Assembly: GCA_001045525.1 (NCBI GenBank)
Contig: LDWW01000001.1
Span: forward strand, 62,001-126,000
DNA from: Chitinispirillum alkaliphilum
GTDB taxonomy: Bacteria > Fibrobacterota > Chitinivibrionia > Chitinivibrionales > Chitinispirillaceae
Direction: 5' to 3'
DNA length: 64,000 nt
The position numbers and the translations under genes are program-made. The first letter of the stretch is position 1, and each line of letters starts with the position of its first letter. The notes under the pieces are model-generated. The model saw only the letters and a program-made list of their open reading frames with translations, did no database searches and was not told where the DNA came from. This document shows, piece by piece, positions 1 to 64,000 of this stretch.

Positions 1-2
1 GA

Positions 3-986
3 ACAATAATTCAGTCAGAAACAGAAATACGTAATTTTATGGTGAACCGGGATGTTGTGCTTACCCGCACGGTTGGGGCTGTGAGGTCCTATGAGATCTT
101 GTCTGAGAGCGGCACAGAAGTGGATGGGAATATTACCGTGAAGATAAGGGCCACAGTATCCAAATCCCAGATCAGGGATGATTTGGCAGCACTTCAGATT
201 CTCTTAGAGACAATGGATAAGCCCAGAGTGATGGTAATGATTCAGGAGAGCAATATGGAAGACAATTCTCCGGGACAGATTGCTGAAACTGAGATATTGA
301 ACTTCCTTTCCGAAAAAGGGTTTAATCTTATAGATCCCGGTGTTGTTCAGCAGCTTAAACAACATGAGAAAGCAATGCAGGCTCTTGAAGGAAATACTGC
401 TGCAGCGGCTGTGATCGGTGCAGAAGCTGGAGCTGACATGATTATTGTTGGAAGTGCGGTAAGTCGGGCTGCAGAGGGAGTAAGTGTTAATCTTGGTGGG
501 ATGGTTTCCTGTCAGGCAGATGTTTCAATAAGAGTGGTTGTGTGTGCAACGGCAAGTGTGGTCACAGCTAAAAGTGAACAGTCTGCAGCTGTACATGTCA
601 GTGCTCAGTCTGGCGGAGCAAGAGCCATAGCTCAGGCTGCACGTAAGGTTATGGATACCTACATTCTTGACAGAATAGTCTCCTCCTGGCAGGATGCAAT
701 AAATAATGGTTTACCTCTTAGAGTTGTGGTCAGTGATGTGAACTCTTTCAGTGCCACCAACACCATCATCAGAAATTTAAGAGAGGTCAGTGGAGTAGTA
801 AATGTTACAAACCGGGGATGGAATCAGGGGACTGGGTTAATGGAGCTGGAGGTTGTATACAAAGGTAATACTTACGGACTCTGCGAAATAGTTGATGGTA
901 TGGTAATGGCCGACCGGTCATCTCTTATGGTTACCGGGGTAACTGCAAATGGTGCAAGGCTTGCCTATAGAGCAGCATCACAATGA
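3..986 (+). CDS. FlgT/LPP20-like protein, 5' end outside the window
   Basis: The reading frame is open to the first base of the window, so the ATG at 39 is probably internal and the N-terminus is missing. The visible part has an alpha/beta segment (about residues 60-150 counted from that ATG) starting KPRVMVMI and ending in GADMIIVGSA. This is the pattern of the middle domain of FlgT-like and LPP20-type envelope proteins. It is followed by a beta-rich region and a short C-terminal repeat of the same fold (LRVVVSDV, GLMELEVVYKG). There are no catalytic motifs. The assignment is by fold pattern only; an unrelated secreted or lipoprotein family is possible. A perfect hairpin follows the stop codon. 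Confidence 0.5.
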   Translation, partial: TIIQSETEIRNFMVNRDVVLTRTVGAVRSYEILSESGTEVDGNITVKIRATVSKSQIRDDLAALQILLETMDKPRVMVMIQESNMEDNSPGQIAETEILNFLSEKGFNLIDPGVVQQLKQHEKAMQALEGNTAAAAVIGAEAGADMIIVGSAVSRAAEGVSVNLGGMVSCQADVSIRVVVCATASVVTAKSEQSAAVHVSAQSGGARAIAQAARKVMDTYILDRIVSSWQDAINNGLPLRVVVSDVNSFSATNTIIRNLREVSGVVNVTNRGWNQGTGLMELEVVYKGNTYGLCEIVDGMVMADRSSLMVTGVTANGARLAYRAASQ

Positions 987-1031
987 TACAGCAAAAGTAA
1001 TCTGAACCGTAAACAATATTGAGTAAGTCAT

Positions 1032-1064
1032 CAAAGGCACTGTAACAGTATTACAGTGCCTTTG
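1032..1064 (+). terminator. Perfect 14-bp hairpin after the first gene
   Basis: A 14-bp arm at 1032-1045 (CAAAGGCACTGTAA) is exactly complementary to 1051-1064, with a 5-nt loop. No T-tract follows, so it is a hairpin with likely terminator or mRNA-end role rather than a textbook intrinsic terminator. It overlaps the GTG at 1056 that could open the next frame, which argues against that start. Confidence 0.5.
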
Positions 1065-1163
1065 GCATATATGGTAGGAGGAGGTGATCTGTTGGTTGGT
1101 ACAGATGTTGCCTTTTCTTTATTCATATATACAGTGCAATCAGAAAAATGCAGGAGTGGCTCT

Positions 1164-2060
1164 ATGGTTGTAGTAACCGATGTAATGAGTCAGATAGGTT
1201 CCAGATTAGCGGTTAATCTGATCCAGAGAGGTGAAACGGTAAGAGGTATTGATGAATCCAGGCAGCATATGGCTTACCTCATAAGCGAAGGTGTACACGC
1301 TGCTATGGGGGATATTGCTGATCCGGCTTTTCTTCAAAGCACACTTAAAGATGCTCATTCCCTATTTCTTATATATCCGCTGCGCTCTCAAATGGAAAAC
1401 TTCCGCAAAACATTCAGTGATATTACTCATTCTGTAATAAAAAGCGTAAGAGATGTCCCGCTAAGAAATATTTACCTTCTCTCAACTATGGGGGCTGATG
1501 ATGAGGAGGAAGCAGGATTTCTGTATGCCTTCAAACAAGTTGAGGAGCAGCTTGAAATTCTCAATTTAGAAAATCTCATAACTTTCAGGGGCGGGTATTT
1601 TATGGATCATATTCTGGCCAAAATACCTTTAGTAAAACATCGCAATATGCTGGCTGATTGTATAGATGGCAACGCTGAGTTATACCTTAGCCATCCCCGG
1701 GATATTGCTGCATCAATGGCACAAATACACGCCGGGAAATCACATTTCGGACGGTCTAAGGTTGAACTCTACAGCGATAAACTGACAATGAGGCAGGTAA
1801 CAAAAATTATCGGTGATGCCATAGATGAACCTGAGCTGATATATCAGACCGCGTCTGACAAGGAAATGAGGGAGTATTATCTTCAGACAGGATATTCAAT
1901 CTCAATGGCAAATTGTCTTATTGAAACAGCTCACGGCATAAGCAGGGGGGCTGTTTCACCTTCACTGATCGACCCTTCAACTCCAAACTGTTCGACAAAA
2001 TTCACTGAGTTTGCAAGAAAAACATTCGCTACTCTGTATAGAAGCTCCACCTGTATGTAG
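1164..2060 (+). CDS. NmrA-like NAD(P)-binding (atypical SDR) protein
   Basis: The protein has 298 residues from ATG 1164. I chose this start because AGGAG lies 7 nt upstream and the Rossmann strand begins immediately (MVVVTDVMSQIGSRL, with the spacing of a TGxxGxxG nucleotide-binding loop). The frame extends further back to a GTG at 1056, but that lies inside the upstream hairpin. The order of elements (loop, a strand ending in GxTVR-like VRGID, MGDIADP, FLIYPL, LLSTMGAD) fits NmrA/HSCARG-like atypical short-chain dehydrogenases, which bind NAD(P) as redox sensors or quinone/isoflavone-type reductases. The G-rich loop is degenerate (TDVMSQIG), so catalysis is uncertain. The substrate is unknown. 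It is monocistronic and converges on glgC. Confidence 0.7.
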   Translation: MVVVTDVMSQIGSRLAVNLIQRGETVRGIDESRQHMAYLISEGVHAAMGDIADPAFLQSTLKDAHSLFLIYPLRSQMENFRKTFSDITHSVIKSVRDVPLRNIYLLSTMGADDEEEAGFLYAFKQVEEQLEILNLENLITFRGGYFMDHILAKIPLVKHRNMLADCIDGNAELYLSHPRDIAASMAQIHAGKSHFGRSKVELYSDKLTMRQVTKIIGDAIDEPELIYQTASDKEMREYYLQTGYSISMANCLIETAHGISRGAVSPSLIDPSTPNCSTKFTEFARKTFATLYRSSTCM

Positions 2061-2067
2061 AAAACAT

Positions 2068-2101
2068 AAAAAAAGCCGCTCACTTTGAAAAGCAAGCGGC
2101 T
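2068..2101 (-). terminator. Intrinsic terminator of glgC
   Basis: Read on the minus strand, AGCCGCT pairs with AGCGGCT (2095-2101 with 2074-2080). There is an inner CTTT/AAAG pairing, and seven A residues on the plus strand (2068-2074) give a U-tract after the stem. It lies just past the glgC stop codon at 2125. Confidence 0.8.
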
Positions 2102-2124
2102 GACAAAGCATAGAAAGCCCTTTT

Positions 2125-3378
2125 TTACAAAACGTAGCCTGATGGGATTTTCATTTTCTTTGGAACACAAATCAAACCATCACGAATTATGATACCGTCA
2201 CGTTCACCGTTCTGGATATTTTCTACATTTGTAAGTCTGACATTGTCTCCGATCACCACATCCTTATCTATAATGGCATTTTCTATGTGGCAATTTTCTC
2301 CGATACCAAGAGTGTTTTTACCAACATCATACTGATCGGCACCCATCAGAATAACTCTGTTTAATTTGCTGCCCTTGCGTATTATGGAACGCACTCCAAT
2401 GATACAATCCTTCAGGGTCGCTTCTTCAATTATCGAGCCTTCACTTACAACTGATGTATCGATCGTTGAGCCGCTGACTTTTGCTGCAGGTAGAAATCTT
2501 GCATGTGTAAAAATTGGCTTGTTTTCATCATAGAAGTTAAAGGGAGGCTTGGGTGCTGTTAAGCTCATATGTGAATCAAAGAAAGCTTTTATCGTACCGA
2601 TATCTTCCCAGTACCCGGAGAATGGATATGCGTAGACATTATAGTTGGTGATTGCAGCAGGGATTATCTGCTTGCCGAAATCGTCAAAGTCGTATTTTTC
2701 CAGAATGTCAATAAGCACATCTCTGTTAAAAATGTAAATACCCATTGATCCTACATGTGTACGCTCTTCATCCTGGGGGTTTTCTTTTTTGGGTCTTAAG
2801 TTTGCAGGAAGCTCAAAATCATCTATGATCTGATCCTCTTTTGGCTTCTCGATGAAATCCAAAACCTTGTATTGTGAATCCATCTTCATAATACCAAGTT
2901 CACTTACTTTTGATCTTTCGACCGGAACAACGCTCAGAGAAAGATCTGCATTGTTATCTTTGTGAAACTTTAAAAAATCGGTAAAATCCATTTTGTATAG
3001 GTGGTCACCGGACAGAAGCAGAATGGTATCTCCGGCGTTGGTGAAATTAGTAAGGTTTTTCCTTACTGCATCAGCTGTTCCCTGGTACCACCCCTTGTTA
3101 TCCAAAGTCTGTGAAGCGGCAAGAATCGAAACAAAGCCTTTGGAAAAATTATCCATCCTGTAAGTCTGAAAGATATGTCTGTGAAGAGATTCTGATGCAA
3201 ACTGTGTGAGAATCCAGATTTGACGTATGCCGTGATGGAGACAGTTGCTGATTGGAATGTCAATCAGTCTGAATTTTCCCCCTATTGGAACTGCTGGCTT
3301 GGAGCGTGCTTCAGTTAAAGGATGTAAACGTCTTCCCTGTCCACCTGCGAGAATGATTGAAGTGACATTACCTGACAT
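2125..3378 (-). CDS. glgC: Glucose-1-phosphate adenylyltransferase (ADP-glucose pyrophosphorylase)
   Basis: The 417-residue protein makes ADP-glucose from ATP and glucose-1-phosphate, the committed step of bacterial glycogen synthesis in the cytosol. The N-terminal nucleotidyltransferase signature is clear: LAGGQGRRLHPLT at residues 10-22, followed by SKPAVPIGG. Later family motifs are LSGDHLYKMD, the FIEKPKE substrate loop and SGYWEDIGT. The last 110 or so residues are the left-handed beta-helix typical of GlgC (IIGVRSIIRKGS, IGENCHIENAIID). Length is normal for the family. No other glycogen gene is adjacent. It is transcribed divergently from the sigma factor at 3676 and ends in an intrinsic terminator. 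Confidence 0.96.
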   Translation of the reverse strand: MSGNVTSIILAGGQGRRLHPLTEARSKPAVPIGGKFRLIDIPISNCLHHGIRQIWILTQFASESLHRHIFQTYRMDNFSKGFVSILAASQTLDNKGWYQGTADAVRKNLTNFTNAGDTILLLSGDHLYKMDFTDFLKFHKDNNADLSLSVVPVERSKVSELGIMKMDSQYKVLDFIEKPKEDQIIDDFELPANLRPKKENPQDEERTHVGSMGIYIFNRDVLIDILEKYDFDDFGKQIIPAAITNYNVYAYPFSGYWEDIGTIKAFFDSHMSLTAPKPPFNFYDENKPIFTHARFLPAAKVSGSTIDTSVVSEGSIIEEATLKDCIIGVRSIIRKGSKLNRVILMGADQYDVGKNTLGIGENCHIENAIIDKDVVIGDNVRLTNVENIQNGERDGIIIRDGLICVPKKMKIPSGYVL

Positions 3379-3675
3379 AGATAATCCTTTTGTGGGAGTT
3401 TTAGTTTAAGCTCAGCTAGTGCTGAACACGTTATTCTTTAAAGAGAAGGAAATAAATAGGCAAAAAGATAATATACGAAAGTATACAGGGAAGCGAAAGG
3501 AAAATAGGAAAAATGATGAAATCTGCACTAAATTGAGCAAATTAAGGTTATATGATCTGCTTCGGTTTCTGCCACACAGGGGTAGAGCGGATTATGGGAA
3601 GAGAAGAATTCCCTGCTCTCACAATAAACTGATTACAAGGAGCGAAATATGAGTGAATAAACCTGGAGGTAATGT
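3379..3675. other. Divergent intergenic region, glgC / sigma factor
   Basis: About 300 bases hold the 5' regions of two divergent genes. A frame of 77 codons at 3419-3652 has lysine- and arginine-rich nonsense-like composition and no convincing ribosome-binding site, so I do not call it. The only clear signal is the GGAGG just before the sigma factor ATG at 3676. I could not pick out a confident promoter by eye. Confidence 0.5.
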
Positions 3676-4524
3676 ATGGATAAAAGAATGATTATCCCTG
3701 ATGAGATCTCATTGGACCTGTATCTGAAAGATATAAGCAAGAATGAGGCTCTGTCAGCGGAAGAAGAAGCACGTCTGGCGGTTCTGATAAAAAAAGGGGA
3801 TAAAAAAGCACTGGAAAAACTAATCAAGGCAAACCTTAGATTTGTGGTCAGTGTAGCCCGTAACTATCAGAATCAGGGCTTGCCCCTTGGGGAGCTTATA
3901 AGTGAAGGTAATCTTGGATTGATTCAGGCTGCAAAAAGGTTTGATGAAACACGGAATTTCAAATTCATCTCATATGCTGTATGGTGGATCCGGCAGGCTA
4001 TTCTTCGCGCCCTGGCAGATCGGTCCCGTATCACGCGTGTTCCGCTCAATCGCATCGGTGTAATTCATAAAGTAGGAAAAACTCAAGCAAGACTTGAGCA
4101 GAAGTATCGTCGCATTCCGTCAATTCAAGAGATTGCTGATGAATTGGGACTTCAGGAGAGTGAAATATTGGCGATTCAAAAGATCGGTAACCGGTATCTT
4201 TCGCTTGATACCCCGGTTCAGGCTGATGACAGTTCTGTTTTAATTGATCTGCTTCAGGATGAAAATCAGGAGATGCCTGATAGCAGATTGACCGAACTCT
4301 CAGTACAGCATGGTGTAAACCGTATACTTGACACACTCACTGAGAGAGAAAAAAGTGTGCTGAAACTTTATTTCGGCGTTGGTGAGGACACCCCTCATAC
4401 ATTGGATGAGATTGGCCGCAGACTCCACCTGACCCGTGAAAGGGTACGTCAGATAAAGGAAAAAGCTATCCATCGTCTGAAAACATCTGTAAAAAATCGT
4501 ACATTGGTGACTTATAATGATTAA
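3676..4524 (+). CDS. RNA polymerase sigma-70 factor (primary/SigA-type, short form)
   Basis: The 282-residue protein directs core RNA polymerase to promoters. It lacks region 1.1 and begins with region 1.2 (LDLYLKDI). Region 2 is complete: LRFVVSVARNYQNQG, the core-binding GNLGLIQAA and the -10 recognition segment FKFISYAVWWIRQAI. Region 3 follows, then region 4 with the -35 recognition helix (TLDEIGRRLHLTRERVRQI, about residues 236-254). Length and sequence resemble the short primary sigma factors of Bacteroidetes-like bacteria, but a stationary-phase or group-2 role cannot be excluded without knowing whether a longer RpoD exists elsewhere. The start is supported by GGAGG 8 nt upstream. It is monocistronic and converges on tamA. 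Confidence 0.9.
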   Translation: MDKRMIIPDEISLDLYLKDISKNEALSAEEEARLAVLIKKGDKKALEKLIKANLRFVVSVARNYQNQGLPLGELISEGNLGLIQAAKRFDETRNFKFISYAVWWIRQAILRALADRSRITRVPLNRIGVIHKVGKTQARLEQKYRRIPSIQEIADELGLQESEILAIQKIGNRYLSLDTPVQADDSSVLIDLLQDENQEMPDSRLTELSVQHGVNRILDTLTEREKSVLKLYFGVGEDTPHTLDEIGRRLHLTRERVRQIKEKAIHRLKTSVKNRTLVTYND

Positions 4525-4539
4525 CAGAGAATAGTATAC

Positions 4540-6339
4540 TCAAAACGGAAGTCCCAATGACAGATGAAATCTGCCTGGAAATATAATTTCAGGAAAGAAT
4601 GGCACTGCAAAATCGAGTCGTGTCAGCCCTATCGGAAGCGCGACTCTTAAACCTGCTCCTGCTGACCATCGCAGAGTCTCCATACTGAAATCATCGACCG
4701 ATGACCACACATTTCCCGCATCGACGAAAACCGCAGCAGATAAACCCTGGGTTACACTATACTCAATCTCTGCCAGATTCAGTATAACAATAAAATTTCC
4801 ACCACGCAAAAATTCATCATCATCCAATGGGGTGACTTCTTCCAGTAAGTAGCCTCTTACATCTCTTATTGGAGTTTCTCCTGCTCTGAACCTTTCCCGC
4901 GGCGGAACCGTGACGTTATCTCCGTAGGGAAATGCATATCCGGTCAGGAGTGCAGAGGAGAATGTAAGACGCTCCGCAATGGGGTAGTAACATCTGATGT
5001 CAAACTGCAGTTTTACATATTGATTTCCAAAGCCGCTTAAACCAGCAACTTCAGCTTGAATAAATGTAAGGCTTGAGAAGCCTGGATTAATGAGTTCATA
5101 CCTGGTATCATAAGTTAAGGCTGCGGCTATAACATGATTTGGACTGATCGGCATTAGCGGAAAAAGTTGATCAGGCGGAGGTTCAACAGTCCATTCAGTG
5201 CGTTCGATTCGGGTCCAGAAATTGTACATTAGATTGGGTGTTACCTGGGTTCTGAAAGCAATTATGCCACCTTCAAAATCGCCACTGAATTCCTCCTCTC
5301 TTCTGCGCTCGGCATAAACTGAAAAATCGGCCCATACAGGATAGGACATAAACCAAGGCCAGGAATAGGTGAGTTGTACATTTCTTATACGCTGTGAAGC
5401 ACGCCCTAAAAGAGAAAGTCTGTGCCCCCTGCCAATTATGTTACGGTATGATGCTATTAAGCTGGAATGGAATTTCTCTTCTGTATCGTATCCGAAGCCT
5501 GCCTGTGCGGATGCAAACGGAGCTTCCCTTATATCAACTGTGACCGCCACAACAGCAGTACACAAATCTGGCCTGTTGAGTGATGTGTCGGGTATAATTC
5601 TGATCACATTAAACAGGGCTGTGGAGTATGTTCTGCGAATAGACTCGATTATCTCTGAGGAGGTCAGAACAGTTCCTTTTTTAAAAGTAAGCTCCCGCCT
5701 TACTACATTTGTATCCACCCTTTTTAATCCGGTAATAAAAATTTCATCTACTATTATGATCGGTCCTTCGGAAATCGTATGAGTGATAATTGCAGTGGTG
5801 TCTTGTTTATCGATTGTTTGCCGAGATTCAACACGAGCCTGAAGATATCCTTTTGCCCGCAAGCTGTCGCGTATCGTACGTGCGTCATTATAGACGCCAA
5901 GTGTGTCCAGTGGCATTTGGGGGCGAAGAGAGATGATCGAGTACACTTCCGGCAGGCTTAGGACATCTGAATTCTTAATAATAACAGAGTCGATCAGCAC
6001 TAATGGGCCTTCATCGATATTCAGTGTTATATTAACGCTCATCGTGGCAGTATCGCGTTCGATATCGTAAATGGAGACAGTGACAAAGGGATAGCCGCGG
6101 GTTTTGTAAACGAGTTCTATGTTGTTTATGTCTCTGTCAAGTTTGCTGAAACTGTACTCCTCTCTTAAGAGAAAGCGCGGGGGAGTTGTGTTCATATTTG
6201 CTAGCAGTTCTTCATCAGATATTGCCTGGTTACCCCTGAATTCTACATCCCCCACATTCCACCTCTGCTCTGCTTTAATGGGAAGGGGTAGCAGGGAATT
6301 AAAGCAGAGAAATACTGTAAGGAAAATTGTCTGCTTCAC
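4540..6339 (-). CDS. tamA: TamA/BamA-family outer-membrane protein (POTRA plus surface-antigen barrel)
   Basis: The protein has 599 residues from GTG 6339. I prefer this over an upstream ATG at 6363 because AGGAG lies 6 nt before the GTG, inside the last codons of tamB, and a signal peptide starts directly after it (KQTIFLTVFLCFNSLL). After the signal come POTRA-type repeats (about residues 30-290, e.g. VGDVEFRGNQAISDEELL and VDEIFITGLKRVD). A 16-strand-type Omp85 barrel follows, ending in FHLSLGLPF with the expected C-terminal aromatic. Conserved VRGY appears in the barrel region. Omp85 proteins insert outer-membrane proteins. Position right after tamB points to TamA rather than BamA, though the sequence alone cannot separate them. 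Translation is probably coupled to tamB. Confidence 0.88.
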   Translation of the reverse strand: MKQTIFLTVFLCFNSLLPLPIKAEQRWNVGDVEFRGNQAISDEELLANMNTTPPRFLLREEYSFSKLDRDINNIELVYKTRGYPFVTVSIYDIERDTATMSVNITLNIDEGPLVLIDSVIIKNSDVLSLPEVYSIISLRPQMPLDTLGVYNDARTIRDSLRAKGYLQARVESRQTIDKQDTTAIITHTISEGPIIIVDEIFITGLKRVDTNVVRRELTFKKGTVLTSSEIIESIRRTYSTALFNVIRIIPDTSLNRPDLCTAVVAVTVDIREAPFASAQAGFGYDTEEKFHSSLIASYRNIIGRGHRLSLLGRASQRIRNVQLTYSWPWFMSYPVWADFSVYAERRREEEFSGDFEGGIIAFRTQVTPNLMYNFWTRIERTEWTVEPPPDQLFPLMPISPNHVIAAALTYDTRYELINPGFSSLTFIQAEVAGLSGFGNQYVKLQFDIRCYYPIAERLTFSSALLTGYAFPYGDNVTVPPRERFRAGETPIRDVRGYLLEEVTPLDDDEFLRGGNFIVILNLAEIEYSVTQGLSAAVFVDAGNVWSSVDDFSMETLRWSAGAGLRVALPIGLTRLDFAVPFFPEIIFPGRFHLSLGLPF

Positions 6340-6341
6340 AT

Positions 6342-9300
6342 CTATCTCCTCATATACAACCAAAACTCAATATTGCCTTCGCCCTGAGTTGTCAGGGATC
6401 CGGCTGTATAGAAAAATGGAGTGATCCGGTAGTGGATTCTTGCACCCTGAATGTTAGGCTGCGCTATGTGAATCAGGTAGGTGATAAATATCCGCTCATT
6501 GAATCTCTCCATTAATGTCAGTCGTGGCCCATCTTCTTCTGTAAGTTCGAAAAAATTTCCGCTGATATCTGCATTTGTTAAATTAAACCACTCCCTTATT
6601 CTCCAGGCAACAGCTGCGCCAGTGTAGATACTTATTATTTCATCCGGCTCAGTTATAAATCCGGGAAGTGCTGTTATGGTACCCGTAGTCAATAGATTAA
6701 CGATCTGTTCTTCCTCAAGTGGAGGATAACTGGAGAGAGCAAACTCCGGTTCCAATGCACTTCCTGTCAATGCAAGACTGATAGAATAGTCCCGCTGATC
6801 ATCAAATAGGAAAGCCCTTATGGAAGTGGTTGCCCTGACATCTATAAGCGGGTCGACCATCGCGGGCTGGAACCTGCGAATGAAGCCGTCCCTGAGTTCA
6901 AACTCTCTTTCGATATACTTTATTCTCGCAACCGCCAAACGAAACTCTCCGTTAATCTGAGGATCAAGAGGTGTGCCATCAATCAGAAATCTTCCGTCCA
7001 GCAAAAATCTGCCAAGGTTTGTTTTGATTATAAGGTTGCGGTTAATATGGAGGTCAAAGTTCAGATCCGCATTTTCAAGAAATGCGGGCGGGTCGATGGT
7101 AGGCCTTATAGCTACGGCTCTGATCATATCGATAAGTTCGAGCAACTCTATATACTGATAAAACCTTGTTTCGTCCAGTATGATCATTCCTGACAGTGAG
7201 TCGATTCTGTTTTCTTTTCCCGTTATTTTGAAATCAAATTTCTGAAATCCAATATCGAGCATATTGTTCAGCTCAAACCTGATTCTTTCTCCTGTTAAAC
7301 TAATGTCAATCGAATCTATTCCGTTTTCGTCAAATGTAACACTACCATCTAAAGAGAACCCACCGTTTAAACTCCCGGTGCCTTCAATAGTAAACTCGTT
7401 TTGGCTCATCTTCAACTCTGCATTAATCGGCCCTATTTCTCTGTTGATTGCATCAGGTTCAAGAAACAGTGTATCTATACTTACAAACCCGTCAAAATTA
7501 TAGTTGTCTTCAATGATTACTTCACCCTTTCCGTTAAGCTTGCCGGAGGTGATTGTAACCCCAGGGATAAAGGGAGATAAAAACTGCAGAGCTATGTTTT
7601 TTAAGTCGAAATTCAGTTCGAGTCCATACAGGGGCGGTTTGTCATTTACAGGAAAAAAAGGAAATGATGCATTGGCTGAAAGGTATCCCTCATCGGGAAA
7701 CTTCATTGTTAACGTGTCAACAACTGCCCTCTCTTTTGTTATAACCGTTGCAGATGTATCGAAGTATGCTTGTAAACCTCTGTAGGTTATGGGTGCTCTT
7801 GAGGTGTATATGCTTATCTTTGGGGCTTCAATTGTTCCGTCAAAAAACATCGTAACCTCAAGTGTGTCTATTCTTATTTGTTCGTCTCTGAAGAGTATGC
7901 TGTCAACAGCAATCACAGACCCACCCTGCAGTTTCCATGTACAATTTTCCTTCTGAGCAAATCCATCAAGATCAAGGCTCATATCTGATTCGAGGTAAGG
8001 GATAAATTGATCAAGAAAAGGCCCAAGGGAGAATTTTTCCGTGTGGATGCTCACATTTGCCCCATCCTGTATGGGATTTTCAAAATCGTATCGTACAGGG
8101 AGATTAAAGAGAATAATCATTTCATTATCGTCGGGTAAATCTGTGCCGGTGACATGTACTACGTTCTTTCCTTCTAAGGTGTCCTCCTGAAGAGTTATGC
8201 TCCCTCTAAGCTGCGCATAAAAATCGTTTGAAATGTTTTGCACAAGAGAATAGTTCATATCCCCGGTTGGTGAATGCAGCGTTCCGTTCAGGGTAAGTTC
8301 CATATCAAAAACTCCCTCAGTCGGAGGTAGCTGTGTCAACCCGATGAATGGGGCGGTATGTAAATTTACCACAGAAACTGATCCGCTGATAGAATCATCA
8401 GACAAACTACCCAGGATATCAATTTCCCCTATGGCCTGCTGAAGATGAAAAAGCGAAACACCCAGAGCTAAGCGGTAATCTTTTTGGTCAAAATCCACCC
8501 CACCCTGACCTTGAAGTGAAAAATCGGCTATTTGCATACCGTATTGATCCAGAATAAGCGAGTTATCATGATAGCTGAGCTCTGCAGTGAATCGATCTAT
8601 ACGGTAGTTTTCATACCGGAAATTATCTGCATCTATAACAGCCGCCCCCCTTAACATTCCGATAGTGCCTTCAACCGAGATTTCTGCCCTGAAATCACCA
8701 GATATATCGGGAGGCAGAGGTTCTACCTTGTCGAGTTGTGCCCTGAGTTTTATAAGGGAGCTAAGGAGTGTGAATGTGTCCTGACGGTATGAGATATCCG
8801 CACTCAGGGAATCAATCTGTATGCCTTGCCAGAAAAGGTTGGGAGAATTCAATGAGAGAGTAAACTCCGGTTGTGTTGGCGGACCATTAAATATCCCATT
8901 TACGGTTATTATGCCCTCAATGGGGGGAGTGATAAAAAGGGAACTTATAAGCTCTGTGTTTGTGAGCTCACCCTCTATTTCCCCTTCCACAAGATCGTAA
9001 AAAAAATCCCCTCTTCCCTGGAAATAATTACCACTTCCGGTAACTGCATCTAATCGCCATTGGTGACCGGTGAGTAAAAATGAGAGATCAAAAGGTTCCT
9101 GTCGATAGGGGGCAGGAAGATTAAAAGATTTTGCAATGGCCACGGTGTCGGGATTTGTAAAATCAGCCCCGTTGCCCGATACTTTTAAGAATCCGTCGGA
9201 CCAAACCGGGCTTAGAGGCAAAAAAATTCCTAATCGGCCGAGGATCTCTGTTATTCCGATTTGACTTAGAAAAGCCTCCAGCTCATAGTTTTCAACTGCA

Positions 9301-10349
9301 ACGAACTGATCGGGGTTTCTGTCAAAAAGCAATTTAGCTGTAGCACTGATATTGCCAGCTTCGGATTCAAATGTCAGATCACTTCTGAGAGAGTCGGGGA
9401 TGGAGTAGGTACTCCTTACGATAAAACTGTCTACACTAAACCCTTCCAGTACAAGATTTTCTGAAAACAGATTTATATCTCCAAATGGGGAGAGCTGAGG
9501 ACCATTTGCTGAGAGCTCCAGATTCATTCTGCCACCCAGATCAACGGTGTTGCCGTTAAAATCGGGTGGCACATCGTTTATGGGAACCGATATAAGGGCG
9601 AAAAGATCCCAGTATTGCCGGGGTTCAAGGGGTATATCTCCACCCAGTTCAAAGGAGGCGGAATCAGATTTTATGAAGAGCCGATTGATCGTGAGTGGCA
9701 GATCCTGAACCAGATGCGCAGATGTAAAAAGGGAATCTATAGGGCCCTGAAACTGAGGTGACGCGAAAAAGCCCTCATCTGCACTAAGTGTTGCGGAGAT
9801 TGTGTCGGTTTTTATACTGAGAACAGATGACAATGACAGTTGAGCGGAAATCTCTGTAGCCAGATCGTTAATCTGTAGGGAGAACTCTTCTGCCTCAAAC
9901 CGGTCTATGGTGAAATTCCATTCACCATTTTCGGGTGCAGGTTCCAGATCCTCACGTGGTAACAGAGGGAAGTGGAGTTTTTCATCTCTGTCTCTGAATG
10001 CTGATGCGATACCCTGGTTTATGGATATTTCATTTATGTTTATGTGCCTGAAAAGAAGTGAGGGGAGGAAGTAGGAGATATGCAGCTGGCGGATGAAGAG
10101 TGTGTCCCCAAGCGGTTTTCCTGTTCCGCCGCGTATGCCTTCGAGGGTAATAAAGGTGAAGATGTTGGTGTTGAAATCTTCGATATAGATATCGCCCTCG
10201 ATTTGCTGATTTATCTGTTCCTGGGCTATGTCCAGAATTTCTCTTCGGATCCATGGCACAGAGAGCAAAAAGAAGATCAGAAGAACTATTCCTCCCAGAC
10301 TCAGGGCAAAATAAACAATGATTCTTGTCATAACGTTGGTTGCACGCAT
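6342..10349 (-). CDS. tamB: TamB-like translocation and assembly protein (AsmA/DUF490 family)
   Basis: The 1335-residue inner-membrane-anchored protein has a single N-terminal transmembrane helix (about residues 9-30, IIVYFALSLGGIVLLIFFLL). A very long periplasmic body of amphipathic beta strands follows, and the C-terminal DUF490/TamB domain is clear (about 1060-1335; LGRFLLDGRFLIDGT, YPPLEEEQIVNLLTTG). TamB-type proteins form a hydrophobic beta-taco spanning the periplasm and work in outer-membrane protein or lipid transport with an Omp85 partner. The partner gene tamA starts 2 bases after this stop codon. Length is typical (E. coli TamB about 1260). GAGGAG lies 11 nt before the ATG. Confidence 0.92.
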   Translation of the reverse strand: MRATNVMTRIIVYFALSLGGIVLLIFFLLSVPWIRREILDIAQEQINQQIEGDIYIEDFNTNIFTFITLEGIRGGTGKPLGDTLFIRQLHISYFLPSLLFRHININEISINQGIASAFRDRDEKLHFPLLPREDLEPAPENGEWNFTIDRFEAEEFSLQINDLATEISAQLSLSSVLSIKTDTISATLSADEGFFASPQFQGPIDSLFTSAHLVQDLPLTINRLFIKSDSASFELGGDIPLEPRQYWDLFALISVPINDVPPDFNGNTVDLGGRMNLELSANGPQLSPFGDINLFSENLVLEGFSVDSFIVRSTYSIPDSLRSDLTFESEAGNISATAKLLFDRNPDQFVAVENYELEAFLSQIGITEILGRLGIFLPLSPVWSDGFLKVSGNGADFTNPDTVAIAKSFNLPAPYRQEPFDLSFLLTGHQWRLDAVTGSGNYFQGRGDFFYDLVEGEIEGELTNTELISSLFITPPIEGIITVNGIFNGPPTQPEFTLSLNSPNLFWQGIQIDSLSADISYRQDTFTLLSSLIKLRAQLDKVEPLPPDISGDFRAEISVEGTIGMLRGAAVIDADNFRYENYRIDRFTAELSYHDNSLILDQYGMQIADFSLQGQGGVDFDQKDYRLALGVSLFHLQQAIGEIDILGSLSDDSISGSVSVVNLHTAPFIGLTQLPPTEGVFDMELTLNGTLHSPTGDMNYSLVQNISNDFYAQLRGSITLQEDTLEGKNVVHVTGTDLPDDNEMIILFNLPVRYDFENPIQDGANVSIHTEKFSLGPFLDQFIPYLESDMSLDLDGFAQKENCTWKLQGGSVIAVDSILFRDEQIRIDTLEVTMFFDGTIEAPKISIYTSRAPITYRGLQAYFDTSATVITKERAVVDTLTMKFPDEGYLSANASFPFFPVNDKPPLYGLELNFDLKNIALQFLSPFIPGVTITSGKLNGKGEVIIEDNYNFDGFVSIDTLFLEPDAINREIGPINAELKMSQNEFTIEGTGSLNGGFSLDGSVTFDENGIDSIDISLTGERIRFELNNMLDIGFQKFDFKITGKENRIDSLSGMIILDETRFYQYIELLELIDMIRAVAIRPTIDPPAFLENADLNFDLHINRNLIIKTNLGRFLLDGRFLIDGTPLDPQINGEFRLAVARIKYIEREFELRDGFIRRFQPAMVDPLIDVRATTSIRAFLFDDQRDYSISLALTGSALEPEFALSSYPPLEEEQIVNLLTTGTITALPGFITEPDEIISIYTGAAVAWRIREWFNLTNADISGNFFELTEEDGPRLTLMERFNERIFITYLIHIAQPNIQGARIHYRITPFFYTAGSLTTQGEGNIEFWLYMRR

Positions 10350-10416
10350 AGTGGGCGAAGCTCCTCAATCCAGCCCTTATCCATGAACCTTTTAACGCAA
10401 TAAATGTGCCTCTGAG

Positions 10417-11010
10417 CTAACCGTCTTCTCTGCTGTTGTAGATTATGCCCCCTGATCGTGAATATTCTCTAAGTACCTCTGAAGCTTCTTTTCTGCATAT
10501 ATCCACCTCCACTTCTATTCCCCTTCTCTGAAGCTGCTCTATCCAGTCATCGTACTTTGCGCCTTCATCAAACCCCACATCCCTTGCATCCTCATCCCTT
10601 GCTCCGCACACCACTCCCTTTACACCAGACCAGGGAATTGCTCCAAGGCACATTGCACAGGGTGCAGTGCTTGTGACAAGTTGGAGAAATGGCATTTCTG
10701 AGCTGCCAAGGTCAAATGTGTTGTAGAAGTTCTGTGCCTGAGTGATCGCGATGATCTCTGCATGAGCAATCGAAAAGTTTGTACAGGTAACCATGTTTAT
10801 ACCAGCACTTACAAGCTCCCCGGAGTGATTGTTGTAAATTGCAGCAGCAAACGGTCCCCCTGTTTTCTTTTGGATGTTTTTTCGTGCCAGCTCAATCACC
10901 AGCTCCATGCGCTCCTCAACAGTAGCAAGGGTGGTAGTTCTGTCCCGAAGAAAATCCTCAAGCCAGGGAGGAAAAACAATAGAAATATTTTTTGTGAAAA
11001 TTTTCGACAT
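10417..11010 (-). CDS. Nucleoside/cytidine-type deaminase
   Basis: The 197-residue protein carries the zinc-dependent CDA-fold deaminase signature: HAE at residues 83-85 (proton-shuttle Glu 85) and PCAMC at 117-121 supplying the two zinc cysteines. The overall pattern (GGPFAAAIYN, CLGAIPWSGV) is that of guanine deaminase/tRNA-adenosine deaminase-like nucleoside deaminases. It is about 40 residues longer than the usual 155-160 because of an N-terminal extension (about residues 1-30). The substrate cannot be read from the sequence. GGAGAAAACC precedes the ATG. The gene lies 19 nt after the nitroreductase gene, so the two probably form an operon. Confidence 0.85.
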   Translation of the reverse strand: MSKIFTKNISIVFPPWLEDFLRDRTTTLATVEERMELVIELARKNIQKKTGGPFAAAIYNNHSGELVSAGINMVTCTNFSIAHAEIIAITQAQNFYNTFDLGSSEMPFLQLVTSTAPCAMCLGAIPWSGVKGVVCGARDEDARDVGFDEGAKYDDWIEQLQRRGIEVEVDICRKEASEVLREYSRSGGIIYNSREDG

Positions 11011-11029
11011 GGTTTTCTCCAGTTAGTCC

Positions 11030-11548
11030 TTACCACTTTTCCTGGTGAATTTTACCAAACTCAAGACTGTCCTCAGAGTGAGCCGCCTTTGTTTCTGCCG
11101 GATCGCCAATACTGATGATTGCGTCTACCTTTATATGGGGTGGAATCGACAGCACATTTCGTATATGCTCCTCAGAGGAGGTGTTGTTGTCTTTTTGGCG
11201 GTTTCTTATCTGTATCCAGCAACTTCCAAGCCCTCTTGACTGAGCCTCCATCTGAAGGAGAATAGCACAGATCGAACAATCTTCAACCCAAACATCACTG
11301 CGGGTTTCATCTGCGCATATCACTACTCCCAGTGCGGCATGCTTTAAAAAAGATGACCCATGCTCCTTACTTTCAGAAAGGGCACAGAGCAGGGAGCGGT
11401 CCTGAACAAAAATAAACTCCCATGGATTGATACTTCTGGAGGAGGGGGAGCGAAGCAATACCTCTTTGAAAGCCTCAAGCGTAGCCGGATCGACTTTTTT
11501 TTCACTGTAAGCGCGGATACTTCTTCTGGTACGCAGCAAATCTAGCAT
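11030..11548 (-). CDS. Nitroreductase family protein (FMN-dependent)
   Basis: The 172-residue protein shows the nitroreductase fold. It begins RTRRSIRAYSEKKV, the FMN-phosphate binding RRSxRxY motif, followed by SPSSRSINPWEFIFV. In the middle is CSICAILLQMEAQSRGLGSCWI, the conserved dimer/flavin segment. These enzymes reduce nitro groups, quinones or flavins with NAD(P)H; the physiological substrate is unknown. The size fits the short, single-domain members. AGGAG precedes the ATG. It is the first gene of a two-gene unit with the deaminase. Confidence 0.87.
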   Translation of the reverse strand: MLDLLRTRRSIRAYSEKKVDPATLEAFKEVLLRSPSSRSINPWEFIFVQDRSLLCALSESKEHGSSFLKHAALGVVICADETRSDVWVEDCSICAILLQMEAQSRGLGSCWIQIRNRQKDNNTSSEEHIRNVLSIPPHIKVDAIISIGDPAETKAAHSEDSLEFGKIHQEKW

Positions 11549-11905
11549 TGTTTTCTCCTGCTGTTTAGATTACAAAAATTGGTGTATTATGAATTTTTCT
11601 TATATCTAAAATAAAAGATGCAGGCAGGGGAAGGGAGAGACTGTCTCAAAACTAAAAGGATAAGAAGAGTGTGGGCGGCTGCCGGGACAACACCGATTCT
11701 TTTACAGGCTTGTCATAATTCTTCCCCGGTGCCTCATTTATATCCCGGGCTTCACGTTGAGATTTGCAGGGCACAGGGCGTTAAAGAAAGCGCCACCTTT
11801 CACACAATCTGTAGTATTGTTTGGATGTCAATGTCTGTAAAACCTTGGCATTCTGCAAATCTTTGGGAAGAGAGTTGCCGGGGGCATTATCAGCATATGT
11901 AAAAA
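11549..11905. other. Intergenic region without a recognised gene
   Basis: About 360 bases between the nitroreductase start and the GNAT gene end. A plus-strand frame of 94 codons (11618-11902) has no ribosome-binding site and no recognisable domain, with Cys, Trp and His scattered as in random translation. I do not call it. No repeats or hairpins stood out. Confidence 0.5.
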
Positions 11906-12358
11906 TTACTCTTTCATCCATTCAAATAGCTTATAGTGATCCCCGTTCATCTGAAGCGATTCATAGACCTTTTGGGCTTTCTGGTTTGTTCTGTCAACAT
12001 ATAAGCGTATCCCCTTCAACTCATCTTTGGATATGACGTTCTCTTTTATGTGTTTGTAAAGTGAGCTGAAGATACCCTGCCGTCGGAATTGTTCAATCAC
12101 ATAAACCGAGTGGATCCAAACCACATCTCCATTACGCCAGTCGCTCCACTCTGTGACGGTTAGTGCTGATGCAACGGGTCTGTTATCATTCTCGGCTATA
12201 TAATATACCCCTTTAGCTCTGTCATCAAAAACAGCTTTGACACCACTAAGAACCGTTGGGTAATCCAGCTTGACAGACTCTGTTTCCCATGCCAGTTTGA
12301 GCTGGAACAGAGCTATGTGTTCAATCTCTTCCGGGGTTGCTTCACGTATTGTAATCAT
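11906..12358 (-). CDS. GNAT family N-acetyltransferase
   Basis: The 150-residue protein has a complete GNAT fold. The N-terminal strand-helix is ITIREATPEEIEHIA. The central strand is VVWIHSVYVIEQFRRQGIFSSL, where V-x-x-x-x-RRQGI is the acetyl-CoA pyrophosphate-binding motif A (about residues 83-105). Motif B is GIRLYVDRTNQKAQKVYESLQM, with the typical Asn/Tyr pair. It acetylates an unknown amine from acetyl-CoA. It is a single gene 3' of the tyrosine phenol-lyase-like gene and separated from it by a hairpin. Confidence 0.85.
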   Translation of the reverse strand: MITIREATPEEIEHIALFQLKLAWETESVKLDYPTVLSGVKAVFDDRAKGVYYIAENDNRPVASALTVTEWSDWRNGDVVWIHSVYVIEQFRRQGIFSSLYKHIKENVISKDELKGIRLYVDRTNQKAQKVYESLQMNGDHYKLFEWMKE

Positions 12359-12416
12359 AGGGTGTTTCCGGTGGTTATCTGATTTAAAATTGAATTCTGG
12401 AGAAAAGAGGGAAGTG

Positions 12417-12448
12417 GCGGACGAAACCGTGTCACCCGTTTCGTCCGC
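12417..12448 (-). terminator. Hairpin after the lyase gene
   Basis: A perfect 11-bp inverted repeat (GCGGACGAAAC at 12417-12427 with 12438-12448) has a 10-nt loop and lies 15 nt past the stop codon of the minus-strand lyase gene. The minus-strand sequence after it is pyrimidine-rich but not a strict U-tract. It is probably the transcript end. Confidence 0.6.
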
Positions 12449-12462
12449 TGTAATAATGAAGT

Positions 12463-13932
12463 TTACAAACTGTTGCCAAAATCTTTCTTGAACTTTGCCA
12501 CAAGCTCGTTTGGCCAGTCACCGATTGCTTTTAGTCTTCCCACAAAGAAACGTAACACTTTTGGTTCGTCCACAAAGGTGAGACCACCGATAAGTTTTCT
12601 GTTATCATAGAGCCAAAGCAGTCTGTCCTCGACATACTTTATCTGTGAGAGAGTGAAAACTCTTCTTGGCAACGCTAGGCGCAGCAGTTCCATATCTGCC
12701 GGTACATCGTTTCCATCCTTGTCACGGTCGGTTGATATTGTTCCCCTTTCCATTCCACGTATACCGGAAATGATATAGAGCGCTCCGGCAAGTGCTCCGC
12801 CCGGATAGTGGATTTGAGGGATATGTGAGAGGAATGACTTTGCATCTACATGACATCCAAGACCACCGGGAGGAGTTACTACAGGGATTCCCTGTGAGTC
12901 AAGCCGGTTTACCAGGTGTCTGATGAACGAGGGAGACTGTGAGATAACCGAGTCGTCAAGAGTTTCTCTTAATCCTACAGTCATCGCTTCCATTTCCCTG
13001 ACAGACATTCCACCATAGGTAAGAAAACCCTCGAAAAGTGGTATGAGGTCGCGCATTTTCAGGTAAAGATCGTAATTGCTTGTTGCAATTCCTCCACCGC
13101 GGGTTGAGCTTACCTTGCGGCTTGAGAAATAGATTATATCCGCATAGCTGCACATCTCCACCAGTATGCTTTTAATGCTTGCATTTCTGTACTCTTTTTC
13201 CCTCTGTTTGATAAAGTAGGCATTTTCACCTATAAGGCTCACGTCAAGAACAAGCATTATACCGCTTTCCTTAGCCACCTTGCTGACTTCGCGAAGATTG
13301 CTCATTGAGAAAGGCTGTCCTCCAATAAGGTTGGTTGAAGCTTCCATTCTTATGTAGGGGATCTTCTCCTTACCGAATTGGCTAATGAGGTTGCGGAGTT
13401 TATTTATGTCGAGATTGCCCTTGAACGGGAAGTCACTTTTAATCTTCAGTGCTTCATCTGTGAAAATTTCCTTAATCTCTCCGCCTGCAAATTCTATATG
13501 GGCCTTTGTTGTGGTGAAATGATAGTTCATCGGAACAACCGATTCCTCCTTAACAAATACTTTTGAAATAATATGCTCTGCGGCTCTTCCCTGGTGAGCG
13601 GGGAGGAAATACTCTTTACCGAAAACCTCCTTAACAGCTTCATGAAGTTTGGTAAAACTTTCTGAGCCCGCGTATGCATCATCGGCAATCATCATTGAGG
13701 AAAGCTGCTGGTCGCTCATCGCATTGGTGCCGCTGTCCGTCAGCATGTCAAGGTAGACATCTCTGTTCTGGAGCAAAAAAGTGTTATAACCGGCATCTTC
13801 AATTGCCGCGAGTCTCTCTTCTACCGGCAGGAGTCGTAATTTCTGAACGATACGCACCTTGTGCATTTCAAGAGGGAGGTTCTCACCTTTATAAAATTTA
13901 ATATCGATTTTGGACGGCTCATGTTTCTCCAT
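12463..13932 (-). CDS. Tyrosine phenol-lyase/tryptophanase-family PLP enzyme, altered active site
   Basis: The 489-residue protein aligns by eye along its whole length with tyrosine phenol-lyase and tryptophanase, which cleave aromatic amino acids to pyruvate, ammonia and phenol or indole. Present are MLTDSGTNAMS, DDAYAGS with the catalytic Tyr (87), AHQGRAAEH with the phosphate-binding Arg (116), NLIGGQP, the PLP-stacking Asp 230, the Schiff-base Lys in SSRKV (273), and LALPRRVF with the carboxylate Arg. MERG and LRFF near the C-terminus match the tyrosine-specific branch. However, the Arg after the PLP Asp (DATR/DSAR in known enzymes) is Leu 233 here (DVSL), and the KKD of the lysine motif is RKV, so the reaction may differ. 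AAAGGAG precedes the ATG. Confidence 0.82.
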   Translation of the reverse strand: MEKHEPSKIDIKFYKGENLPLEMHKVRIVQKLRLLPVEERLAAIEDAGYNTFLLQNRDVYLDMLTDSGTNAMSDQQLSSMMIADDAYAGSESFTKLHEAVKEVFGKEYFLPAHQGRAAEHIISKVFVKEESVVPMNYHFTTTKAHIEFAGGEIKEIFTDEALKIKSDFPFKGNLDINKLRNLISQFGKEKIPYIRMEASTNLIGGQPFSMSNLREVSKVAKESGIMLVLDVSLIGENAYFIKQREKEYRNASIKSILVEMCSYADIIYFSSRKVSSTRGGGIATSNYDLYLKMRDLIPLFEGFLTYGGMSVREMEAMTVGLRETLDDSVISQSPSFIRHLVNRLDSQGIPVVTPPGGLGCHVDAKSFLSHIPQIHYPGGALAGALYIISGIRGMERGTISTDRDKDGNDVPADMELLRLALPRRVFTLSQIKYVEDRLLWLYDNRKLIGGLTFVDEPKVLRFFVGRLKAIGDWPNELVAKFKKDFGNSL

Positions 13933-14373
13933 TCAATGGCTCCTTTGCTCTGATAAAGAATGAACTGGTTAATTAATAATCTCTAAGTTATCATTCACAC
14001 CTATTTAAGCACTTAAAAAACGACAGCTGCTGGAGAGTTGGTTAGAAAGAGATTGGCCAGTTTGTTCTGAAGTGCCGGAAAAAACCCTTGTCTTTTGTTC
14101 TCGCCTTAGCCGTAGAAAGAAGTGGTAATTTAGTAATATAAGTTTAAGATTATAATTGTCAAAAAAAAATTATATATATAGATCGACGCAAAACTTCTGT
14201 GCGTGGCATGATTGTTGAAAGATGGGTTGGGAAAGAAGAGGCTCTGTGGGTTTTAATCAAGATCAAAGAGGGGGTTGGGTAGTTGGGAAAAAAACAACTT
14301 GACTAAGTTGCTCAACTTGGTTATATTTGAATTGTGACTCATTTGGAGATATTACAGGAGTTTTGGTCAATAG
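13933..14373. other. Divergent regulatory region, lyase / sulfur island
   Basis: This stretch of 441 bases separates the minus-strand lyase from the plus-strand sulfur operon. It is AT-rich, with a long A-run followed by a TATATATA tract near 14160-14180. The promoter and operator of the Rrf2 gene are near its right end. No coding frame is convincing. A short repeat ACGCA...TGCGT sits near 14186-14205. I see nothing else. Confidence 0.6.
14295..14327 (+). promoter_or_regulatory. Sigma-70-type promoter with overlapping inverted-repeat operator
   Basis: TTGACT (14299-14304) and TATATT (14322-14327) are separated by exactly 17 nt, a strong sigma-70 arrangement. The -35 box lies inside a perfect inverted repeat, CAACTT-GACT-AAGTTG (14295-14310). 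A third half-site CAACTT follows at 14313-14318, inside the spacer. A repressor bound here would block polymerase. The first gene downstream is an Rrf2/CymR-type regulator, so autoregulation in response to sulfur supply is the natural reading; binding itself is inferred. Confidence 0.75.
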
Positions 14374-14784
14374 ATGAATTTTATTAGCGCAAAAACAAAC
14401 TACGGGCTGATTGCAGTCATGGAGCTTGTAGAAAACTATGATAAAAGTCTGGTACAGATAAAGGATATCGTTTCAAGGAGAAATGTGCCGAAAAACTACC
14501 TTGAGCAGATCCTTAACAGGTTGCTTAAAAGTGGTATCGTTAAAAGTGTCAGAGGCAATAAGGGTGGATATGTTCTTTCGAAAAGTCCTGATTCACTAAT
14601 GCTCATTGAGGTGATTGAGGTTCTTGAAGGAGAGATAAACCTGACTGGTAATATCGGCTATGATGCTTTAAAGCCTTTGGTTCGGAGTATTGAAGAGTCA
14701 ATGAAATCGGTTTTGAATATATCTCTGGCAGAGCTTTGGACTAAGCAGAGAAAAATGGAACAGCAGATAGTATATCACATTTAA
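14374..14784 (+). CDS. Rrf2 family transcriptional regulator (CymR-like)
   Basis: The 136-residue winged-helix protein has the standard Rrf2 layout. The N-terminal helix is SAKTNYGLIAVMEL, the recognition helix region is PKNYLEQILNRLLKSGIVKSVRG (about residues 39-61), and the wing is KGGYVLSK. It contains no cysteine, so unlike IscR it cannot hold a 2Fe-2S cluster through Cys. CymR of Bacillus, which senses O-acetylserine through a cysteine synthase partner, also lacks a cluster. That model fits because a cysteine synthase gene follows 12 nt later. CAGGAG lies 13 nt before the ATG. It is the first gene of the sulfur island and probably represses it. Confidence 0.88.
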   Translation: MNFISAKTNYGLIAVMELVENYDKSLVQIKDIVSRRNVPKNYLEQILNRLLKSGIVKSVRGNKGGYVLSKSPDSLMLIEVIEVLEGEINLTGNIGYDALKPLVRSIEESMKSVLNISLAELWTKQRKMEQQIVYHI

Positions 14785-14796
14785 AGGTTTTTCAGT

Positions 14797-15729
14797 ATGA
14801 ATATTTATAAAAACATCTCTTCTTTGGTTGGGAACACACCTCTTGTGCAGATGAACAGATGTGTAAGGTCTGCGGGCAATCTGGTAGCTGCAAAGCTTGA
14901 GTATTTCAATCCTTGCGGGTCTGTTAAGGACAGGGCAGCCTTGGGGATGATTGAAGCAGCAGAAGAGAGTGGGTCTATACGATCCGGCTCCACTATAATC
15001 GAAGCGACAAGTGGTAATACCGGGATTTCCCTCGCATTCATTGCTGCTGAACGGGGGTATCGTCTCATCGTGGTGATGCCCGACAGTATGAGTGTGGAGA
15101 GAAGAAGAATACTTGCAGCCTTCGGGGTGCAACTCGAGCTCACCCCTGCACATGAGGGAATGCAGGGGTCAATCGAAAGAGCACAGCAGTTAGCTCAGGA
15201 GATTGAGGGGGCTTTTCTGGTAAGTCAGTTTAACAATCCGGCCAACCCCGCTGTGCATGAGAAAACTACTGCTCAGGAAATCCTGCGCGACACAGAGGGG
15301 GGTATCGATATATTTGTTGCGGGAGTAGGTACAGGGGGCACTTTGACCGGTGTTGGCAAGGTGCTTAAAGAGGCGAAACCGGAGATCAAAATCATTGCCG
15401 TAGAGCCTTGCACTTCAAATGTGCTGAGCGGAGGCCCTCCGGGACCACACATGATACAGGGGATCGGTGCAGGGTTTATACCTGAGGTGCTTGACAGAAA
15501 TCTTATTGATCAGATAGTCAGGGTAAGTGATTCTGATGCTTTCACCTGGACCAGAAAAATTATGAGGGAAGAGGGGATTTCTGCCGGTATCTCATCCGGT
15601 GCTGCACTTTGCGGAGCATATCAGTACCTGAAGTCAAACAATCTGGAGGGCAAATCAGTTGTGGTTGTTTTCCCCGATGCTGCGGAGAGATACCTTACAG
15701 TGCCGATGTTATTCAGTGCCAGGGGGTAG
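14797..15729 (+). CDS. cysK: Cysteine synthase (O-acetylserine sulfhydrylase)
   Basis: The 310-residue PLP enzyme makes cysteine from O-acetylserine and sulfide, or from a protein-thiocarboxylate donor in the CysM class. The PLP lysine is in NPCGSVKDRAA (Lys 44), the substrate-binding loop is EATSGNTGIS (about 69-78), and the PLP-phosphate loop is GVGTGGTLTGVG. Length and motifs are those of the CysK/CysM group. I cannot tell by eye whether it prefers free sulfide or a carrier protein; the sulfur carrier gene directly downstream makes the second possible. It may also be the sensory partner of the Rrf2 regulator, as CysK is for CymR in Bacillus (inference). Confidence 0.93.
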   Translation: MNIYKNISSLVGNTPLVQMNRCVRSAGNLVAAKLEYFNPCGSVKDRAALGMIEAAEESGSIRSGSTIIEATSGNTGISLAFIAAERGYRLIVVMPDSMSVERRRILAAFGVQLELTPAHEGMQGSIERAQQLAQEIEGAFLVSQFNNPANPAVHEKTTAQEILRDTEGGIDIFVAGVGTGGTLTGVGKVLKEAKPEIKIIAVEPCTSNVLSGGPPGPHMIQGIGAGFIPEVLDRNLIDQIVRVSDSDAFTWTRKIMREEGISAGISSGAALCGAYQYLKSNNLEGKSVVVVFPDAAERYLTVPMLFSARG

Positions 15730-15793
15730 TATTTTTTTGTTTTAAAGTTCACTAATCAGGTAAAGAAAGTTAACATTGAACGCGGGAGTAACT

Positions 15794-16003
15794 ATGGAAA
15801 TTTCGGTTAATGGTGAAAAGAAAATACTTGAGGGATCTGAGCTTTCTGTTCTGGAATTGCTGCAGACAAACAAAGTTGACATGCCGGATATGGTGTCTGT
15901 GCAGCTTAACGGGGAATTTGTCCAAAGGCAGCAGTATAAGACAGCTCTTGTGAAAGATGGTGACGAAGTCGATTTCCTCTATTTTATGGGAGGGGGACAG
16001 TGA
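15794..16003 (+). CDS. hcyS: ThiS/MoaD-like sulfur carrier protein with capped C-terminus
   Basis: The protein has 69 residues from ATG 15794, preceded by GGGAG. It is a beta-grasp ubiquitin-like protein: MEISVNGEKK opening strands, ELSVLELL helix, VSVQLNGEFV, and DGDEVDFLYF before the tail. It ends MGGGQ, so one residue (or two) follows the Gly-Gly that must be exposed for adenylation. In the Hcy system of Wolinella and the CysO system of Mycobacterium, a JAMM protease removes such extra residues or the bound amino acid. The matching JAMM gene is at 18059 and the E1 at 17232. The carrier would hold sulfur as a C-terminal thiocarboxylate for MetY and perhaps CysK. Its stop overlaps the metY start (GTGA). 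Confidence 0.85.
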   Translation: MEISVNGEKKILEGSELSVLELLQTNKVDMPDMVSVQLNGEFVQRQQYKTALVKDGDEVDFLYFMGGGQ

Positions 16004-17232
16004 AAGGTTTCACAACCAGAGCTGTTCACGGGAAATCTTCCACAGCTGCAGAGCATGGGGCTTTGAGACCCCCGCTTTATGAGGCTGCTGCATTTGAATT
16101 TGAATCGTCTGCGGATCTGGAGTTGGCGTTCAGGGGTAATAAGCCTCTGCACGTCTATTCCCGAATCACCAATCCCACAGTTGCAGAGCTGGAGCAGAGG
16201 GTTGGGACACTAACACGGGCACTTGGAGTTGTCGCTGTTTCATCGGGAATGTCGGCAATAGCGCTGACTTTAATGTCTATGCTGAGAAGCCAAATGAATA
16301 TAGTTACTTCAAGAAATCTCTTTGGTAACACGTATTCGCTTTTTGACAAGACTTTGAGGAACTGGGGGATAGATGTCTGTTTCGTTGACATGGCAGACAG
16401 GCAGTCCTTGACGGAAAATATCAGCGACAAAACCGGGCTTGTCTTCTTGGAATCTATTACAAATCCAGGACTTGAAGTGGCTGATATCGCAATGGTGTGT
16501 GATGTTGCAGCCGGAAAAAATGTCCCGGTTGTTTTGGATAATACTGTTACAACTCCCTATATCTTTGATTCAAAAAGTGTTGGAGTTGCGGTTGAGGTGT
16601 TGTCTTCAACTAAATATATCTCCGGAGGCGCCACCTGTATCGGAGGTTTGATTATTGATAATGGCGCGTATGATTGGTCAAAGAGTAGTGTCTTGAGTGA
16701 TGAGGCGAGGCGGTTTGGGCCAGGGGCATTTCTTCGTAAATTAAGGGGAGAGGTGTACAGAAATGTTGGGGCTTGTCTCTCACCCCACAATGCCTGGCTT
16801 CAGATTCTTGGACTTGAGACATTGTCATTGCGAATAGGCAGAAGTTGTGAGAATGCTCTCAGGGTTGCCCGTGCACTTGTTGAAAAAGAAACACTCAGAA
16901 ATGTTAATTATCCGGGGCTTACAGGTTCCCCGTTTCACAGTATCGCAAAGAAACAGTTCGGTACAATGTTTGGCTCAGTGCTGACATTTGAACTTGATTC
17001 AAAACAGAGCTGTTTTTCATTTATGGATAAACTGAAAATAATCAGGCGTGCAACAAACTTAAATGACAATAAATCACTGATTATCCATCCTGCGTCCACA
17101 ATATACAGCGAGTATACGGAGGAACAGAAGAGAAGTATGGGGGTTTTTGACACAATGGTCAGGCTTTCTGTAGGAATAGAGGATTTCGAAGACATCATAA
17201 ACGATATAGATATGGCTTTACGGGAGGTTTGA
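16000..17232 (+). CDS. metY: O-acetylhomoserine sulfhydrylase (MetY-type, Cys/Met-metabolism PLP enzyme)
   Basis: The 410-residue enzyme belongs to the cystathionine gamma-synthase/MetY family. Evidence is TRAVHG at the start, YSRITNPTVAELEQRV (PLP-phosphate and substrate loop), the Asp in VVLDNTVTTPY that pairs with the pyridine, the PLP Lys 205 in SSTKYISGG, and GLETLSLR. These enzymes replace the acetyl group of O-acetylhomoserine with sulfur to give homocysteine. Starting at GTG overlapping the carrier stop and followed by the E1, it is very likely the acceptor enzyme of the thiocarboxylate relay, as in Wolinella succinogenes. No homoserine acetyltransferase is in the window. A cystathionine gamma-lyase-like activity is a less likely alternative. 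Confidence 0.88.
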   Translation: MKGFTTRAVHGKSSTAAEHGALRPPLYEAAAFEFESSADLELAFRGNKPLHVYSRITNPTVAELEQRVGTLTRALGVVAVSSGMSAIALTLMSMLRSQMNIVTSRNLFGNTYSLFDKTLRNWGIDVCFVDMADRQSLTENISDKTGLVFLESITNPGLEVADIAMVCDVAAGKNVPVVLDNTVTTPYIFDSKSVGVAVEVLSSTKYISGGATCIGGLIIDNGAYDWSKSSVLSDEARRFGPGAFLRKLRGEVYRNVGACLSPHNAWLQILGLETLSLRIGRSCENALRVARALVEKETLRNVNYPGLTGSPFHSIAKKQFGTMFGSVLTFELDSKQSCFSFMDKLKIIRRATNLNDNKSLIIHPASTIYSEYTEEQKRSMGVFDTMVRLSVGIEDFEDIINDIDMALREV

Positions 17233-18053
17233 TGATTGATTTTACAGATGAACAGCTGGAGCGGTATAGTCGCCACATTATCCTTAAAGATATCGGTGTA
17301 GAAGGTCAGTCAAAGATACTTGAAGGAAAAGTGCTTATCATTGGTGCAGGAGGACTTGGCTCCCCTGTCGCTCTTTACCTTGCAGCAGCAGGAGTCGGAA
17401 CACTCGGAATTATAGACGGGGATGTGGTAGACCTTTCAAATCTCCAGCGGCAGATCATTCATACTACTATGGATCTTGGTGTTTCAAAGGTTACATCTGC
17501 CACAGAAAAAATTTCCAAACTGAATCCGGATGTAAATGTAAGGCAATACCGGGACCTCGCAACCGCTTCCAATATAAGGGATATCGTTGCAGAGTATGAT
17601 TTTGTGATTGATGGGACCGATAATTTTGCTGCCAAATTTTTGATAAACGATGCCTGTGTGCTTGAGGGAAAACCCTACTCTCATGGTGGTATACTCAGAT
17701 TTACAGGGCAGACTATGACTGTCTCACCGGGGGAATCTGCATGTTATCGCTGTGTATTTAATTCGCCTCCTCCAAGGGGAGCGGTTCCCACCTGTTCGCA
17801 GGCTGGGGTACTGGGGGCAATTGCTGGAATGCTTGGAACCATTCAGGCCGCAGAAGCATTGAAGTTTCTGTCCGATACCGGGGGTCTTTTATATGACAAG
17901 CTTCTTAGTTTTGACGCAATGAGTATGGATTTCAGGAAAATCACGGTTCGCAAAAGACCTGATTGTCCGGTTTGCGGGCAGGTGCCTGAGATTACAGAGG
18001 TATTTGATGAGGAACAGCCGGTGTGTGATTTGAATCAAAGGCCGAAAGGGTAG
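17232..18053 (+). CDS. hcyF: MoeB/ThiF/HcyF-type E1-like adenylyltransferase
   Basis: The 273-residue protein adenylates the C-terminal glycine of the sulfur carrier and passes sulfur to it. Features are RYSRHIILKDIG at the start, the ATP-binding loop VLIIGAGGLGSPVALYLAAAGVG (about 34-56) and DGDVVDLSNLQRQ. The cysteine of PTCSQAGVLG (188) lies in the crossover-loop position. Two CxxC pairs (CYRC and CPVC) bind structural zinc. The rhodanese domain seen in some MoeB proteins is absent. ATG 17232 overlaps the metY stop (TGATG), with GGGAGG upstream. The tail after about residue 250 is acidic and ends CDLNQRPKG. Context between MetY and a JAMM protease makes HcyF more likely than molybdopterin or thiamine E1s. 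Confidence 0.87.
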   Translation: MIDFTDEQLERYSRHIILKDIGVEGQSKILEGKVLIIGAGGLGSPVALYLAAAGVGTLGIIDGDVVDLSNLQRQIIHTTMDLGVSKVTSATEKISKLNPDVNVRQYRDLATASNIRDIVAEYDFVIDGTDNFAAKFLINDACVLEGKPYSHGGILRFTGQTMTVSPGESACYRCVFNSPPPRGAVPTCSQAGVLGAIAGMLGTIQAAEALKFLSDTGGLLYDKLLSFDAMSMDFRKITVRKRPDCPVCGQVPEITEVFDEEQPVCDLNQRPKG

Positions 18054-18058
18054 AAAGT

Positions 18059-18454
18059 ATGCTGGAACTTAAAAAAGAGGTTTACAACAATCTGGTTGAG
18101 CATGCCCGAAGGGATTTGCCGATTGAGGCTTGCGGGTATCTTGGTGAAAAGGCGGGCATTGTAGAGCAGGGGTTTGAGATGACCAATGTTGACAATTCTC
18201 CTGAGCATTTTTCCTTCGAACCTGCAGAACAGTTTAACGTGGTAAAGTTGATGCGTAAATCAGGGCTAAAACTTAGGGCTGTTTATCACAGTCATCCTGT
18301 TACTCCGGCCAGACCATCTCAGGAGGATATCAGGCTGGCATTTGACCCTGAACTCAGCTATGTGATTGTATCCCTTGCAGGAGATAACGAGGTTGTTAAA
18401 TCATTCATTATCAAAGAGGGTACAGTCCGGGAAGAAGAGATCAGGATAGTGTAA
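18059..18454 (+). CDS. hcyD: JAMM/MPN metalloprotease of the sulfur-carrier system
   Basis: The 131-residue protein is a minimal JAMM zinc protease. The catalytic set is complete: Glu 23 in EACGYLG, the zinc ligands His 77 and His 79 in YHSHP, Ser 87 and Asp 90 (HSHP followed by PSQED). Bacterial members of this type (Mec in Mycobacterium, HcyD in Wolinella) cut after the Gly-Gly of a ubiquitin-like sulfur carrier, either to expose the diglycine or to release the amino acid just built on it. The carrier at 15794 ends with residues beyond Gly-Gly, the substrate form expected. It lies 5 nt after the E1 gene and is part of the same transcript. Confidence 0.88.
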   Translation: MLELKKEVYNNLVEHARRDLPIEACGYLGEKAGIVEQGFEMTNVDNSPEHFSFEPAEQFNVVKLMRKSGLKLRAVYHSHPVTPARPSQEDIRLAFDPELSYVIVSLAGDNEVVKSFIIKEGTVREEEIRIV

Positions 18455-18529
18455 GTGAAGTGATAAGGTGAGTAGTGTGGACTGAAAAAAAGTTATATGA
18501 AAAAAGCTCGTCGGTAAAGGTGAAAAAAT

Positions 18530-20848
18530 ATGAACGTGTATAAAATTCCTGAAAGCATAAGCTCTGAAATTGATGACCTGGAAAAGTTAATGGTCAAATT
18601 TACTAACGGAGATGTTCAGGAGTCTGAACTTAAAGCCTACAGGGTCCCTTTCGGAGTGTACGAACAGCGTGTAAAGGGGAAATATATGGCCAGAATACGT
18701 TTTCCCGCTGGAATAGTCACTCCCAAACAGTTTAAAGCAGCTGCAAAAGCATCTCAACGGTACGGCTCCGGTTTACTGCATATAACAACCAGACAGGAAC
18801 TTCAGATTCATGATGTGCCTGTGGAGAATATAATCCCCCTGTTAAGAGAACTTCTCAAATGGGGTATGTCTACCAGGGGGGGCGGGGGTAACACTGTCAG
18901 AAATATCATAGGTTCCTACGATTCAGGGGTATCGGTGGATGAGGTGTTTGATATCTCCCCTTATGCAGTTTCTTTAACAGAGCAGATGGTGGCAAGAAGT
19001 GATTCCTGGCTTCTGCCCCGTAAATATAAGATCGCTTTCTCCAACACACCCGGGGATAACTCATTTGCGGGTATAAATGATATCGGCTTTATTGCATCTG
19101 TTCGGGATGGGGTTGAGGGATTCAGAGTGTATGTTGCAGGTGGATTGGGGCGCATGTCTCAAAGCGGAATACTGTTGCACGAATTTATTTCTGCTGATGA
19201 GGTTTTTTACAGCGCAGAAGCAGTAAAACGGGTTTTCTATAAATATGGAAACAGAAAGAATAAACACTCAGCCAGACTGCGCTTTCTTCTCAACAACATG
19301 GGTGAAGAGCTTTTCAGGGAGAAGTATGAGACAGAGAGAGCTTCTCTTAAAAAAGTGTTCAGAGCTTTTCCCAAACCAAAAGATATTGATTTGACAAATG
19401 GTTTGACAGGGCATACACCCCTTGATGTAAGTGGTGAAGATTTTGACCTTTGGAAAAACCGGTATGTTAAGGCTCAGAAACAAACGGGGTTATACTCTGT
19501 AATGGTGCCTTTCATGCACGGGATATTGAACTCAGAGGACGCAATCAATCTGGCCGGATTTCTCGAAGGCTTTGGGGAGGATGTGATGCGTTTTACGCCT
19601 GATCAGAATATCTCAGTTCGCAATATTCCAAAGAATTTCCTGGGGCTGGTATTCTTAAAGCTAAGAGAAGTTACAGATCTCTGGAACAAACCTTTTCTGT
19701 TCGGGCAATCAGTTGCCTGTGCTGGGGCTTCGACTTGCCAGCTGGGTATGTGTATTTCCCGTGGTGCGCTCAAAGCCACTTTGGATATTCTGGAAAAATC
19801 ACAACTTGATGCCGATAAGGTTTCTGATGTGAGAATGCATTTCTCAGGGTGTTCAAACAATTGTGGAAAACACTCTTCTGCACATCTTGGGTTTTTCGGA
19901 AAAGCAGGGAGAAAGGGTAAGCACATATATCCTGCATATAATGTAGTTGCCGGATATCAGGTGGTAGAAAACGGATCTGATCAGTTGGCGGAAAAAATCG
20001 ATGAAATCAGTGCTAAAGATTTACCTCATTTTACTTACGAATTGCTGAGTCACTATGCACAGAAAAAACATCTTTTCCCCTCCTTTGGGGCATACCTGGA
20101 AAAGGAAGGGTTTGAAGTGATCAGAAGTATATGCAGCTCTTTCAGGGATATTCCTGATTATCAAGAAGAAAGCAGCTATTACTATGACTGGGAAAGCAAG
20201 GAGAAATTTTCACTTGCCGGAAGAGGTACCGGGGAGTGTAGTGCTGGCTTGTTTGATCTCATTGAGCTCGATCTTGCAAAACTCAGAAAACTAAGAAAAG
20301 AACTTGAGGTTGACAGTAAAGATAAAGTGCTTCTAAAAGATCTTCTTCTGACAGCTGCAAGGATGTTGCTTGTCACCCGTGGTTTAGAGGCCACCGATTA
20401 TGCTCAGACTATAAAGCTGTTCAGGGATAATTTTATCCAGGCCGGTCTCATCGGGGAGGAACACAGAGGTGTTGTGGATGGTGCACTTGATGAAAATCCA
20501 GATTTCCAAAACAGATTCACCGAAATCAGGGCTTTGGCTGATGCCGTTGAAAGGCTTTATTTAAGCATGGATGATTCATTGCAGTTTCACACTGAGGATT
20601 TGGAAAAGAGTAAAGAAGAGAAAATTGCAATAAAGGATTTCAGGGGTGTGGCTTGTCCCATGAATTTTGTAAAAACTAAAATGGCCCTCTCGCATTTAAA
20701 TCGAGGAGAAATTCTGGGAGTACTTCTGGATGATGGTGAGCCGATTGAAAATGTGCCAGGTTCAGTTGCTGCAGAAGGGCATGAGGTCCTTAGTAAAGAG
20801 AAAATTGATGACCACTGGAAATTAGTTATTAAAAAGTCAAACACCTGA
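18530..20848 (+). CDS. Ferredoxin-type sulfite reductase fused to a TusA/SirA domain
   Basis: The 772-residue protein has two parts. Residues about 1-560 form a nitrite/sulfite reductase hemoprotein with two ferrodoxin-like/siroheme repeats (KYMARIRFPAG, LHITTRQELQIHDVP, and TRGGGGNTVRNI for siroheme binding). The cluster ligands are C397-x5-C403 and C441-x3-C445, which bridge a 4Fe-4S cluster to siroheme. After a helical linker (about 590-690), residues about 698-772 are a TusA-type domain with the active Cys 709 in ACPMNFVKTK. TusA proteins carry sulfur as a persulfide. In this operon the fusion suggests that newly reduced sulfur is handed to the E1/carrier without release. A ferredoxin is the likely donor, since no NADPH-flavoprotein gene is adjacent. 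Nitrite reduction cannot be ruled out by sequence alone. Confidence 0.87.
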   Translation: MNVYKIPESISSEIDDLEKLMVKFTNGDVQESELKAYRVPFGVYEQRVKGKYMARIRFPAGIVTPKQFKAAAKASQRYGSGLLHITTRQELQIHDVPVENIIPLLRELLKWGMSTRGGGGNTVRNIIGSYDSGVSVDEVFDISPYAVSLTEQMVARSDSWLLPRKYKIAFSNTPGDNSFAGINDIGFIASVRDGVEGFRVYVAGGLGRMSQSGILLHEFISADEVFYSAEAVKRVFYKYGNRKNKHSARLRFLLNNMGEELFREKYETERASLKKVFRAFPKPKDIDLTNGLTGHTPLDVSGEDFDLWKNRYVKAQKQTGLYSVMVPFMHGILNSEDAINLAGFLEGFGEDVMRFTPDQNISVRNIPKNFLGLVFLKLREVTDLWNKPFLFGQSVACAGASTCQLGMCISRGALKATLDILEKSQLDADKVSDVRMHFSGCSNNCGKHSSAHLGFFGKAGRKGKHIYPAYNVVAGYQVVENGSDQLAEKIDEISAKDLPHFTYELLSHYAQKKHLFPSFGAYLEKEGFEVIRSICSSFRDIPDYQEESSYYYDWESKEKFSLAGRGTGECSAGLFDLIELDLAKLRKLRKELEVDSKDKVLLKDLLLTAARMLLVTRGLEATDYAQTIKLFRDNFIQAGLIGEEHRGVVDGALDENPDFQNRFTEIRALADAVERLYLSMDDSLQFHTEDLEKSKEEKIAIKDFRGVACPMNFVKTKMALSHLNRGEILGVLLDDGEPIENVPGSVAAEGHEVLSKEKIDDHWKLVIKKSNT

Positions 20849-20865
20849 AATGACGAGGTTAAATT

Positions 20866-21573
20866 ATGTCAGCACAACTTGAAAAATATCAAAGGCTCCT
20901 CGCCGGAAAAAAACCGGAGGAGATCATTGACTGGGCTCTTGATAAATGGGGGGTACGGGAAATTGTACTTGCCTCAAGTTTAGGAGCTGAGGATCAGGTA
21001 CTGACCTTCCTGTTTGCTCAAAGAGACAGAAATGCAAGGGTTTTCACACTCGATACCGGACGTCTTTTCCAGGAAACTTTTGATCTTATGGATCAGACAA
21101 TGGGCAGATATGGTTTCAGGTACGAGGTCATTTTTCCTGATCAGCAAAAAGTAGAAGAAATGGTTGGTCATCATGGACCAAATCTCTTTTATCACAGCCG
21201 CGAGTATAGGGTTCATTGCTGTACTGTGAGAAAAACTCAGCCACTGCAACGCGTACTTAAGACTGCTTCGGCCTGGATATGCGGGCTGAGAAGGGAGCAG
21301 GCACCCACGCGAACTGACATTGAGGCTATTGAGTGGGATGAGGTTAACAGTTTATACAAAATCAATCCTTTGTATAACTGGACAGAAGCTCAGGTATGGG
21401 ATTACATAAAAGAAAGAAACATTCCATTCAATGAATTGCACAGTAAAGGTTTCCGCAGTATAGGATGTCAACCCTGTACCAGAGCAGTTCAGAAAGGGGA
21501 AGATGTTCGGGCGGGGCGCTGGTGGTGGGAAGATGTCAGTCAGAGAGAATGTGGATTGCATAAAAGGAAATAA
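20866..21573 (+). CDS. cysH: APS reductase (4Fe-4S-type adenylyl-sulfate reductase)
   Basis: The 235-residue protein belongs to the PAPS/APS reductase family: SSLGAEDQVL (P-loop-like PP-motif), LDTGRLFQET, and the catalytic cysteine in ECGLH (229). Four further cysteines, C118-C119 in HCCTVRK and C201-x2-C204 in GCQPC, form the 4Fe-4S site diagnostic of enzymes that use APS directly, not PAPS. That fits the inactive APS-kinase tail on CysN and the absence of a cysC gene. The product is sulfite for the sulfite reductase encoded just upstream. The gene is 17 nt after that gene and 30 nt before cysD. Confidence 0.92.
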   Translation: MSAQLEKYQRLLAGKKPEEIIDWALDKWGVREIVLASSLGAEDQVLTFLFAQRDRNARVFTLDTGRLFQETFDLMDQTMGRYGFRYEVIFPDQQKVEEMVGHHGPNLFYHSREYRVHCCTVRKTQPLQRVLKTASAWICGLRREQAPTRTDIEAIEWDEVNSLYKINPLYNWTEAQVWDYIKERNIPFNELHSKGFRSIGCQPCTRAVQKGEDVRAGRWWWEDVSQRECGLHKRK

Positions 21574-21603
21574 ATTAAAAGAGGAAATCAGAAGAGGTGA
21601 ACA

Positions 21604-22482
21604 ATGGATCATTTGGAAAAGCTTGAAGCAAAAAGTGTTTACATATTCAGAGAAGCTTACAGAGAATTTAAAAATCTCTGTATGTTATGGTCTGTGGGGA
21701 AGGACAGCACCGTGCTGCTATGGCTGGCGCGTAAAGCTTTTTTCGGGCATGTGCCTTTTCCCTTGGTGCATATAGATACCAGCTATAAAATTCCGGAAAT
21801 GATAGAGTATCGTGACAAACTCGCATTAAAATGGAATTTAAACATGGTATATGGTCAAAACATAAAAGCTCTTGAAAAAAAGGAGACTTACCCGGATGGG
21901 AATGCAGACCGTCTTACCTGCTGTAAAAATCTCAAAACAGAAGCTCTGAGACACACTCTGGCAGGGGATTGGCCAAGGTATAAAATGAATCACCTCAAAG
22001 GTAAATACGAAATCGATACCAACAGTGAACCGTATACCGGAGTTATTGCAGGAGTAAGGGCTGATGAAGAGGGAAGCAGATCAAAGGAGAGATATTTCTC
22101 TCCCAGGGATGTTGAAAATGAGTGGGATATCGCAGATCAGCCGCCAGAGCTTTGGAATCAGTACAAAACAGATTTTGCACCAGGGACTCATCTAAGGATT
22201 CATCCACTGCTGGATTGGACCGAGTTGAACATATGGGAATACATCGGGCGTGAAAAAATCCCGACTGTAAGTTTGTATTTCGACCAGGGTGAGGGTAAAC
22301 GGTACAGGTCCCTTGGATGTGCTCCCTGCACTGGCACCGTAGAATCAACTGCAAAGAATGTTGAGGAGATCGTAGAGGAGCTTCGGTCAGGAAAATTCTC
22401 CAATATAGCGGAACGGTCGGGGAGAGAGCAGGATAAGGAGGATGGCGGTCTTGAGACGCTCAGAAAAGATGGGTATATGTAG
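21604..22482 (+). CDS. cysD: Sulfate adenylyltransferase subunit 2
   Basis: The 292-residue ATP-sulfurylase small subunit has the PP-motif [17 protein letters not shown] (about 31-47), the [11 protein letters not shown] segment, [19 protein letters not shown], and [12 protein letters not shown] near the C-terminus, all typical of CysD. It forms APS from ATP and sulfate with the GTPase CysN encoded next. Length is normal (E. coli 302). AGAGGTGA precedes the ATG. Confidence 0.95.
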
Positions 22483-22562
22483 AAGCTAATCTGGAGTTGT
22501 TTTGAGGTTTGTTGGTCAGAGTAATGCAGATGCGAAAAATTAAAACTAAAGGTTTTGAAAAA

Positions 22563-24344
22563 ATGGAAAAACGGGAACAAATGAACATAGTTGTAGTGGG
22601 TCATGTAGATCATGGTAAAAGTACTGTGATCGGACGGTTACTGGCTGATACCGGTTCACTTCCGGAGGGAAAACTTGAGCAGGTGAAGGCAATGTGCAGC
22701 AGGAATGCCCGTCCTTTTGAATACGCATTCCTTCTTGATGCACTGAAAGACGAACAGGCTCAGGGCATAACCATCGATACTGCCCGGTGTTTTTTTAAAA
22801 CTGCAAAGCGAGACTATATCATTATAGATGCCCCGGGACATGTGGAGTTTCTGAAAAACATGGTAACTGGTGCAGCAAGGGCTGAAGCTGCGCTGCTGGT
22901 AATTGATGCCAAAGAGGGTATACAGGAAAATTCAAGGAGACATGGTTATCTGGTTTCAATGCTTGGGATAAGTCAGGTTGTTGTTCTTGTAAACAAAATG
23001 GATCTGGTTGACTGGGACAGTAAATATTATCAGAGCATAGTGTCTGAGTATTCTCAGTTTCTGGTGAAACTTGGCGTGGAGCCGGCTGAGTTTATTCCTG
23101 TAAGTGCAAGAGAGGGTGAAAATATTGCCAATCACTCAAAGCGTGCTTCATGGTATGCTGGTCCAAACGTCCTGCAGGTTATAGATGGGTTTAGAAAAGG
23201 GGATATACCGGAGAAAAAACCTCTTCGTTTTCCGGTGCAGGATGTGTACAAATTTACCGAGCTTGGGGATGACAGAAGAATAATTGCAGGAACGGTTGAA
23301 AGCGGAACTGTTTCGGTTGGGGATGAAATTGTTTTTCTGCCTTCGGGTAAGAAGTCTGAGATCAAAACGGTTGAAATGTTCAATTCTCCACAAAGGACAA
23401 AGGCTGGACCTGGGAATGCCATAGGGTTCACACTCAGGGACGAGCTATATATCAAAAGAGGGGAATTAATGTGTAAACCACAGGAAGAATCCAGTGTTGG
23501 CAAAAGATTCAGGGCCAATATATTCTGGATGGGCAGATCTCCGTTGATAAAAAATAAAAAGTACAAATTGAAAATCGCAGCCTCCAGAACATCTTTGAGA
23601 CTTGTTGACGTGGTATCATGCATTGATGCAACTGATCTTAATACTATTACAGGAAAACAGCAACTTGACCGTCACGATGTGGCGGAGTGTGTGCTTGAGA
23701 CAACAAGACCGATTGCTTTTGATAAGGTGGAAGATATTGAATGCACCGCAAGGTTTGTTATAGTCGATGGGTATGATATCGCCGGAGGAGGAATAATCAC
23801 CGAAGCCCTGAAAAGTGACACTTCTATTACAACAGAACATGTGGTCAGAAGAGAAAATCATTGGGATTCGGGTTTGGTTAAACTATCTGAGAGGGAAAAC
23901 GTCTTTGGTCACAAAGCAAAATTTATCCTGCTTAGTGGGGATTCAAGCTGCATAACAGTTGCCAAAAAACTGGAAAGAAAACTCTTTGATGCTGGTTTTA
24001 ATGCGCATTATCTGAGTATTGAGAACCTTGAGGAGGGGATGGACAGTGATGTTCTCGACTCACTTGATAAGAGAGATGAAATGGTACGGCGGTTAGGTGA
24101 GCTTGCAAGGATTCTAACCGGATCGGGGCAGATTTTTATTACCGCTTCTTCAAACTTGGATCGGTATGATATAGAAATCCTTAAAGACCTGAACAAACCA
24201 AATGAAATCATGACTATAAATATTGGTAATGATGATAAATTCATGATTAACTACAGGGAGTCATATCAGGACAACGATTTTATTGTTTCAGATATATACA
24301 GCAAGCTGGTAGAAGAGAGTATAATACCAGATTATTCAATTTAG
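22563..24344 (+). CDS. cysN: Sulfate adenylyltransferase subunit 1 with degenerate APS-kinase tail
   Basis: About 593 residues from ATG 22563; start codons up to 54 nt further upstream are possible and none has a strong ribosome-binding site. The GTPase part is intact: GHVDHGKST (13-21), [17 protein letters not shown], and elongation-factor-like barrels to about residue 440. It drives APS synthesis with CysD. The last 150 residues follow the CysC (APS kinase) plan ([44 protein letters not shown]), but the P-loop GxSGxGKST is replaced by GDSSCIT and the DGDNxR motif is lost. It cannot be a normal kinase. The neighbouring APS reductase needs no PAPS, so loss of kinase activity costs nothing. 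Confidence 0.92.
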
Positions 24345-24364
24345 CTGACTTGTCGAGTTGCTTA

Positions 24365-25402
24365 ATGAAAAACAGAGGATTTTCCAGGACACTTAGAACT
24401 ATACTACTCTCTTCATCTCTGCTATTCATGAGCTGTGTTTGCTGCAGTTCTGTGAATGAGACAACGGTAGAGATTCTTAATGTCTCTTACGATCCGACCC
24501 GGGATTTGTTTGTGGATATTAACAGCCACTTCTCAGAATACTGGGAGGGGAAAACCGGGCAGAGTGTAAGAATTTTGCAGTCTCATGGTGGTTCCGGTAA
24601 ACAGGCACGATCAGTAATTGACGGATTAAGGGCTGATGTAGTCACACTTGCCCTGGCTCACGATATAGAAGCTATCAGCAGAAATGGGTTTATATATAAT
24701 AATTGGCAGAATCGGCTGAAACACAACAGCACCCCTTTTCATTCGACAATAGTATTCATTGTGCGCAAGGGAAATCCGGCAGCAATAATGGATTGGGATG
24801 ACCTTGCAAGACCCGATGTATCCGTAGTAACACCTAATCCAAAAATTTCCGGTGGAGCACGATGGAATTACCTTGGGGCACTGGGTTATGCAATAGAAAA
24901 TGAGAAGACGGAAGCGGAGACAGAGATCTTTCTGGAAAAAATCTTCAGAAACGTGCCGGTTCTGGACGCTGGAGCAAGAGGTTCGCTCACCACATTCATA
25001 CAAAGGGGTATAGGAGATGTGCTGATATCCTGGGAAAGTGAGGCTTACTTGGCTCTTCAGTTATTTGGAAATGATCTTTTGGAGATAGTGTATCCCTCAG
25101 TAAGTGTTTTGGCTGAACCCGCTGTATCTGTTGTAGACAAAGTGGTACAGCGCAAAGGCACAGAGGACATAGCCACGGCTTATTTAGAGTTCTTGTACTC
25201 CGAAAAAGGGCAGAAAACAGGAGCTGAACATTTTTTCAGACCTTCAGATGAGAATCTTTTGTTGCAGTATTCTGCAAACTTTCCTGACATTTTAATGCTC
25301 AGTATTGAAGAGTTAGGGGGGTGGGATCTGATTCAGAAAAAACATTTCGCAGATGGGGGATTATTCGACAGAATATTCAGCCGCAGAAGGGGCAGAGGAT
25401 GA
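24365..25402 (+). CDS. Sulfate ABC transporter substrate-binding lipoprotein (Sbp/CysP family)
   Basis: From ATG 24365 (an in-frame TTG at 24350 is an alternative) the protein has a lipoprotein signal, ending FMSC at about residue 22, so it would be membrane-anchored. The mature part is a sulfate-binding protein: LNVSYDPTRDLF, QSHGGSGKQARSV (sulfate-contact loop), ADVVTLAL, IVRKGNP, PNPKISGGARWNYL, and VLDAGARGSLTTFIQRGIGDVLISWE. Length is normal. It delivers sulfate (or thiosulfate) to CysTWA encoded next. Its stop overlaps the cysT start. Confidence 0.92.
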   Translation: MKNRGFSRTLRTILLSSSLLFMSCVCCSSVNETTVEILNVSYDPTRDLFVDINSHFSEYWEGKTGQSVRILQSHGGSGKQARSVIDGLRADVVTLALAHDIEAISRNGFIYNNWQNRLKHNSTPFHSTIVFIVRKGNPAAIMDWDDLARPDVSVVTPNPKISGGARWNYLGALGYAIENEKTEAETEIFLEKIFRNVPVLDAGARGSLTTFIQRGIGDVLISWESEAYLALQLFGNDLLEIVYPSVSVLAEPAVSVVDKVVQRKGTEDIATAYLEFLYSEKGQKTGAEHFFRPSDENLLLQYSANFPDILMLSIEELGGWDLIQKKHFADGGLFDRIFSRRRGRG

Positions 25403-26244
25403 CCGAGAAAAGCCGAAAAAATCCCCGAAGCGTTATTCCCGGATTTGGGCTGACAATGGGGTTTACTCTTGTATTCCTTTCACTTGTGGTGTTGATTCCA
25501 CTGTCAACAATTTTGCTAAAAACCTCATCTCTGTCCTGGGGTCAATTTGTAGCTATAATTACAGATGAACGAGTAATAGCTGCATATACTCTTACTCTGA
25601 CTGTCGCATTTTCCGCAGCAATAGTAAATGTGGTTTTCGGGGTTGTCATTTCCTGGGTGCTTATAAGGTATGATTTTCCGGGCAGAAAAATTCTGGATGG
25701 TCTTATTGATCTGCCCTTTGCACTGCCAACTGCAGTAGCGGGCATCTCGCTTACCGCAATTTATGCCCCAAATGGTTTGATCGGTGGGTTGTTGAATCCT
25801 TTGGGTATAAGTGTCGCATATGCACCTTTGGGTATAGTGATTGCACTTGTGTTCATCGGCCTTCCATTTGTAGTGAGAACTGTTCAGCCTGTTATCCAGG
25901 AATTTGACAAAGAGGTGGAAGAGGCTTCTGTTTGCTTAGGGGCATGCAGGTGGACCACATTCAGAAAAGTCATTTTTCCACAATTGCTCCCAGCGATATT
26001 AACCGGATTCGCACTGGCTCTTGCCAGGGGAATAGGGGAATATGGCTCTGTTATTTTCATCTCCGGAAACATGCCTTATGCCACAGAAGTGGTTTCTTTA
26101 CTTATAATGAGCCGCCTTGAGCAGTTTGATTACACTGGAGCTACTGCAATTGCTCTTGTAATGCTTATGACATCATTTGTAATTTTGCTCACTGTCAATC
26201 TTATTCAGTGGTATGCTGCCAGATTCACTCATGAAAGAAAGTGA
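25399..26244 (+). CDS. cysT: Sulfate ABC transporter permease CysT (CysU)
   Basis: The 281-residue inner-membrane permease has six hydrophobic segments. The EAA loop is EEASVCLGACRWTTFRKVIFP, preceded by a typical sulfate-permease segment (IDLPFALPTAVAGI). I start it at ATG 25399, which overlaps the stop of the binding-protein gene (ATGA); a longer frame would duplicate coding sequence of that gene. It forms the channel together with CysW. Confidence 0.93.
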   Translation: MTEKSRKNPRSVIPGFGLTMGFTLVFLSLVVLIPLSTILLKTSSLSWGQFVAIITDERVIAAYTLTLTVAFSAAIVNVVFGVVISWVLIRYDFPGRKILDGLIDLPFALPTAVAGISLTAIYAPNGLIGGLLNPLGISVAYAPLGIVIALVFIGLPFVVRTVQPVIQEFDKEVEEASVCLGACRWTTFRKVIFPQLLPAILTGFALALARGIGEYGSVIFISGNMPYATEVVSLLIMSRLEQFDYTGATAIALVMLMTSFVILLTVNLIQWYAARFTHERK

Positions 26245-27113
26245 AATTACGCACAATGCTCAACCAGATTAAAAGTTTAAAAAAAGTCAAAAGCCATATA
26301 TCAGAGCCCCCTCTGGTTAAAGCTCTGCTGATATCTGTAACGGTATTGTTTCTGTTTTTGGTACTGATTCTGCCGCTCATTACTGTTTTTATTCAGGCTT
26401 TCAGCTCTGGGTTAGTTCCCTACCTGAGCGCAATCAGGCACCCGGATGCAATTGCGGCTGTCCGTCTGACTCTGACAACCGTGGCAATTGCTGTGCCATT
26501 TAATGTATTGTTTGGGATATTTGCTGCATGGGCTGTAACTAAATTCAACTTTAAAGGTAAAAGTATCATTCTCTCCTTTATGGACCTGCCATTTGCTGTA
26601 TCACCTGTCATCGCAGGAATGATCTTTGTGCTCTTGTTTGGTGTCAGTGGGATATTCGGGCCACTTCTCTCAAAGCTTGATATTCAAATCATTTTTGCTC
26701 TGCCCGGAATTATCATTACAACTGTGTTTGTAACATTTTCCTATGTGGCGCGTGAGCTGATTCCGTTAATGCAGTCTCAGGGTACACTTGAAGAGGAGGC
26801 TGCAGTTTGTATGGGAGCTGGTGGGTGGAAAATTTTCAGAAAAATCACCTTACCAAACATCAAATGGGGTCTTCTCTACGGAACTATACTCTGCAGCGCA
26901 AGGGCAATCGGAGAATTTGGAGCGGTTTCAGTAGTTTCAGGACATATCAGAGGTAAAACAAATACGCTTCCATTGCACATAGAAATACTTTACAACGAAT
27001 ATCATTTTGTTGCCTCGTTTGCTGTTGCCTCTCTTCTGGTTGCCCTGGCTTTGATAACACTTGTATTAAGGAATTTACTTGAATGGAAACTTAACAGAAC
27101 GGAGCAAATATGA
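26241..27113 (+). CDS. cysW: Sulfate ABC transporter permease CysW
   Basis: The 290-residue permease is paralogous to CysT: FMDLPFAVSPVIAGMIFVLLFG and the EAA loop EEEAAVCMGAGGWKIFRKITLP. GEFGAVSVVSGHIRGKTNTLPL is strongly CysW-like. The GTG start overlaps the cysT stop (GTGA), and the gene ends overlapping cysA. A downstream ATG at 26256 is possible but loses the overlap. Confidence 0.93.
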   Translation: MKLRTMLNQIKSLKKVKSHISEPPLVKALLISVTVLFLFLVLILPLITVFIQAFSSGLVPYLSAIRHPDAIAAVRLTLTTVAIAVPFNVLFGIFAAWAVTKFNFKGKSIILSFMDLPFAVSPVIAGMIFVLLFGVSGIFGPLLSKLDIQIIFALPGIIITTVFVTFSYVARELIPLMQSQGTLEEEAAVCMGAGGWKIFRKITLPNIKWGLLYGTILCSARAIGEFGAVSVVSGHIRGKTNTLPLHIEILYNEYHFVASFAVASLLVALALITLVLRNLLEWKLNRTEQI

Positions 27114-28171
27114 TGCATGTCAGTATTAATTCGCTTTCAAAGAAATTTGGCTCCTTTAGTGCTGTTAGTAATGTCAGCTTTGAAATAAAAAAAGGAAAAC
27201 TTATCGGGCTTCTGGGGCCAAGCGGTGGCGGAAAGACAACTATTCTGAGACTACTGGCAGGTTTGGAATACCCTGATAGTGGGGAAATTTACATTCATGG
27301 CGAAAGGGTTAACGACTATAAGCCGCAAAAAAGACAAATCGGGTTTGTGTTCCAAAATTATGCACTTTTCAGACATATGAGTGTGTTTGACAATATTGCT
27401 TTTGGGTTACATGTCCAGAAAAGAAAGAAGAGTGAAATCAAAACCAGAGTGAGAGAACTGCTGGAGCTAACAGACTTAGAAGGTGTGGAGAAAAGATTAC
27501 CCGGCCAGCTCTCCGGGGGACAGAGGCAGCGTGTTGCATTTGCCAGGGCACTTGCCCCCGAGCCACAGTTATTGCTGCTTGATGAACCATTTGCTGCTAT
27601 AGATGCAAAGGTGCGCAAAGAACTAAGAACATGGCTCAAGGACATGAACCAGCGTCTTGGCGTAACCACCATTTTCGTTACTCATGATCAGGAAGAAGCC
27701 GTTGAGATAGCGGATGAAATAATCATTGTAAATAAAGGGCAAATTGAACAAATGGGTACACCTGTTCAAATTTACAACGAACCGGCTACTCCGTTTGTTG
27801 CAAGTTTCGTTGGGGAGTCAAACTATCTGGACTCAGTATCCCAATTCAAGGGATTCCCTTCGGAAATCAAAAATGCAAAGGCCATAATCAGACCTGAATT
27901 TGTGGAAATCGGGAGAAAAAATGAAATCACTTCACCTTATGCTTCCGAGACAGGGGAGGTCAAGCATGTCTTCTTCAGAGGAGACAGCTGGCAAATTGAT
28001 GTTCAGGTGGGAGAAACTGTTCTGTTCGGTTTCAGATCAGTTAAAAAAGATCCGCTCAAAATTGGGGAAAAAGTATTGGTCTTAATTCACAAAGTTTACA
28101 TATTTGATGGTAAGGATAGTTCTATTATGGGAAACAATTTGCTTGTTGACCCCATGCCTGTCTACATCTAA
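27110..28171 (+). CDS. cysA: Sulfate ABC transporter ATP-binding protein CysA
   Basis: The 353-residue ATPase has Walker A GPSGGGKTT (about 35-43), the Q-loop FVFQNYALFRHMSVFDNI, signature LSGGQRQRVAFARAL, Walker B LLLLDEPFAAID and the switch His in VTHDQEEA. The C-terminal part (about 240-353) is a TOBE-type regulatory domain (ETGEVKHVFFRGDSWQIDV). It energises CysTW and completes the uptake system. ATG overlaps the cysW stop. This is the last clearly intact transport gene; decayed asr sequence follows within 40 nt. Confidence 0.95.
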   Translation: MMHVSINSLSKKFGSFSAVSNVSFEIKKGKLIGLLGPSGGGKTTILRLLAGLEYPDSGEIYIHGERVNDYKPQKRQIGFVFQNYALFRHMSVFDNIAFGLHVQKRKKSEIKTRVRELLELTDLEGVEKRLPGQLSGGQRQRVAFARALAPEPQLLLLDEPFAAIDAKVRKELRTWLKDMNQRLGVTTIFVTHDQEEAVEIADEIIIVNKGQIEQMGTPVQIYNEPATPFVASFVGESNYLDSVSQFKGFPSEIKNAKAIIRPEFVEIGRKNEITSPYASETGEVKHVFFRGDSWQIDVQVGETVLFGFRSVKKDPLKIGEKVLVLIHKVYIFDGKDSSIMGNNLLVDPMPVYI

Positions 28172-28209
28172 AAACAGAAATCAGCACGAAGAAAATTCGG
28201 AGGTAACAA

Positions 28210-28632
28210 ATGGATCAGGCAACTATGCAAAAGAGCAATCCTTGACACAAAATCTGGATGGGCTTGGGGAGAAATCTGACTTCAATATCCGTTTCCCTGA
28301 AAAAACGGGACCAATGTAGTTGTCCCTGATGTAGAAAAGATGCCATCACAAATGTATAACCACTCTTTGTGGAATGAATATGACGATGTATATCGTGTGG
28401 ACGTTGTAATATATCATGTGTCACTTGTAGCTGTTTCTCAACCGTCGATATGGAATATGAGGAAAACCAGAACGTAGGTGAAAGACGCCGTGTGTGGGAT
28501 GGGTGCCATCTTGATGGATTCACCGACATGGCAGGAGGGCATAGTTTCAGGGTGAAAAAAAACGAAAGGATTATAAAAAGAGATTTGGTACCCATATGTG
28601 TATTGGGTGTTTGGGCGATGTGATAACACGGT
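28210..28632 (+). pseudogene. asrA: Decayed asrA remnant (anaerobic sulfite reductase subunit A, C-terminal part)
   Basis: AsrA-like sequence is spread over several frames. One frame gives the segment leading to the first cluster (VEKMPSQMYNHSLWNEYD, about 28341-28384). After losing a base, the next frame (28384 on) gives RCISCGRCNISCVTCSCF, GERRRVWDGCHLDGF and MAGGHSFR. After a further short deletion a third frame gives DYKKRFGTHMCIGC (about 28575-28613), and a shifted GRCDN follows. These are the successive 4Fe-4S ferredoxin motifs of AsrA in the right order. The N-terminal two thirds are missing or unrecognisable; a GGAGG-preceded ATG at 28210 runs only 11 codons. It cannot make an AsrA protein. 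Confidence 0.82.
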
Positions 28633-28635
28633 CAG

Positions 28636-29130
28636 AACGCTCGATCTGTATTGGCTGCCAGGCATGTGTGAAAAACTGTCGTCAGAAAGTTACAGATGCT
28701 CTTTCACTAAAAAACTGACAGGTCAAAAGAAATGAGAAGATCTGTATCGGGTGCGGGGAGTGTATATTATCATGCCCCACAGGTGCATGGACAAGAAAAT
28801 CAAAAAATTTCTTCAGGTTGTGATATGGGAAGAACAGGTAAGAAAAACCCAAGACTTGCACAACCGTTCTTAAATTGGGTAAGTGAAGAAACTGTACTGA
28901 AAGTGATCGAAAATATGTATACTTACATAGATCACTTTATCGATAAAACGCTGGTCAAAGAGCATGTGGATTATATTGTAGACAGGACAGGGTACCCGGT
29001 ATTCAGGGATTGGGTACTGCGTGATGTTGAGCTAAACAAAGAGGCGAAAGTCGCAAAACCATATCAACTGGACAGGGTACAGATACGGTTCAGAAAACAA
29101 TCTTCGCTGATGTACGAAATCATTTTATGA
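28636..29130 (+). pseudogene. asrC: Decayed asrC remnant (anaerobic sulfite reductase subunit C, C-terminal half)
   Basis: Starting about 28636, one frame reads SERSICIGCQACVKNC, meets an in-frame TGA at 28716-28718, and continues NEKICIGCGECILSCPTGAW. This is the tandem 4Fe-4S ferredoxin pair of AsrC. Two more frameshifts near 28815-28830 lead to GRTGKKNPRLAQPFLNWV and on to VLRDVELNKEAKVAKPY, the C-terminal AsrC region, which stays open to the TGA at 29130. The siroheme-binding N-terminal half is absent, and so is asrB between asrA and asrC. An open frame beginning at 28732 is therefore only a fragment. Its stop overlaps the start of the hemA-like gene. Confidence 0.85.
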
Positions 29131-30008
29131 TTACACTAAAAGGAATAGATCAGTCCTTCTCGATAAGAGAACGGGAAAAAGCAATTTCGGAACTAAGGCC
29201 TTCTCCCGATAAGCCTTATGTGTATATTCAAACCTGCAACAGGGTTGAACTGTATGAAGGAGACGGCACTGCCGGGTTCGAAACCGCTTTACATATCTTC
29301 AAGGTGGTGTCGGGCCTGAAGTCCTCTATGCTTGGGGAAAATCACATTCAGGGACAGGTGAAAAGAGCATATATGGCAGCTATAGAAGAGAACCATATTT
29401 CACCAGGTCTTCACCACCTTTTTCAGGCAGCTCTAAGAACAGGGAAAAGAGTAAGGACAGAAACTTCGATCGCGCGTGGTTCTGTTTCCCACAGTCAGGC
29501 TGCTTTTACACTGTTGCAAAAAAGCATTTGCGCTCTCTACTCAAAAAAAATTTTGTTGATAGGCATAAACCATCTTACTACCAATATCGTCTATCTTCTC
29601 AAAAATATTGGAAACGAAGAGTTGTATCTTTGTAACCGAACTGATTCGACAGCTTTCAGCCAGGCTGAAAAACTGTTTTGTAAAACAGTGCCATATGAAA
29701 ATTTCAGAAAAAAACTGGACCAAATCGATGTGATTATAACAGCCACCGCATCATCAAAGCCCCTGTTGTTAGCCAAGGAATTCCCTGTTAGTAAAGAAGT
29801 GGTATGTGTTGATTTGTCTGTGCCAAGAAACATTGAAGAGTGTGCGGGGGATCTATCTCATGTACAGTTGTACAATCTCGACGATGTGGAGCGTTGTGTT
29901 GAATTCAATTTAAATATGCGGAAAAAGGCTCTCGAAAAAGCTGAAGCAATTATTATGGAAGAAGCAAAAAGTTACTGGGCACAAAAAGAAAATAGAATTT
30001 ACGCATGA
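29127..30008 (+). CDS. Short glutamyl-tRNA reductase-like protein (HemA paralogue)
   Basis: The 293-residue protein carries the HemA catalytic region: TCNRVELYE with the thioester Cys 37, and GLKSSMLGENHIQGQVKRAY with the tRNA/glutamyl-binding His nearby. It differs from normal HemA (about 420 residues) in three ways. The N-terminal GxNH motif is GIDQ, the NADPH loop GxGxxG is GINHLT, and the C-terminal dimerisation domain is missing after about residue 290. Short HemA paralogues occur beside siroheme and sulfite-reductase genes in other anaerobes. Supplying precursor for siroheme is a plausible past or present role, and asr decay beside it suggests function may be fading. It overlaps the asrC remnant by 4 nt. 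Confidence 0.75.
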   Translation: MITLKGIDQSFSIREREKAISELRPSPDKPYVYIQTCNRVELYEGDGTAGFETALHIFKVVSGLKSSMLGENHIQGQVKRAYMAAIEENHISPGLHHLFQAALRTGKRVRTETSIARGSVSHSQAAFTLLQKSICALYSKKILLIGINHLTTNIVYLLKNIGNEELYLCNRTDSTAFSQAEKLFCKTVPYENFRKKLDQIDVIITATASSKPLLLAKEFPVSKEVVCVDLSVPRNIEECAGDLSHVQLYNLDDVERCVEFNLNMRKKALEKAEAIIMEEAKSYWAQKENRIYA

Positions 30009-30260
30009 AAGCGGCTCTGTTTAACTCGCTGTGGACAGAAGAAATCATGCAAGCAGGAAAATCCCAGAATCTCTAAATGGCACTCCTTCTGGAATAATAA
30101 AAAGTAAAAACCAGAAAGGATTTGAACTGGAGCTGATACGGTACAGGTTAAGGCTTTTGTGTGTATATCATGTAAAAAAGCAGGGCCAGCTTGTAAAAAG
30201 AGTAAGATTCCTTAGTATCTTAACTTTGCAGGATGGTCGATGTAAAGAGAATGCCTGGAA
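30009..30260 (+). other. Non-coding end of the sulfur island, possible tetrapyrrole-gene scar
   Basis: The 252 bases hold no intact gene. An ATG overlapping the hemA-like stop opens 23 codons (LWTEEIMQAGKSQNL, then TAA) that faintly resemble the start of porphobilinogen deaminase (HemC: LALWQxE...). The rest is broken in all plus frames. Given the decayed asr genes upstream, a hemC remnant is possible but not demonstrated. Confidence 0.3.
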
Positions 30261-33200
30261 TCATATTGAATATTTCCTTTCAAATGCATTCATTCGTCTT
30301 CTCATCCTGTTAGCAACATCTCCCTTAATATCGATCTCTTCAACCTGATCACATAGAGAAAATGCTTCAGCGATCATCTTATCGTTATTGTCGGAGGTTC
30401 TTTTGTTTTCGATCTCAGCAATGAGAGCCATCTGCAGATGTTCAAAAGCTTCAAGATCGTAGCTGTGACATAGCACGCTTCTCAACATCATTATTGCTTT
30501 TTTGTTCTGGTTTTTATGATAAAAAACAATGCCCGAACAGGTTCTTCTGTAGAGATCTATATCCGATTTGTATTCTTGTCCGCACTCAGGAGGAACCGGG
30601 AGCAGGTCATCATTTCCCAAATCAACGCTTTCAGGATCAGTATATGAAAGAACCGCCAACTGGGTTAGCCTTGTAAACAGGCAGAGCTTTTTGGAGGTCC
30701 AATCCATATCCAGATAGTCGTATTCGAGTCTTTTGTACACTTTATCTTTAATATTTGTATAGGTGTTTTCGAAAAGAGAGTATGCCTTAGGAATATCTCT
30801 GTTTTTCCGATATGTAAGACCTCTGTAATATTTGGCAAGGAAACAATCTTTACCCTCATCAGCGGATCCAAAATACTCTGCCGCGTTCTGATAATCGCCA
30901 CTTGCCAGAAATGCTCTTCCAAGCCAGAAATTTGAAGCAATTTTGTAATTGTGTTTATCAACTATCCATCGAAAAGAGAAAAGTCCGGAACTGTAATCAA
31001 GAGCTTCAAATGCATATTTAAGATGCTCCTGAGCAAGTCTTTTATTTTTCTCATTTTCAGCCAGCCTGACCTTACTTGCACCTGCTCTGATAAAGAGCCT
31101 TTCAACCCTCAGGCTATATACGCTCTCTTTTACTTTCCAGATCTTTAGCGGTTTCCAGTTCTCCTTATGAGTACATATTGCCTCTATGAAATTATTATAT
31201 GCAAGCTGATATTCGCCCTTACTGTAATGCAGTTCTGCTTCAGCTTCAAAGAAGTATGTGTTGAGAGGGTCATCATCGACAATGCCTTTCTTTTTGTAAG
31301 TACTTTCCTCGTTATCTGTTTTTTCTGAAAAGTTTCGGTTCAGTGTACATGCGAGTAATTGTAAGGAATGAAGCTTCAAACTATTGATTTCTTCAGGATA
31401 TTTTTCCAAAAGCTTTATGGCTTGTCCGAAGCAATTGTGAGCATTCTCGTAGCACTCTTCATTGAGAAACAGTCTGCCTTGAAGAGCGCATATCTGACCA
31501 TTTTTCCAGTCTTCAAGGGGGATAAGGGTCTGCTTTTTTTTGATTTCATCGAGAACTTGTGGGTTTTCTGAATATTCAGAAAACTTCTCTTCCAACCCAC
31601 GGGAAAATTCCCATAATACCTTAATCCATTTCAGATCTTCCTTCTTTTCCGGAATATTTTCTTTTAGCCTGAAAAGTACAGGGTGAGATATTGCACCGGG
31701 GCGTTTTTTAAGATTTGAGACAGATACAACGTAAAGTTCTTCATTCCGGCACTCTTTCAAGATCTGGCATTCAAGGATATTGCCCCAAATATCTAAATTG
31801 TCGGGTTCGAAGGTGAGTGTTTCAATGAAAAATTTTTCTGCTTTTTCCGGTTGCCCCAGTCGGAGATAGATCCTTCCAAAGTAGTAGTGAGTTGCGAAAT
31901 TATTCGGATTAACGGCAATCGCTTTTTTGATAAATTTCTTTGCCTGTAATGCGTGGTAGCTGAAACTGATTTTACCAACATCTTCTTTTTTGTTTTCAAT
32001 CATTTTGCTGTGGGTTAGTGCTATGGTCTGAAGCGCATCGGTCATGAGAAATTTATCATTTTGTTTTTCGGCGAGTTTAAGTGTTTCTCTTGCATATTTG
32101 AGGGACAATTTGTGCTTTAGCCAGATAAAATAGAGGTTTGATCGGAGAAAATGACCATAGGCGTTGCTGGAGTCAAGCTGGTTAATTCTTTTACATATTG
32201 ACTCAATCTCATTGCAGTCATCAATAATTTCTGGAGGCAGGCGGTTGATAGGATTTATGTAATACTCCTCAGCGTTCTCAATTGTCTTTGTAAGCCTAAT
32301 ATGGGCCAGACTAATATGGGCCTGAATGTTTTCCGGGTTCTCTGTCACTATAGACTTAAGGAGATTCAATGCATATTCGTTAAGGTTCAGAGAGTGGTAT
32401 ACCATTGCAAGACTGCACTTTGCGTGGTAGAAATTTTCGTAATCGCGAAGAGCAGATCTGAAATGCCGCTCTGCATCTATCAACAAAAGGTTCCGTTTGC
32501 TGTGACGGTTTAATGCATCCTGATAAGCCCTTATGCCCTCATTGTAGGACTGAAGTGCTCTGGTAGGAATTTTCTCTTCACTGGCAGAAAAAAGTGACAT
32601 GATTTCTGCTGCAAGGTGTTCGATCTGTTCGGCTATGGGGGGCTGGTCGCTATTGATCTTTTGTTCATGAAGGCCATAATGCGAATTGATCCGTATTACA
32701 CGGTCCTGTCCAATACCTTTGACATAACATACCAATACCCTTTTTCCTTCTTCGTCTATTATTTTGCCTGAAACCCTGACTTTTGCCCTCACGAATAAGC
32801 GGCGGAGAATTTTAAACGGAAACTCAAATTTTGTACCGGAATAGGAGATTTTCAGCTCCTGAGATTCTTCCTGCCTTGTATAGCTTCCTGCGGATATCTC
32901 CATGTCCCTAAGTGGAACGTACGCTAATCTCCTGCTGTGGTTTTCCTGCTCTCCGGTTTGATAAAGTCTTATCAAGCGGTAAAGTTCTGCTCTAAGCAGG
33001 GTGGCGATACCATGTGCCTTTTTGTTGTGATCTTCCTCTCCCTCGAACTCCTCTATGAGTATACCTTTTGTTCTCCTTGTAATATGTAAAAGCAAAAAAC
33101 TCAGTAAAGATGTAAGTCCTAAGTAGAGATAAAAGGCACGAAGAGTACACAGGCATGGAGCGATAGTGCTAACTATAGGAGAAATGATTGTGATTAGATA

Positions 33201-33461
33201 TACAAGGATCCAGGATAAAAGAAAAAGTATTGATACAACTGGAATTTTGTTCACAATACTGATTCCGGGTTTAAAAATTATCAGTAATACTGAAATCAGG
33301 GTTATTATAAACAAAATTGCACAAACCGGATTTAATGGCTGCTGGATAACCCATAAATCAGAGTGTGGGAAGAGAATTGAAGAGGAAATCAGGAGAATAA
33401 ATACCCCATACAATATAAGAATCGAACTGATCTGAAATGATTCAGTGTGACGATTTCCCAT
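30261..33461 (-). CDS. Membrane-anchored TPR-repeat protein, function unknown
   Basis: The protein has 1066 residues from ATG 33461, chosen because GAGGG lies 7 nt upstream; an in-frame ATG at 33545 has no ribosome-binding site. The first 150 residues contain about four hydrophobic segments (SILILYGVFILLISSSILF and others). Then comes a soluble region, followed from about residue 330 by many tetratricopeptide-type helical pairs (YHAKCSLAMVYHSLNLNEYALNLL, THYYFGRIYLRLGQPEKAEKFF). TPRs mediate protein contacts. No enzymatic motif is visible. The gene stands alone, convergent with the end of the sulfur island. Charged, lysine-rich repeats set it apart from the acidic TPR protein at 52324. Confidence 0.8.
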   Translation of the reverse strand: MGNRHTESFQISSILILYGVFILLISSSILFPHSDLWVIQQPLNPVCAILFIITLISVLLIIFKPGISIVNKIPVVSILFLLSWILVYLITIISPIVSTIAPCLCTLRAFYLYLGLTSLLSFLLLHITRRTKGILIEEFEGEEDHNKKAHGIATLLRAELYRLIRLYQTGEQENHSRRLAYVPLRDMEISAGSYTRQEESQELKISYSGTKFEFPFKILRRLFVRAKVRVSGKIIDEEGKRVLVCYVKGIGQDRVIRINSHYGLHEQKINSDQPPIAEQIEHLAAEIMSLFSASEEKIPTRALQSYNEGIRAYQDALNRHSKRNLLLIDAERHFRSALRDYENFYHAKCSLAMVYHSLNLNEYALNLLKSIVTENPENIQAHISLAHIRLTKTIENAEEYYINPINRLPPEIIDDCNEIESICKRINQLDSSNAYGHFLRSNLYFIWLKHKLSLKYARETLKLAEKQNDKFLMTDALQTIALTHSKMIENKKEDVGKISFSYHALQAKKFIKKAIAVNPNNFATHYYFGRIYLRLGQPEKAEKFFIETLTFEPDNLDIWGNILECQILKECRNEELYVVSVSNLKKRPGAISHPVLFRLKENIPEKKEDLKWIKVLWEFSRGLEEKFSEYSENPQVLDEIKKKQTLIPLEDWKNGQICALQGRLFLNEECYENAHNCFGQAIKLLEKYPEEINSLKLHSLQLLACTLNRNFSEKTDNEESTYKKKGIVDDDPLNTYFFEAEAELHYSKGEYQLAYNNFIEAICTHKENWKPLKIWKVKESVYSLRVERLFIRAGASKVRLAENEKNKRLAQEHLKYAFEALDYSSGLFSFRWIVDKHNYKIASNFWLGRAFLASGDYQNAAEYFGSADEGKDCFLAKYYRGLTYRKNRDIPKAYSLFENTYTNIKDKVYKRLEYDYLDMDWTSKKLCLFTRLTQLAVLSYTDPESVDLGNDDLLPVPPECGQEYKSDIDLYRRTCSGIVFYHKNQNKKAIMMLRSVLCHSYDLEAFEHLQMALIAEIENKRTSDNNDKMIAEAFSLCDQVEEIDIKGDVANRMRRRMNAFERKYSI

Positions 33462-34054
33462 GTTTGTTCCCTCTTCTGCGTGTACATTGGATTCGCCATT
33501 CCCATTCAGAATGTTAGAGGAGCAAACATACTGCCGTGGATCCATAAATTTTGATATAATTGTGACACCTGAGACTCATAAGAACAATTATAAGCTAAGG
33601 AATAGAAATAGAGATATTCTGGGCGCCTGCCGCGGACAGCTCGACCAGGCCACGGTAAATTTACCGGTTCTCCTCCGCGCTGCGCCCCCCTCACCCGGGC
33701 GTGGTTTACCCTGCGACACTTGAGAATACACAGCATTTGATTTTTTTCAGAATTTCTCTGCAGATTGGGCAGTTCTGAACGGGGCGGTTTTGTTATGGCA
33801 GCACTGTAAAGGTTTACTGTTTCAGGTAAATCGGCCAAATATATACCTCATGTGGGCAGATATAGTGAAATTAGCGAGCGGCCGGACTAAGGCTTCAACA
33901 CACTTATTATACAGATCACACCAAAATGTAACATAAGTAAAAATTTGAGAAAGTCTCATTTACTCTCCCCCTACTTCCGGCACTCCGATCCTCAAAAAAA
34001 GAGGGACAGCCTTATGGACATGTCCCTCTCATTATATCTTGCATTAAGGATGAA
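33462..34054. other. Gap with a G+C-rich patch and a terminator
   Basis: Nearly 600 bases without a gene. At about 33609-33720 a strongly G+C-rich block (CGCCTGCCGCGGAC, CCACGGTAAATTTACCGG with a palindromic core, CACCCGGGCG) interrupts AT-rich flanks. Its origin is unclear and no frame is credible; a minus-strand frame at 33506-33838 is Arg/Pro-rich through the patch only. The rest is AT-rich up to the terminator at 33994. Confidence 0.6.
33994..34028 (-). terminator. Intrinsic terminator of the BNR-repeat protein gene
   Basis: On the minus strand GAGGGACA pairs with TGTCCCTC (arms 34021-34028 and 34001-34008) with a 12-nt loop. Seven A residues on the plus strand (33994-34000) give the U-tract. 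It lies about 27 nt after the stop codon at 34055. Confidence 0.85.
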
Positions 34055-36364
34055 TCACCTGATCAGTAATCTTCTGTTTACTGAAACACCATCAGCTGTA
34101 TAGTTGAGTATGTACATGCCACTGCTTATGTTACGGGTGCTTATATTGATCATGCGGTTTTCAGGAGTTATGTTTTTATTCTCTGCATAAACAACTCTTC
34201 CTGAGAGAGTTACGAGCTGTAATGAGACTTCAGTTGTGCGTGATATATCAAAAGATAGCTGGATGCTATTGTTGTGTGTGAAAATAGAGGTGATATTTGC
34301 AGATGATCTTTGATTTGCATGGGCACGAATAGAAGATGATCCGCCGCTTTCAACTTTCAGGATTACTCCTGCACCGCCAACCGCCCAGCCAACAGTGTCA
34401 TTAACCATGGAGATCGAACCCAGCTGCACGTAATTGCTTCTTGGCGGGAGTTCATTTGTCCAGTTTAAACCTCCATCTCTGGTGTGTTTGATTATTCCAT
34501 TATCACCCACAACCCAGCCATTGTTTGGCGAGGTGAATTCTATGTCGTATATATCGCCGGGAAAGTCTATGTTGCGTATCTGCCAGGTGTTTCCCCCATC
34601 ATGTGTTTCGTACAGGTTTTCTCCGCCGATCCATCCTCTGGTTAGGGATAGGAAATGTACAGCCCGCAATCTTCCACGCACAACACCCTGTCCTGTTCTC
34701 TGCCAGGAGGTTCCGCCATCACTGGTATATGCTGCAAAACCGTCTCCACCAACGACCCATCCGTTTCTGGAATCGTAAAAGAAGATGTCGCCATGGTTAA
34801 TGGCCGGAACTGTAGGGGTAAATGTACGCATGGTAAATGTACGCCCCATATCAGAGGTGTAAAGCAGTCTCAGAGGGTCTCCGGAACTGAGTTGGGGGAG
34901 AAACCATATATTTCGCCTGTCAATTGCGTGGAGTGCGAAAAGCTGTGCCTGCCGGTAGTTTACCTGTGCCTGCCAGTTGTTCACGGCGTCATCGGAAAAG
35001 AGAAGGTATGAGCTTTGAGGATCACAGAAATGTGAACCTAACCCAGCTGCAGCAATGGCCGATCTGTCACTGAAGACATGGATATCCCTGACTCGGCTGA
35101 AAAGCCTTCCATAACCGGCGCAGAAAGTATCTCTTTCAAAAATGTTTCTCCACGATTCCCCACCGTCAGAGGTATAGTATATAACCTGATTTCCATGCTC
35201 AAAATCAGCTCTGGTCCCTCCGATCCAACCATGGCGTTCATCTATGAAGTGCACGGCGTCAAAGCGAAATCGATCCCCAATTTGGTATGAGGAGAAGATC
35301 ATGTCATTCTCAGATACATCCGTTCGCCAGGGGTTATTACTCATACTGATAAAACCCCTCTCACCGGCGAGTACTATTCGCCCCGATGTTAAATGTATAT
35401 CCAAAACAGCTTCACCAGTCTGACGGTTAACCAGAAAACGGGTCCAGTTCCTTCCGCCATCCATTGTGCGAAAAACCGTAGGCTGTCCGCCCCGTATTCT
35501 TGGGCCTGCGGTATATCCTCTCTGGGAATCGATAAACTTTACGCTGTTGAGGTCTGAGTTGATACTTTGAGCCTCCCAAGTGGTTCCGCCATTGGTAGTG
35601 CGGAATATGGTGTTGGCGCTGCCGGGGCTTGAAGAGGATTTTGAACCCACAACCCATCCGCTGTTTGCGTCGGTAAAAGACGCAGAACTAAACGTTATGT
35701 CAAAGCCCGGGGAGAATTGATGAGTCCAGCTGCTGCCCCCATCAGTTGTGGTGTAGACCGCACCACGGATCCCTCCCGATGCTCTCCTTGACCCTACAGC
35801 CCAGCCTCTTGATGAACTGACAAACTGAAGATCCTGTATGTCTTGGGCATCTGCGGGAAAAGATGTTTCTCGCCAGGTATTGCCCCCATCTGTTGTACGC
35901 CATACCTTCACCGCATTGCCAGACCCTGCACTGCGCCTTCGTCCGCTGATCCATCCGCTGTTTGGATCAGAAAAAAATACGCTCATCAGATCATACCCTG
36001 TATCGAGCCGAACAATCGTCCAGCTGCCGCCCATGTTGCGGGTGATGGCTACCGTGCCCTGACTTCCCACTACAAATCCGGTTGTGCGGCTGACAAAGTG
36101 TACATCAGAAAAGGCCGCATCTGATCCCGCTGACAGCTTACTCCAGCTCCTTCCACCATCGACACTCTTTAAAATTGAGCCCGTGTACCTCTTCTGCTCA
36201 TAATCCCAGCTGGGGGTGCCCGCTGCATAACCTGTATCACTGCCGGTGAAAAATATACTTCTGAATGTCGAGGAGGATTCCCTGAATTGAAGCGTTGTGT
36301 GGAACGGGTAAGCACTTATATACATAAGAAAAATCAAAAAAATCATAACGGATGGCTTTTTCAT
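34055..36364 (-). CDS. Secreted BNR/Ycf48-like beta-propeller protein with C-terminal sorting-type domain
   Basis: The 769-residue protein has a signal peptide (KKPSVMIFLIFLMYISA). It then has a long run of Ycf48/BNR-type repeats of the pattern GWxVGxxG...TTDGGxxW (for example GWAVGSRR, TTDGGSSW, GWVVGDNG, HTRDGGLNW), about a dozen blades forming one or two beta-propellers. The last 80 or so residues are a different beta-sandwich (VSLQLVTLSGRVVY...SSGMYILNY...NRRLLIR). That is the layout of C-terminal sorting domains (Por/T9SS-like) in the FCB group. It is probably exported and surface-attached or released. Ligand or role is unknown. It is a single gene with an intrinsic terminator. Confidence 0.85.
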   Translation of the reverse strand: MKKPSVMIFLIFLMYISAYPFHTTLQFRESSSTFRSIFFTGSDTGYAAGTPSWDYEQKRYTGSILKSVDGGRSWSKLSAGSDAAFSDVHFVSRTTGFVVGSQGTVAITRNMGGSWTIVRLDTGYDLMSVFFSDPNSGWISGRRRSAGSGNAVKVWRTTDGGNTWRETSFPADAQDIQDLQFVSSSRGWAVGSRRASGGIRGAVYTTTDGGSSWTHQFSPGFDITFSSASFTDANSGWVVGSKSSSSPGSANTIFRTTNGGTTWEAQSINSDLNSVKFIDSQRGYTAGPRIRGGQPTVFRTMDGGRNWTRFLVNRQTGEAVLDIHLTSGRIVLAGERGFISMSNNPWRTDVSENDMIFSSYQIGDRFRFDAVHFIDERHGWIGGTRADFEHGNQVIYYTSDGGESWRNIFERDTFCAGYGRLFSRVRDIHVFSDRSAIAAAGLGSHFCDPQSSYLLFSDDAVNNWQAQVNYRQAQLFALHAIDRRNIWFLPQLSSGDPLRLLYTSDMGRTFTMRTFTPTVPAINHGDIFFYDSRNGWVVGGDGFAAYTSDGGTSWQRTGQGVVRGRLRAVHFLSLTRGWIGGENLYETHDGGNTWQIRNIDFPGDIYDIEFTSPNNGWVVGDNGIIKHTRDGGLNWTNELPPRSNYVQLGSISMVNDTVGWAVGGAGVILKVESGGSSSIRAHANQRSSANITSIFTHNNSIQLSFDISRTTEVSLQLVTLSGRVVYAENKNITPENRMINISTRNISSGMYILNYTADGVSVNRRLLIR

Positions 36365-36496
36365 AATAACTCCTTAAGTGAGAAAGGAAGGGACCGCATT
36401 CAAACTATTGTTACAATGTTGTGATCTCAACTTCTATGCCATGAACCTGAATTATCACATGTTGCCTTTGCCGTTTTTTTGATTTAATTTTTACTC

Positions 36497-37117
36497 ATGC
36501 TAAGAATTTTGCTTCAAACCGATGTGGGTCTGTTTATAGTTCTCAATTCATTGAGATCGGCGGGACTGGATTGGGTGTTTTGGTTTGTCAGTCTCTTTGG
36601 GAACGTATGGGTTTCACTGCCCCTTGTTCTTGGAATCACTCTGTTAACCGCACCACGTAAAGAACTAAAAAACAAAGCGCTGTTTGTCATCTTCGTCTTA
36701 ATGGTAAATGGAATCGTTACAACTCAGCTCAAAACTGTAATAAACAGACCACGGCCAGTCCAGTTCTTTGCCCAGAATGCAGATCTCCCACGGCAGATCC
36801 CCCCTCCACTGGCACTCTTCCCATCAGAAACTCAATTCGATTCCATCACTGCCCGCCTCGCCGGGGCGGGCTTGAAATACCAGTCCTTTCCATCGAGTCA
36901 TGCTTCAACTTCCTTTGCTTCTGCAGCTGTTCTTTTTTTACTTTTTGGAAAAAAATTACGGATCGCTTTTCTTGCCGCTGCGCTTATATCATATTCAAGA
37001 ATCTACTTAGGAGTGCACTTCCCGCTGGACCTGCTGGGAGGAATGTGCACAGGGATCGTTGTTGCAGGTGCTCTCTTTATGGTTTGTCGAAGAACATGGG
37101 ACAAAAACAGGAAGTAA
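36497..37117 (+). CDS. PAP2-family membrane phosphatase
   Basis: The 206-residue integral-membrane protein carries the three acid-phosphatase motifs. These are K-x6-RP (KTVINRPRP), PSSH (QSFPSSHAS) and SR-x5-H-x3-D (SRIYLGVHFPLD), containing the catalytic His pair. About five hydrophobic helices surround them. Such enzymes dephosphorylate undecaprenyl pyrophosphate, phosphatidate or related lipid phosphates. A loop of about 30 residues between motifs 1 and 2 (rich in Pro and Ala) is longer than usual. The substrate is not readable from sequence. Upstream is the divergent BNR gene. Confidence 0.88.
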   Translation: MLRILLQTDVGLFIVLNSLRSAGLDWVFWFVSLFGNVWVSLPLVLGITLLTAPRKELKNKALFVIFVLMVNGIVTTQLKTVINRPRPVQFFAQNADLPRQIPPPLALFPSETQFDSITARLAGAGLKYQSFPSSHASTSFASAAVLFLLFGKKLRIAFLAAALISYSRIYLGVHFPLDLLGGMCTGIVVAGALFMVCRRTWDKNRK

Positions 37118-37166
37118 TCCCGCATGTACCAAATAAAAACTGTAACTTTAAAACAGGAGAAACCTA

Positions 37167-37406
37167 ATGTATTGTTCACAATGTGGTAATAAGCTTTCTA
37201 ATCCATCAAAAAAATGTCCGGATTGTGGAAATAAACCAGATTCACCAATAAGCTCCTTTGATGAGCAGATGTCTCCCAGGAGAAGAGGGAAAAGCCGAAT
37301 CATGAGATCTGTGGTTTCCGAAGCGAGATTTCATCTTCTTCCCTCTCCCTTTAGAATGTTTCATATTGTCAGAAGAGGTATTGTTAACTTACTAAACCGA
37401 AATTAG
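37167..37406 (+). CDS. Small zinc-ribbon protein
   Basis: The 79-residue protein starts MYCSQCGNKL and continues KKCPDCGNKP, a CxxC-x(n)-CxxC zinc ribbon. A basic tail follows (PRRRGKSRIMRS and a C-terminal VRRGIVNLLNRN). AGGAG lies upstream of the ATG. There are no transmembrane segments. The zinc ribbon is seen; its binding partner (nucleic acid or protein) is unknown. Confidence 0.65.
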   Translation: MYCSQCGNKLSNPSKKCPDCGNKPDSPISSFDEQMSPRRRGKSRIMRSVVSEARFHLLPSPFRMFHIVRRGIVNLLNRN

Positions 37407-37891
37407 GGAGAAGGGGCTTTAACCGGTTCAGGTATGTAGGGACACCAGAAACTTTGGGATCACCAACAAATAAACCTGAACAATGTTGCCTAAAACCAAA
37501 TTGAGAAACGGGGTAAGTGCTTTTTCAACCTTCCCCGTTTTTTCAAAAGGTTCTTGTGAATATTTCCCAACCCTTACTGTGCATTTCTCACTGAACAACC
37601 AACCCTAACCGATTCAGCACTGTTTACACCGCCACCGAATCTGTACTGTTGTAGAGACTCACTATTACAGCTTTATTTCTCTTAATCCTTAATCCCTTAC
37701 CCCAACTCTCTGAACGGAGCAAAAAAGCAAACAATCAGGGCTAAACGCTACCTTTCAGATTACAGTAACACCCGACAGGAGATCAGAGACTTAGAACTGA
37801 ATCAGGTTTAAAAAAACTCAGTTCAAAATGACTGCAGAATGTATTATTATTGTAGTAGTACAACAGTGATTTTCAATTAGGGACAGATCAG
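37407..37891. other. Intergenic region with a terminator
   Basis: The 485 bases carry the intrinsic terminator at 37506-37543 and, further right, a 7-bp inverted repeat GAACTGA...TCAGTTC near 37795-37827. No coding frame is convincing on either strand. Confidence 0.6.
37506..37543 (+). terminator. Intrinsic terminator after the zinc-ribbon gene
   Basis: AAACGGGG (37506-37513) pairs with CCCCGTTT (37533-37540), with an inner AAG/CTT pairing. The right arm runs into six T residues (to 37543). Confidence 0.75.
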
Positions 37892-38134
37892 ATGACTGTA
37901 GAGATATTTGTGGCGATAATAACCATATTCGTTCTTTTTATATTGTTTCTGGTGATTAGCAAAACCATGAACAATACTATCAACGTACTGGTTAAACTTC
38001 AGTATATTCTGAAAAAGGAATGGGAAATCAAAAGCGAGGCCCTTGAAATAAAGAAATTGATGGATGCTCGTGCAGAGGAGGAAGCGGCCGGTGAAAGAGC
38101 CAGGCGCAAAGCAGAATCCTCAGAAAAACAGTAA
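37892..38134 (+). CDS. Small membrane protein with coiled-coil tail
   Basis: The 80-residue protein has one N-terminal transmembrane helix (about residues 4-24, IFVAIITIFVLFILFLVI). A charged helical tail follows (LKKEWEIKSEALEIKKLM, then Glu/Ala/Arg-rich), likely a coiled coil facing the cytoplasm. It lies 60 nt before gmk on the same strand. The family is not recognised. Codon use and the clean helix-plus-tail pattern make a real gene likely. In many bacteria gmk neighbours rpoZ or a YicC-type protein, but this protein resembles neither. Confidence 0.6.
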   Translation: MTVEIFVAIITIFVLFILFLVISKTMNNTINVLVKLQYILKKEWEIKSEALEIKKLMDARAEEEAAGERARRKAESSEKQ

Positions 38135-38194
38135 GTCACACTCACCCCGGCCTTTTCTACAAAAAAGCTCCGGTAAAAACCCGATGGAAGAAAA

Positions 38195-38779
38195 ATGAGT
38201 CAGATCAAAAAAGGAAAAATCCTGATTTTTTCCGCTCCCTCCGGAGCCGGCAAAACTACTCTTCTTAACTACCTCGTAGAAAAAATTCCCTCTCTTGTAT
38301 ATTCCATTTCTGCCACTACGCGCAAACCCAGATCTGGTGAGGCAAACGGGGTTCATTACTTCTTCATGGATAAGGAAGAGTTTGAGCGCTGGATTGATGA
38401 GGGGAAATTCGCCGAATGGGAACTCGTTCATGGTAATTATTATGGCACACCCAGGGAATTTATCGATTCTGTGATCAATTCTGGAAAACATATAGTGATG
38501 GATATTGATGTTTTCGGAAAAAAGAAGTTTGATAGAGTTTATCCTGAAGCTGTGGGTATTTTAATTGTCCCCCCCTCAATGGAGGAGCTTGAGCGACGTT
38601 TGCGCGGCAGAAATACCGATGAAGAGGAAGTTATTCAAACAAGATTGAAAAATGCGGTAAAAGAGCTTCAGTTTGCCCGCAAGGAGGGCCGGTATGAGTA
38701 TGAAATTGTCAATGATAATCTTGAAACCGCCCGCTCAAGCCTGCTTGGGCTTGTAAAAAGGCTTACGGATGAGAGTTGA
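38195..38779 (+). CDS. gmk: Guanylate kinase
   Basis: The 194-residue enzyme phosphorylates GMP to GDP with ATP. It has the P-loop FSAPSGAGKTTLL (about 12-24), the GMP-binding stretch SISATTRKPRSGEANGVHYFF, WELVHGNYYGT, DIDVFGKKKF, and the lid-region Arg-rich RLRGRNTDEEEVIQTRL. Length is normal. ATG 38195 is at the right position for the family. The stop codon overlaps the start of the FHA-ABC gene (TGATG), so the two are probably translationally coupled. Confidence 0.96.
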   Translation: MSQIKKGKILIFSAPSGAGKTTLLNYLVEKIPSLVYSISATTRKPRSGEANGVHYFFMDKEEFERWIDEGKFAEWELVHGNYYGTPREFIDSVINSGKHIVMDIDVFGKKKFDRVYPEAVGILIVPPSMEELERRLRGRNTDEEEVIQTRLKNAVKELQFARKEGRYEYEIVNDNLETARSSLLGLVKRLTDES

Positions 38780-40941
38780 TGGTGCACAAAGCCATGCAAG
38801 AACTGGTTTTTCAGTTTCCTCTCGATGGTGATGACCGGTATATCGGACGTGGGACATCATCCCACATGCGCCTCAATGGAATGGGCATCTCTGAGAAACA
38901 CGCTGTATTACGCTGTGATCCCCGTAACCCCTGGATATCCGATAATAACAGCACTTTTGGCATACACCTCAATGGTGTACCAGTCTCTCAGAGTGCTCTG
39001 AAGAGTGGGGCTGTTCTGACAGTCGGACTTCAGCAATTTCGAGTCGATATAGAAAATGGGGTGCTGTCACTGGAATCTTTGGCCAAGAGTCAGAAATGTG
39101 AGGGGTTTAAAGCTGCCCATCAGCTGATCGGCAGAGATCCCCAAAACCATATCTGCCTGGATCACCCCCTTGTATCCCGCTGCCATGCCTCCTTTAAAGC
39201 AACTCCCCAATATCTTCAGATCCGGGATAATGGAAGTACAAACGGAACATTTGTTAACGGGAAAAAAATAGCAGAATCAGAGGTTTGTGAAAACGACACG
39301 GTTCATATCGGTCCTTTCAGGTTTGTGGTACGGGAAAGGGCGCTTCATAGGTGTGATGAAAAAAACAGAATCCGTATTGAAGCCAGAGATGTGAGCATCG
39401 CTTACAAGGACAGATATCTGCTCAAAGAGGTGAATACCACAATTGAGCCTGGTGCGTTTGTGGCACTGCTTGGTTCTTCGGGAGCCGGAAAAACGACTCT
39501 TAGCCGTGTACTTACCGGAGAAATCATTCCCCGAAACGGAGAAGTGCTTGTTAACGGTTTGGCATTGGAAAAGCTGGGAGGTGGACTTGGGAGGGATGTG
39601 GGTTTTGTATCTCAGCAAAATCTCCTCAGACCAGAACTTAAGGTTTTTGAAACTTTCATTGAGCAGAGCCAGCTGAGATTTCCTGCAGAAAGCAGCAAAG
39701 CGGAACGGCTTTTACGGGTGGAGGAGATCATAGAACTTCTGGAGCTCAAAGAGGTGCGAAACAGCAGGGTGGGGGATCTATCCGGTGGGGAGGCAAAGCG
39801 TGTACATCTTGGTGTGGAGCTTTTAGCATCTCCTGCAATGGTGGTTCTTGATGAGCCATTGGCGGGACTGGATCCGGGGCTGATTATTAAGTTTATGAAA
39901 CTGTTCAGGCGCATCTGTGACAGGGGACAGACACTTCTTCTGACAACTCATACCCTTGAGCATATAGAGCTCTGTGATAGAATTGTTTTTCTTCACAAAG
40001 GGAAAATGCTCTATGAGGGGGTTCCCGGACATCTGTGTGAAAGCCTTGGAGTTTCTTCGCTTGCAGAGGTTTACGGAAAAGCCTCACAATGTACTTCGGC
40101 TCTTTTCAATAACAACAAACTTCACCTCAGGGATTTTAAGGGTTCCTATCTTCCGGGTGAGAAGAGCCGTACCTGCTGGTCTAATCCCAATCTGATCAGA
40201 ACCGCGTTTTCACACTTCTCACTTCTTTTTAAACGATACACCAAAATCTCAGTGCGTGATAAAAGAAATTTCCTGATCTTTCTGGCTCAGGCGCCACTTA
40301 TATCGTTGTTCCTGAGCGGGGTCTACCGTTCTTCCACCTCTCTTTTTCCCATAAGTTTCTACTTTTGTCTTACTGTATCTGGTCTGTGGATAGGGGGGAT
40401 CAATTCTGTCAAAGAGTTCGCCCGTGAGTGGTATTTAATCAAAAGGGAGCGCAGAGCGGGTATGATTCTGGGCTCCTATATTTTTGCAAAGCTCTCGGTT
40501 GCGCTTTTTCAGTCCCTGTTTCAGGCTGCCCTTTTCTCCGGATCACTCCTTTTGGCATTCAGAAATCTTTCATTCTCCTTTTCTCTGTATGTTTTGCTCT
40601 GTGCGACTATATTCTGCGGAAGTCTTCTGGGTTTGGCGGTGAGCGGTTTCTCTGCAACTGTGGGGCGGGCGATCACTGCGATGCCGATAGTTTTGATACC
40701 GCAGATTTTTTTCTCCGGTATTCTGATCTCTTTTGATATGATGAGCGGATGGGGAAGAGCTTTATCACATTTGACACTCTCAAGGGCACTTTTTGGTATA
40801 ATGAAACAGAGGTTTATTCTGGGGCATAATTTGTTTGAACCAAATGAATGGATAACTTTGTTTTATATCATTACTGGATTAATTATTTTAATTTTCGTGG
40901 CTTTGCATGGGAAAACCAGGCCCAGAGCACTTAAAATTTAA
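38779..40941 (+). CDS. ABC-2-type transporter with two N-terminal FHA domains
   Basis: The protein has 720 residues from ATG 38779, overlapping the gmk stop. FHA domain 1 (about 18-85; IGRGTSSHM, SEKHAVL, NNSTFGIHLNG) and FHA domain 2 (about 115-185; IGRDPQNHI, SRCHASF, DNGSTNGTFVNG) both keep the GR, S-x-x-H and NG residues that bind phosphothreonine. An ABC ATPase follows: Walker A GSSGAGKTT near 232, signature LSGGEAKRVHLG, Walker B VVLDEPLAGLDP. An ABC2 membrane domain with about six helices spans about 490-720. The plan resembles ABCG-type and Rv1747-like exporters. Rv1747 is controlled by a Ser/Thr kinase through its FHA domains, and a kinase gene lies 18 nt downstream here. The substrate is unknown. 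Confidence 0.9.
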   Translation: MVHKAMQELVFQFPLDGDDRYIGRGTSSHMRLNGMGISEKHAVLRCDPRNPWISDNNSTFGIHLNGVPVSQSALKSGAVLTVGLQQFRVDIENGVLSLESLAKSQKCEGFKAAHQLIGRDPQNHICLDHPLVSRCHASFKATPQYLQIRDNGSTNGTFVNGKKIAESEVCENDTVHIGPFRFVVRERALHRCDEKNRIRIEARDVSIAYKDRYLLKEVNTTIEPGAFVALLGSSGAGKTTLSRVLTGEIIPRNGEVLVNGLALEKLGGGLGRDVGFVSQQNLLRPELKVFETFIEQSQLRFPAESSKAERLLRVEEIIELLELKEVRNSRVGDLSGGEAKRVHLGVELLASPAMVVLDEPLAGLDPGLIIKFMKLFRRICDRGQTLLLTTHTLEHIELCDRIVFLHKGKMLYEGVPGHLCESLGVSSLAEVYGKASQCTSALFNNNKLHLRDFKGSYLPGEKSRTCWSNPNLIRTAFSHFSLLFKRYTKISVRDKRNFLIFLAQAPLISLFLSGVYRSSTSLFPISFYFCLTVSGLWIGGINSVKEFAREWYLIKRERRAGMILGSYIFAKLSVALFQSLFQAALFSGSLLLAFRNLSFSFSLYVLLCATIFCGSLLGLAVSGFSATVGRAITAMPIVLIPQIFFSGILISFDMMSGWGRALSHLTLSRALFGIMKQRFILGHNLFEPNEWITLFYIITGLIILIFVALHGKTRPRALKI

Positions 40942-40959
40942 CAGGTAAACAGTATACCA

Positions 40960-42060
40960 ATGTTAAGAACCAGAGATACAGAAAAAATCCCTGCCTCAAT
41001 AGGACATTACAAGATAATCGGCAAGCTCGGTAAGGGGGGGATGGGGGATATATACAAAGCTCTTCAGCAGCCGCTTAACAGAATTGTGGCTCTAAAGGTC
41101 TTACCTCCTCAGTTATCCAGGGATGATGAGTTTTCCAAAAGGTTTGAAGTTGAAGCAAGAGCCATTTCGCTTCTCCAGCACCAGAATATTGTAAGTATTT
41201 ATGAGTATGGGGAAGAGGATGGATACAGGTTTTTTGCCATGCAGTATGTGGATGGCACGGATCTTGGCAAACACATAGCCACACACAGAGCCCTGGCCAT
41301 TGATGATGTGGTGGACATATCAAAACAACTCTGCCGTGCTCTTCGCTATGCTCACAATAATAACGTTATTCATCGAGACATAAAGCCACAAAACATCCTC
41401 CTTGACAAAAAAAGTACCGTGCGGCTCAGTGACTTTGGTATAGCCAAAATCTACTCTGGCACAAATATCACAATGATCGGCTCTGCTGTAGGTACCCCTG
41501 AGTATATGTCCCCCGAGCAGGCACAGGGCAAGGATCTCGATTCCCAAACTGATATCTACTCTCTTGGCATTGTGATCTATGAAATGCTTACCCGCAGGCC
41601 CCCTTTTATGGCAAATAACTCCATGGCTGTTGCCTACAAGCAGGTGCATGAAAAGCCTCTTCCGCCATCTCTGAAAAGAAAGGATACTCCCAAGCGTCTT
41701 GAGCTTATCGTGCTTAAAGCTCTTAAAAAGGACAAAAGCGAGCGGTATGAATCTGTTGAAGAGATGCTGGATCATCTTGATTCTGTCGATGTCTTGGAGC
41801 AAAATGACAGGCCTACTTTACATTTGAGTTCTCCGGTAAAGAAACAGAAGAGAAAAAAAAGAGATTCACGGAAAGAGAAAACAAACAGGCGTATAACCGA
41901 TAGGCGCAGTGGGGACAGGCGTGACTACAAACCCTATGGAACATATTTCTTCCTGAAAAAGAAATATTGGATCGACATGGTGAGGATGCAGTGGTTAACC
42001 TGGCTTGCGATTATCGGTTTGGGTACGGCATTTGCAATTCACCTGCTGAATCATCCCTGA
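40960..42060 (+). CDS. Membrane-anchored Ser/Thr protein kinase (PknB-like)
   Basis: The 366-residue protein has a full Hanks-type kinase domain (about 15-280): the glycine loop GKLGKGGMGDIYKA, VALKVL with the ATP lysine, HRDIKPQNILL with the catalytic Asp, DFGIAK, and TPEYMSPEQAQG in the activation segment. A basic linker follows (KKQKRKKRDSRKEKTNRR), then one transmembrane helix near the C-terminus (about 345-362, LTWLAIIGLGTAFAIHLL) with almost no extracytoplasmic part. It therefore lacks PASTA or other sensor domains. It probably phosphorylates the double-FHA ABC transporter encoded just upstream (inference from gene order). Confidence 0.93.
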   Translation: MLRTRDTEKIPASIGHYKIIGKLGKGGMGDIYKALQQPLNRIVALKVLPPQLSRDDEFSKRFEVEARAISLLQHQNIVSIYEYGEEDGYRFFAMQYVDGTDLGKHIATHRALAIDDVVDISKQLCRALRYAHNNNVIHRDIKPQNILLDKKSTVRLSDFGIAKIYSGTNITMIGSAVGTPEYMSPEQAQGKDLDSQTDIYSLGIVIYEMLTRRPPFMANNSMAVAYKQVHEKPLPPSLKRKDTPKRLELIVLKALKKDKSERYESVEEMLDHLDSVDVLEQNDRPTLHLSSPVKKQKRKKRDSRKEKTNRRITDRRSGDRRDYKPYGTYFFLKKKYWIDMVRMQWLTWLAIIGLGTAFAIHLLNHP

Positions 42061-42091
42061 AAAATCCCACTTAAACCGGGGGGAACTTTCC

Positions 42092-42442
42092 ATGAATACG
42101 CGTGAAAAGGGCAGGGCAGGTGAAAACCGCGCCATAGAGTATCTTCTCAGCACTGGTTACTCGATACTTACCAGAAATTACCAGACCAGAAATGGTGAAA
42201 TCGATTGTGTCGCACATGATGTCGATGGAACAATCGTATTTGTTGAGGTCAAAACTGCCACTTCTCTTTCTGCAGGCAATCCACTTGGCTGGATTACCTT
42301 AGGTAAACAGAAAAAACTTGCCAATCTGGCAAAAAGGTTCATCTATGAACATCAGATGCACAACAAACCCTGCAGGTTTGATGTTATTTCCATAGTGAAT
42401 GGAAAAATTGACCACATCAAAAACGCATTTTTTTCCCCCTGA
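42092..42442 (+). CDS. yraN: UPF0102/YraN family protein (nuclease-like fold)
   Basis: The 116-residue protein matches the YraN family. GRAGENRAIEYL at the start is followed by the restriction-endonuclease-like core NGEIDCVAHDVDGTIVFVEVKTA, where E, D and ExK are the putative metal-binding residues. KQKKLANLAKRFI and CRFDVISI complete the core. The molecular role is unproven in most bacteria. GGGGGAA precedes the ATG. It is the last gene of the gmk-FHA/ABC-kinase run. Confidence 0.9.
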   Translation: MNTREKGRAGENRAIEYLLSTGYSILTRNYQTRNGEIDCVAHDVDGTIVFVEVKTATSLSAGNPLGWITLGKQKKLANLAKRFIYEHQMHNKPCRFDVISIVNGKIDHIKNAFFSP

Positions 42443-42481
42443 TATCGAGCCTTACTTCCGGCGTGAGTGTCAGTCGGGACT

Positions 42482-43495
42482 TCAGGTGGGGAAAATCAGG
42501 AAAAAACTTAACAGGTATAGCAGGTAAACAGATATCAGCACAATTCCCTTCTTGCGGGTAAGGCGATATCCGGTCCGCAGCATCAGAAACATCGCTCCCA
42601 CAACTATAAACATCCAGGGAAACATAAAAAAAGCCTCTCTTCTGGTTAGTGTAAGAGGGTTTACTATAGAAGAAACTCCTATCACAAAACATATGTTCAG
42701 GATATCGGAGCCAAGAATATTGCCCACCGCAAGTTCTCCATGTCCCTTGCGCACAGCCACTATGCTGGTGGCAATTTCCGGAAGTGATGTCCCAAGGGCA
42801 ATGACTGTCAGTGCGATTACTGACTCTGGTATGGCTAACCGGGAGGCTATCATAATTGATGAGGTCACTATGATCTCACTGGAAATTATTATCCCCCCAA
42901 GCGCTAAAAGGAAAAACAGAACATAAAGGAGAAGCGGTTTGCTCTTATCCTTTTCGATCTCTTCCTCGATCTCCATAAGTTCCTGAGTTTCAAAAACCGT
43001 TTTGCTTCTTTGATTTTGGAAGTAGAATGTGATTATATAAATGGTAAGAATAAGTGCAAGGATCGCTCCCTGCCATCTTTGAATCGTATAGTCGTTGAGA
43101 ACAAAAATAAAGGTGAGTGCCTGGGATAGTAGGAGGAATACACCGGCTGTTTTAAGTACTTGTGGCTGAATTGCAATTGCACCGGTGGCGATCAACCCGG
43201 CCATGCCAAGGGCTAATCCGTCATTGCAGATTACCGACCCAATGGCGTTGCCTAAAGCCATTTCCGGTCTTCCTCTTAATGCTGCAATAATTGAAACGGT
43301 GATCTCCGGAGCTGAAGTGGCGAGTGAGACCAGCACAATTCCTATAATCAGCTTGGGTATACCGAATCGATCCGCAATAACGACTGCACTTTCTACAAAG
43401 AGATCGGCGCTTTTGGTAAGCAGTATGAATGCTGCAACAAGTAAGAGCCAGGCAAGCAGCACGTTACCGGTAACTATGCCTTGAATAAAGTCCAA
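42482..43495 (-). CDS. Calcium/sodium antiporter (CaCA family, YrbG-like)
   Basis: About 337 residues from TTG 43495, which sits 4 nt after GGAGG; the frame also opens at a TTG at 43567 without such a site. The protein has ten or so transmembrane segments in two inverted halves. Each half carries the alpha-repeat motif of the Na+/Ca2+ exchanger superfamily: SLATSAPEITVSIIAALRG with GNAIGSVICN in the first, and ALGTSLPEIATSIVAVRKG with GNILGSDILN in the second. The conserved Glu in PE and Asn/Asp in the GN/GSD helices are ion ligands. It exchanges Ca2+ for Na+ or H+ across the inner membrane. A charged cytoplasmic loop (EEIEEDKSK) links the halves. Confidence 0.9.
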   Translation of the reverse strand: MDFIQGIVTGNVLLAWLLLVAAFILLTKSADLFVESAVVIADRFGIPKLIIGIVLVSLATSAPEITVSIIAALRGRPEMALGNAIGSVICNDGLALGMAGLIATGAIAIQPQVLKTAGVFLLLSQALTFIFVLNDYTIQRWQGAILALILTIYIITFYFQNQRSKTVFETQELMEIEEEIEKDKSKPLLLYVLFFLLALGGIIISSEIIVTSSIMIASRLAIPESVIALTVIALGTSLPEIATSIVAVRKGHGELAVGNILGSDILNICFVIGVSSIVNPLTLTRREAFFMFPWMFIVVGAMFLMLRTGYRLTRKKGIVLISVYLLYLLSFFLIFPT

Positions 43496-43668
43496 ATATC
43501 CTCCATGCCTTATCGGGGAAACACTCCAAATCTGCGGAGCTAATGGTCTGTTTCCATTTATATTCAATAAACTGAACTGAAAATATTATTTTCCTGTGGT
43601 ATCACAGTAACTTTTCACCCTAAACAAACAATTTCCATGCAAGAAATGGAGACTTTCCAGGGAACAAT

Positions 43669-44949
43669 ATGAATTTTATTGAAGAATTAAAGTGGCGGGG
43701 TATGATCCATGATATAACTCCGGGGACAGAAGAAAAGCTGCTTAAGGATGTAACCGCAGGATACGTTGGGTTTGACCCAACGGGGCGTTCCCTTCACATC
43801 GGACATCTGATGCCTATTATGATCCTGATGCATTTCCAGCGTTGTGGTCATAAACCCATTGCACTGGTCGGCGGAGCCACCGGAATGATAGGCGACCCGT
43901 CCGGGAAATCTGAGGAGAGAAACCTTCTCTCAGCAGAGGAGATAAAGCTCAATCAGGAGAGTATTAAAGTCCAGTTGGAGAAATTTCTGGATTTCAGTGA
44001 GGGACCAAACAGTGCCGAAGTGGTAAATAACTATGATTGGTTTAAGGATATCAGTTTACTTGACTTTTTACGGGATGTGGGGAAACATCTTACTGTGAAC
44101 TATATGATGTCAAAGGATTCTGTAAAAAAACGTTATGATCAGGGTATATCGTTCACAGAATTCAGTTATCAGCTTCTTCAGGGATTTGATTTCTATTGGT
44201 TATACAAAAACAAAAACTGTGCACTTCAGATGGGTGGATCTGATCAGTGGGGAAATATCACTTCCGGAACAGAGCTTGTCAGGCGTAAAGCTGGGGGAGA
44301 CTGCTATGCTCTGACCTGTCCGCTTTTAACCAGGTCTGATGGGAAAAAATTCGGTAAATCTGAAGGCGGAGAAAGTGTGTGGCTGAATTCCGAAATGACT
44401 TCGCCGTATAAATTTTACCAGTACTGGCTTAACAGCACAGATGAAGACGCTTCAAAGCTTCTGAGAATATTTACTCTGCTGCCCAAAGAAACAATAGAAC
44501 AACTCGAAGCCCAGCACTCTGAAGCTCCACATCTTCGAATTATGCAAAAGGAGTTGGCAAAACAGGTCACTACTATGGTTCATTCGGAAAATGATTACAA
44601 AACTGCTGTCGAGGCATCGGAGATTCTCTTTGGAAGAGGGTCAACGGAGGCTCTCTTAAGTTTGTCTGAAAAAGACTTCCTCTCTGTGTTTGAAGGGGTA
44701 CCTCAGGCTGTGGTAAAAAAAGATGAGTTGGAGGAGGGGGTTGCAGTTATTGATCTGATTTCGGAGAAAAGCGGAATGCTTTCATCAAAAGGGGAAGCGA
44801 GAAGGTTGATCTCTCAGGGTGGGCTTTTTATTAATAAACAGAAAATCTCTGATCAGAATCAGGTAATCAACACTTCAACGCTTCTCAATGAAAAGTATAT
44901 ACTGCTGCAGAAAGGCAAAAAGAATTATTTCGTGATACGGGTAGCCTGA
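43669..44949 (+). CDS. tyrS: Tyrosyl-tRNA synthetase
   Basis: The 426-residue class I synthetase has the HIGH motif HIGHLMPI (about 44-51), YDWFKD, the tyrosine-binding [12 protein letters not shown] and [11 protein letters not shown], and the KMSKS-equivalent KFGKS near residue 227. It also has a C-terminal S4 RNA-binding domain (about 360-426, [17 protein letters not shown]). It charges tRNA-Tyr. The KFGKS form and overall length match the TyrS group of E. coli and Bacillus. The stop codon is part of a perfect hairpin shared with the convergent gene. Confidence 0.96.
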
Positions 44950-44962
44950 TCTCTCAGGCTAC
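44941..44962. terminator. Hairpin between convergent genes, overlapping the tyrS stop
   Basis: A perfect 9-bp inverted repeat GTAGCCTGA (44941-44949) pairs with TCAGGCTAC (44954-44962), with a 4-nt loop. The left arm contains the last codons and TGA of tyrS. It sits between two convergent genes that end 15 nt apart and may terminate both transcripts, although no T-tract follows. Confidence 0.6.
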
Positions 44963-44964
44963 AA

Positions 44965-45294
44965 TTACTTGCTTGCCATCAGTTTGTCCCGCTCGTAGTG
45001 GAGTATCGGGTCACATTTTCCGGGAAACTTTTCTGTTACCTTGTCTGTGCATCCGGTCTCCTTGAGCATGGCGCAGCTCTGACATACATTTTCGAACCAC
45101 TCATCACTGATACCGTCTGGCTTGTTTGTACCCTTGCCATCGCAGCTACCAACCTGATCCAGCTTTTTTACCACTCCCTGAGCAACTGCTGCAATTTGTT
45201 GAACCTGTTCGGGCGGGACCTGACGTGCTACTAACTGAACGTAAACTGAAAGGGCTTCTTCTACCAGCCCTTTTTCCTCTTTTGTCAAAGCCAT
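44965..45294 (-). CDS. Small cysteine-rich protein, unknown function
   Basis: The protein has 109 residues from ATG 45294, preceded by GAGGAG; the frame extends upstream but without a site. The N-terminal half is helical (LTKEEKGLVEEALSVYVQLVARQVPPEQVQQI). The C-terminal half holds five cysteines, one in GSCDGKG and then CQSCAMLKETGC and GKCD. The CxxC-x6-C-x10-C spacing suggests a metal or cluster site. There is no signal peptide. The family is not recognised. It converges on tyrS and is divergent from the phosphatase gene at 45384. Confidence 0.65.
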   Translation of the reverse strand: MALTKEEKGLVEEALSVYVQLVARQVPPEQVQQIAAVAQGVVKKLDQVGSCDGKGTNKPDGISDEWFENVCQSCAMLKETGCTDKVTEKFPGKCDPILHYERDKLMASK

Positions 45295-45383
45295 ATGCAA
45301 TCTCCTCTGTGTTTTGTTCAAGAAAAATAGTATTTTCATGTATTAAATGCCACGAGTTTACCTTTTCTCATCTCGGGAACTCT

Positions 45384-45860
45384 ATGAAACTTGTCACCTT
45401 TATATGCACCGGCAATATTTGCAGAAGCCCTATGGCTGAGGGAATCCTTTCAAAAATGCTTGGCAATGCACAGCGTTTAGACTGCAAAGTGACTTCAATG
45501 GGTATCCATGGACTGGATAACCAACCTGCATCTGAAAATTCTATAATAGCATGTAAAGAAAACTGCATCGACATCTCTTCCCACAGATCCCGCCCGCTTG
45601 TTGCTGATGAATTGGTTGAGGCGGATGTGATATTTACCATGGAAATTGTGCAGAAAGAGTTTATCAGATTGTTCTTTCCAAGAGTGGAAGAGAAGACTTT
45701 TCTGCTTGGATCATGGCCTCAAAAAGAGACCAGAAAAGGGAATATCAGGGACCCTATCGGGAAATCTCTTAAAGAGTACCGAAAAGCCTACAGGGAGATT
45801 GAAAAACATATCAAAAGAGTTTTTCCTCTGGTTCTTGATATTCTGCCGGAAAATCACTGA
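45384..45860 (+). CDS. Low-molecular-weight protein-tyrosine phosphatase family protein
   Basis: The protein has 158 residues from ATG 45384. The open frame extends back to 45126 but the upstream part overlaps the opposite-strand gene and has no domain, while the family's N-terminal strand begins right at this ATG (MKLVTFICTGNICRSPMA). The catalytic P-loop CTGNICRS (C-x5-R-S) is complete, and the general-acid Asp is in RDPIG near residue 125. These enzymes remove phosphate from tyrosine; some relatives reduce arsenate, but the arsenate-specific cysteine pair is not evident. The ribosome-binding site is weak (GGGA). Confidence 0.87.
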   Translation: MKLVTFICTGNICRSPMAEGILSKMLGNAQRLDCKVTSMGIHGLDNQPASENSIIACKENCIDISSHRSRPLVADELVEADVIFTMEIVQKEFIRLFFPRVEEKTFLLGSWPQKETRKGNIRDPIGKSLKEYRKAYREIEKHIKRVFPLVLDILPENH

Positions 45861-46100
45861 TCAGTTCTATTTCCTGGGTGTTAAGTGTATGGGTGTCATT
45901 GTGGTTGTACCGGCCTTTTTTGCTCATTGTCTTTGGTATTGTAAATAGCCCCGTTTAATACTATGAAGCTGCAGAAATAAACAAAGTTACTCAATGAGCT
46001 TGCTCCATGAAAACTGAGTTTGTTATATTCTTCTCGTAAAAAACAACCTAAAGCTGGGATCGTTTAGGGATGTTGAACATAAGAAGGGGTTATTATAAAA

Positions 46101-47918
46101 ATGAAAAAATATATTGGGCTTCTGGTAACCGGATACCTGCTCAGCACATTCAGTATATGCGTCAGTGCTTATGGAAATGATCGTTCGGAAGGTGCTACGC
46201 AGTTTCCCAGAGAACAGACACTCTACGTTTCGGGATATCAAAAGGGTAACCCGCATTCATTCAATCCGCTGCACTGGCTTCCTGCATGGCCCGTATGCTC
46301 TGAGTCCAGAGTTATGTATGAATCACTTCTTACCTTTAATTCCATGACCGGTGAACACAACCCGCTTTTGGCAACTCTTCACGAGAGAACTGCAGAATAT
46401 GTCTCGGTCATTATGAATCCTGCCGCACGATGGAGTGACGGGGAAGCCTTGACCGGTGCAGATGTCGCTTTTACCTTCGGACTGGGGCTCAGCTACTGGG
46501 AATCGCCCATCTCATATATCAGAAACTATCTCAAAGAGGTTATCGTAGACACTCTTGAGGGAGGTGAGGAGCGTGTCACTCTTTTGGTCAACAAGCAGCA
46601 GCGCAACAATCCTTTGTATATTGTAGACTTCCTTTCAATTATTCCCATTCTTCCCCAACATATTTTTGACTCTCTTATTGAATATCACGGCTGTTTCTCT
46701 GCTGTACAGCAGAAGCTGATGAATCACAGTCAGGTAATCTCCGGGCCCTACAATCTCTATACCGTTACCAATGAGTACATAGCACTTCAGCGGCGCGATG
46801 ACTACTGGGGGAATGATGCACTCTTCGGAGGGAGAAAGGCAGCTCCCCGATATATTGTTCATCCTATTTACAAAACAGATAAGGATGGGGTTGCAGCTCT
46901 GAAAAACGGTGAACTTGATGTTTCGATCAAATATCTCCCCCGCATCTGGCTCAAGAGGGATCACGGTGTTCAGACATGGTATGACGACTTTCCCTACTAT
47001 GTACCGGGATCAATCTCCATGTTCATCATAAACGCCACCCACAGTGCCCTGGGAGACAGAGAGCTGCGCCGAGCCATGGCACATTCCATCGATTATGATA
47101 AAGTCAAGCAGCTTGGCATCTCAGGCTACACCCCTGATATTACCTCAGGTCTTATTCTTCCTTTCGGTGAGGAAGCCCGATATTTTAACCAAGAGGATGT
47201 TGATGCCTATGGTGCCACACTTTTTGATCCCCAAAAGGCACGTACCATTCTTGAAGCCGCCGGGTACCGTTCTTATTTCTCCGAGTATCGGGGAAAACCG
47301 GTACTTGACTCCATGGTCGACCGAAGCGGGAAACGTGTTCCCACCATGTTCATCAAATCCAATTCCGGCTGGCCTGAATTCGATGATATAGTCCGTATTG
47401 CCGTCACTTCCATGCGTGAGGTTGGAATCGATGTGCGTGAGGATTTTGTCGAAGGACACCTTTACTGGCCGGCTATGTTTGAGGGTGATTTCGACCTTTT
47501 TGCCTACACTCCCTACTTATTCCTGAGCGCCACCATGCCCTGGCTTAGGTTCGAGACCATCTTCTGCACCTACAACTGGAATCCTGTCGGCGAGGATATG
47601 GCTGCAAATTTCGGACGCTTCAACAATCCGGCTCTCGACTCCTACATCCCGGAGATCGACAGCCTGCTAAAAGTGATTCCGTTCATAGCTGATGACGACG
47701 AGCTAACAGAGGCTTACCGCCAGCTCAACAGAATTTTCATGCAGGAGCAACCTACACTTCCTCTAATCTACAGACCTGAAGATTACTATCAGTTCAGTAC
47801 TCGTGTGTGGACAAACTTCCCAACAGAATCAAACCCCTATGCTCCTCCGCGCATTCCCACATCCGGCCCCGGTCGTGATATGCTTTGGGAAATTCACCTG
47901 GCCGAGGATGCAAATTAG
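46101..47918 (+). CDS. Family-5 extracellular solute-binding protein (peptide/nickel ABC type)
   Basis: The 605-residue protein has a signal peptide (KKYIGLLVTGYLLSTFSIC, cleaved near 25; not a clear lipobox). Its layout is SBP_bac_5: NPAARWSDGEALTGADVAFTF, ISGPYNLYTVTNEYIALQRRDDYWG, LRRAMAHSIDYDKV, ending with LNRIFMQEQPTLPLIY. Such proteins bind oligopeptides or sometimes nickel and other ligands in the periplasm for Dpp/Opp transporters. No permease or ATPase gene is adjacent, so it is an orphan in this window. The ligand is unknown. Confidence 0.88.
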   Translation: MKKYIGLLVTGYLLSTFSICVSAYGNDRSEGATQFPREQTLYVSGYQKGNPHSFNPLHWLPAWPVCSESRVMYESLLTFNSMTGEHNPLLATLHERTAEYVSVIMNPAARWSDGEALTGADVAFTFGLGLSYWESPISYIRNYLKEVIVDTLEGGEERVTLLVNKQQRNNPLYIVDFLSIIPILPQHIFDSLIEYHGCFSAVQQKLMNHSQVISGPYNLYTVTNEYIALQRRDDYWGNDALFGGRKAAPRYIVHPIYKTDKDGVAALKNGELDVSIKYLPRIWLKRDHGVQTWYDDFPYYVPGSISMFIINATHSALGDRELRRAMAHSIDYDKVKQLGISGYTPDITSGLILPFGEEARYFNQEDVDAYGATLFDPQKARTILEAAGYRSYFSEYRGKPVLDSMVDRSGKRVPTMFIKSNSGWPEFDDIVRIAVTSMREVGIDVREDFVEGHLYWPAMFEGDFDLFAYTPYLFLSATMPWLRFETIFCTYNWNPVGEDMAANFGRFNNPALDSYIPEIDSLLKVIPFIADDDELTEAYRQLNRIFMQEQPTLPLIYRPEDYYQFSTRVWTNFPTESNPYAPPRIPTSGPGRDMLWEIHLAEDAN

Positions 47919-48226
47919 ATGATGCTCAAAACTCCTGAGATTTGCCCTGCACTGAGGTGCAGGTATTTCCTTGTGTTTGTATGGTTATTCACAGGACCTG
48001 TTTTTATAAGACTTTTTCGCTGAGCCGATTTCACTGGCTATTCTGAGTCTGAGGGGGGCAGAGCATGTACGGAACCGAACAGATACGTTTTCAGGTATTT
48101 GGCCGTTTATCTGGTTGAGGAGCATGTTCAGTGAATCATTAATTATGAGAACTGATGATACTTAACCTGTATCGTATGGATAACAGGGACTGAAAAAAGT
48201 CAGCCCCTGCCGTCCACATAAGCAAG
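47919..48226. other. Intergenic region between convergent genes
   Basis: About 308 bases separate two convergent genes. The only structure I see is a hairpin at 48184-48209 (CAGGGACTGA with TCAGCCCCTG, one mismatch, 6-nt loop), 18 nt past the minus-strand gene's stop, a possible transcript end. No gene is visible. Confidence 0.55.
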
Positions 48227-50365
48227 TTATTTAACAAAAGATATTTTCCTTGATTGACTCACGCCCTCTCCGGTTACTGTGATTATAAACAGCTGTGCTC
48301 CGGGGGAGGTGATATTCCAGTTTATGCTGTTGCCACCCTGGACAAGGCGCTGGTCAGGAAGTCTGCTGATTAATCTTCCATCCAGTGAGTGGATAGAGAT
48401 AGTGTAGGATCCGCTTTTTGGAACATTTAGACTAAGTGCCTGTGGTGTTGCGCGGAGAGAAAAAGATCCGGGTTGTGTACGTGTGGTGGCTGAGACCAGT
48501 ATAGAGTTGAAGTCCCATTCCACACCAAACAGAACAATTTGACTAATTTCAAAGCAGCCTTCATTTTGTTCTGAGTAATCGGTAACAGCAGGCCAAAGTG
48601 AGATTTTTCTTGTTTCACTTAGATTGAGTTCAGTTTCAGGATCTGCCCAGGGTGGTAATTCAAATCTGCCATTTGACAATATCAGCGTATCAGTTCTCCA
48701 CTCTGAGCTGCCTGTAAGCAGGGCCCTGTGGGAGGGGATGGTTTCGTATGGAATATTTTGGTCAAGGGTCATGTACAGATCTGTCGTACTTCGGTAGGTT
48801 ATGATTATTCTGTGAAGTCCGCTGAGATTATTTCGTAACTCCGCAGTAAGTGCAACCCAGGGTCGTTGAGTTGAGGAAGGCCTGGGGACTAAATTATAAT
48901 CGATGGTAATAGTGTCAAGGCCGTTTAACCCATATCCGGTATCAGTATCAGACCCGTAGTTATCGTGGTGTGTATTCCAATTTATATTGGCTATAATGTT
49001 TCCGGTGTTGGAAGTGTCGTCGGGCAAAATGTCAATATAAGTTGCACTTATGGTAATGTTCGAATCGGGAACAGTAACCACAGTGACTGAGCCATATATG
49101 TTTTCGACATCTGATATATCACCGGACCACTGGCTGAAGGCTTGTCCGGAAGGAGCGGGATTGGCGGTGATGGTTACAGCAGAGCCGGCTTCATATTCAC
49201 CGCTTCCGCTGCCATCGTTTACAGTTAAGGTGTAGAGTTGGGGTGTGTCATAAAGTGGTACAGGTTGTTTACACCAGTTGATTACATGTCTTCCGCTTAC
49301 CATTCTGACTTCTGGAATTGAGAGCGCATAGAGTATAAACTGTTCTACTGCTTCTCTCATCTCCTCTAAGGTTGCGTTGGGGATATCTTTTGCATACTCT
49401 TCTGTGTAGTATTGGGAATGGGCTGAAAAGAAGAAGGGAGCCCTGTTACCCTCAAGTCTTTTGTCAAGATTGTATTTGAGTATCCCAAGAACCTCATTTG
49501 CGCTTAGCCTGTAGGTGTGCCACAGGCTGTAATCGGAGCCAGAGATTCTGTCATTGTTAAAAACAGATGTGTTTGTACTCATCCGTTGGAGCAGACCGGG
49601 CTCTATCCCATATTCCAAACATTCTTCATCGGTGAGCGGAATCATGAATGTGTGATTTGGGAGTTGCCATAGATCGGGATGACTTGAAATAGGAGTTCTG
49701 CGTGAATCCCACCTTACCCATACATCATTCCAACCTGGCGAGCCCTCTTCCATCGTATATGGCCAAAGAAAATCGGTGCCATCCTGAGCTCTCTGGAACC
49801 CCTCCTGAACAGAGCAGTCATAGAGGTACCCAAGATCGCTGAGAACCTTGAAGGTAGTATCTGAGAAGTGAAGATAGGGAGCGCGAAACCCGTAGATTTC
49901 CTCTGAAGGTATATCCAGAAGGGATGAAACGGTTTGAGTGAAACTGCTGATTTCTGCTAACCAGGTCTGGTAACTGGCTGTGGGCAGAGAATCCCCGTAG
50001 CTTATATGATTATGGGAATGGTTGCCAATTTCATGCCCAAGATCATAAGCTCTTCGGTGTGCCTGAGCAACAGAAGGTCTTGCCTCAATCACACTTGAAA
50101 TAGACAGAAAAGAAACAGATGGTTTCGTGCCGTCAAATGTGTAAATGTTACCGCTACCCTCAGGGTTTCTTAGTGTGTCAATAAAATCCAATATCCAGTT
50201 GATTCCTTCAGCACGGGTGTTGTCGTCAAAGCCAAGAAATACAAATTGGGGGACATTTTCCCGCTCAATGATTCCCGGGGGGTTAGGGGAGGGGGGATTT
50301 GCATTTAGTAAAACTGAAATGCTCAAAAGTGCGAAACAAAACAGGTGATGTCTGAAAGTTTTCAT
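48227..50365 (-). CDS. Secreted polysaccharide deacetylase-like protein with repeat and C-terminal sorting-type domain
   Basis: The protein has 712 residues from ATG 50365 (AAAGGAG upstream; a longer frame lacks a site). A signal peptide (HHLFCFALLSISVLLNA) precedes a NodB-type deacetylase domain (about 30-350). That domain has FLGFDD (metal-binding Asp pair), the zinc motif HEIGNHSHNH and the catalytic-side motif RAPYLHF. A bacterial Ig-like/InlB-type repeat follows (about 375-450, AGSAVTITANPAPSGQAFSQWSGD without a break), then a beta-sandwich carbohydrate-binding-like segment. The end is a C-terminal domain (YTISIHSLDGRLI...SRKISFVK) like that of the 34055 protein. The likely substrate is chitin or another acetylated polysaccharide outside the cell. 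Confidence 0.85.
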   Translation of the reverse strand: MKTFRHHLFCFALLSISVLLNANPPSPNPPGIIERENVPQFVFLGFDDNTRAEGINWILDFIDTLRNPEGSGNIYTFDGTKPSVSFLSISSVIEARPSVAQAHRRAYDLGHEIGNHSHNHISYGDSLPTASYQTWLAEISSFTQTVSSLLDIPSEEIYGFRAPYLHFSDTTFKVLSDLGYLYDCSVQEGFQRAQDGTDFLWPYTMEEGSPGWNDVWVRWDSRRTPISSHPDLWQLPNHTFMIPLTDEECLEYGIEPGLLQRMSTNTSVFNNDRISGSDYSLWHTYRLSANEVLGILKYNLDKRLEGNRAPFFFSAHSQYYTEEYAKDIPNATLEEMREAVEQFILYALSIPEVRMVSGRHVINWCKQPVPLYDTPQLYTLTVNDGSGSGEYEAGSAVTITANPAPSGQAFSQWSGDISDVENIYGSVTVVTVPDSNITISATYIDILPDDTSNTGNIIANINWNTHHDNYGSDTDTGYGLNGLDTITIDYNLVPRPSSTQRPWVALTAELRNNLSGLHRIIITYRSTTDLYMTLDQNIPYETIPSHRALLTGSSEWRTDTLILSNGRFELPPWADPETELNLSETRKISLWPAVTDYSEQNEGCFEISQIVLFGVEWDFNSILVSATTRTQPGSFSLRATPQALSLNVPKSGSYTISIHSLDGRLISRLPDQRLVQGGNSINWNITSPGAQLFIITVTGEGVSQSRKISFVK

Positions 50366-50431
50366 TCTGCTATCTCCTTTAAAAGAACGTGTGAATGTAA
50401 GCATGATGCTTTTTTTGGGACAAAGAAACAA

Positions 50432-50751
50432 AACAAACAGATGTTTCTTAAGTAGTGATCAACTTCTGCACAAGCGTCTCTGCGCGTGGTGTTGCGAAGC
50501 GGGCAAAAACAAAAGAGATAGCTTGCACGCGGGTGCAAAACCGCTCTGCCCTGTACTTATTTACCTTTAAGTCTGTGCAGGTCAGAACAGATCTGGATTT
50601 ACCTTAAGTTAGTGCAAAAAGTGAGCCTTTCTCGTTTTTAAAGAGAGGGGACTTCAGAACTGTTATGGTGTAAAGCGCAAAAGGGTGCAGGTTTAAATTT
50701 GCAGGGTTAAGTTTACAGATTTATGTAACGGAATGGTAAAAGACAAAGTGG
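50432..50751. other. Intergenic region without a recognised gene
   Basis: About 320 bases between two minus-strand genes. It contains a short palindrome TTGCAC-GCGG-GTGCAA (50523-50538) in a locally G+C-rich stretch, possibly an operator or small hairpin. No coding frame or promoter could be supported. Confidence 0.5.
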
Positions 50752-51456
50752 TTAGTCAAGGAGATGCCAGCCGCCGTCTACCTTTATTATCTCACCGTTT
50801 ATATATTCATTCTGTATGAGGAAACGGAGAGTGTGGCGGATAAACTGTGGGTCGCCGGTTTTCCCCAGGGGGATTTTCCGTGCAAGTTTTTTAAATGTTT
50901 CTCCGTTTTGCTCCTGGGGTGAGGGGAGGATGGCTCCGGGGGCTATGGCGTTAACACGGATTTTTGGAGAATATAGAAAGGCCATCTGTCTGGTGATATC
51001 GTTAAAGAGCTTTTTGCTTATCCGGTAATTTTGATAATTTACGTTGAGTGGCTCAACATGTGCATCGGTGATATTTATAATCCATTTCCCATCTTTTGCA
51101 CTCTGCACAAAAGAGTTTCCCAGTTTTGCAGGAATGAGGGCGTTAACAGAGATTACCTCCTCAAGGTGAAGGGGGTTGGTGAGGTTTCCGGGGGTGAAAA
51201 CTGAGGCGTTGTTTATCAGTCCACTCAGGGTAAGCGGCAATCTCAGCGCTTCATCTATGAGGCTTTGGGGGGAGTGGCCAAGCTCCTGTTGAAGGAAGTA
51301 TACACTTTTACCCCTCAGCTCAGTGAGTGCCGGCTCTGGGGTGCTTCTGTAGTGAATAACAACTGCGTATCCTAAATCAAGGCACTCTTTTGCCAGCGCA
51401 AGACCTATACGCCTGGATGCTCCTGTTATCAGTACTGCTTCTGGATGTGGATTCAT
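50752..51456 (-). CDS. Short-chain dehydrogenase, FolM/pteridine-reductase-like
   Basis: The protein has 234 residues from ATG 51456, chosen because the Rossmann strand begins close after it and the only earlier start is a TTG at 51492. The cofactor motif is TGASRRIG: the Arg after the serine is typical of pteridine reductases and FolM (TGxxxRxG) and indicates NADPH. NNAS, the catalytic Tyr-x3-Lys (YRISK) and the preceding Asn/Ser positions (INITDAHVEPL) are present, although the usual catalytic Ser is replaced or shifted, as in the FolM group. It would reduce dihydromonapterin, dihydrofolate or a related pterin. The gene is single, so the substrate rests on motif style only. Confidence 0.78.
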   Translation of the reverse strand: MNPHPEAVLITGASRRIGLALAKECLDLGYAVVIHYRSTPEPALTELRGKSVYFLQQELGHSPQSLIDEALRLPLTLSGLINNASVFTPGNLTNPLHLEEVISVNALIPAKLGNSFVQSAKDGKWIINITDAHVEPLNVNYQNYRISKKLFNDITRQMAFLYSPKIRVNAIAPGAILPSPQEQNGETFKKLARKIPLGKTGDPQFIRHTLRFLIQNEYINGEIIKVDGGWHLLD

Positions 51457-51527
51457 ACCCCTGAAATTAGGTAATTTTACACTACTGTTCAACTGCTTTT
51501 TTCAACCCTCTTGTTTTTTGAAAGTGA

Positions 51528-52154
51528 ATGATTATGAAAATATGTAAGATTTTACTCCACCAAAGTAACCCTTTTCCTTTGGATGGAGTTAGTATCGGAA
51601 GGAAAATAGCCTGTTCAGGAAAGACTCGTTTGTGGGCAGAGCGTTCAGGAACAGGATTTGATACTGTGATAATACATTATATAAGCGCAGTGGAGAGGGA
51701 TGAAAAAAGAAAGTTTGAATTGGCACCGATACTTGAAATACTGTGTGACTATGGGGTAAGCAGCCACTTTTTGATTGACCGGGAGGGGAAAGTGTATCAG
51801 CTCGTACCAGTTGAAAACAAGGCCTGGCATTGCGGGGCCAGCATCATGCCCCCACCCGACAGAAGAAAAGGGGTGAACGAATTTTCCGTGGGAGTGGAGC
51901 TTATCGCTACTCATCATTCCGGTTTCACTGATATGCAGTATAGATCCCTTGCAATCCTTTGTAAATATCTTCAGGCGCAGTGCGGAAAGGAGTTAAATTA
52001 TCTGGGACACTCTGATATCGCAGGAGAAAAGGCTGTCGAGATGGGGCTAAGAGAGGATAAGAAGCCGGACCCCGGCCCTCTTTTTAATTGGCACAAATTT
52101 ATGCAACTGCTTGATATTGTGCGGTTGCCGAATATAGAATTTATTTGTGAATGA
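51528..52154 (+). CDS. AmpD-like N-acetylmuramoyl-L-alanine amidase
   Basis: The 208-residue Amidase_2 family protein has no signal peptide, so it is probably cytosolic, as AmpD is. The zinc ligands and catalytic residues are visible: His in VIIHYISA (about 45), His in LGHSDIAG and Asp in KKPDPGPLFNW, with the Lys two residues before that Asp. SSHFLIDREGKVYQLV and KAWHCGAS are the family core. It would cleave the lactyl-peptide bond in recycled anhydro-muropeptides. No ampG or beta-lactamase gene is near. Two in-frame start codons (ATG 51528 and 51534) are equally possible. Confidence 0.88.
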   Translation: MIMKICKILLHQSNPFPLDGVSIGRKIACSGKTRLWAERSGTGFDTVIIHYISAVERDEKRKFELAPILEILCDYGVSSHFLIDREGKVYQLVPVENKAWHCGASIMPPPDRRKGVNEFSVGVELIATHHSGFTDMQYRSLAILCKYLQAQCGKELNYLGHSDIAGEKAVEMGLREDKKPDPGPLFNWHKFMQLLDIVRLPNIEFICE

Positions 52155-52323
52155 AAGCAGAAATCTTCTTTTTCGGATTTGAGCACTCAAGGCATGCTTC
52201 TTTGGCTGTTTTCTTGCAGTCTGACAGGGCGGATTACATTTTAGAATGACTCGGCTCTAAACTGTTGAATTCTGGACAATAAAAAAATGTATGATTTAAA
52301 AACTACTGAGGAGGTAATGGGGT

Positions 52324-55300
52324 ATGAGTGAAAATAATCATATTCTAAGGAAATATCTTGCTTTTTTATTTTTTCTTGCGGTGCCCCTGGGGCTTTTTGC
52401 CGATACCACTTTTGAACAGCTCATTGAGCAGGGGAAATATGAGGAGGCCCTCTCCTATGCAGATGAAAACATAGCTCCGCGCGAACGGACCTCGCAGATA
52501 TGGGTTCTGATTGCAAGGGCAAATGAAAAACTCGGTATGCCGGAAAAAGCACTCGCCTCCTATCTGGTCTCCTGGCGTATGAACCCCGAGGACTACAACT
52601 CCCTTATCGGGGCTGCAAAAATCTACAACAGACTGGGTCAGTTCCAAAACGGACTCACCTTCTCCCAAAGGGCTCTCGAGCAGAACTTTACCGCCGAAGC
52701 AAGCTGGGAATACGCCCGTGCATGTATCGAGCTGGACAGGGCGGTTGAAGCCAGAAGTGCGCTTGAAAAGGTGGTTCAGACCGATCCGTCCAATGTTGTC
52801 GCAACCCGCGAACTTGGAATTATCTATTTCGATGAACAAAACTACTCCGCAGCAATCCCTCTTCTGAAAATCGCTCTGGGTGAGGAGGAGAGTGGAGAGA
52901 TGCTGTTTAGAGTTGGTAAGGCATACATTGAAATCGGTGTGGATGACAGCGCCCTTGTCTATCTCAGCAGTGCTGTTGAAAACCAGACTAATGTATCGGA
53001 AGCTTCCCTGCTTATTGCCCGCGCAAATTTCGGACTGGGCAACCATGCCGATGCCGCAACGGGTTTCGACAATGTCGAGGAGACCATGATGACAGCTTCC
53101 GACTACTACATGATGGCTGTATCAAAAGAGAATGCCGGGGATCGATCCGGTGCGCTCGATGCCTACCGTTTGGCCGTGAGAAGCTTTGGGGATTATACCG
53201 GAAAAGAGGCTATCCTCTCCCGTGATAAAGTCGGCAGAGCTGATTACGAACAGGGCTCATATCAGAGTGCCCTGGATCATTTTCAGTTTATTGCTCAGGC
53301 CGATGCTGAAGGGGAAATCGTCTCTGACATACACTTCCTTATCGCCGATGCACATCAGGCTCTGGGCAACAGCACCGAAGCCATCTCAAGTCTCGAGAGA
53401 GTTATTGAACTTGACACGCTCAACATTGAAGCCTATGCACGCCTCGCCGACCTTTATGAACAGAACGATATGCACGATTGGGCACAGCTCACCTACGAAA
53501 CCATGATCTCTCTCGACCCAAGTGATCCAAGCATCTTTCTGGCACTGGGCAACTACAACCTTCAGGCTGGCCGCTACCAGGAGGCTATGGAATATTTCCA
53601 GACAAGCAACAACCTCAAGGTCAGTGCAGAAGCCTCTGAGGGACTTGCCATTTCCGCTTTCAGAACAGAACATTTTGAAACCGCAGGTCAGGCTGCCCAA
53701 ACTGCCCTTGGGTTGAATGAGGACTCCTGGGAGTCGCGTAAGATATTGGCTGAAGTTCTCTTCAGAGATCAAAACTTCGGCGCCGCACAGGGACACTTCG
53801 AGGTAATGGTCGAAAAAGAACCGGAAAACCTCGATTACCTGAATAAACTGGCCGTGTGTCTGAAACATAACAACCAAAGAGCTCAGCTTGCTTCAACTGA
53901 CAGAAGAATCACTGACCTGGATAAGGAAAACATTGAAAGCAGACTCCGACTCGCACATTACGCAGATTCTCAAAATGACAAAACAACTGCTCTTGAAATG
54001 TATAACGATCTGGCTTTGCTTACACCTGAAGATCAGAACGTGTTCAGACGTATCTACGAAATCTCCTATGCCGAAGGTAATCTTCCTGAGGCAATAAGGG
54101 CTAAGGAGAGATATGTTGAGCTGGTTCCCGATAATGCCATAGCACGGAGGGATCTGGGAGATGCATATTACGAGGCCCAGGACTACGATAATTCTCTCGA
54201 AGCATACAGAAAAGCCATAGCTCTGGATCCGCAGATCAGCGGTTTCTACCAGAGATATGCCGAAATCGTCATAGCCAAGGGGCAGCACGATGAAGTAATC
54301 ATGGCTCTCACAGGGGTGATAAACTCCGGTGATGCAGATTTTGGAACCTACACCACTCTTGGTATGATCTATCAGAGAAGAGATGATCACGAAAAGGCAA
54401 TCGATATGTACCAGAGTGCCTTGCAGCTAGATCCTCAAAACACCGACGCCCTTACAGCTCTGGGCACAAGCCAGGCCGCAAGCGGTGATCTAAACGGCGC
54501 AATCATCTCCTACGAGCAGGCCGTGATGATGAACCCCGATGCGGTTGAGGAGTATAGGGAGCTGGGGGATATCTATGCCCTTCAGAACAGAACCAATGAG
54601 GCCATGAGGGCTTACAGAAGGTATCTGGACAGAAATTCCGAAAACCTCGAAATCGGGCGCAAAGTAGGCTCGTACTCCTTTGAAAGAATGGACTACGAAG
54701 ATGCTGTCAAATACCTCGGGCCTGTTGTGGAGCAGACAAGTGAGCAACATGTTCATATGATGTTTGCCGAAGCAAGCTTCAAAACCGAGGAATACTCAAA
54801 AGCCATATCAGTGCTTACCCCTCTCACACAAAGGGATGGATTGAGTGCCTCTGTCAGAAGTGATGCTTTGAAGATGCTGGCTGAAGCCTATGAAATGTCC
54901 GGGGATGAACCGAATGCTGCACAGGCCTATATCGACTACATCTCTGTGCCTGGCACAACCGATCCTGATGCAGCTTTCAAAGCCGCTTACCTGCTGGAAA
55001 AAACTGAGCAGGTAGAAAGGGCTATAGATATTTACGAAAACAATATCAGGAATTATCCTGAGGATTTCAGAAATATCCTAAGGCTTGGGCTTATTTATTC
55101 CACAAATGAGGAAACAATCGAAAAAGCTCTTCCGCTTCTGGAAAAGAGCACCGATATCGCAGACTCAATCCCTGAGGTGTGGCTTGAGCTGGCAAGAGCG
55201 CATGGAACTCTGGGTAATACCGATGAAGAGCTTTCAGCCTACAACAGATATGTGCAGTTTGACCCCCAGGATCTGGAAGCTAACAGGCGTATCGGCACTA

Positions 55301-56022
55301 TCCTTATGGAAAGAGGTGAAGTGAACGAGGCTCTTATAAGCCTTGAAATCGCAAACACCTTCTCTCCAAACGATCCTGGCATAATGACACTTCTTGCTGC
55401 GGGCTATGTTGAAACAGATCGTGTCAATGAAGCTATTGACCTTCTCAACAGAGCAAAAGGGATCGACTCTGAGAATGCAGACATAAGATTTATGCTTTAT
55501 GAGCTGTATCAGTACACCGGTCAGACCAGGCAGGCGCAGAGAGAAATTGAGCAGCTTGTTGAGTTGAAACAGGATAATAAATACATGCTGATGTATGCAA
55601 AAGCGCTCTTTGACCAGAATAATCTGGATAAGGCGGTAGAGGTGGTTGAAGACATCCTGGGTGTGGAGTTTGATAACATAGAGGCTCTTATGCTCAAGGG
55701 CAGAATTCAAAGATCACAGGAAGATTTCGAAGGCGCTATTGAAACCTACGAAGAAATCGATCTTATAGTCCAAAATTATGCACCAGCTCTTTATGAACGC
55801 GGTGAAACCTACATGGAGATGCAGAGACCCAGATGGGCTGAAACGTTCTATAATCGTGCCATAAGGGCAGATCCCGAGTATGCTCCTGCAGAGCTTGGAC
55901 TCGCCAGGATGGCTAAATTAAGGGGAAATGAGGAAGAATATCGCAAGCACCTGGAAAATGCACAAAGGTTAGATCCTGAAAACCCTGAGGTGCTCAGAAT
56001 GCTCAGGGAAAGTTCTGAATAA
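52324..56022 (+). CDS. Giant exported TPR-repeat protein
   Basis: The 1232-residue protein begins with a signal peptide (LRKYLAFLFFLAVPLGLFAD, cleaved near 27). Almost the whole rest is 34-residue tetratricopeptide repeats, with more than 25 recognisable units such as AEGNLPEAIRAKERYVELVPDNAIARRDLG broken over helices A and B, EKAIDMYQSALQLDPQNTDAL and TEEYSKAISVLTPL. It is acidic, with no cysteine and no enzymatic motif. Such long periplasmic TPR proteins usually scaffold envelope or secretion machines. AGGAGG precedes the ATG by about 9 nt. A strong hairpin ends the transcript. Confidence 0.87.
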   Translation: MSENNHILRKYLAFLFFLAVPLGLFADTTFEQLIEQGKYEEALSYADENIAPRERTSQIWVLIARANEKLGMPEKALASYLVSWRMNPEDYNSLIGAAKIYNRLGQFQNGLTFSQRALEQNFTAEASWEYARACIELDRAVEARSALEKVVQTDPSNVVATRELGIIYFDEQNYSAAIPLLKIALGEEESGEMLFRVGKAYIEIGVDDSALVYLSSAVENQTNVSEASLLIARANFGLGNHADAATGFDNVEETMMTASDYYMMAVSKENAGDRSGALDAYRLAVRSFGDYTGKEAILSRDKVGRADYEQGSYQSALDHFQFIAQADAEGEIVSDIHFLIADAHQALGNSTEAISSLERVIELDTLNIEAYARLADLYEQNDMHDWAQLTYETMISLDPSDPSIFLALGNYNLQAGRYQEAMEYFQTSNNLKVSAEASEGLAISAFRTEHFETAGQAAQTALGLNEDSWESRKILAEVLFRDQNFGAAQGHFEVMVEKEPENLDYLNKLAVCLKHNNQRAQLASTDRRITDLDKENIESRLRLAHYADSQNDKTTALEMYNDLALLTPEDQNVFRRIYEISYAEGNLPEAIRAKERYVELVPDNAIARRDLGDAYYEAQDYDNSLEAYRKAIALDPQISGFYQRYAEIVIAKGQHDEVIMALTGVINSGDADFGTYTTLGMIYQRRDDHEKAIDMYQSALQLDPQNTDALTALGTSQAASGDLNGAIISYEQAVMMNPDAVEEYRELGDIYALQNRTNEAMRAYRRYLDRNSENLEIGRKVGSYSFERMDYEDAVKYLGPVVEQTSEQHVHMMFAEASFKTEEYSKAISVLTPLTQRDGLSASVRSDALKMLAEAYEMSGDEPNAAQAYIDYISVPGTTDPDAAFKAAYLLEKTEQVERAIDIYENNIRNYPEDFRNILRLGLIYSTNEETIEKALPLLEKSTDIADSIPEVWLELARAHGTLGNTDEELSAYNRYVQFDPQDLEANRRIGTILMERGEVNEALISLEIANTFSPNDPGIMTLLAAGYVETDRVNEAIDLLNRAKGIDSENADIRFMLYELYQYTGQTRQAQREIEQLVELKQDNKYMLMYAKALFDQNNLDKAVEVVEDILGVEFDNIEALMLKGRIQRSQEDFEGAIETYEEIDLIVQNYAPALYERGETYMEMQRPRWAETFYNRAIRADPEYAPAELGLARMAKLRGNEEEYRKHLENAQRLDPENPEVLRMLRESSE

Positions 56023-56038
56023 CGGCACTGATTTTGCT

Positions 56039-56084
56039 AAACAGAGAAGGGGTAAGGGTGTAAGCTCTTACCCCTTCTCTGTTT
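56039..56084 (+). terminator. Strong hairpin after the TPR gene
   Basis: A perfect 18-bp inverted repeat (AAACAGAGAAGGGGTAAG at 56039-56056 with 56067-56084) has a 10-nt loop, 17 nt after the stop codon. Flanking A and T residues make it look like a bidirectional intrinsic terminator. Confidence 0.85.
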
Positions 56085-56214
56085 TAAATGAGAATTTGAA
56101 AAGGGGTCCGGCTTTTGCATTGAAAAAATAGTATGGATCATTTTCACTTTTTTTGTGGGTTATTTATATTTTTGGAGGAAATAGAAAAAGAAGTTCAACT
56201 TAAAACAATATTGA

Positions 56215-56802
56215 ATGCGGGAACTCGTATTACTTATGCAGCAACAAAGAAATGATGATCAGGAGCTGTTTGATCTTTGGCTAAGGGGAGATCCTCGGGG
56301 ATTCTCTCAACTTTATGATAAGTACAAAAACCGTGTTTTCGGGTTTTTGGTTCGCATGACCGGTGACAGGGAGATTGCAGAGGATCTTTTACAAGAGACC
56401 TTCTTTGCAGCCCTAAGAAATGCCGAGCAGTTTGATCGATCCAGAAGTTTTTTAAGCTGGCTATTTGGAATTGCTCACAAAAGAACGATCGATTACTTCC
56501 GTCATGCGAAAGTTGAAACAGATCATAAAGAGGACACCGGAGGATCGGTGGGGAGTAAAATTGAATCACCCGAACAACAGTTATCAAATCAGTCACTGCG
56601 GGATTTGATAAATGAGGCGGTTGAAACACTCGACCCCCTGCAGAGAGAGGTGTTTTTGCTCAGAGAGCTTGGCGGTGTACCTTTTAAGGAGATTGCAGAA
56701 ATTATGGATTGTCCGATAAATACAGCGCTTGGACGGATGCGTCTGGCATTGAAGAATATTAGGAAGGAATTGAAAAAAAGGGGGATCAATGGTGTGCAGT
56801 AA
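56215..56802 (+). CDS. ECF (extracytoplasmic function) sigma factor
   Basis: The 195-residue sigma-70-family protein has region 2 (YDKYKNRVFGFLVRMTGDREIAEDLLQETFFAAL, interrupted here for brevity; about residues 40-73) and the -10 recognition stretch FLSWLFGIAHKRTIDYFR. Region 4 is LDPLQREVFLLRELGGVPFKEIAEIMDCPINTALGRMRLAL (about 140-180). There is no region 3, the ECF plan. Start codon choice is uncertain: ATG 56215 and 56236 are both in frame, and the nearest GGAGG is about 40 nt upstream. It is immediately followed, with a 14-nt overlap, by its anti-sigma factor gene. Confidence 0.9.
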   Translation: MRELVLLMQQQRNDDQELFDLWLRGDPRGFSQLYDKYKNRVFGFLVRMTGDREIAEDLLQETFFAALRNAEQFDRSRSFLSWLFGIAHKRTIDYFRHAKVETDHKEDTGGSVGSKIESPEQQLSNQSLRDLINEAVETLDPLQREVFLLRELGGVPFKEIAEIMDCPINTALGRMRLALKNIRKELKKRGINGVQ

Positions 56803-57325
56803 ATGGGAAGAGTCAGGCTTTTTGTACAGCTCCGGAGAATTGGATCAACAAAAGGCCCGGGAGTTTGAAGCTCATCTCAAAGAGTGTAGTGAGTGTGAAT
56901 CTGAGCTTAAGGCTTATATAAACGAAAAAAACTCCCTCTTTACCGCGGATGTTCTTGGAGAAAATCCATCCGAAGCCGTCTCAAAGGAAATCAAGAGAGT
57001 TTGCGCAAGTGGTACAAAGCAGTTTACTGGGAATCCGCTGTTCTCTTTGATAGCCAAAAAAGCCGCAGTGTCGATGTTGTTACTTATTATTGGGTTCACC
57101 ACAGTAAGTTACATCAGACTCAACAGCGAACAGGCACAGTCGATGAAATCTCGTCTGACTGTTAAAAATGATACTGTTCGTACAACCGCCAATGCCGAGT
57201 TGGTTTCCGCTCAGGATAGTGCTCTGTTTGACTCTCTCAAGCGGGATTCAAATGCCAATTTTTCAAACACTCGCGGCAACATGGAAATGCAGGGAGTGGT
57301 TCCTGTTGATCTGACAGACGAATAA
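56789..57325 (+). CDS. Zinc-finger anti-sigma factor (membrane-bound)
   Basis: The 178-residue protein starts with a zf-HC2/ZAS domain: an early Cys and the zinc motif H-x3-C-x2-C (HLKECSEC, about 30-37) that binds ECF sigma factors. One transmembrane helix follows (about 92-110, AAVSMLLLIIGFTTVSYI). The C-terminal extracytoplasmic part (about 115-178) is short, polar and without a recognisable sensor domain. It overlaps the ECF sigma gene by 14 nt, the usual coupling of sigma and anti-sigma. The signal released is unknown; the giant TPR protein upstream is a candidate target by position only. Confidence 0.86.
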   Translation: MVCSKWEESGFLYSSGELDQQKAREFEAHLKECSECESELKAYINEKNSLFTADVLGENPSEAVSKEIKRVCASGTKQFTGNPLFSLIAKKAAVSMLLLIIGFTTVSYIRLNSEQAQSMKSRLTVKNDTVRTTANAELVSAQDSALFDSLKRDSNANFSNTRGNMEMQGVVPVDLTDE

Positions 57326-57348
57326 TCTCTTATTTGCCCTCCTTTTAG

Positions 57349-57386
57349 CCCGTTTATTTGCTTTTTAAACGGGTTCTTCCTTTTTT
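57349..57386 (+). terminator. Intrinsic terminator of the sigma/anti-sigma operon
   Basis: CCCGTTTA (57349-57356) pairs with TAAACGGG (57366-57373), with a 9-nt loop. A T-rich run (TTCTTCCTTTTTT) follows. It lies 24 nt after the anti-sigma stop codon. Confidence 0.85.
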
Positions 57387-57580
57387 ATCGTGTAAAATCA
57401 CATTACTCATTGTATTTTCCATAGTTATCCCGGATATGATTCTGGCCCTGATAATTGGATACGCAGTGTGGAATGTTACCCTCTTTTGAAATTTAAAGAT
57501 CTTCACTCTACTCAGATTCAATTAACCGGGTCAATCTAATCCTTTTATTATCTTTGGTATTAAATAATAATTAATGCTTT

Positions 57581-57712
57581 ATGCAGCGCACTAAATTGCT
57601 GATCAGAATTATAAGAATTGCACAGGTTATTGTTGCGCTCATTTTGACCGGGGTAATGATGAGGGCGATGGCGCTATTATATGAACTGCTCAGAGCGGAG
57701 GGTGCATTTTGA
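57581..57712 (+). CDS. Possible 43-residue membrane peptide coupled to the PfkB kinase gene
   Basis: An ATG at 57581 opens 43 codons encoding a very hydrophobic peptide (RIIRIAQVIVALILTGVMMR, a single transmembrane helix, then LLYELLRAEGAF). Its TGA at 57710-57712 overlaps the TTG start of the next gene (TTGA), an arrangement usual in coupled genes. The distance from the terminator and the lack of a strong ribosome-binding site leave doubt; it could be a leader peptide or a chance frame. Confidence 0.4.
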   Translation: MQRTKLLIRIIRIAQVIVALILTGVMMRAMALLYELLRAEGAF

Positions 57713-58638
57713 TTTATTGTGGTTTGCTTAATCCTGCTGTCGATTTATGTCTTAAGCTTGATAGATTTGAAATGGGAAACACTTTGTTGGATCTGCCTTC
57801 AAGAGTGGTCCCATCCGGTAAAGGCATTAATGTTGCGAGGGTTATAAAGGCTCTGGGAGAGGATGTCTGTGTGGCTGCTCTTATGCCTGAGAATGATAGC
57901 CTGAGGTTCAGCTCTTTTTTGACAGATTTGGGAATAAAGCCGCTCTTTTTTGAAACTCCGGGAAGCGCAAGGATAAATGTGACTCTCTCTGAGGAAAAAA
58001 GTGCCTGTGTATCGCATCTGAATTGTTCCTCCTCTCAGGTGCCGCTTCGTGTACAGGAAGAGTTTCTTCAGTTTATCTCCGGACATATCAACAAATCTGA
58101 TCAGTGGTGTTTTTCCGGCAGTATACCTTCGGGGTTTGAAAAAGATATTTATGCCAGAATTGTAAATATCTGCCACAGTAAAGGTGCCGATACACTTGTT
58201 GATACCAGAGGTGATGCTCTCAAGCATGGGATAAGGGCAAGACCTCTGATTATCAAACCCAACATCACTGAGCTGGAGGAGTATTTTGAGGAGCCTGTTC
58301 ATGGTGTTCACCACATGGCTCTGAAGGGTAAAAGATTTATCGATATGGGTATTTCCTATGTGTTTATATCTCTTGGTGCAGATGGTATGATTGCGTTGCA
58401 TAAAAATGATTGTCTGCTCTGCTCGCCCCCGTCGGTCAGGGCTGTAAGCACTGTGGGGTGCGGGGATGCACTTGTTGCAGGGGTCGTTGTGGCATTGAAA
58501 AGAAAATTCTCGTTTCCTGAAATCTGCAGGATGGCAGTTGCTTGTGGTGCTTCAAATGCTGTGCATGAGGAGCCTGGGGTTGTGACCAGGGATGAGATAT
58601 GGCAGCTCATGGAAGATGTGCAGGTGAATGCAGTTTAG
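57709..58638 (+). CDS. PfkB-family sugar kinase (1-phosphofructokinase/tagatose-6-P kinase-like)
   Basis: The 309-residue protein starts at TTG 57709, with GGAGGG 6 nt upstream. It opens NPAVDLCLKLDRF, like the NPALD motif of FruK/LacC, and continues PSGKGINVARVIKALG, the family's GG/GKG substrate loop. The C-terminal nucleotide and catalytic motif is STVGCGDALVAG, with catalytic Asp in GCGD. IKPNITELEEYF and SLGADGMI are also typical. It phosphorylates a sugar phosphate; fructose-1-phosphate or tagatose-6-phosphate is likely by family. No PTS genes are near. Several cysteines are unusual but harmless. Confidence 0.87.
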   Translation: MIYCGLLNPAVDLCLKLDRFEMGNTLLDLPSRVVPSGKGINVARVIKALGEDVCVAALMPENDSLRFSSFLTDLGIKPLFFETPGSARINVTLSEEKSACVSHLNCSSSQVPLRVQEEFLQFISGHINKSDQWCFSGSIPSGFEKDIYARIVNICHSKGADTLVDTRGDALKHGIRARPLIIKPNITELEEYFEEPVHGVHHMALKGKRFIDMGISYVFISLGADGMIALHKNDCLLCSPPSVRAVSTVGCGDALVAGVVVALKRKFSFPEICRMAVACGASNAVHEEPGVVTRDEIWQLMEDVQVNAV

Positions 58639-58656
58639 TACGAAAGGGCTCAATGT

Positions 58657-59607
58657 ATGAGAAAATGTATGAAAAGAATTTTGGTTACCGGAGGTGCAGG
58701 ATTTCTGGGTTCTCACCTGTGTGAATTCCTTGTAAAGCAGGGGCATGATGTTATTTGTTTGGATAATTTTTTCACCGGAAGAAAGTATAATGTGGAGCAT
58801 CTGATGGATTATCACAATTTTGAGCTGATGCGCCATGATATCACCATTCCGGTTTTTCTTGAAGTAGATCAGATTTACAACCTTGCCTGTCCCGCTTCAC
58901 CAGTTCACTATCAGTACAATGCTGTCAAAACGATAAAAACTTCGGTGATGGGTGCGATTAACGTACTTGGACTTGCCAAAAGGGTCAAAGCCAGAGTGCT
59001 TCAGGCTTCCACTTCTGAGGTCTACGGGGATCCAACTGAGCACCCACAGAAAGAGACATATTGGGGAAATGTGAACCCTATTGGGCTGCGCTCCTGTTAT
59101 GATGAAGGGAAGAGAGTGGCTGAAACGCTGTTTTTTGACTATCACAGAATGAACAGTGTCGATATAAGGGTGATGAGAATTTTTAATACCTATGGCCCAA
59201 GAATGCATCCCGATGATGGGAGGGTTGTTTCGAATTTTATCGTTCAGGCTCTCGAAAAGAAAGACATAACCGTGTATGGGGACGGAAGTCAAACCCGCTC
59301 TTTTTGTTATGTCGATGATCTTGTCAGGGGTATGATCGGGTTGATGAATACAGAAAATGTCAGGGGGCCGATAAATGTCGGTAATCCGCGCGAATTTACA
59401 ATCAAGGAACTGGCCGAAAAAGTCATAGAACTTACCGGCAGTTCATCCAAAATTATTTATAAACCTCTGCCCTCTGATGACCCTAAGCAGCGTAAACCTG
59501 ATATCACTTTAGCTCAGGAGTTCCTCAACTGGAGCCCTCAGGTGATGCTAGGGGAGGGATTGGAAAAAACAATAGAGTATTTTAGAAAAGAGTCTTGTGA
59601 ATTATAA
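58657..59607 (+). CDS. UDP-glucuronate decarboxylase (UDP-xylose synthase)
   Basis: The 316-residue extended SDR begins [18 protein letters not shown] (NAD-binding GxxGxxG). The UXS-specific stretches follow: [36 protein letters not shown] with the catalytic Ser/Thr, YDEGKR (Tyr-x3-Lys), and [18 protein letters not shown]. It converts UDP-glucuronate to UDP-xylose for surface glycans. Length is as expected (about 310). Two ATGs (58657, 58669) are possible starts; the second gives a more typical N-terminus. It follows the PfkB gene by 18 nt. Confidence 0.92.
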
Positions 59608-59649
59608 ATTACAGTTTTCGTTTACTGATTTTGACATTTGGAGGAGTTC

Positions 59650-62169
59650 GTGACAGCTTATAACGCTTCTGAAGCAGAGCCAAAATGGCAGCAGCGATGG
59701 CGTAGCTCTAAACTGCATAAAACTGAATTTGATCCCGCTAAACCAAAGTTCTTTGCCCTCGATATGTTTCCTTATCCATCCGGATCGGGGCTTCACGTGG
59801 GGCATTGTGAAGGGTATACTGCCACAGATATCATTACACGGTACAAAAGGATGCAGGGATTCAATGTGCTTCATCCAATGGGATGGGATGCGTTTGGATT
59901 GCCGGCTGAGAACTTTGCCATAAAAACAGGGACTCATCCCAGTGTTATTACAGAGAAATCTGTGGCAAACTTCAAGCGCCAGATTGACTCAATTGGTTTT
60001 GCCTATGACTGGGACAGGGAGATTAATACCACCGATCCGTCATATTACAAATGGACCCAATGGATATTTATTCAGATGTTTAAAAGAGGGCTTGCATATG
60101 AGGGCACGGTTCCCATCAACTGGTGTCCGTCCTGTAAAACCGGTTTGGCGAATGAAGAGGTTACTCAGGGTAAATGTGAGCGGTGTAGCTCTCAGGTAGA
60201 GAAAAAGGATCTGCGTCAATGGATTCTCAAAATCACCGCCTACGCAGACCGGCTTCTTGAAGATCTTTCCGAAGTTGACTGGCCGGAATCAACGCTGCAG
60301 ATGCAGAAAAACTGGATCGGCCGATCTGAAGGTGCTGAGGTGGTGTTCAGAGTTGCCGGGGGAGCAGCAGAGGGGGAGCAGATACGGGTATTTACAACCC
60401 GACCCGATACTCTATATGGAGCTACTTATATGGTGCTTGCACCGGAGCATCCTCTTGTAGAAAAAATCACCACAACCGATCAGGAGTCAGCGGTTAGGGA
60501 GTACCAGCTCTCTGCAAGAAAAAAGAGTGATCTGGAAAGAACTGAATTAACCAAGGAAAAAACCGGTGTCTTTACAGGAGAGCACGCTGTTAACCCGGTG
60601 AACGGGGAACCTATTCCCATATGGATTGCCGATTACGTTCTTGCCGGTTATGGTACCGGAGCTATTATGGCTGTACCTGCACACGATGAGAGAGACTTTG
60701 AGTTTGCCACCAGGTTCAATCTTCCGGTAAAGAGAGTTGTTGCACCTGCTGATGGAAGTGAAGTTGATCCTGACACTGCATTCGTTGATAAGGGTGTAAA
60801 TATAAACTCCGGTGATCTTGATGGTTTGACCACTGATAAAGCGAAAAAAAAGGTAACCGATCAGCTTCTGCAGAATAGGCTGGGGAAAGCGGCGGTTAGT
60901 TACAGGTTAAGAGACTGGGTGTTCTCCCGCCAAAGGTACTGGGGTGAGCCCATACCTGTTATACATTGTCAAAAGTGTGGTGCGGTGCCTGTGCCTGAAA
61001 AGGATCTGCCTGTAACGCTGCCGGATGTGGACAGGTACGAGCCAAGCGGAACCGGTGAATCACCTCTGGCAAATATTGAGGAATGGCTCAATACAACCTG
61101 TCCGGAATGCGGCGGGAACGCCAGAAGAGAAACCAACACTATGCCCCAGTGGGCCGGCTCATGCTGGTATTATCTCAGATACCTTGACCCTAAAAACGAT
61201 AAAGAGCCGTGGTCCAAAGAGGCGGATAATCAGTGGATGAATGTAGATCTCTATGTGGGGGGGGCTGAGCATGCTGTTCTGCATCTGCTCTATGCAAGAT
61301 TCTGGCACAAAGTACTCTATGACCTGGGATATGTATCAACAAAAGAGCCATTCAAAAAACTACGTCATCAGGGAATTGTGCTGGCACCTACCTATAAGGA
61401 TTCTTCCGGTAAGTATCATGAATACTCTGAAATTGAGTTCAGGGACAATCAGGCCTATCTTAAGTCAACAGGCGAAAAGCTATTGACCGAAATTGAGAAG
61501 ATGGCAAAGTCCAAACTCAATGGGGTCAATCCTGATGAAGTGGTGGATAAATACGGGGCAGATGTGCTACGGTTGTATGAGATGTTCATGGGTGAATTTG
61601 AACTTCCAAAACCATGGGACTCAAGAGCTATAGAGGGGTGTAACAGACTGCTTCGGAGAGTTTGGAGAATGGTTGATGAGTTTGACCCTGACAAGGCTCC
61701 CTCTGAGGACACGAACATACGTATTCGTCACAAGACAATAAAGAAGGTTACATCCGATCTTGAGGCAATGAAGTTTAATACTGCGATTGCCGCAATGATG
61801 GAATATGTAAATGAGTTGGTGTCAAAAGGTGCTTCCTCAGAAGATCTTTCAGTTTTGGTCAGACTTATTGGTCCCTATGCTCCTCATTTGGGAGATGAAG
61901 CCTGGGAGAGGCTTGGCAATCAGGACTTTCTTATCAATGCTCAATGGCCCGGGTATGATGAAGCTTTGGTTGTGGATACAACCGTGACCATAGTTGTGCA
62001 GGTAAATGGTAAATTGAGAGCGGAGTTTTCTTCGCCCAGGGAGGCTGATAAAGAGCAGCTTAAAGAGAGAGCACTTTCTATGGAAAAGGTTAAAGCTCAT
62101 CTTGAAGGCAAAGAAGTCCGCAAAGTGATTGTTGTACCGGGTAAACTGGTCAATATTGTGGCTTCTTAG
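59650..62169 (+). CDS. leuS: Leucyl-tRNA synthetase
   Basis: The protein has 839 residues from GTG 59650, chosen because GGAGGA lies 4 nt before it; the frame opens slightly earlier at a TTG that overlaps this site. Class I motifs are [17 protein letters not shown] (HIGH) and MAKSKLNGV (KMSKS). The large CP1 editing domain has the Thr-rich [12 protein letters not shown] and the conserved Asp in DERD. The zinc-like CxxC pairs (CPSCKTG, CERC, CPEC) lie around it. The C-terminal [12 protein letters not shown] is the typical LeuS tail. Length is normal. Confidence 0.96.
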
Positions 62170-62198
62170 AAGTAAATAGCAAAAGAAGGTGAACGAAA

Positions 62199-62810
62199 AT
62201 GGTTGAGATTATTGTAGCGTCTGCAAATGATGGAAAAGTAAGAGAGTTCCGCGAAATGTTTTCTTCTCTTCCGGTGCGATTATCTTCGTTGCGGGATCGA
62301 TGGCAGCCTGTCCCCGAAATAGAGGAGACAGGCTCAACCTTCTACGAGAATGCCAAAATCAAAGCAGACTGGGTATTTGAAAACAGTTCGGGAATATGGG
62401 CTCTTGCAGATGATTCGGGTCTGGTCGTGGATGCCCTTGACGGGGCACCCGGTGTTTACAGTGCCAGATTTGCCGGTGAAAATGCCAGCAGTGATGATAA
62501 CAACAGAAAACTGCTCAGTTTACTTTCGGATATCCCCGGAGAGCAGAGAAAAGCCAGGTTTGTGTGCACTTTAGTTTTAAAAACAGCACCCGACAGGTAT
62601 ATTTCTTCTGAGGGAACCTGTGAGGGAGAGATTACTTTTCAAAAAAGCGGCACTGCAGGGTTTGGGTATGATCCGATATTTCAGCCCCAGGGGATGCAAG
62701 TCACCTTTGCAGAGATCGATTCGGAAAAGAAAAACCAAATTAGTCACAGAGGAAAAGCTTTAAATAGTCTGGTCAGGGAATTACATGGATTTTTCGGTTC
62801 AGGGAGTTAA
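62199..62810 (+). CDS. rdgB: Non-canonical purine NTP pyrophosphatase (HAM1/RdgB)
   Basis: The 203-residue protein hydrolyses ITP, dITP and XTP to keep them out of nucleic acids. Family motifs are IVASANDGKVREF (ASxNxGKxxE), ADDSGLVVDALDGAPGVYSARFAG, GFGYDPIF and SHRGKAL. GAAGGTGA precedes the ATG. The stop overlaps the start of the sensor-kinase gene by 26 nt. Confidence 0.95.
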   Translation: MVEIIVASANDGKVREFREMFSSLPVRLSSLRDRWQPVPEIEETGSTFYENAKIKADWVFENSSGIWALADDSGLVVDALDGAPGVYSARFAGENASSDDNNRKLLSLLSDIPGEQRKARFVCTLVLKTAPDRYISSEGTCEGEITFQKSGTAGFGYDPIFQPQGMQVTFAEIDSEKKNQISHRGKALNSLVRELHGFFGSGS

Positions 62811-64000
62811 TACACCACAATCAGGAACACCGGGACGAATTCTGGTAATAGATTCTTCTACGCAGATGCGCTCTAAGGTAAAAAAGATTCTCCACGAAGC
62901 TGGGTATCAGACCCTTGAGGCTCAAAGCGGAAGTGAAGCATTGAAATTAATCGGAGAAGTGGCGTTAGATGCGGTTATACTTGATGTGGTGATGCCTGAT
63001 ATAAACGGTATAGAAGTAGCAAGGAAAATTAAGGCGATAACAAAGGATTGTGAATTTCTACCCGTTTTATTACTCTCCGGTTTAGTGGATGAAAGTCATA
63101 AACTCTCCGGTCTGAAATATGCCGATGATTATGTGGCAAAACCTTGTTCATGCGCAGAGCTGATTGCCCGGGTGGAATCGCTTCTGCGTATTCGGTTTCT
63201 CCAAAGAGACCTTCTCCGTTCACGCGAAAACTACAGATCCCTGTATGAACACTTTCCCCATTTGATTTTGACACTTGATACACAGCTTAATATCGTCGAT
63301 TGCAATCAGATCTTCTGCTCCTCTCTGGAAATAACAAAAGAACAGGTCATTGGTAAGCCGATAGTGGGGTTTATCGATATTAGGGATCACTCCCGGCTGC
63401 TCCATTATCTCTCTCTGGTCAAACATCATCAGACTCCGGTTAAAAACCAGATGTTTGAAATGTCTGCCTCCGGCGGGGATAAATTGTATGTTGATGTCAA
63501 GGGTACTGTGATTGCGACAGAAGAATCTGCTCAAATGATTCTTCTGACAATGGTAAACATTACAGAAAAAATCCGTTTTGAAGAAGAGAAAAAGATTGCA
63601 AGAAAACAGCTGTACAGGTCAGCAAAACTTGCCGCTATCGGAACTCTGGCTTCCGGAGTTGCCCATGAAGTGAATAATCCGCTTACTGCCATAATGGGGT
63701 TCTCAAGCTCTATACTAGATCGCATACAACAAAACGAGACTCTTGACCCTAAAGAACTCCAGCATTATCTTCAGATTATTATAGGGGAGACAATGCGTTG
63801 CCGTGATATTATTGACAACCTCTCACGTTTTGCAAGAAGAGATGAATGTACTATAAAGGAGTTCTCTTTGCATGAGTGCATCGATAATGCACTGAAACTT
63901 ATCCATTCGAGAGCTGTAAAGAAGGGCATCTCATTTGAGGTCAAAGTCGCTCAGGTGGTTAGGGTTAAAGCGGATCCAAATAAACTTGAGCAGGTGTTCT
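62785..64000 (+). CDS. REC-PAS-histidine kinase, 3' end outside the window
   Basis: The frame starts at ATG 62785, overlapping rdgB, and is open to the last base, so the ATPase domain is largely missing. A receiver domain (about 20-140) has the phosphoacceptor Asp in ILDVVMPD, Ser and Lys in LLLSG and VAKPC. The acidic pair at its start is reduced to VIDSS. A PAS domain follows (about 150-260, YRSLYEHFPHLILTLD), then HisKA with the H-box GVAHEVNNPLTAI, phosphoacceptor His in HEVNN. The end (ADPNKLEQVF) is the N-box of the ATPase. N-terminal REC suggests a phosphorelay component downstream of another sensor kinase. The input is unknown. Confidence 0.88.
   Translation, partial: MDFSVQGVNTPQSGTPGRILVIDSSTQMRSKVKKILHEAGYQTLEAQSGSEALKLIGEVALDAVILDVVMPDINGIEVARKIKAITKDCEFLPVLLLSGLVDESHKLSGLKYADDYVAKPCSCAELIARVESLLRIRFLQRDLLRSRENYRSLYEHFPHLILTLDTQLNIVDCNQIFCSSLEITKEQVIGKPIVGFIDIRDHSRLLHYLSLVKHHQTPVKNQMFEMSASGGDKLYVDVKGTVIATEESAQMILLTMVNITEKIRFEEEKKIARKQLYRSAKLAAIGTLASGVAHEVNNPLTAIMGFSSSILDRIQQNETLDPKELQHYLQIIIGETMRCRDIIDNLSRFARRDECTIKEFSLHECIDNALKLIHSRAVKKGISFEVKVAQVVRVKADPNKLEQVF

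Follow-up and report, generated by a model that had tools for sequence, protein, structure and literature searches.

Intact asrABC operons, encoding the sulfite reductase AsrABC, were found in about 80 genomes from many phyla. In several Clostridium genomes hemA lies downstream of the operon, as it does at the locus described here, and we observed asrABC and then hemA on the same strand in at least eight clostridial loci (L139, L144, L145, L146, L147, L148, L152 and L155). Judged from gene order, asr beside hemA is a recurring arrangement, which fits siroheme supply. For C. perfringens growing on sulfite a role of AsrABC in sulfur assimilation was inferred (PMC2940859). Bacterial gene decay has been described for Salmonella, where pseudogenes show a deletional bias and carry short frameshifting indels, nonsense codons and large deletions (PMC2916853). 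A literature search on Chitinispirillaceae together with sulfite reductase returned nothing.

We are confident that the stretch of about 0.9 kb at 28.2-29.1 kb of the window (the whole 64,000-nucleotide stretch of DNA that was analysed; contig C1, 62001-126000) is a recently inactivated, deletion-shortened remnant of asrABC in a genome of the Chitinispirillaceae (Fibrobacterota). It resembles the operon (TIGR02910/TIGR02911/TIGR02912) in the C-terminal Fe-S region of AsrA, in the ferredoxin and C-terminal regions of AsrC, in operon order and in lying on one strand, and differs from it in lacking the whole of AsrB and the N-terminal halves of AsrA and AsrC, in carrying six frame lesions and a stop, and in its scores of 101 and 97 bits, far under the curated cut-offs of 323 and 324. 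The types of lesion are those of the Salmonella pseudogenes (PMC2916853), yet here the operon is down to about a third of its size while nearly all of its conserved residues are kept. The features that together mark a pseudogene (homology, lesions that disable the genes, lack of an intact copy in the same genome and intact copies in relatives) were all found for asrABC; the relic is an ordinary pseudogene from recent gene loss, and the operon type was already known.

The genome searched is a draft of 4.43 Mb in 160 contigs, with estimates of 98.9% for completeness and 3.6% for contamination. In the whole-genome profile search the AsrA model TIGR02910 hit a single locus, 28306-28610, in two pieces with stops inside (model positions 196-284, E=1e-28, 101.5 bits; positions 277-306, E=4e-4, 20.9 bits), a homologous remnant that falls short of the full-length cut-off of 323.15 bits. 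Similarly, the AsrC model TIGR02912 matched at 28602-29061 with positions 156-241 and 206-311 (E=2.4e-27, 96.9 bits, and E=1.3e-22, 80.9 bits, the latter with internal stops), so that only positions 156-311 are represented and the cut-off of 324.1 bits is not reached; the remaining TIGR02912 matches listed for the genome were the Sir-TusA enzyme of the same cluster and a weak ferredoxin-type match. Frame-aware protein-to-DNA alignments were made with intact AsrA, AsrB and AsrC from the family members G003, G005 and G006 and from other phyla, with six homologues each for AsrA and AsrC (for AsrA, three family members and three from other phyla). They scored 302-381 for AsrA and 449-533 for AsrC, against at most 47 for composition-shuffled DNA (12 shuffles per protein). 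The first-pass annotation, made from the sequence alone, had read the locus as a decayed asrABC with a large internal deletion, and both types of search agree with this; the AsrA and AsrC motifs that it quoted were all recovered by translating 28150-29140 in its three forward frames. An antisense open reading frame at 28215-28595, whose Pfam match (E=0.085) falls below the cut-off and is not credible, was discarded as a chance frame.

The absence of asrB and of the N-terminal half of AsrC, likewise proposed earlier, was borne out. AsrB alignments at the locus scored 28-30, the same as with shuffled DNA, and between the asrA and asrC remnants no trace of the gene (TIGR02911) was found; elsewhere in the genome only distant AsrB relatives occur, the best with 79 bits against a cut-off of 288.6. 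AsrC aligns from about residue 177 onward. AsrC has lost its sulfite-reductase half (residues 1 to about 170 in G003), and with it the invariant cysteines C113, C119, C151 and C155, which we take to be the siroheme/Fe-S ligands; these ligand cysteines of TIGR02912 are accordingly not found at the locus. Overlooked at first was that the N-terminal 170-180 or so residues of AsrA are absent as well, the asrA remnant spanning residues ~172-317 of 345 in G003 numbering. Compared with intact operons, about 1.4 kb is missing at the joint, from the end of asrA through the whole of asrB to about the middle of asrC, and the operon has shrunk from about 3 kb in relatives to about 0.9 kb here (Table 1). 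Genome-wide profile searches with AsrA, AsrB and AsrC revealed no intact asrABC copy elsewhere in the assembly. To judge from the parts that remain, which are insufficient, the relic makes no sulfite reductase now. The label 'dissimilatory-type' given to the lost enzyme holds as a loose one only, as AsrABC serves sulfur assimilation too (PMC2940859).

Table 1. Features of the asr remnant and of its surroundings, and lesions in the remnant (window positions)
Feature	Position	Strand	Evidence or change
Sir-TusA (siroheme sulfite/nitrite-reductase-like, with C-terminal TusA-like domain), intact	18530..20848	+	present in same-order relatives
cysA, intact, left flank, final gene of the sulfate ABC transporter upstream	27110..28171	+	TIGR00968 357 bits, above cut-off
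Spacer after cysA	28172..28229	+	sequence, translation; AsrA alignment weak or absent
asrA pseudogene remnant, C-terminal half	28230..28625	+	TIGR02910 E=1e-28; frame-aware alignments, six homologues
Lesion in asrA remnant	~28300	+	-1, at A-run
Lesion in asrA remnant	~28382	+	-4
Lesion in asrA remnant	~28552	+	about -31, beside A8 run
Lesion in asrA remnant	~28613	+	+2
Deletion joint	28626..28643	+	AsrA alignment ends at 28625 (GRCD); AsrC secure from ~28644
asrC pseudogene remnant, ferredoxin domain and C-terminal part, residues ~177 onward	28644..29107	+	TIGR02912; frame-aware alignments
Nonsense codon in asrC remnant	28716	+	TGA
Lesion in asrC remnant	~28821	+	-2
Lesion in asrC remnant	~29060	+	+1
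hemA, intact, short, 293 aa	29127..30008	+	TIGR01035 E=1.4e-60; same-genus orthologue 42% identical

In the spacer after cysA, a GGAGG with an ATG at 28210 (28210-28245) opens a frame of only 11 codons, which may be a leftover of the asrA start, or chance. Two intergenic stretches of the window that hold no retained open reading frames of at least 60 aa, 13933-14373 (441 bp) and 37407-37891 (485 bp), contained no Asr remnant.

The junction had been placed at about 28617-28645, between two cysteine-cluster coding stretches, and the joint, whose limits are the ends of the alignments, indeed sits between the surviving CIGC copies of AsrA (28599-28610) and AsrC (about 28647-28658). It had also been suggested that recombination between similar CxxC repeats caused the deletion. 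Deletion between direct repeats leaves a single hybrid copy. Since both CIGC stretches survive around the joint, this origin does not fit and is disfavoured. None of the repeats found around the joint forms a pair across it that would mark a recombination scar; the best pair (28643-28667 and 28739-28763) consists of the two AsrC ferredoxin motifs.

The earlier count (four or more frame changes, one stop) was correct and conservative, as the frame-aware alignments give six and one, at sites that agree within a few bases whichever of the homologues was aligned. Of the positions conserved at 95% or more in the ~80 intact proteins, the remaining span keeps 34 of 34 in AsrA and 36 of 37 in AsrC (70 of 71 in total), and a leave-one-out ranking placed the remnant within the range of intact proteins. 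With about 160 non-synonymous sites in these 71 codons and at most one change, a Poisson estimate gives a rough upper bound of ~3% substitutions per site since inactivation, a soft bound because the alignment favours conserved matches. Because so many of the highly conserved residues are kept, inactivation looks recent, and the decay looks dominated by indels. Slow neutral decay would not usually give six indels against one change at a conserved site, a balance with which some sequence error would also agree. A doubtful extension is that indel-driven decay, with the formerly selected residues intact, reflects a very recent loss of asr, perhaps with locally raised replication slippage or with selection to clear a redundant sulfite reductase quickly.

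False pseudogenes are known to arise from homopolymer sequencing errors (PMC2916853), and an intact asr operon might have been broken in this draft by indel errors or by the chimeric collapse of strain variants. The lesion at ~28300 lies in an A-run and that at ~28552 beside an A8 run, and few substitutions are seen at conserved sites. However, the joints lack about 1.4 kb of asrA/B/C and about 0.5 kb of asrA, losses that base-call errors do not bring about, and there is no second Asr place in the assembly. Moreover, hemA and the genes at 14.4-28.2 kb have uninterrupted full-length frames, and open reading frames of at least 150 aa cover 88% of the window; therefore six indels in 0.9 kb do not reflect a general error rate. 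We consider an artefact very improbable, although for the single-base lesion in the A-run a small doubt of homopolymer error stays.

The C-terminal AsrC frame forms an open reading frame of 132 aa (28732-29130) that matches TIGR02912 and PF01077, and the ATG of hemA overlaps its TGA. That this frame is still translated and useful, for instance through coupling to hemA by the TGA/ATG overlap, we regard as hardly credible: the frame is open, its middle part is homologous and it stops on the start codon of hemA, but the first ~30 residues and the tail are read in another frame than that of AsrC, the cysteines with which AsrC binds cofactors are missing, and a sigma-70 scan predicted no promoter on the + strand.

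The surroundings of the remnant can be compared with those in the same-genus genome G001. There the sulfate cluster starts with genes for an Rrf2-type regulator, cysK-like, metB-like, thiF-like and JAMM-like genes, Sir-TusA, cysH, a permease-like gene, a cysK-like gene, cysD and cysN (several of these names were given by resemblance to window genes or known families, not by profile search), and cysN is followed by a siroheme-dehydrogenase-like gene, a short hemA and further tetrapyrrole genes, without cysPTWA and without asr. The window has cysPTWA and the remnant of asr between cysN and hemA. The sulfate ABC transporter (cysP/sbp, cysT, cysW and cysA) occupies 24350-28171, after cysN; in G001 and G006 the corresponding cluster lacks an ABC transporter and includes a Pit-type permease-like gene. 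CysN (22509-24344) ends in a C-terminal domain of weak similarity to APS kinase (48.9 bits, residues 451-570), with no kinase P-loop by eye; CysH next to it scores above the APS-reductase cut-off, and a kinase step would not be needed. The short hemA keeps the TCNR motif and lacks, at both the N-terminal and the C-terminal end, much of the usual protein, and the genome carries a second, full-length hemA (on contig C2). G001 likewise has a similar hemA of 298 aa beside siroheme/heme genes and a second, full-length one. After hemA (30009-30330) no remnant of hemC, hemD, hemB or siroheme dehydrogenase scored above shuffles.

Intact asrC, flanked by frames for full AsrA and AsrB, is present in three Chitinispirillaceae genera (G003, G005 and G006). 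The suggested look for an intact asrABC at this locus in close relatives thus turned up the operon, but elsewhere in their genomes; no close relative had it between cysA and hemA, which counts against our reading. In G006, for instance, asrABC adjoins genes resembling those for an Rrf2-type regulator and a formate/nitrite-type channel, whereas the remnant adjoins cysA and hemA. No Asr was found in the genome of G001, and the gap between cysN and hemA there contains no relic, AsrA and AsrC scoring at chance level (34-35); the best AsrB score in this gap, 53, falls in the siroheme-dehydrogenase-like gene. In the AsrC tree the remnant grouped with G003 (Zod_Metabat.210) and G006 (99/57), whose operons, the nearest to it, are both intact and in another genomic place, inside a Fibrobacterota set (94/90); its placement in the AsrA tree was not settled. 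The AsrC remnant is 60% identical to that of G003 over 166 residues.

The first-pass annotation had proposed that Asr was lost after the Sir-TusA enzyme was gained. That the relic is real and that Sir-TusA displaced Asr in this way would be in line with both enzymes reducing sulfite and with the distribution in G003 (Asr, no Sir-TusA) and the same-genus G001 (Sir-TusA, no Asr). However, Sir-TusA, ~51% identical to the copies of G001 and G006, belongs to a cluster that is syntenic in G001 and in G006, a genome of another genus, and it also occurs in two other families of the order (full length in G027, partial in G035). By this distribution it looks old, and older than the decay of asr, which looks recent. 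G006 moreover keeps an intact Sir-TusA together with an intact asrABC, so the presence of Sir-TusA alone does not force the loss of Asr. Displacement following the gain is therefore disfavoured and we consider it unlikely.

We favour a recent loss of asrABC, with Sir-TusA probably present before it. An ancestral asrABC would once have stood between the sulfate transporter gene cysA and a hemA that could provide siroheme precursor. Large deletions would have taken the N-terminal half of asrA and then a block running from the end of asrA through the whole of asrB into asrC, whose front half went together with its siroheme/Fe-S ligand region; small indels and one nonsense codon broke what was left of asrA and asrC. 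Sulfite is now presumably reduced by the Sir-TusA of the same cluster, the presumed remaining sulfite reductase of this genome, and redundancy with it may have made the loss of asr tolerable.

The remnant points to a sulfite reductase that was lost recently, in a lineage whose two alternative enzymes, Asr and Sir-TusA, have a patchy distribution. Matches to AsrA or AsrC motifs or profiles in such genomes need not mean that sulfite is reduced through Asr. Beyond this loss and this warning, the locus represents ordinary genome decay.
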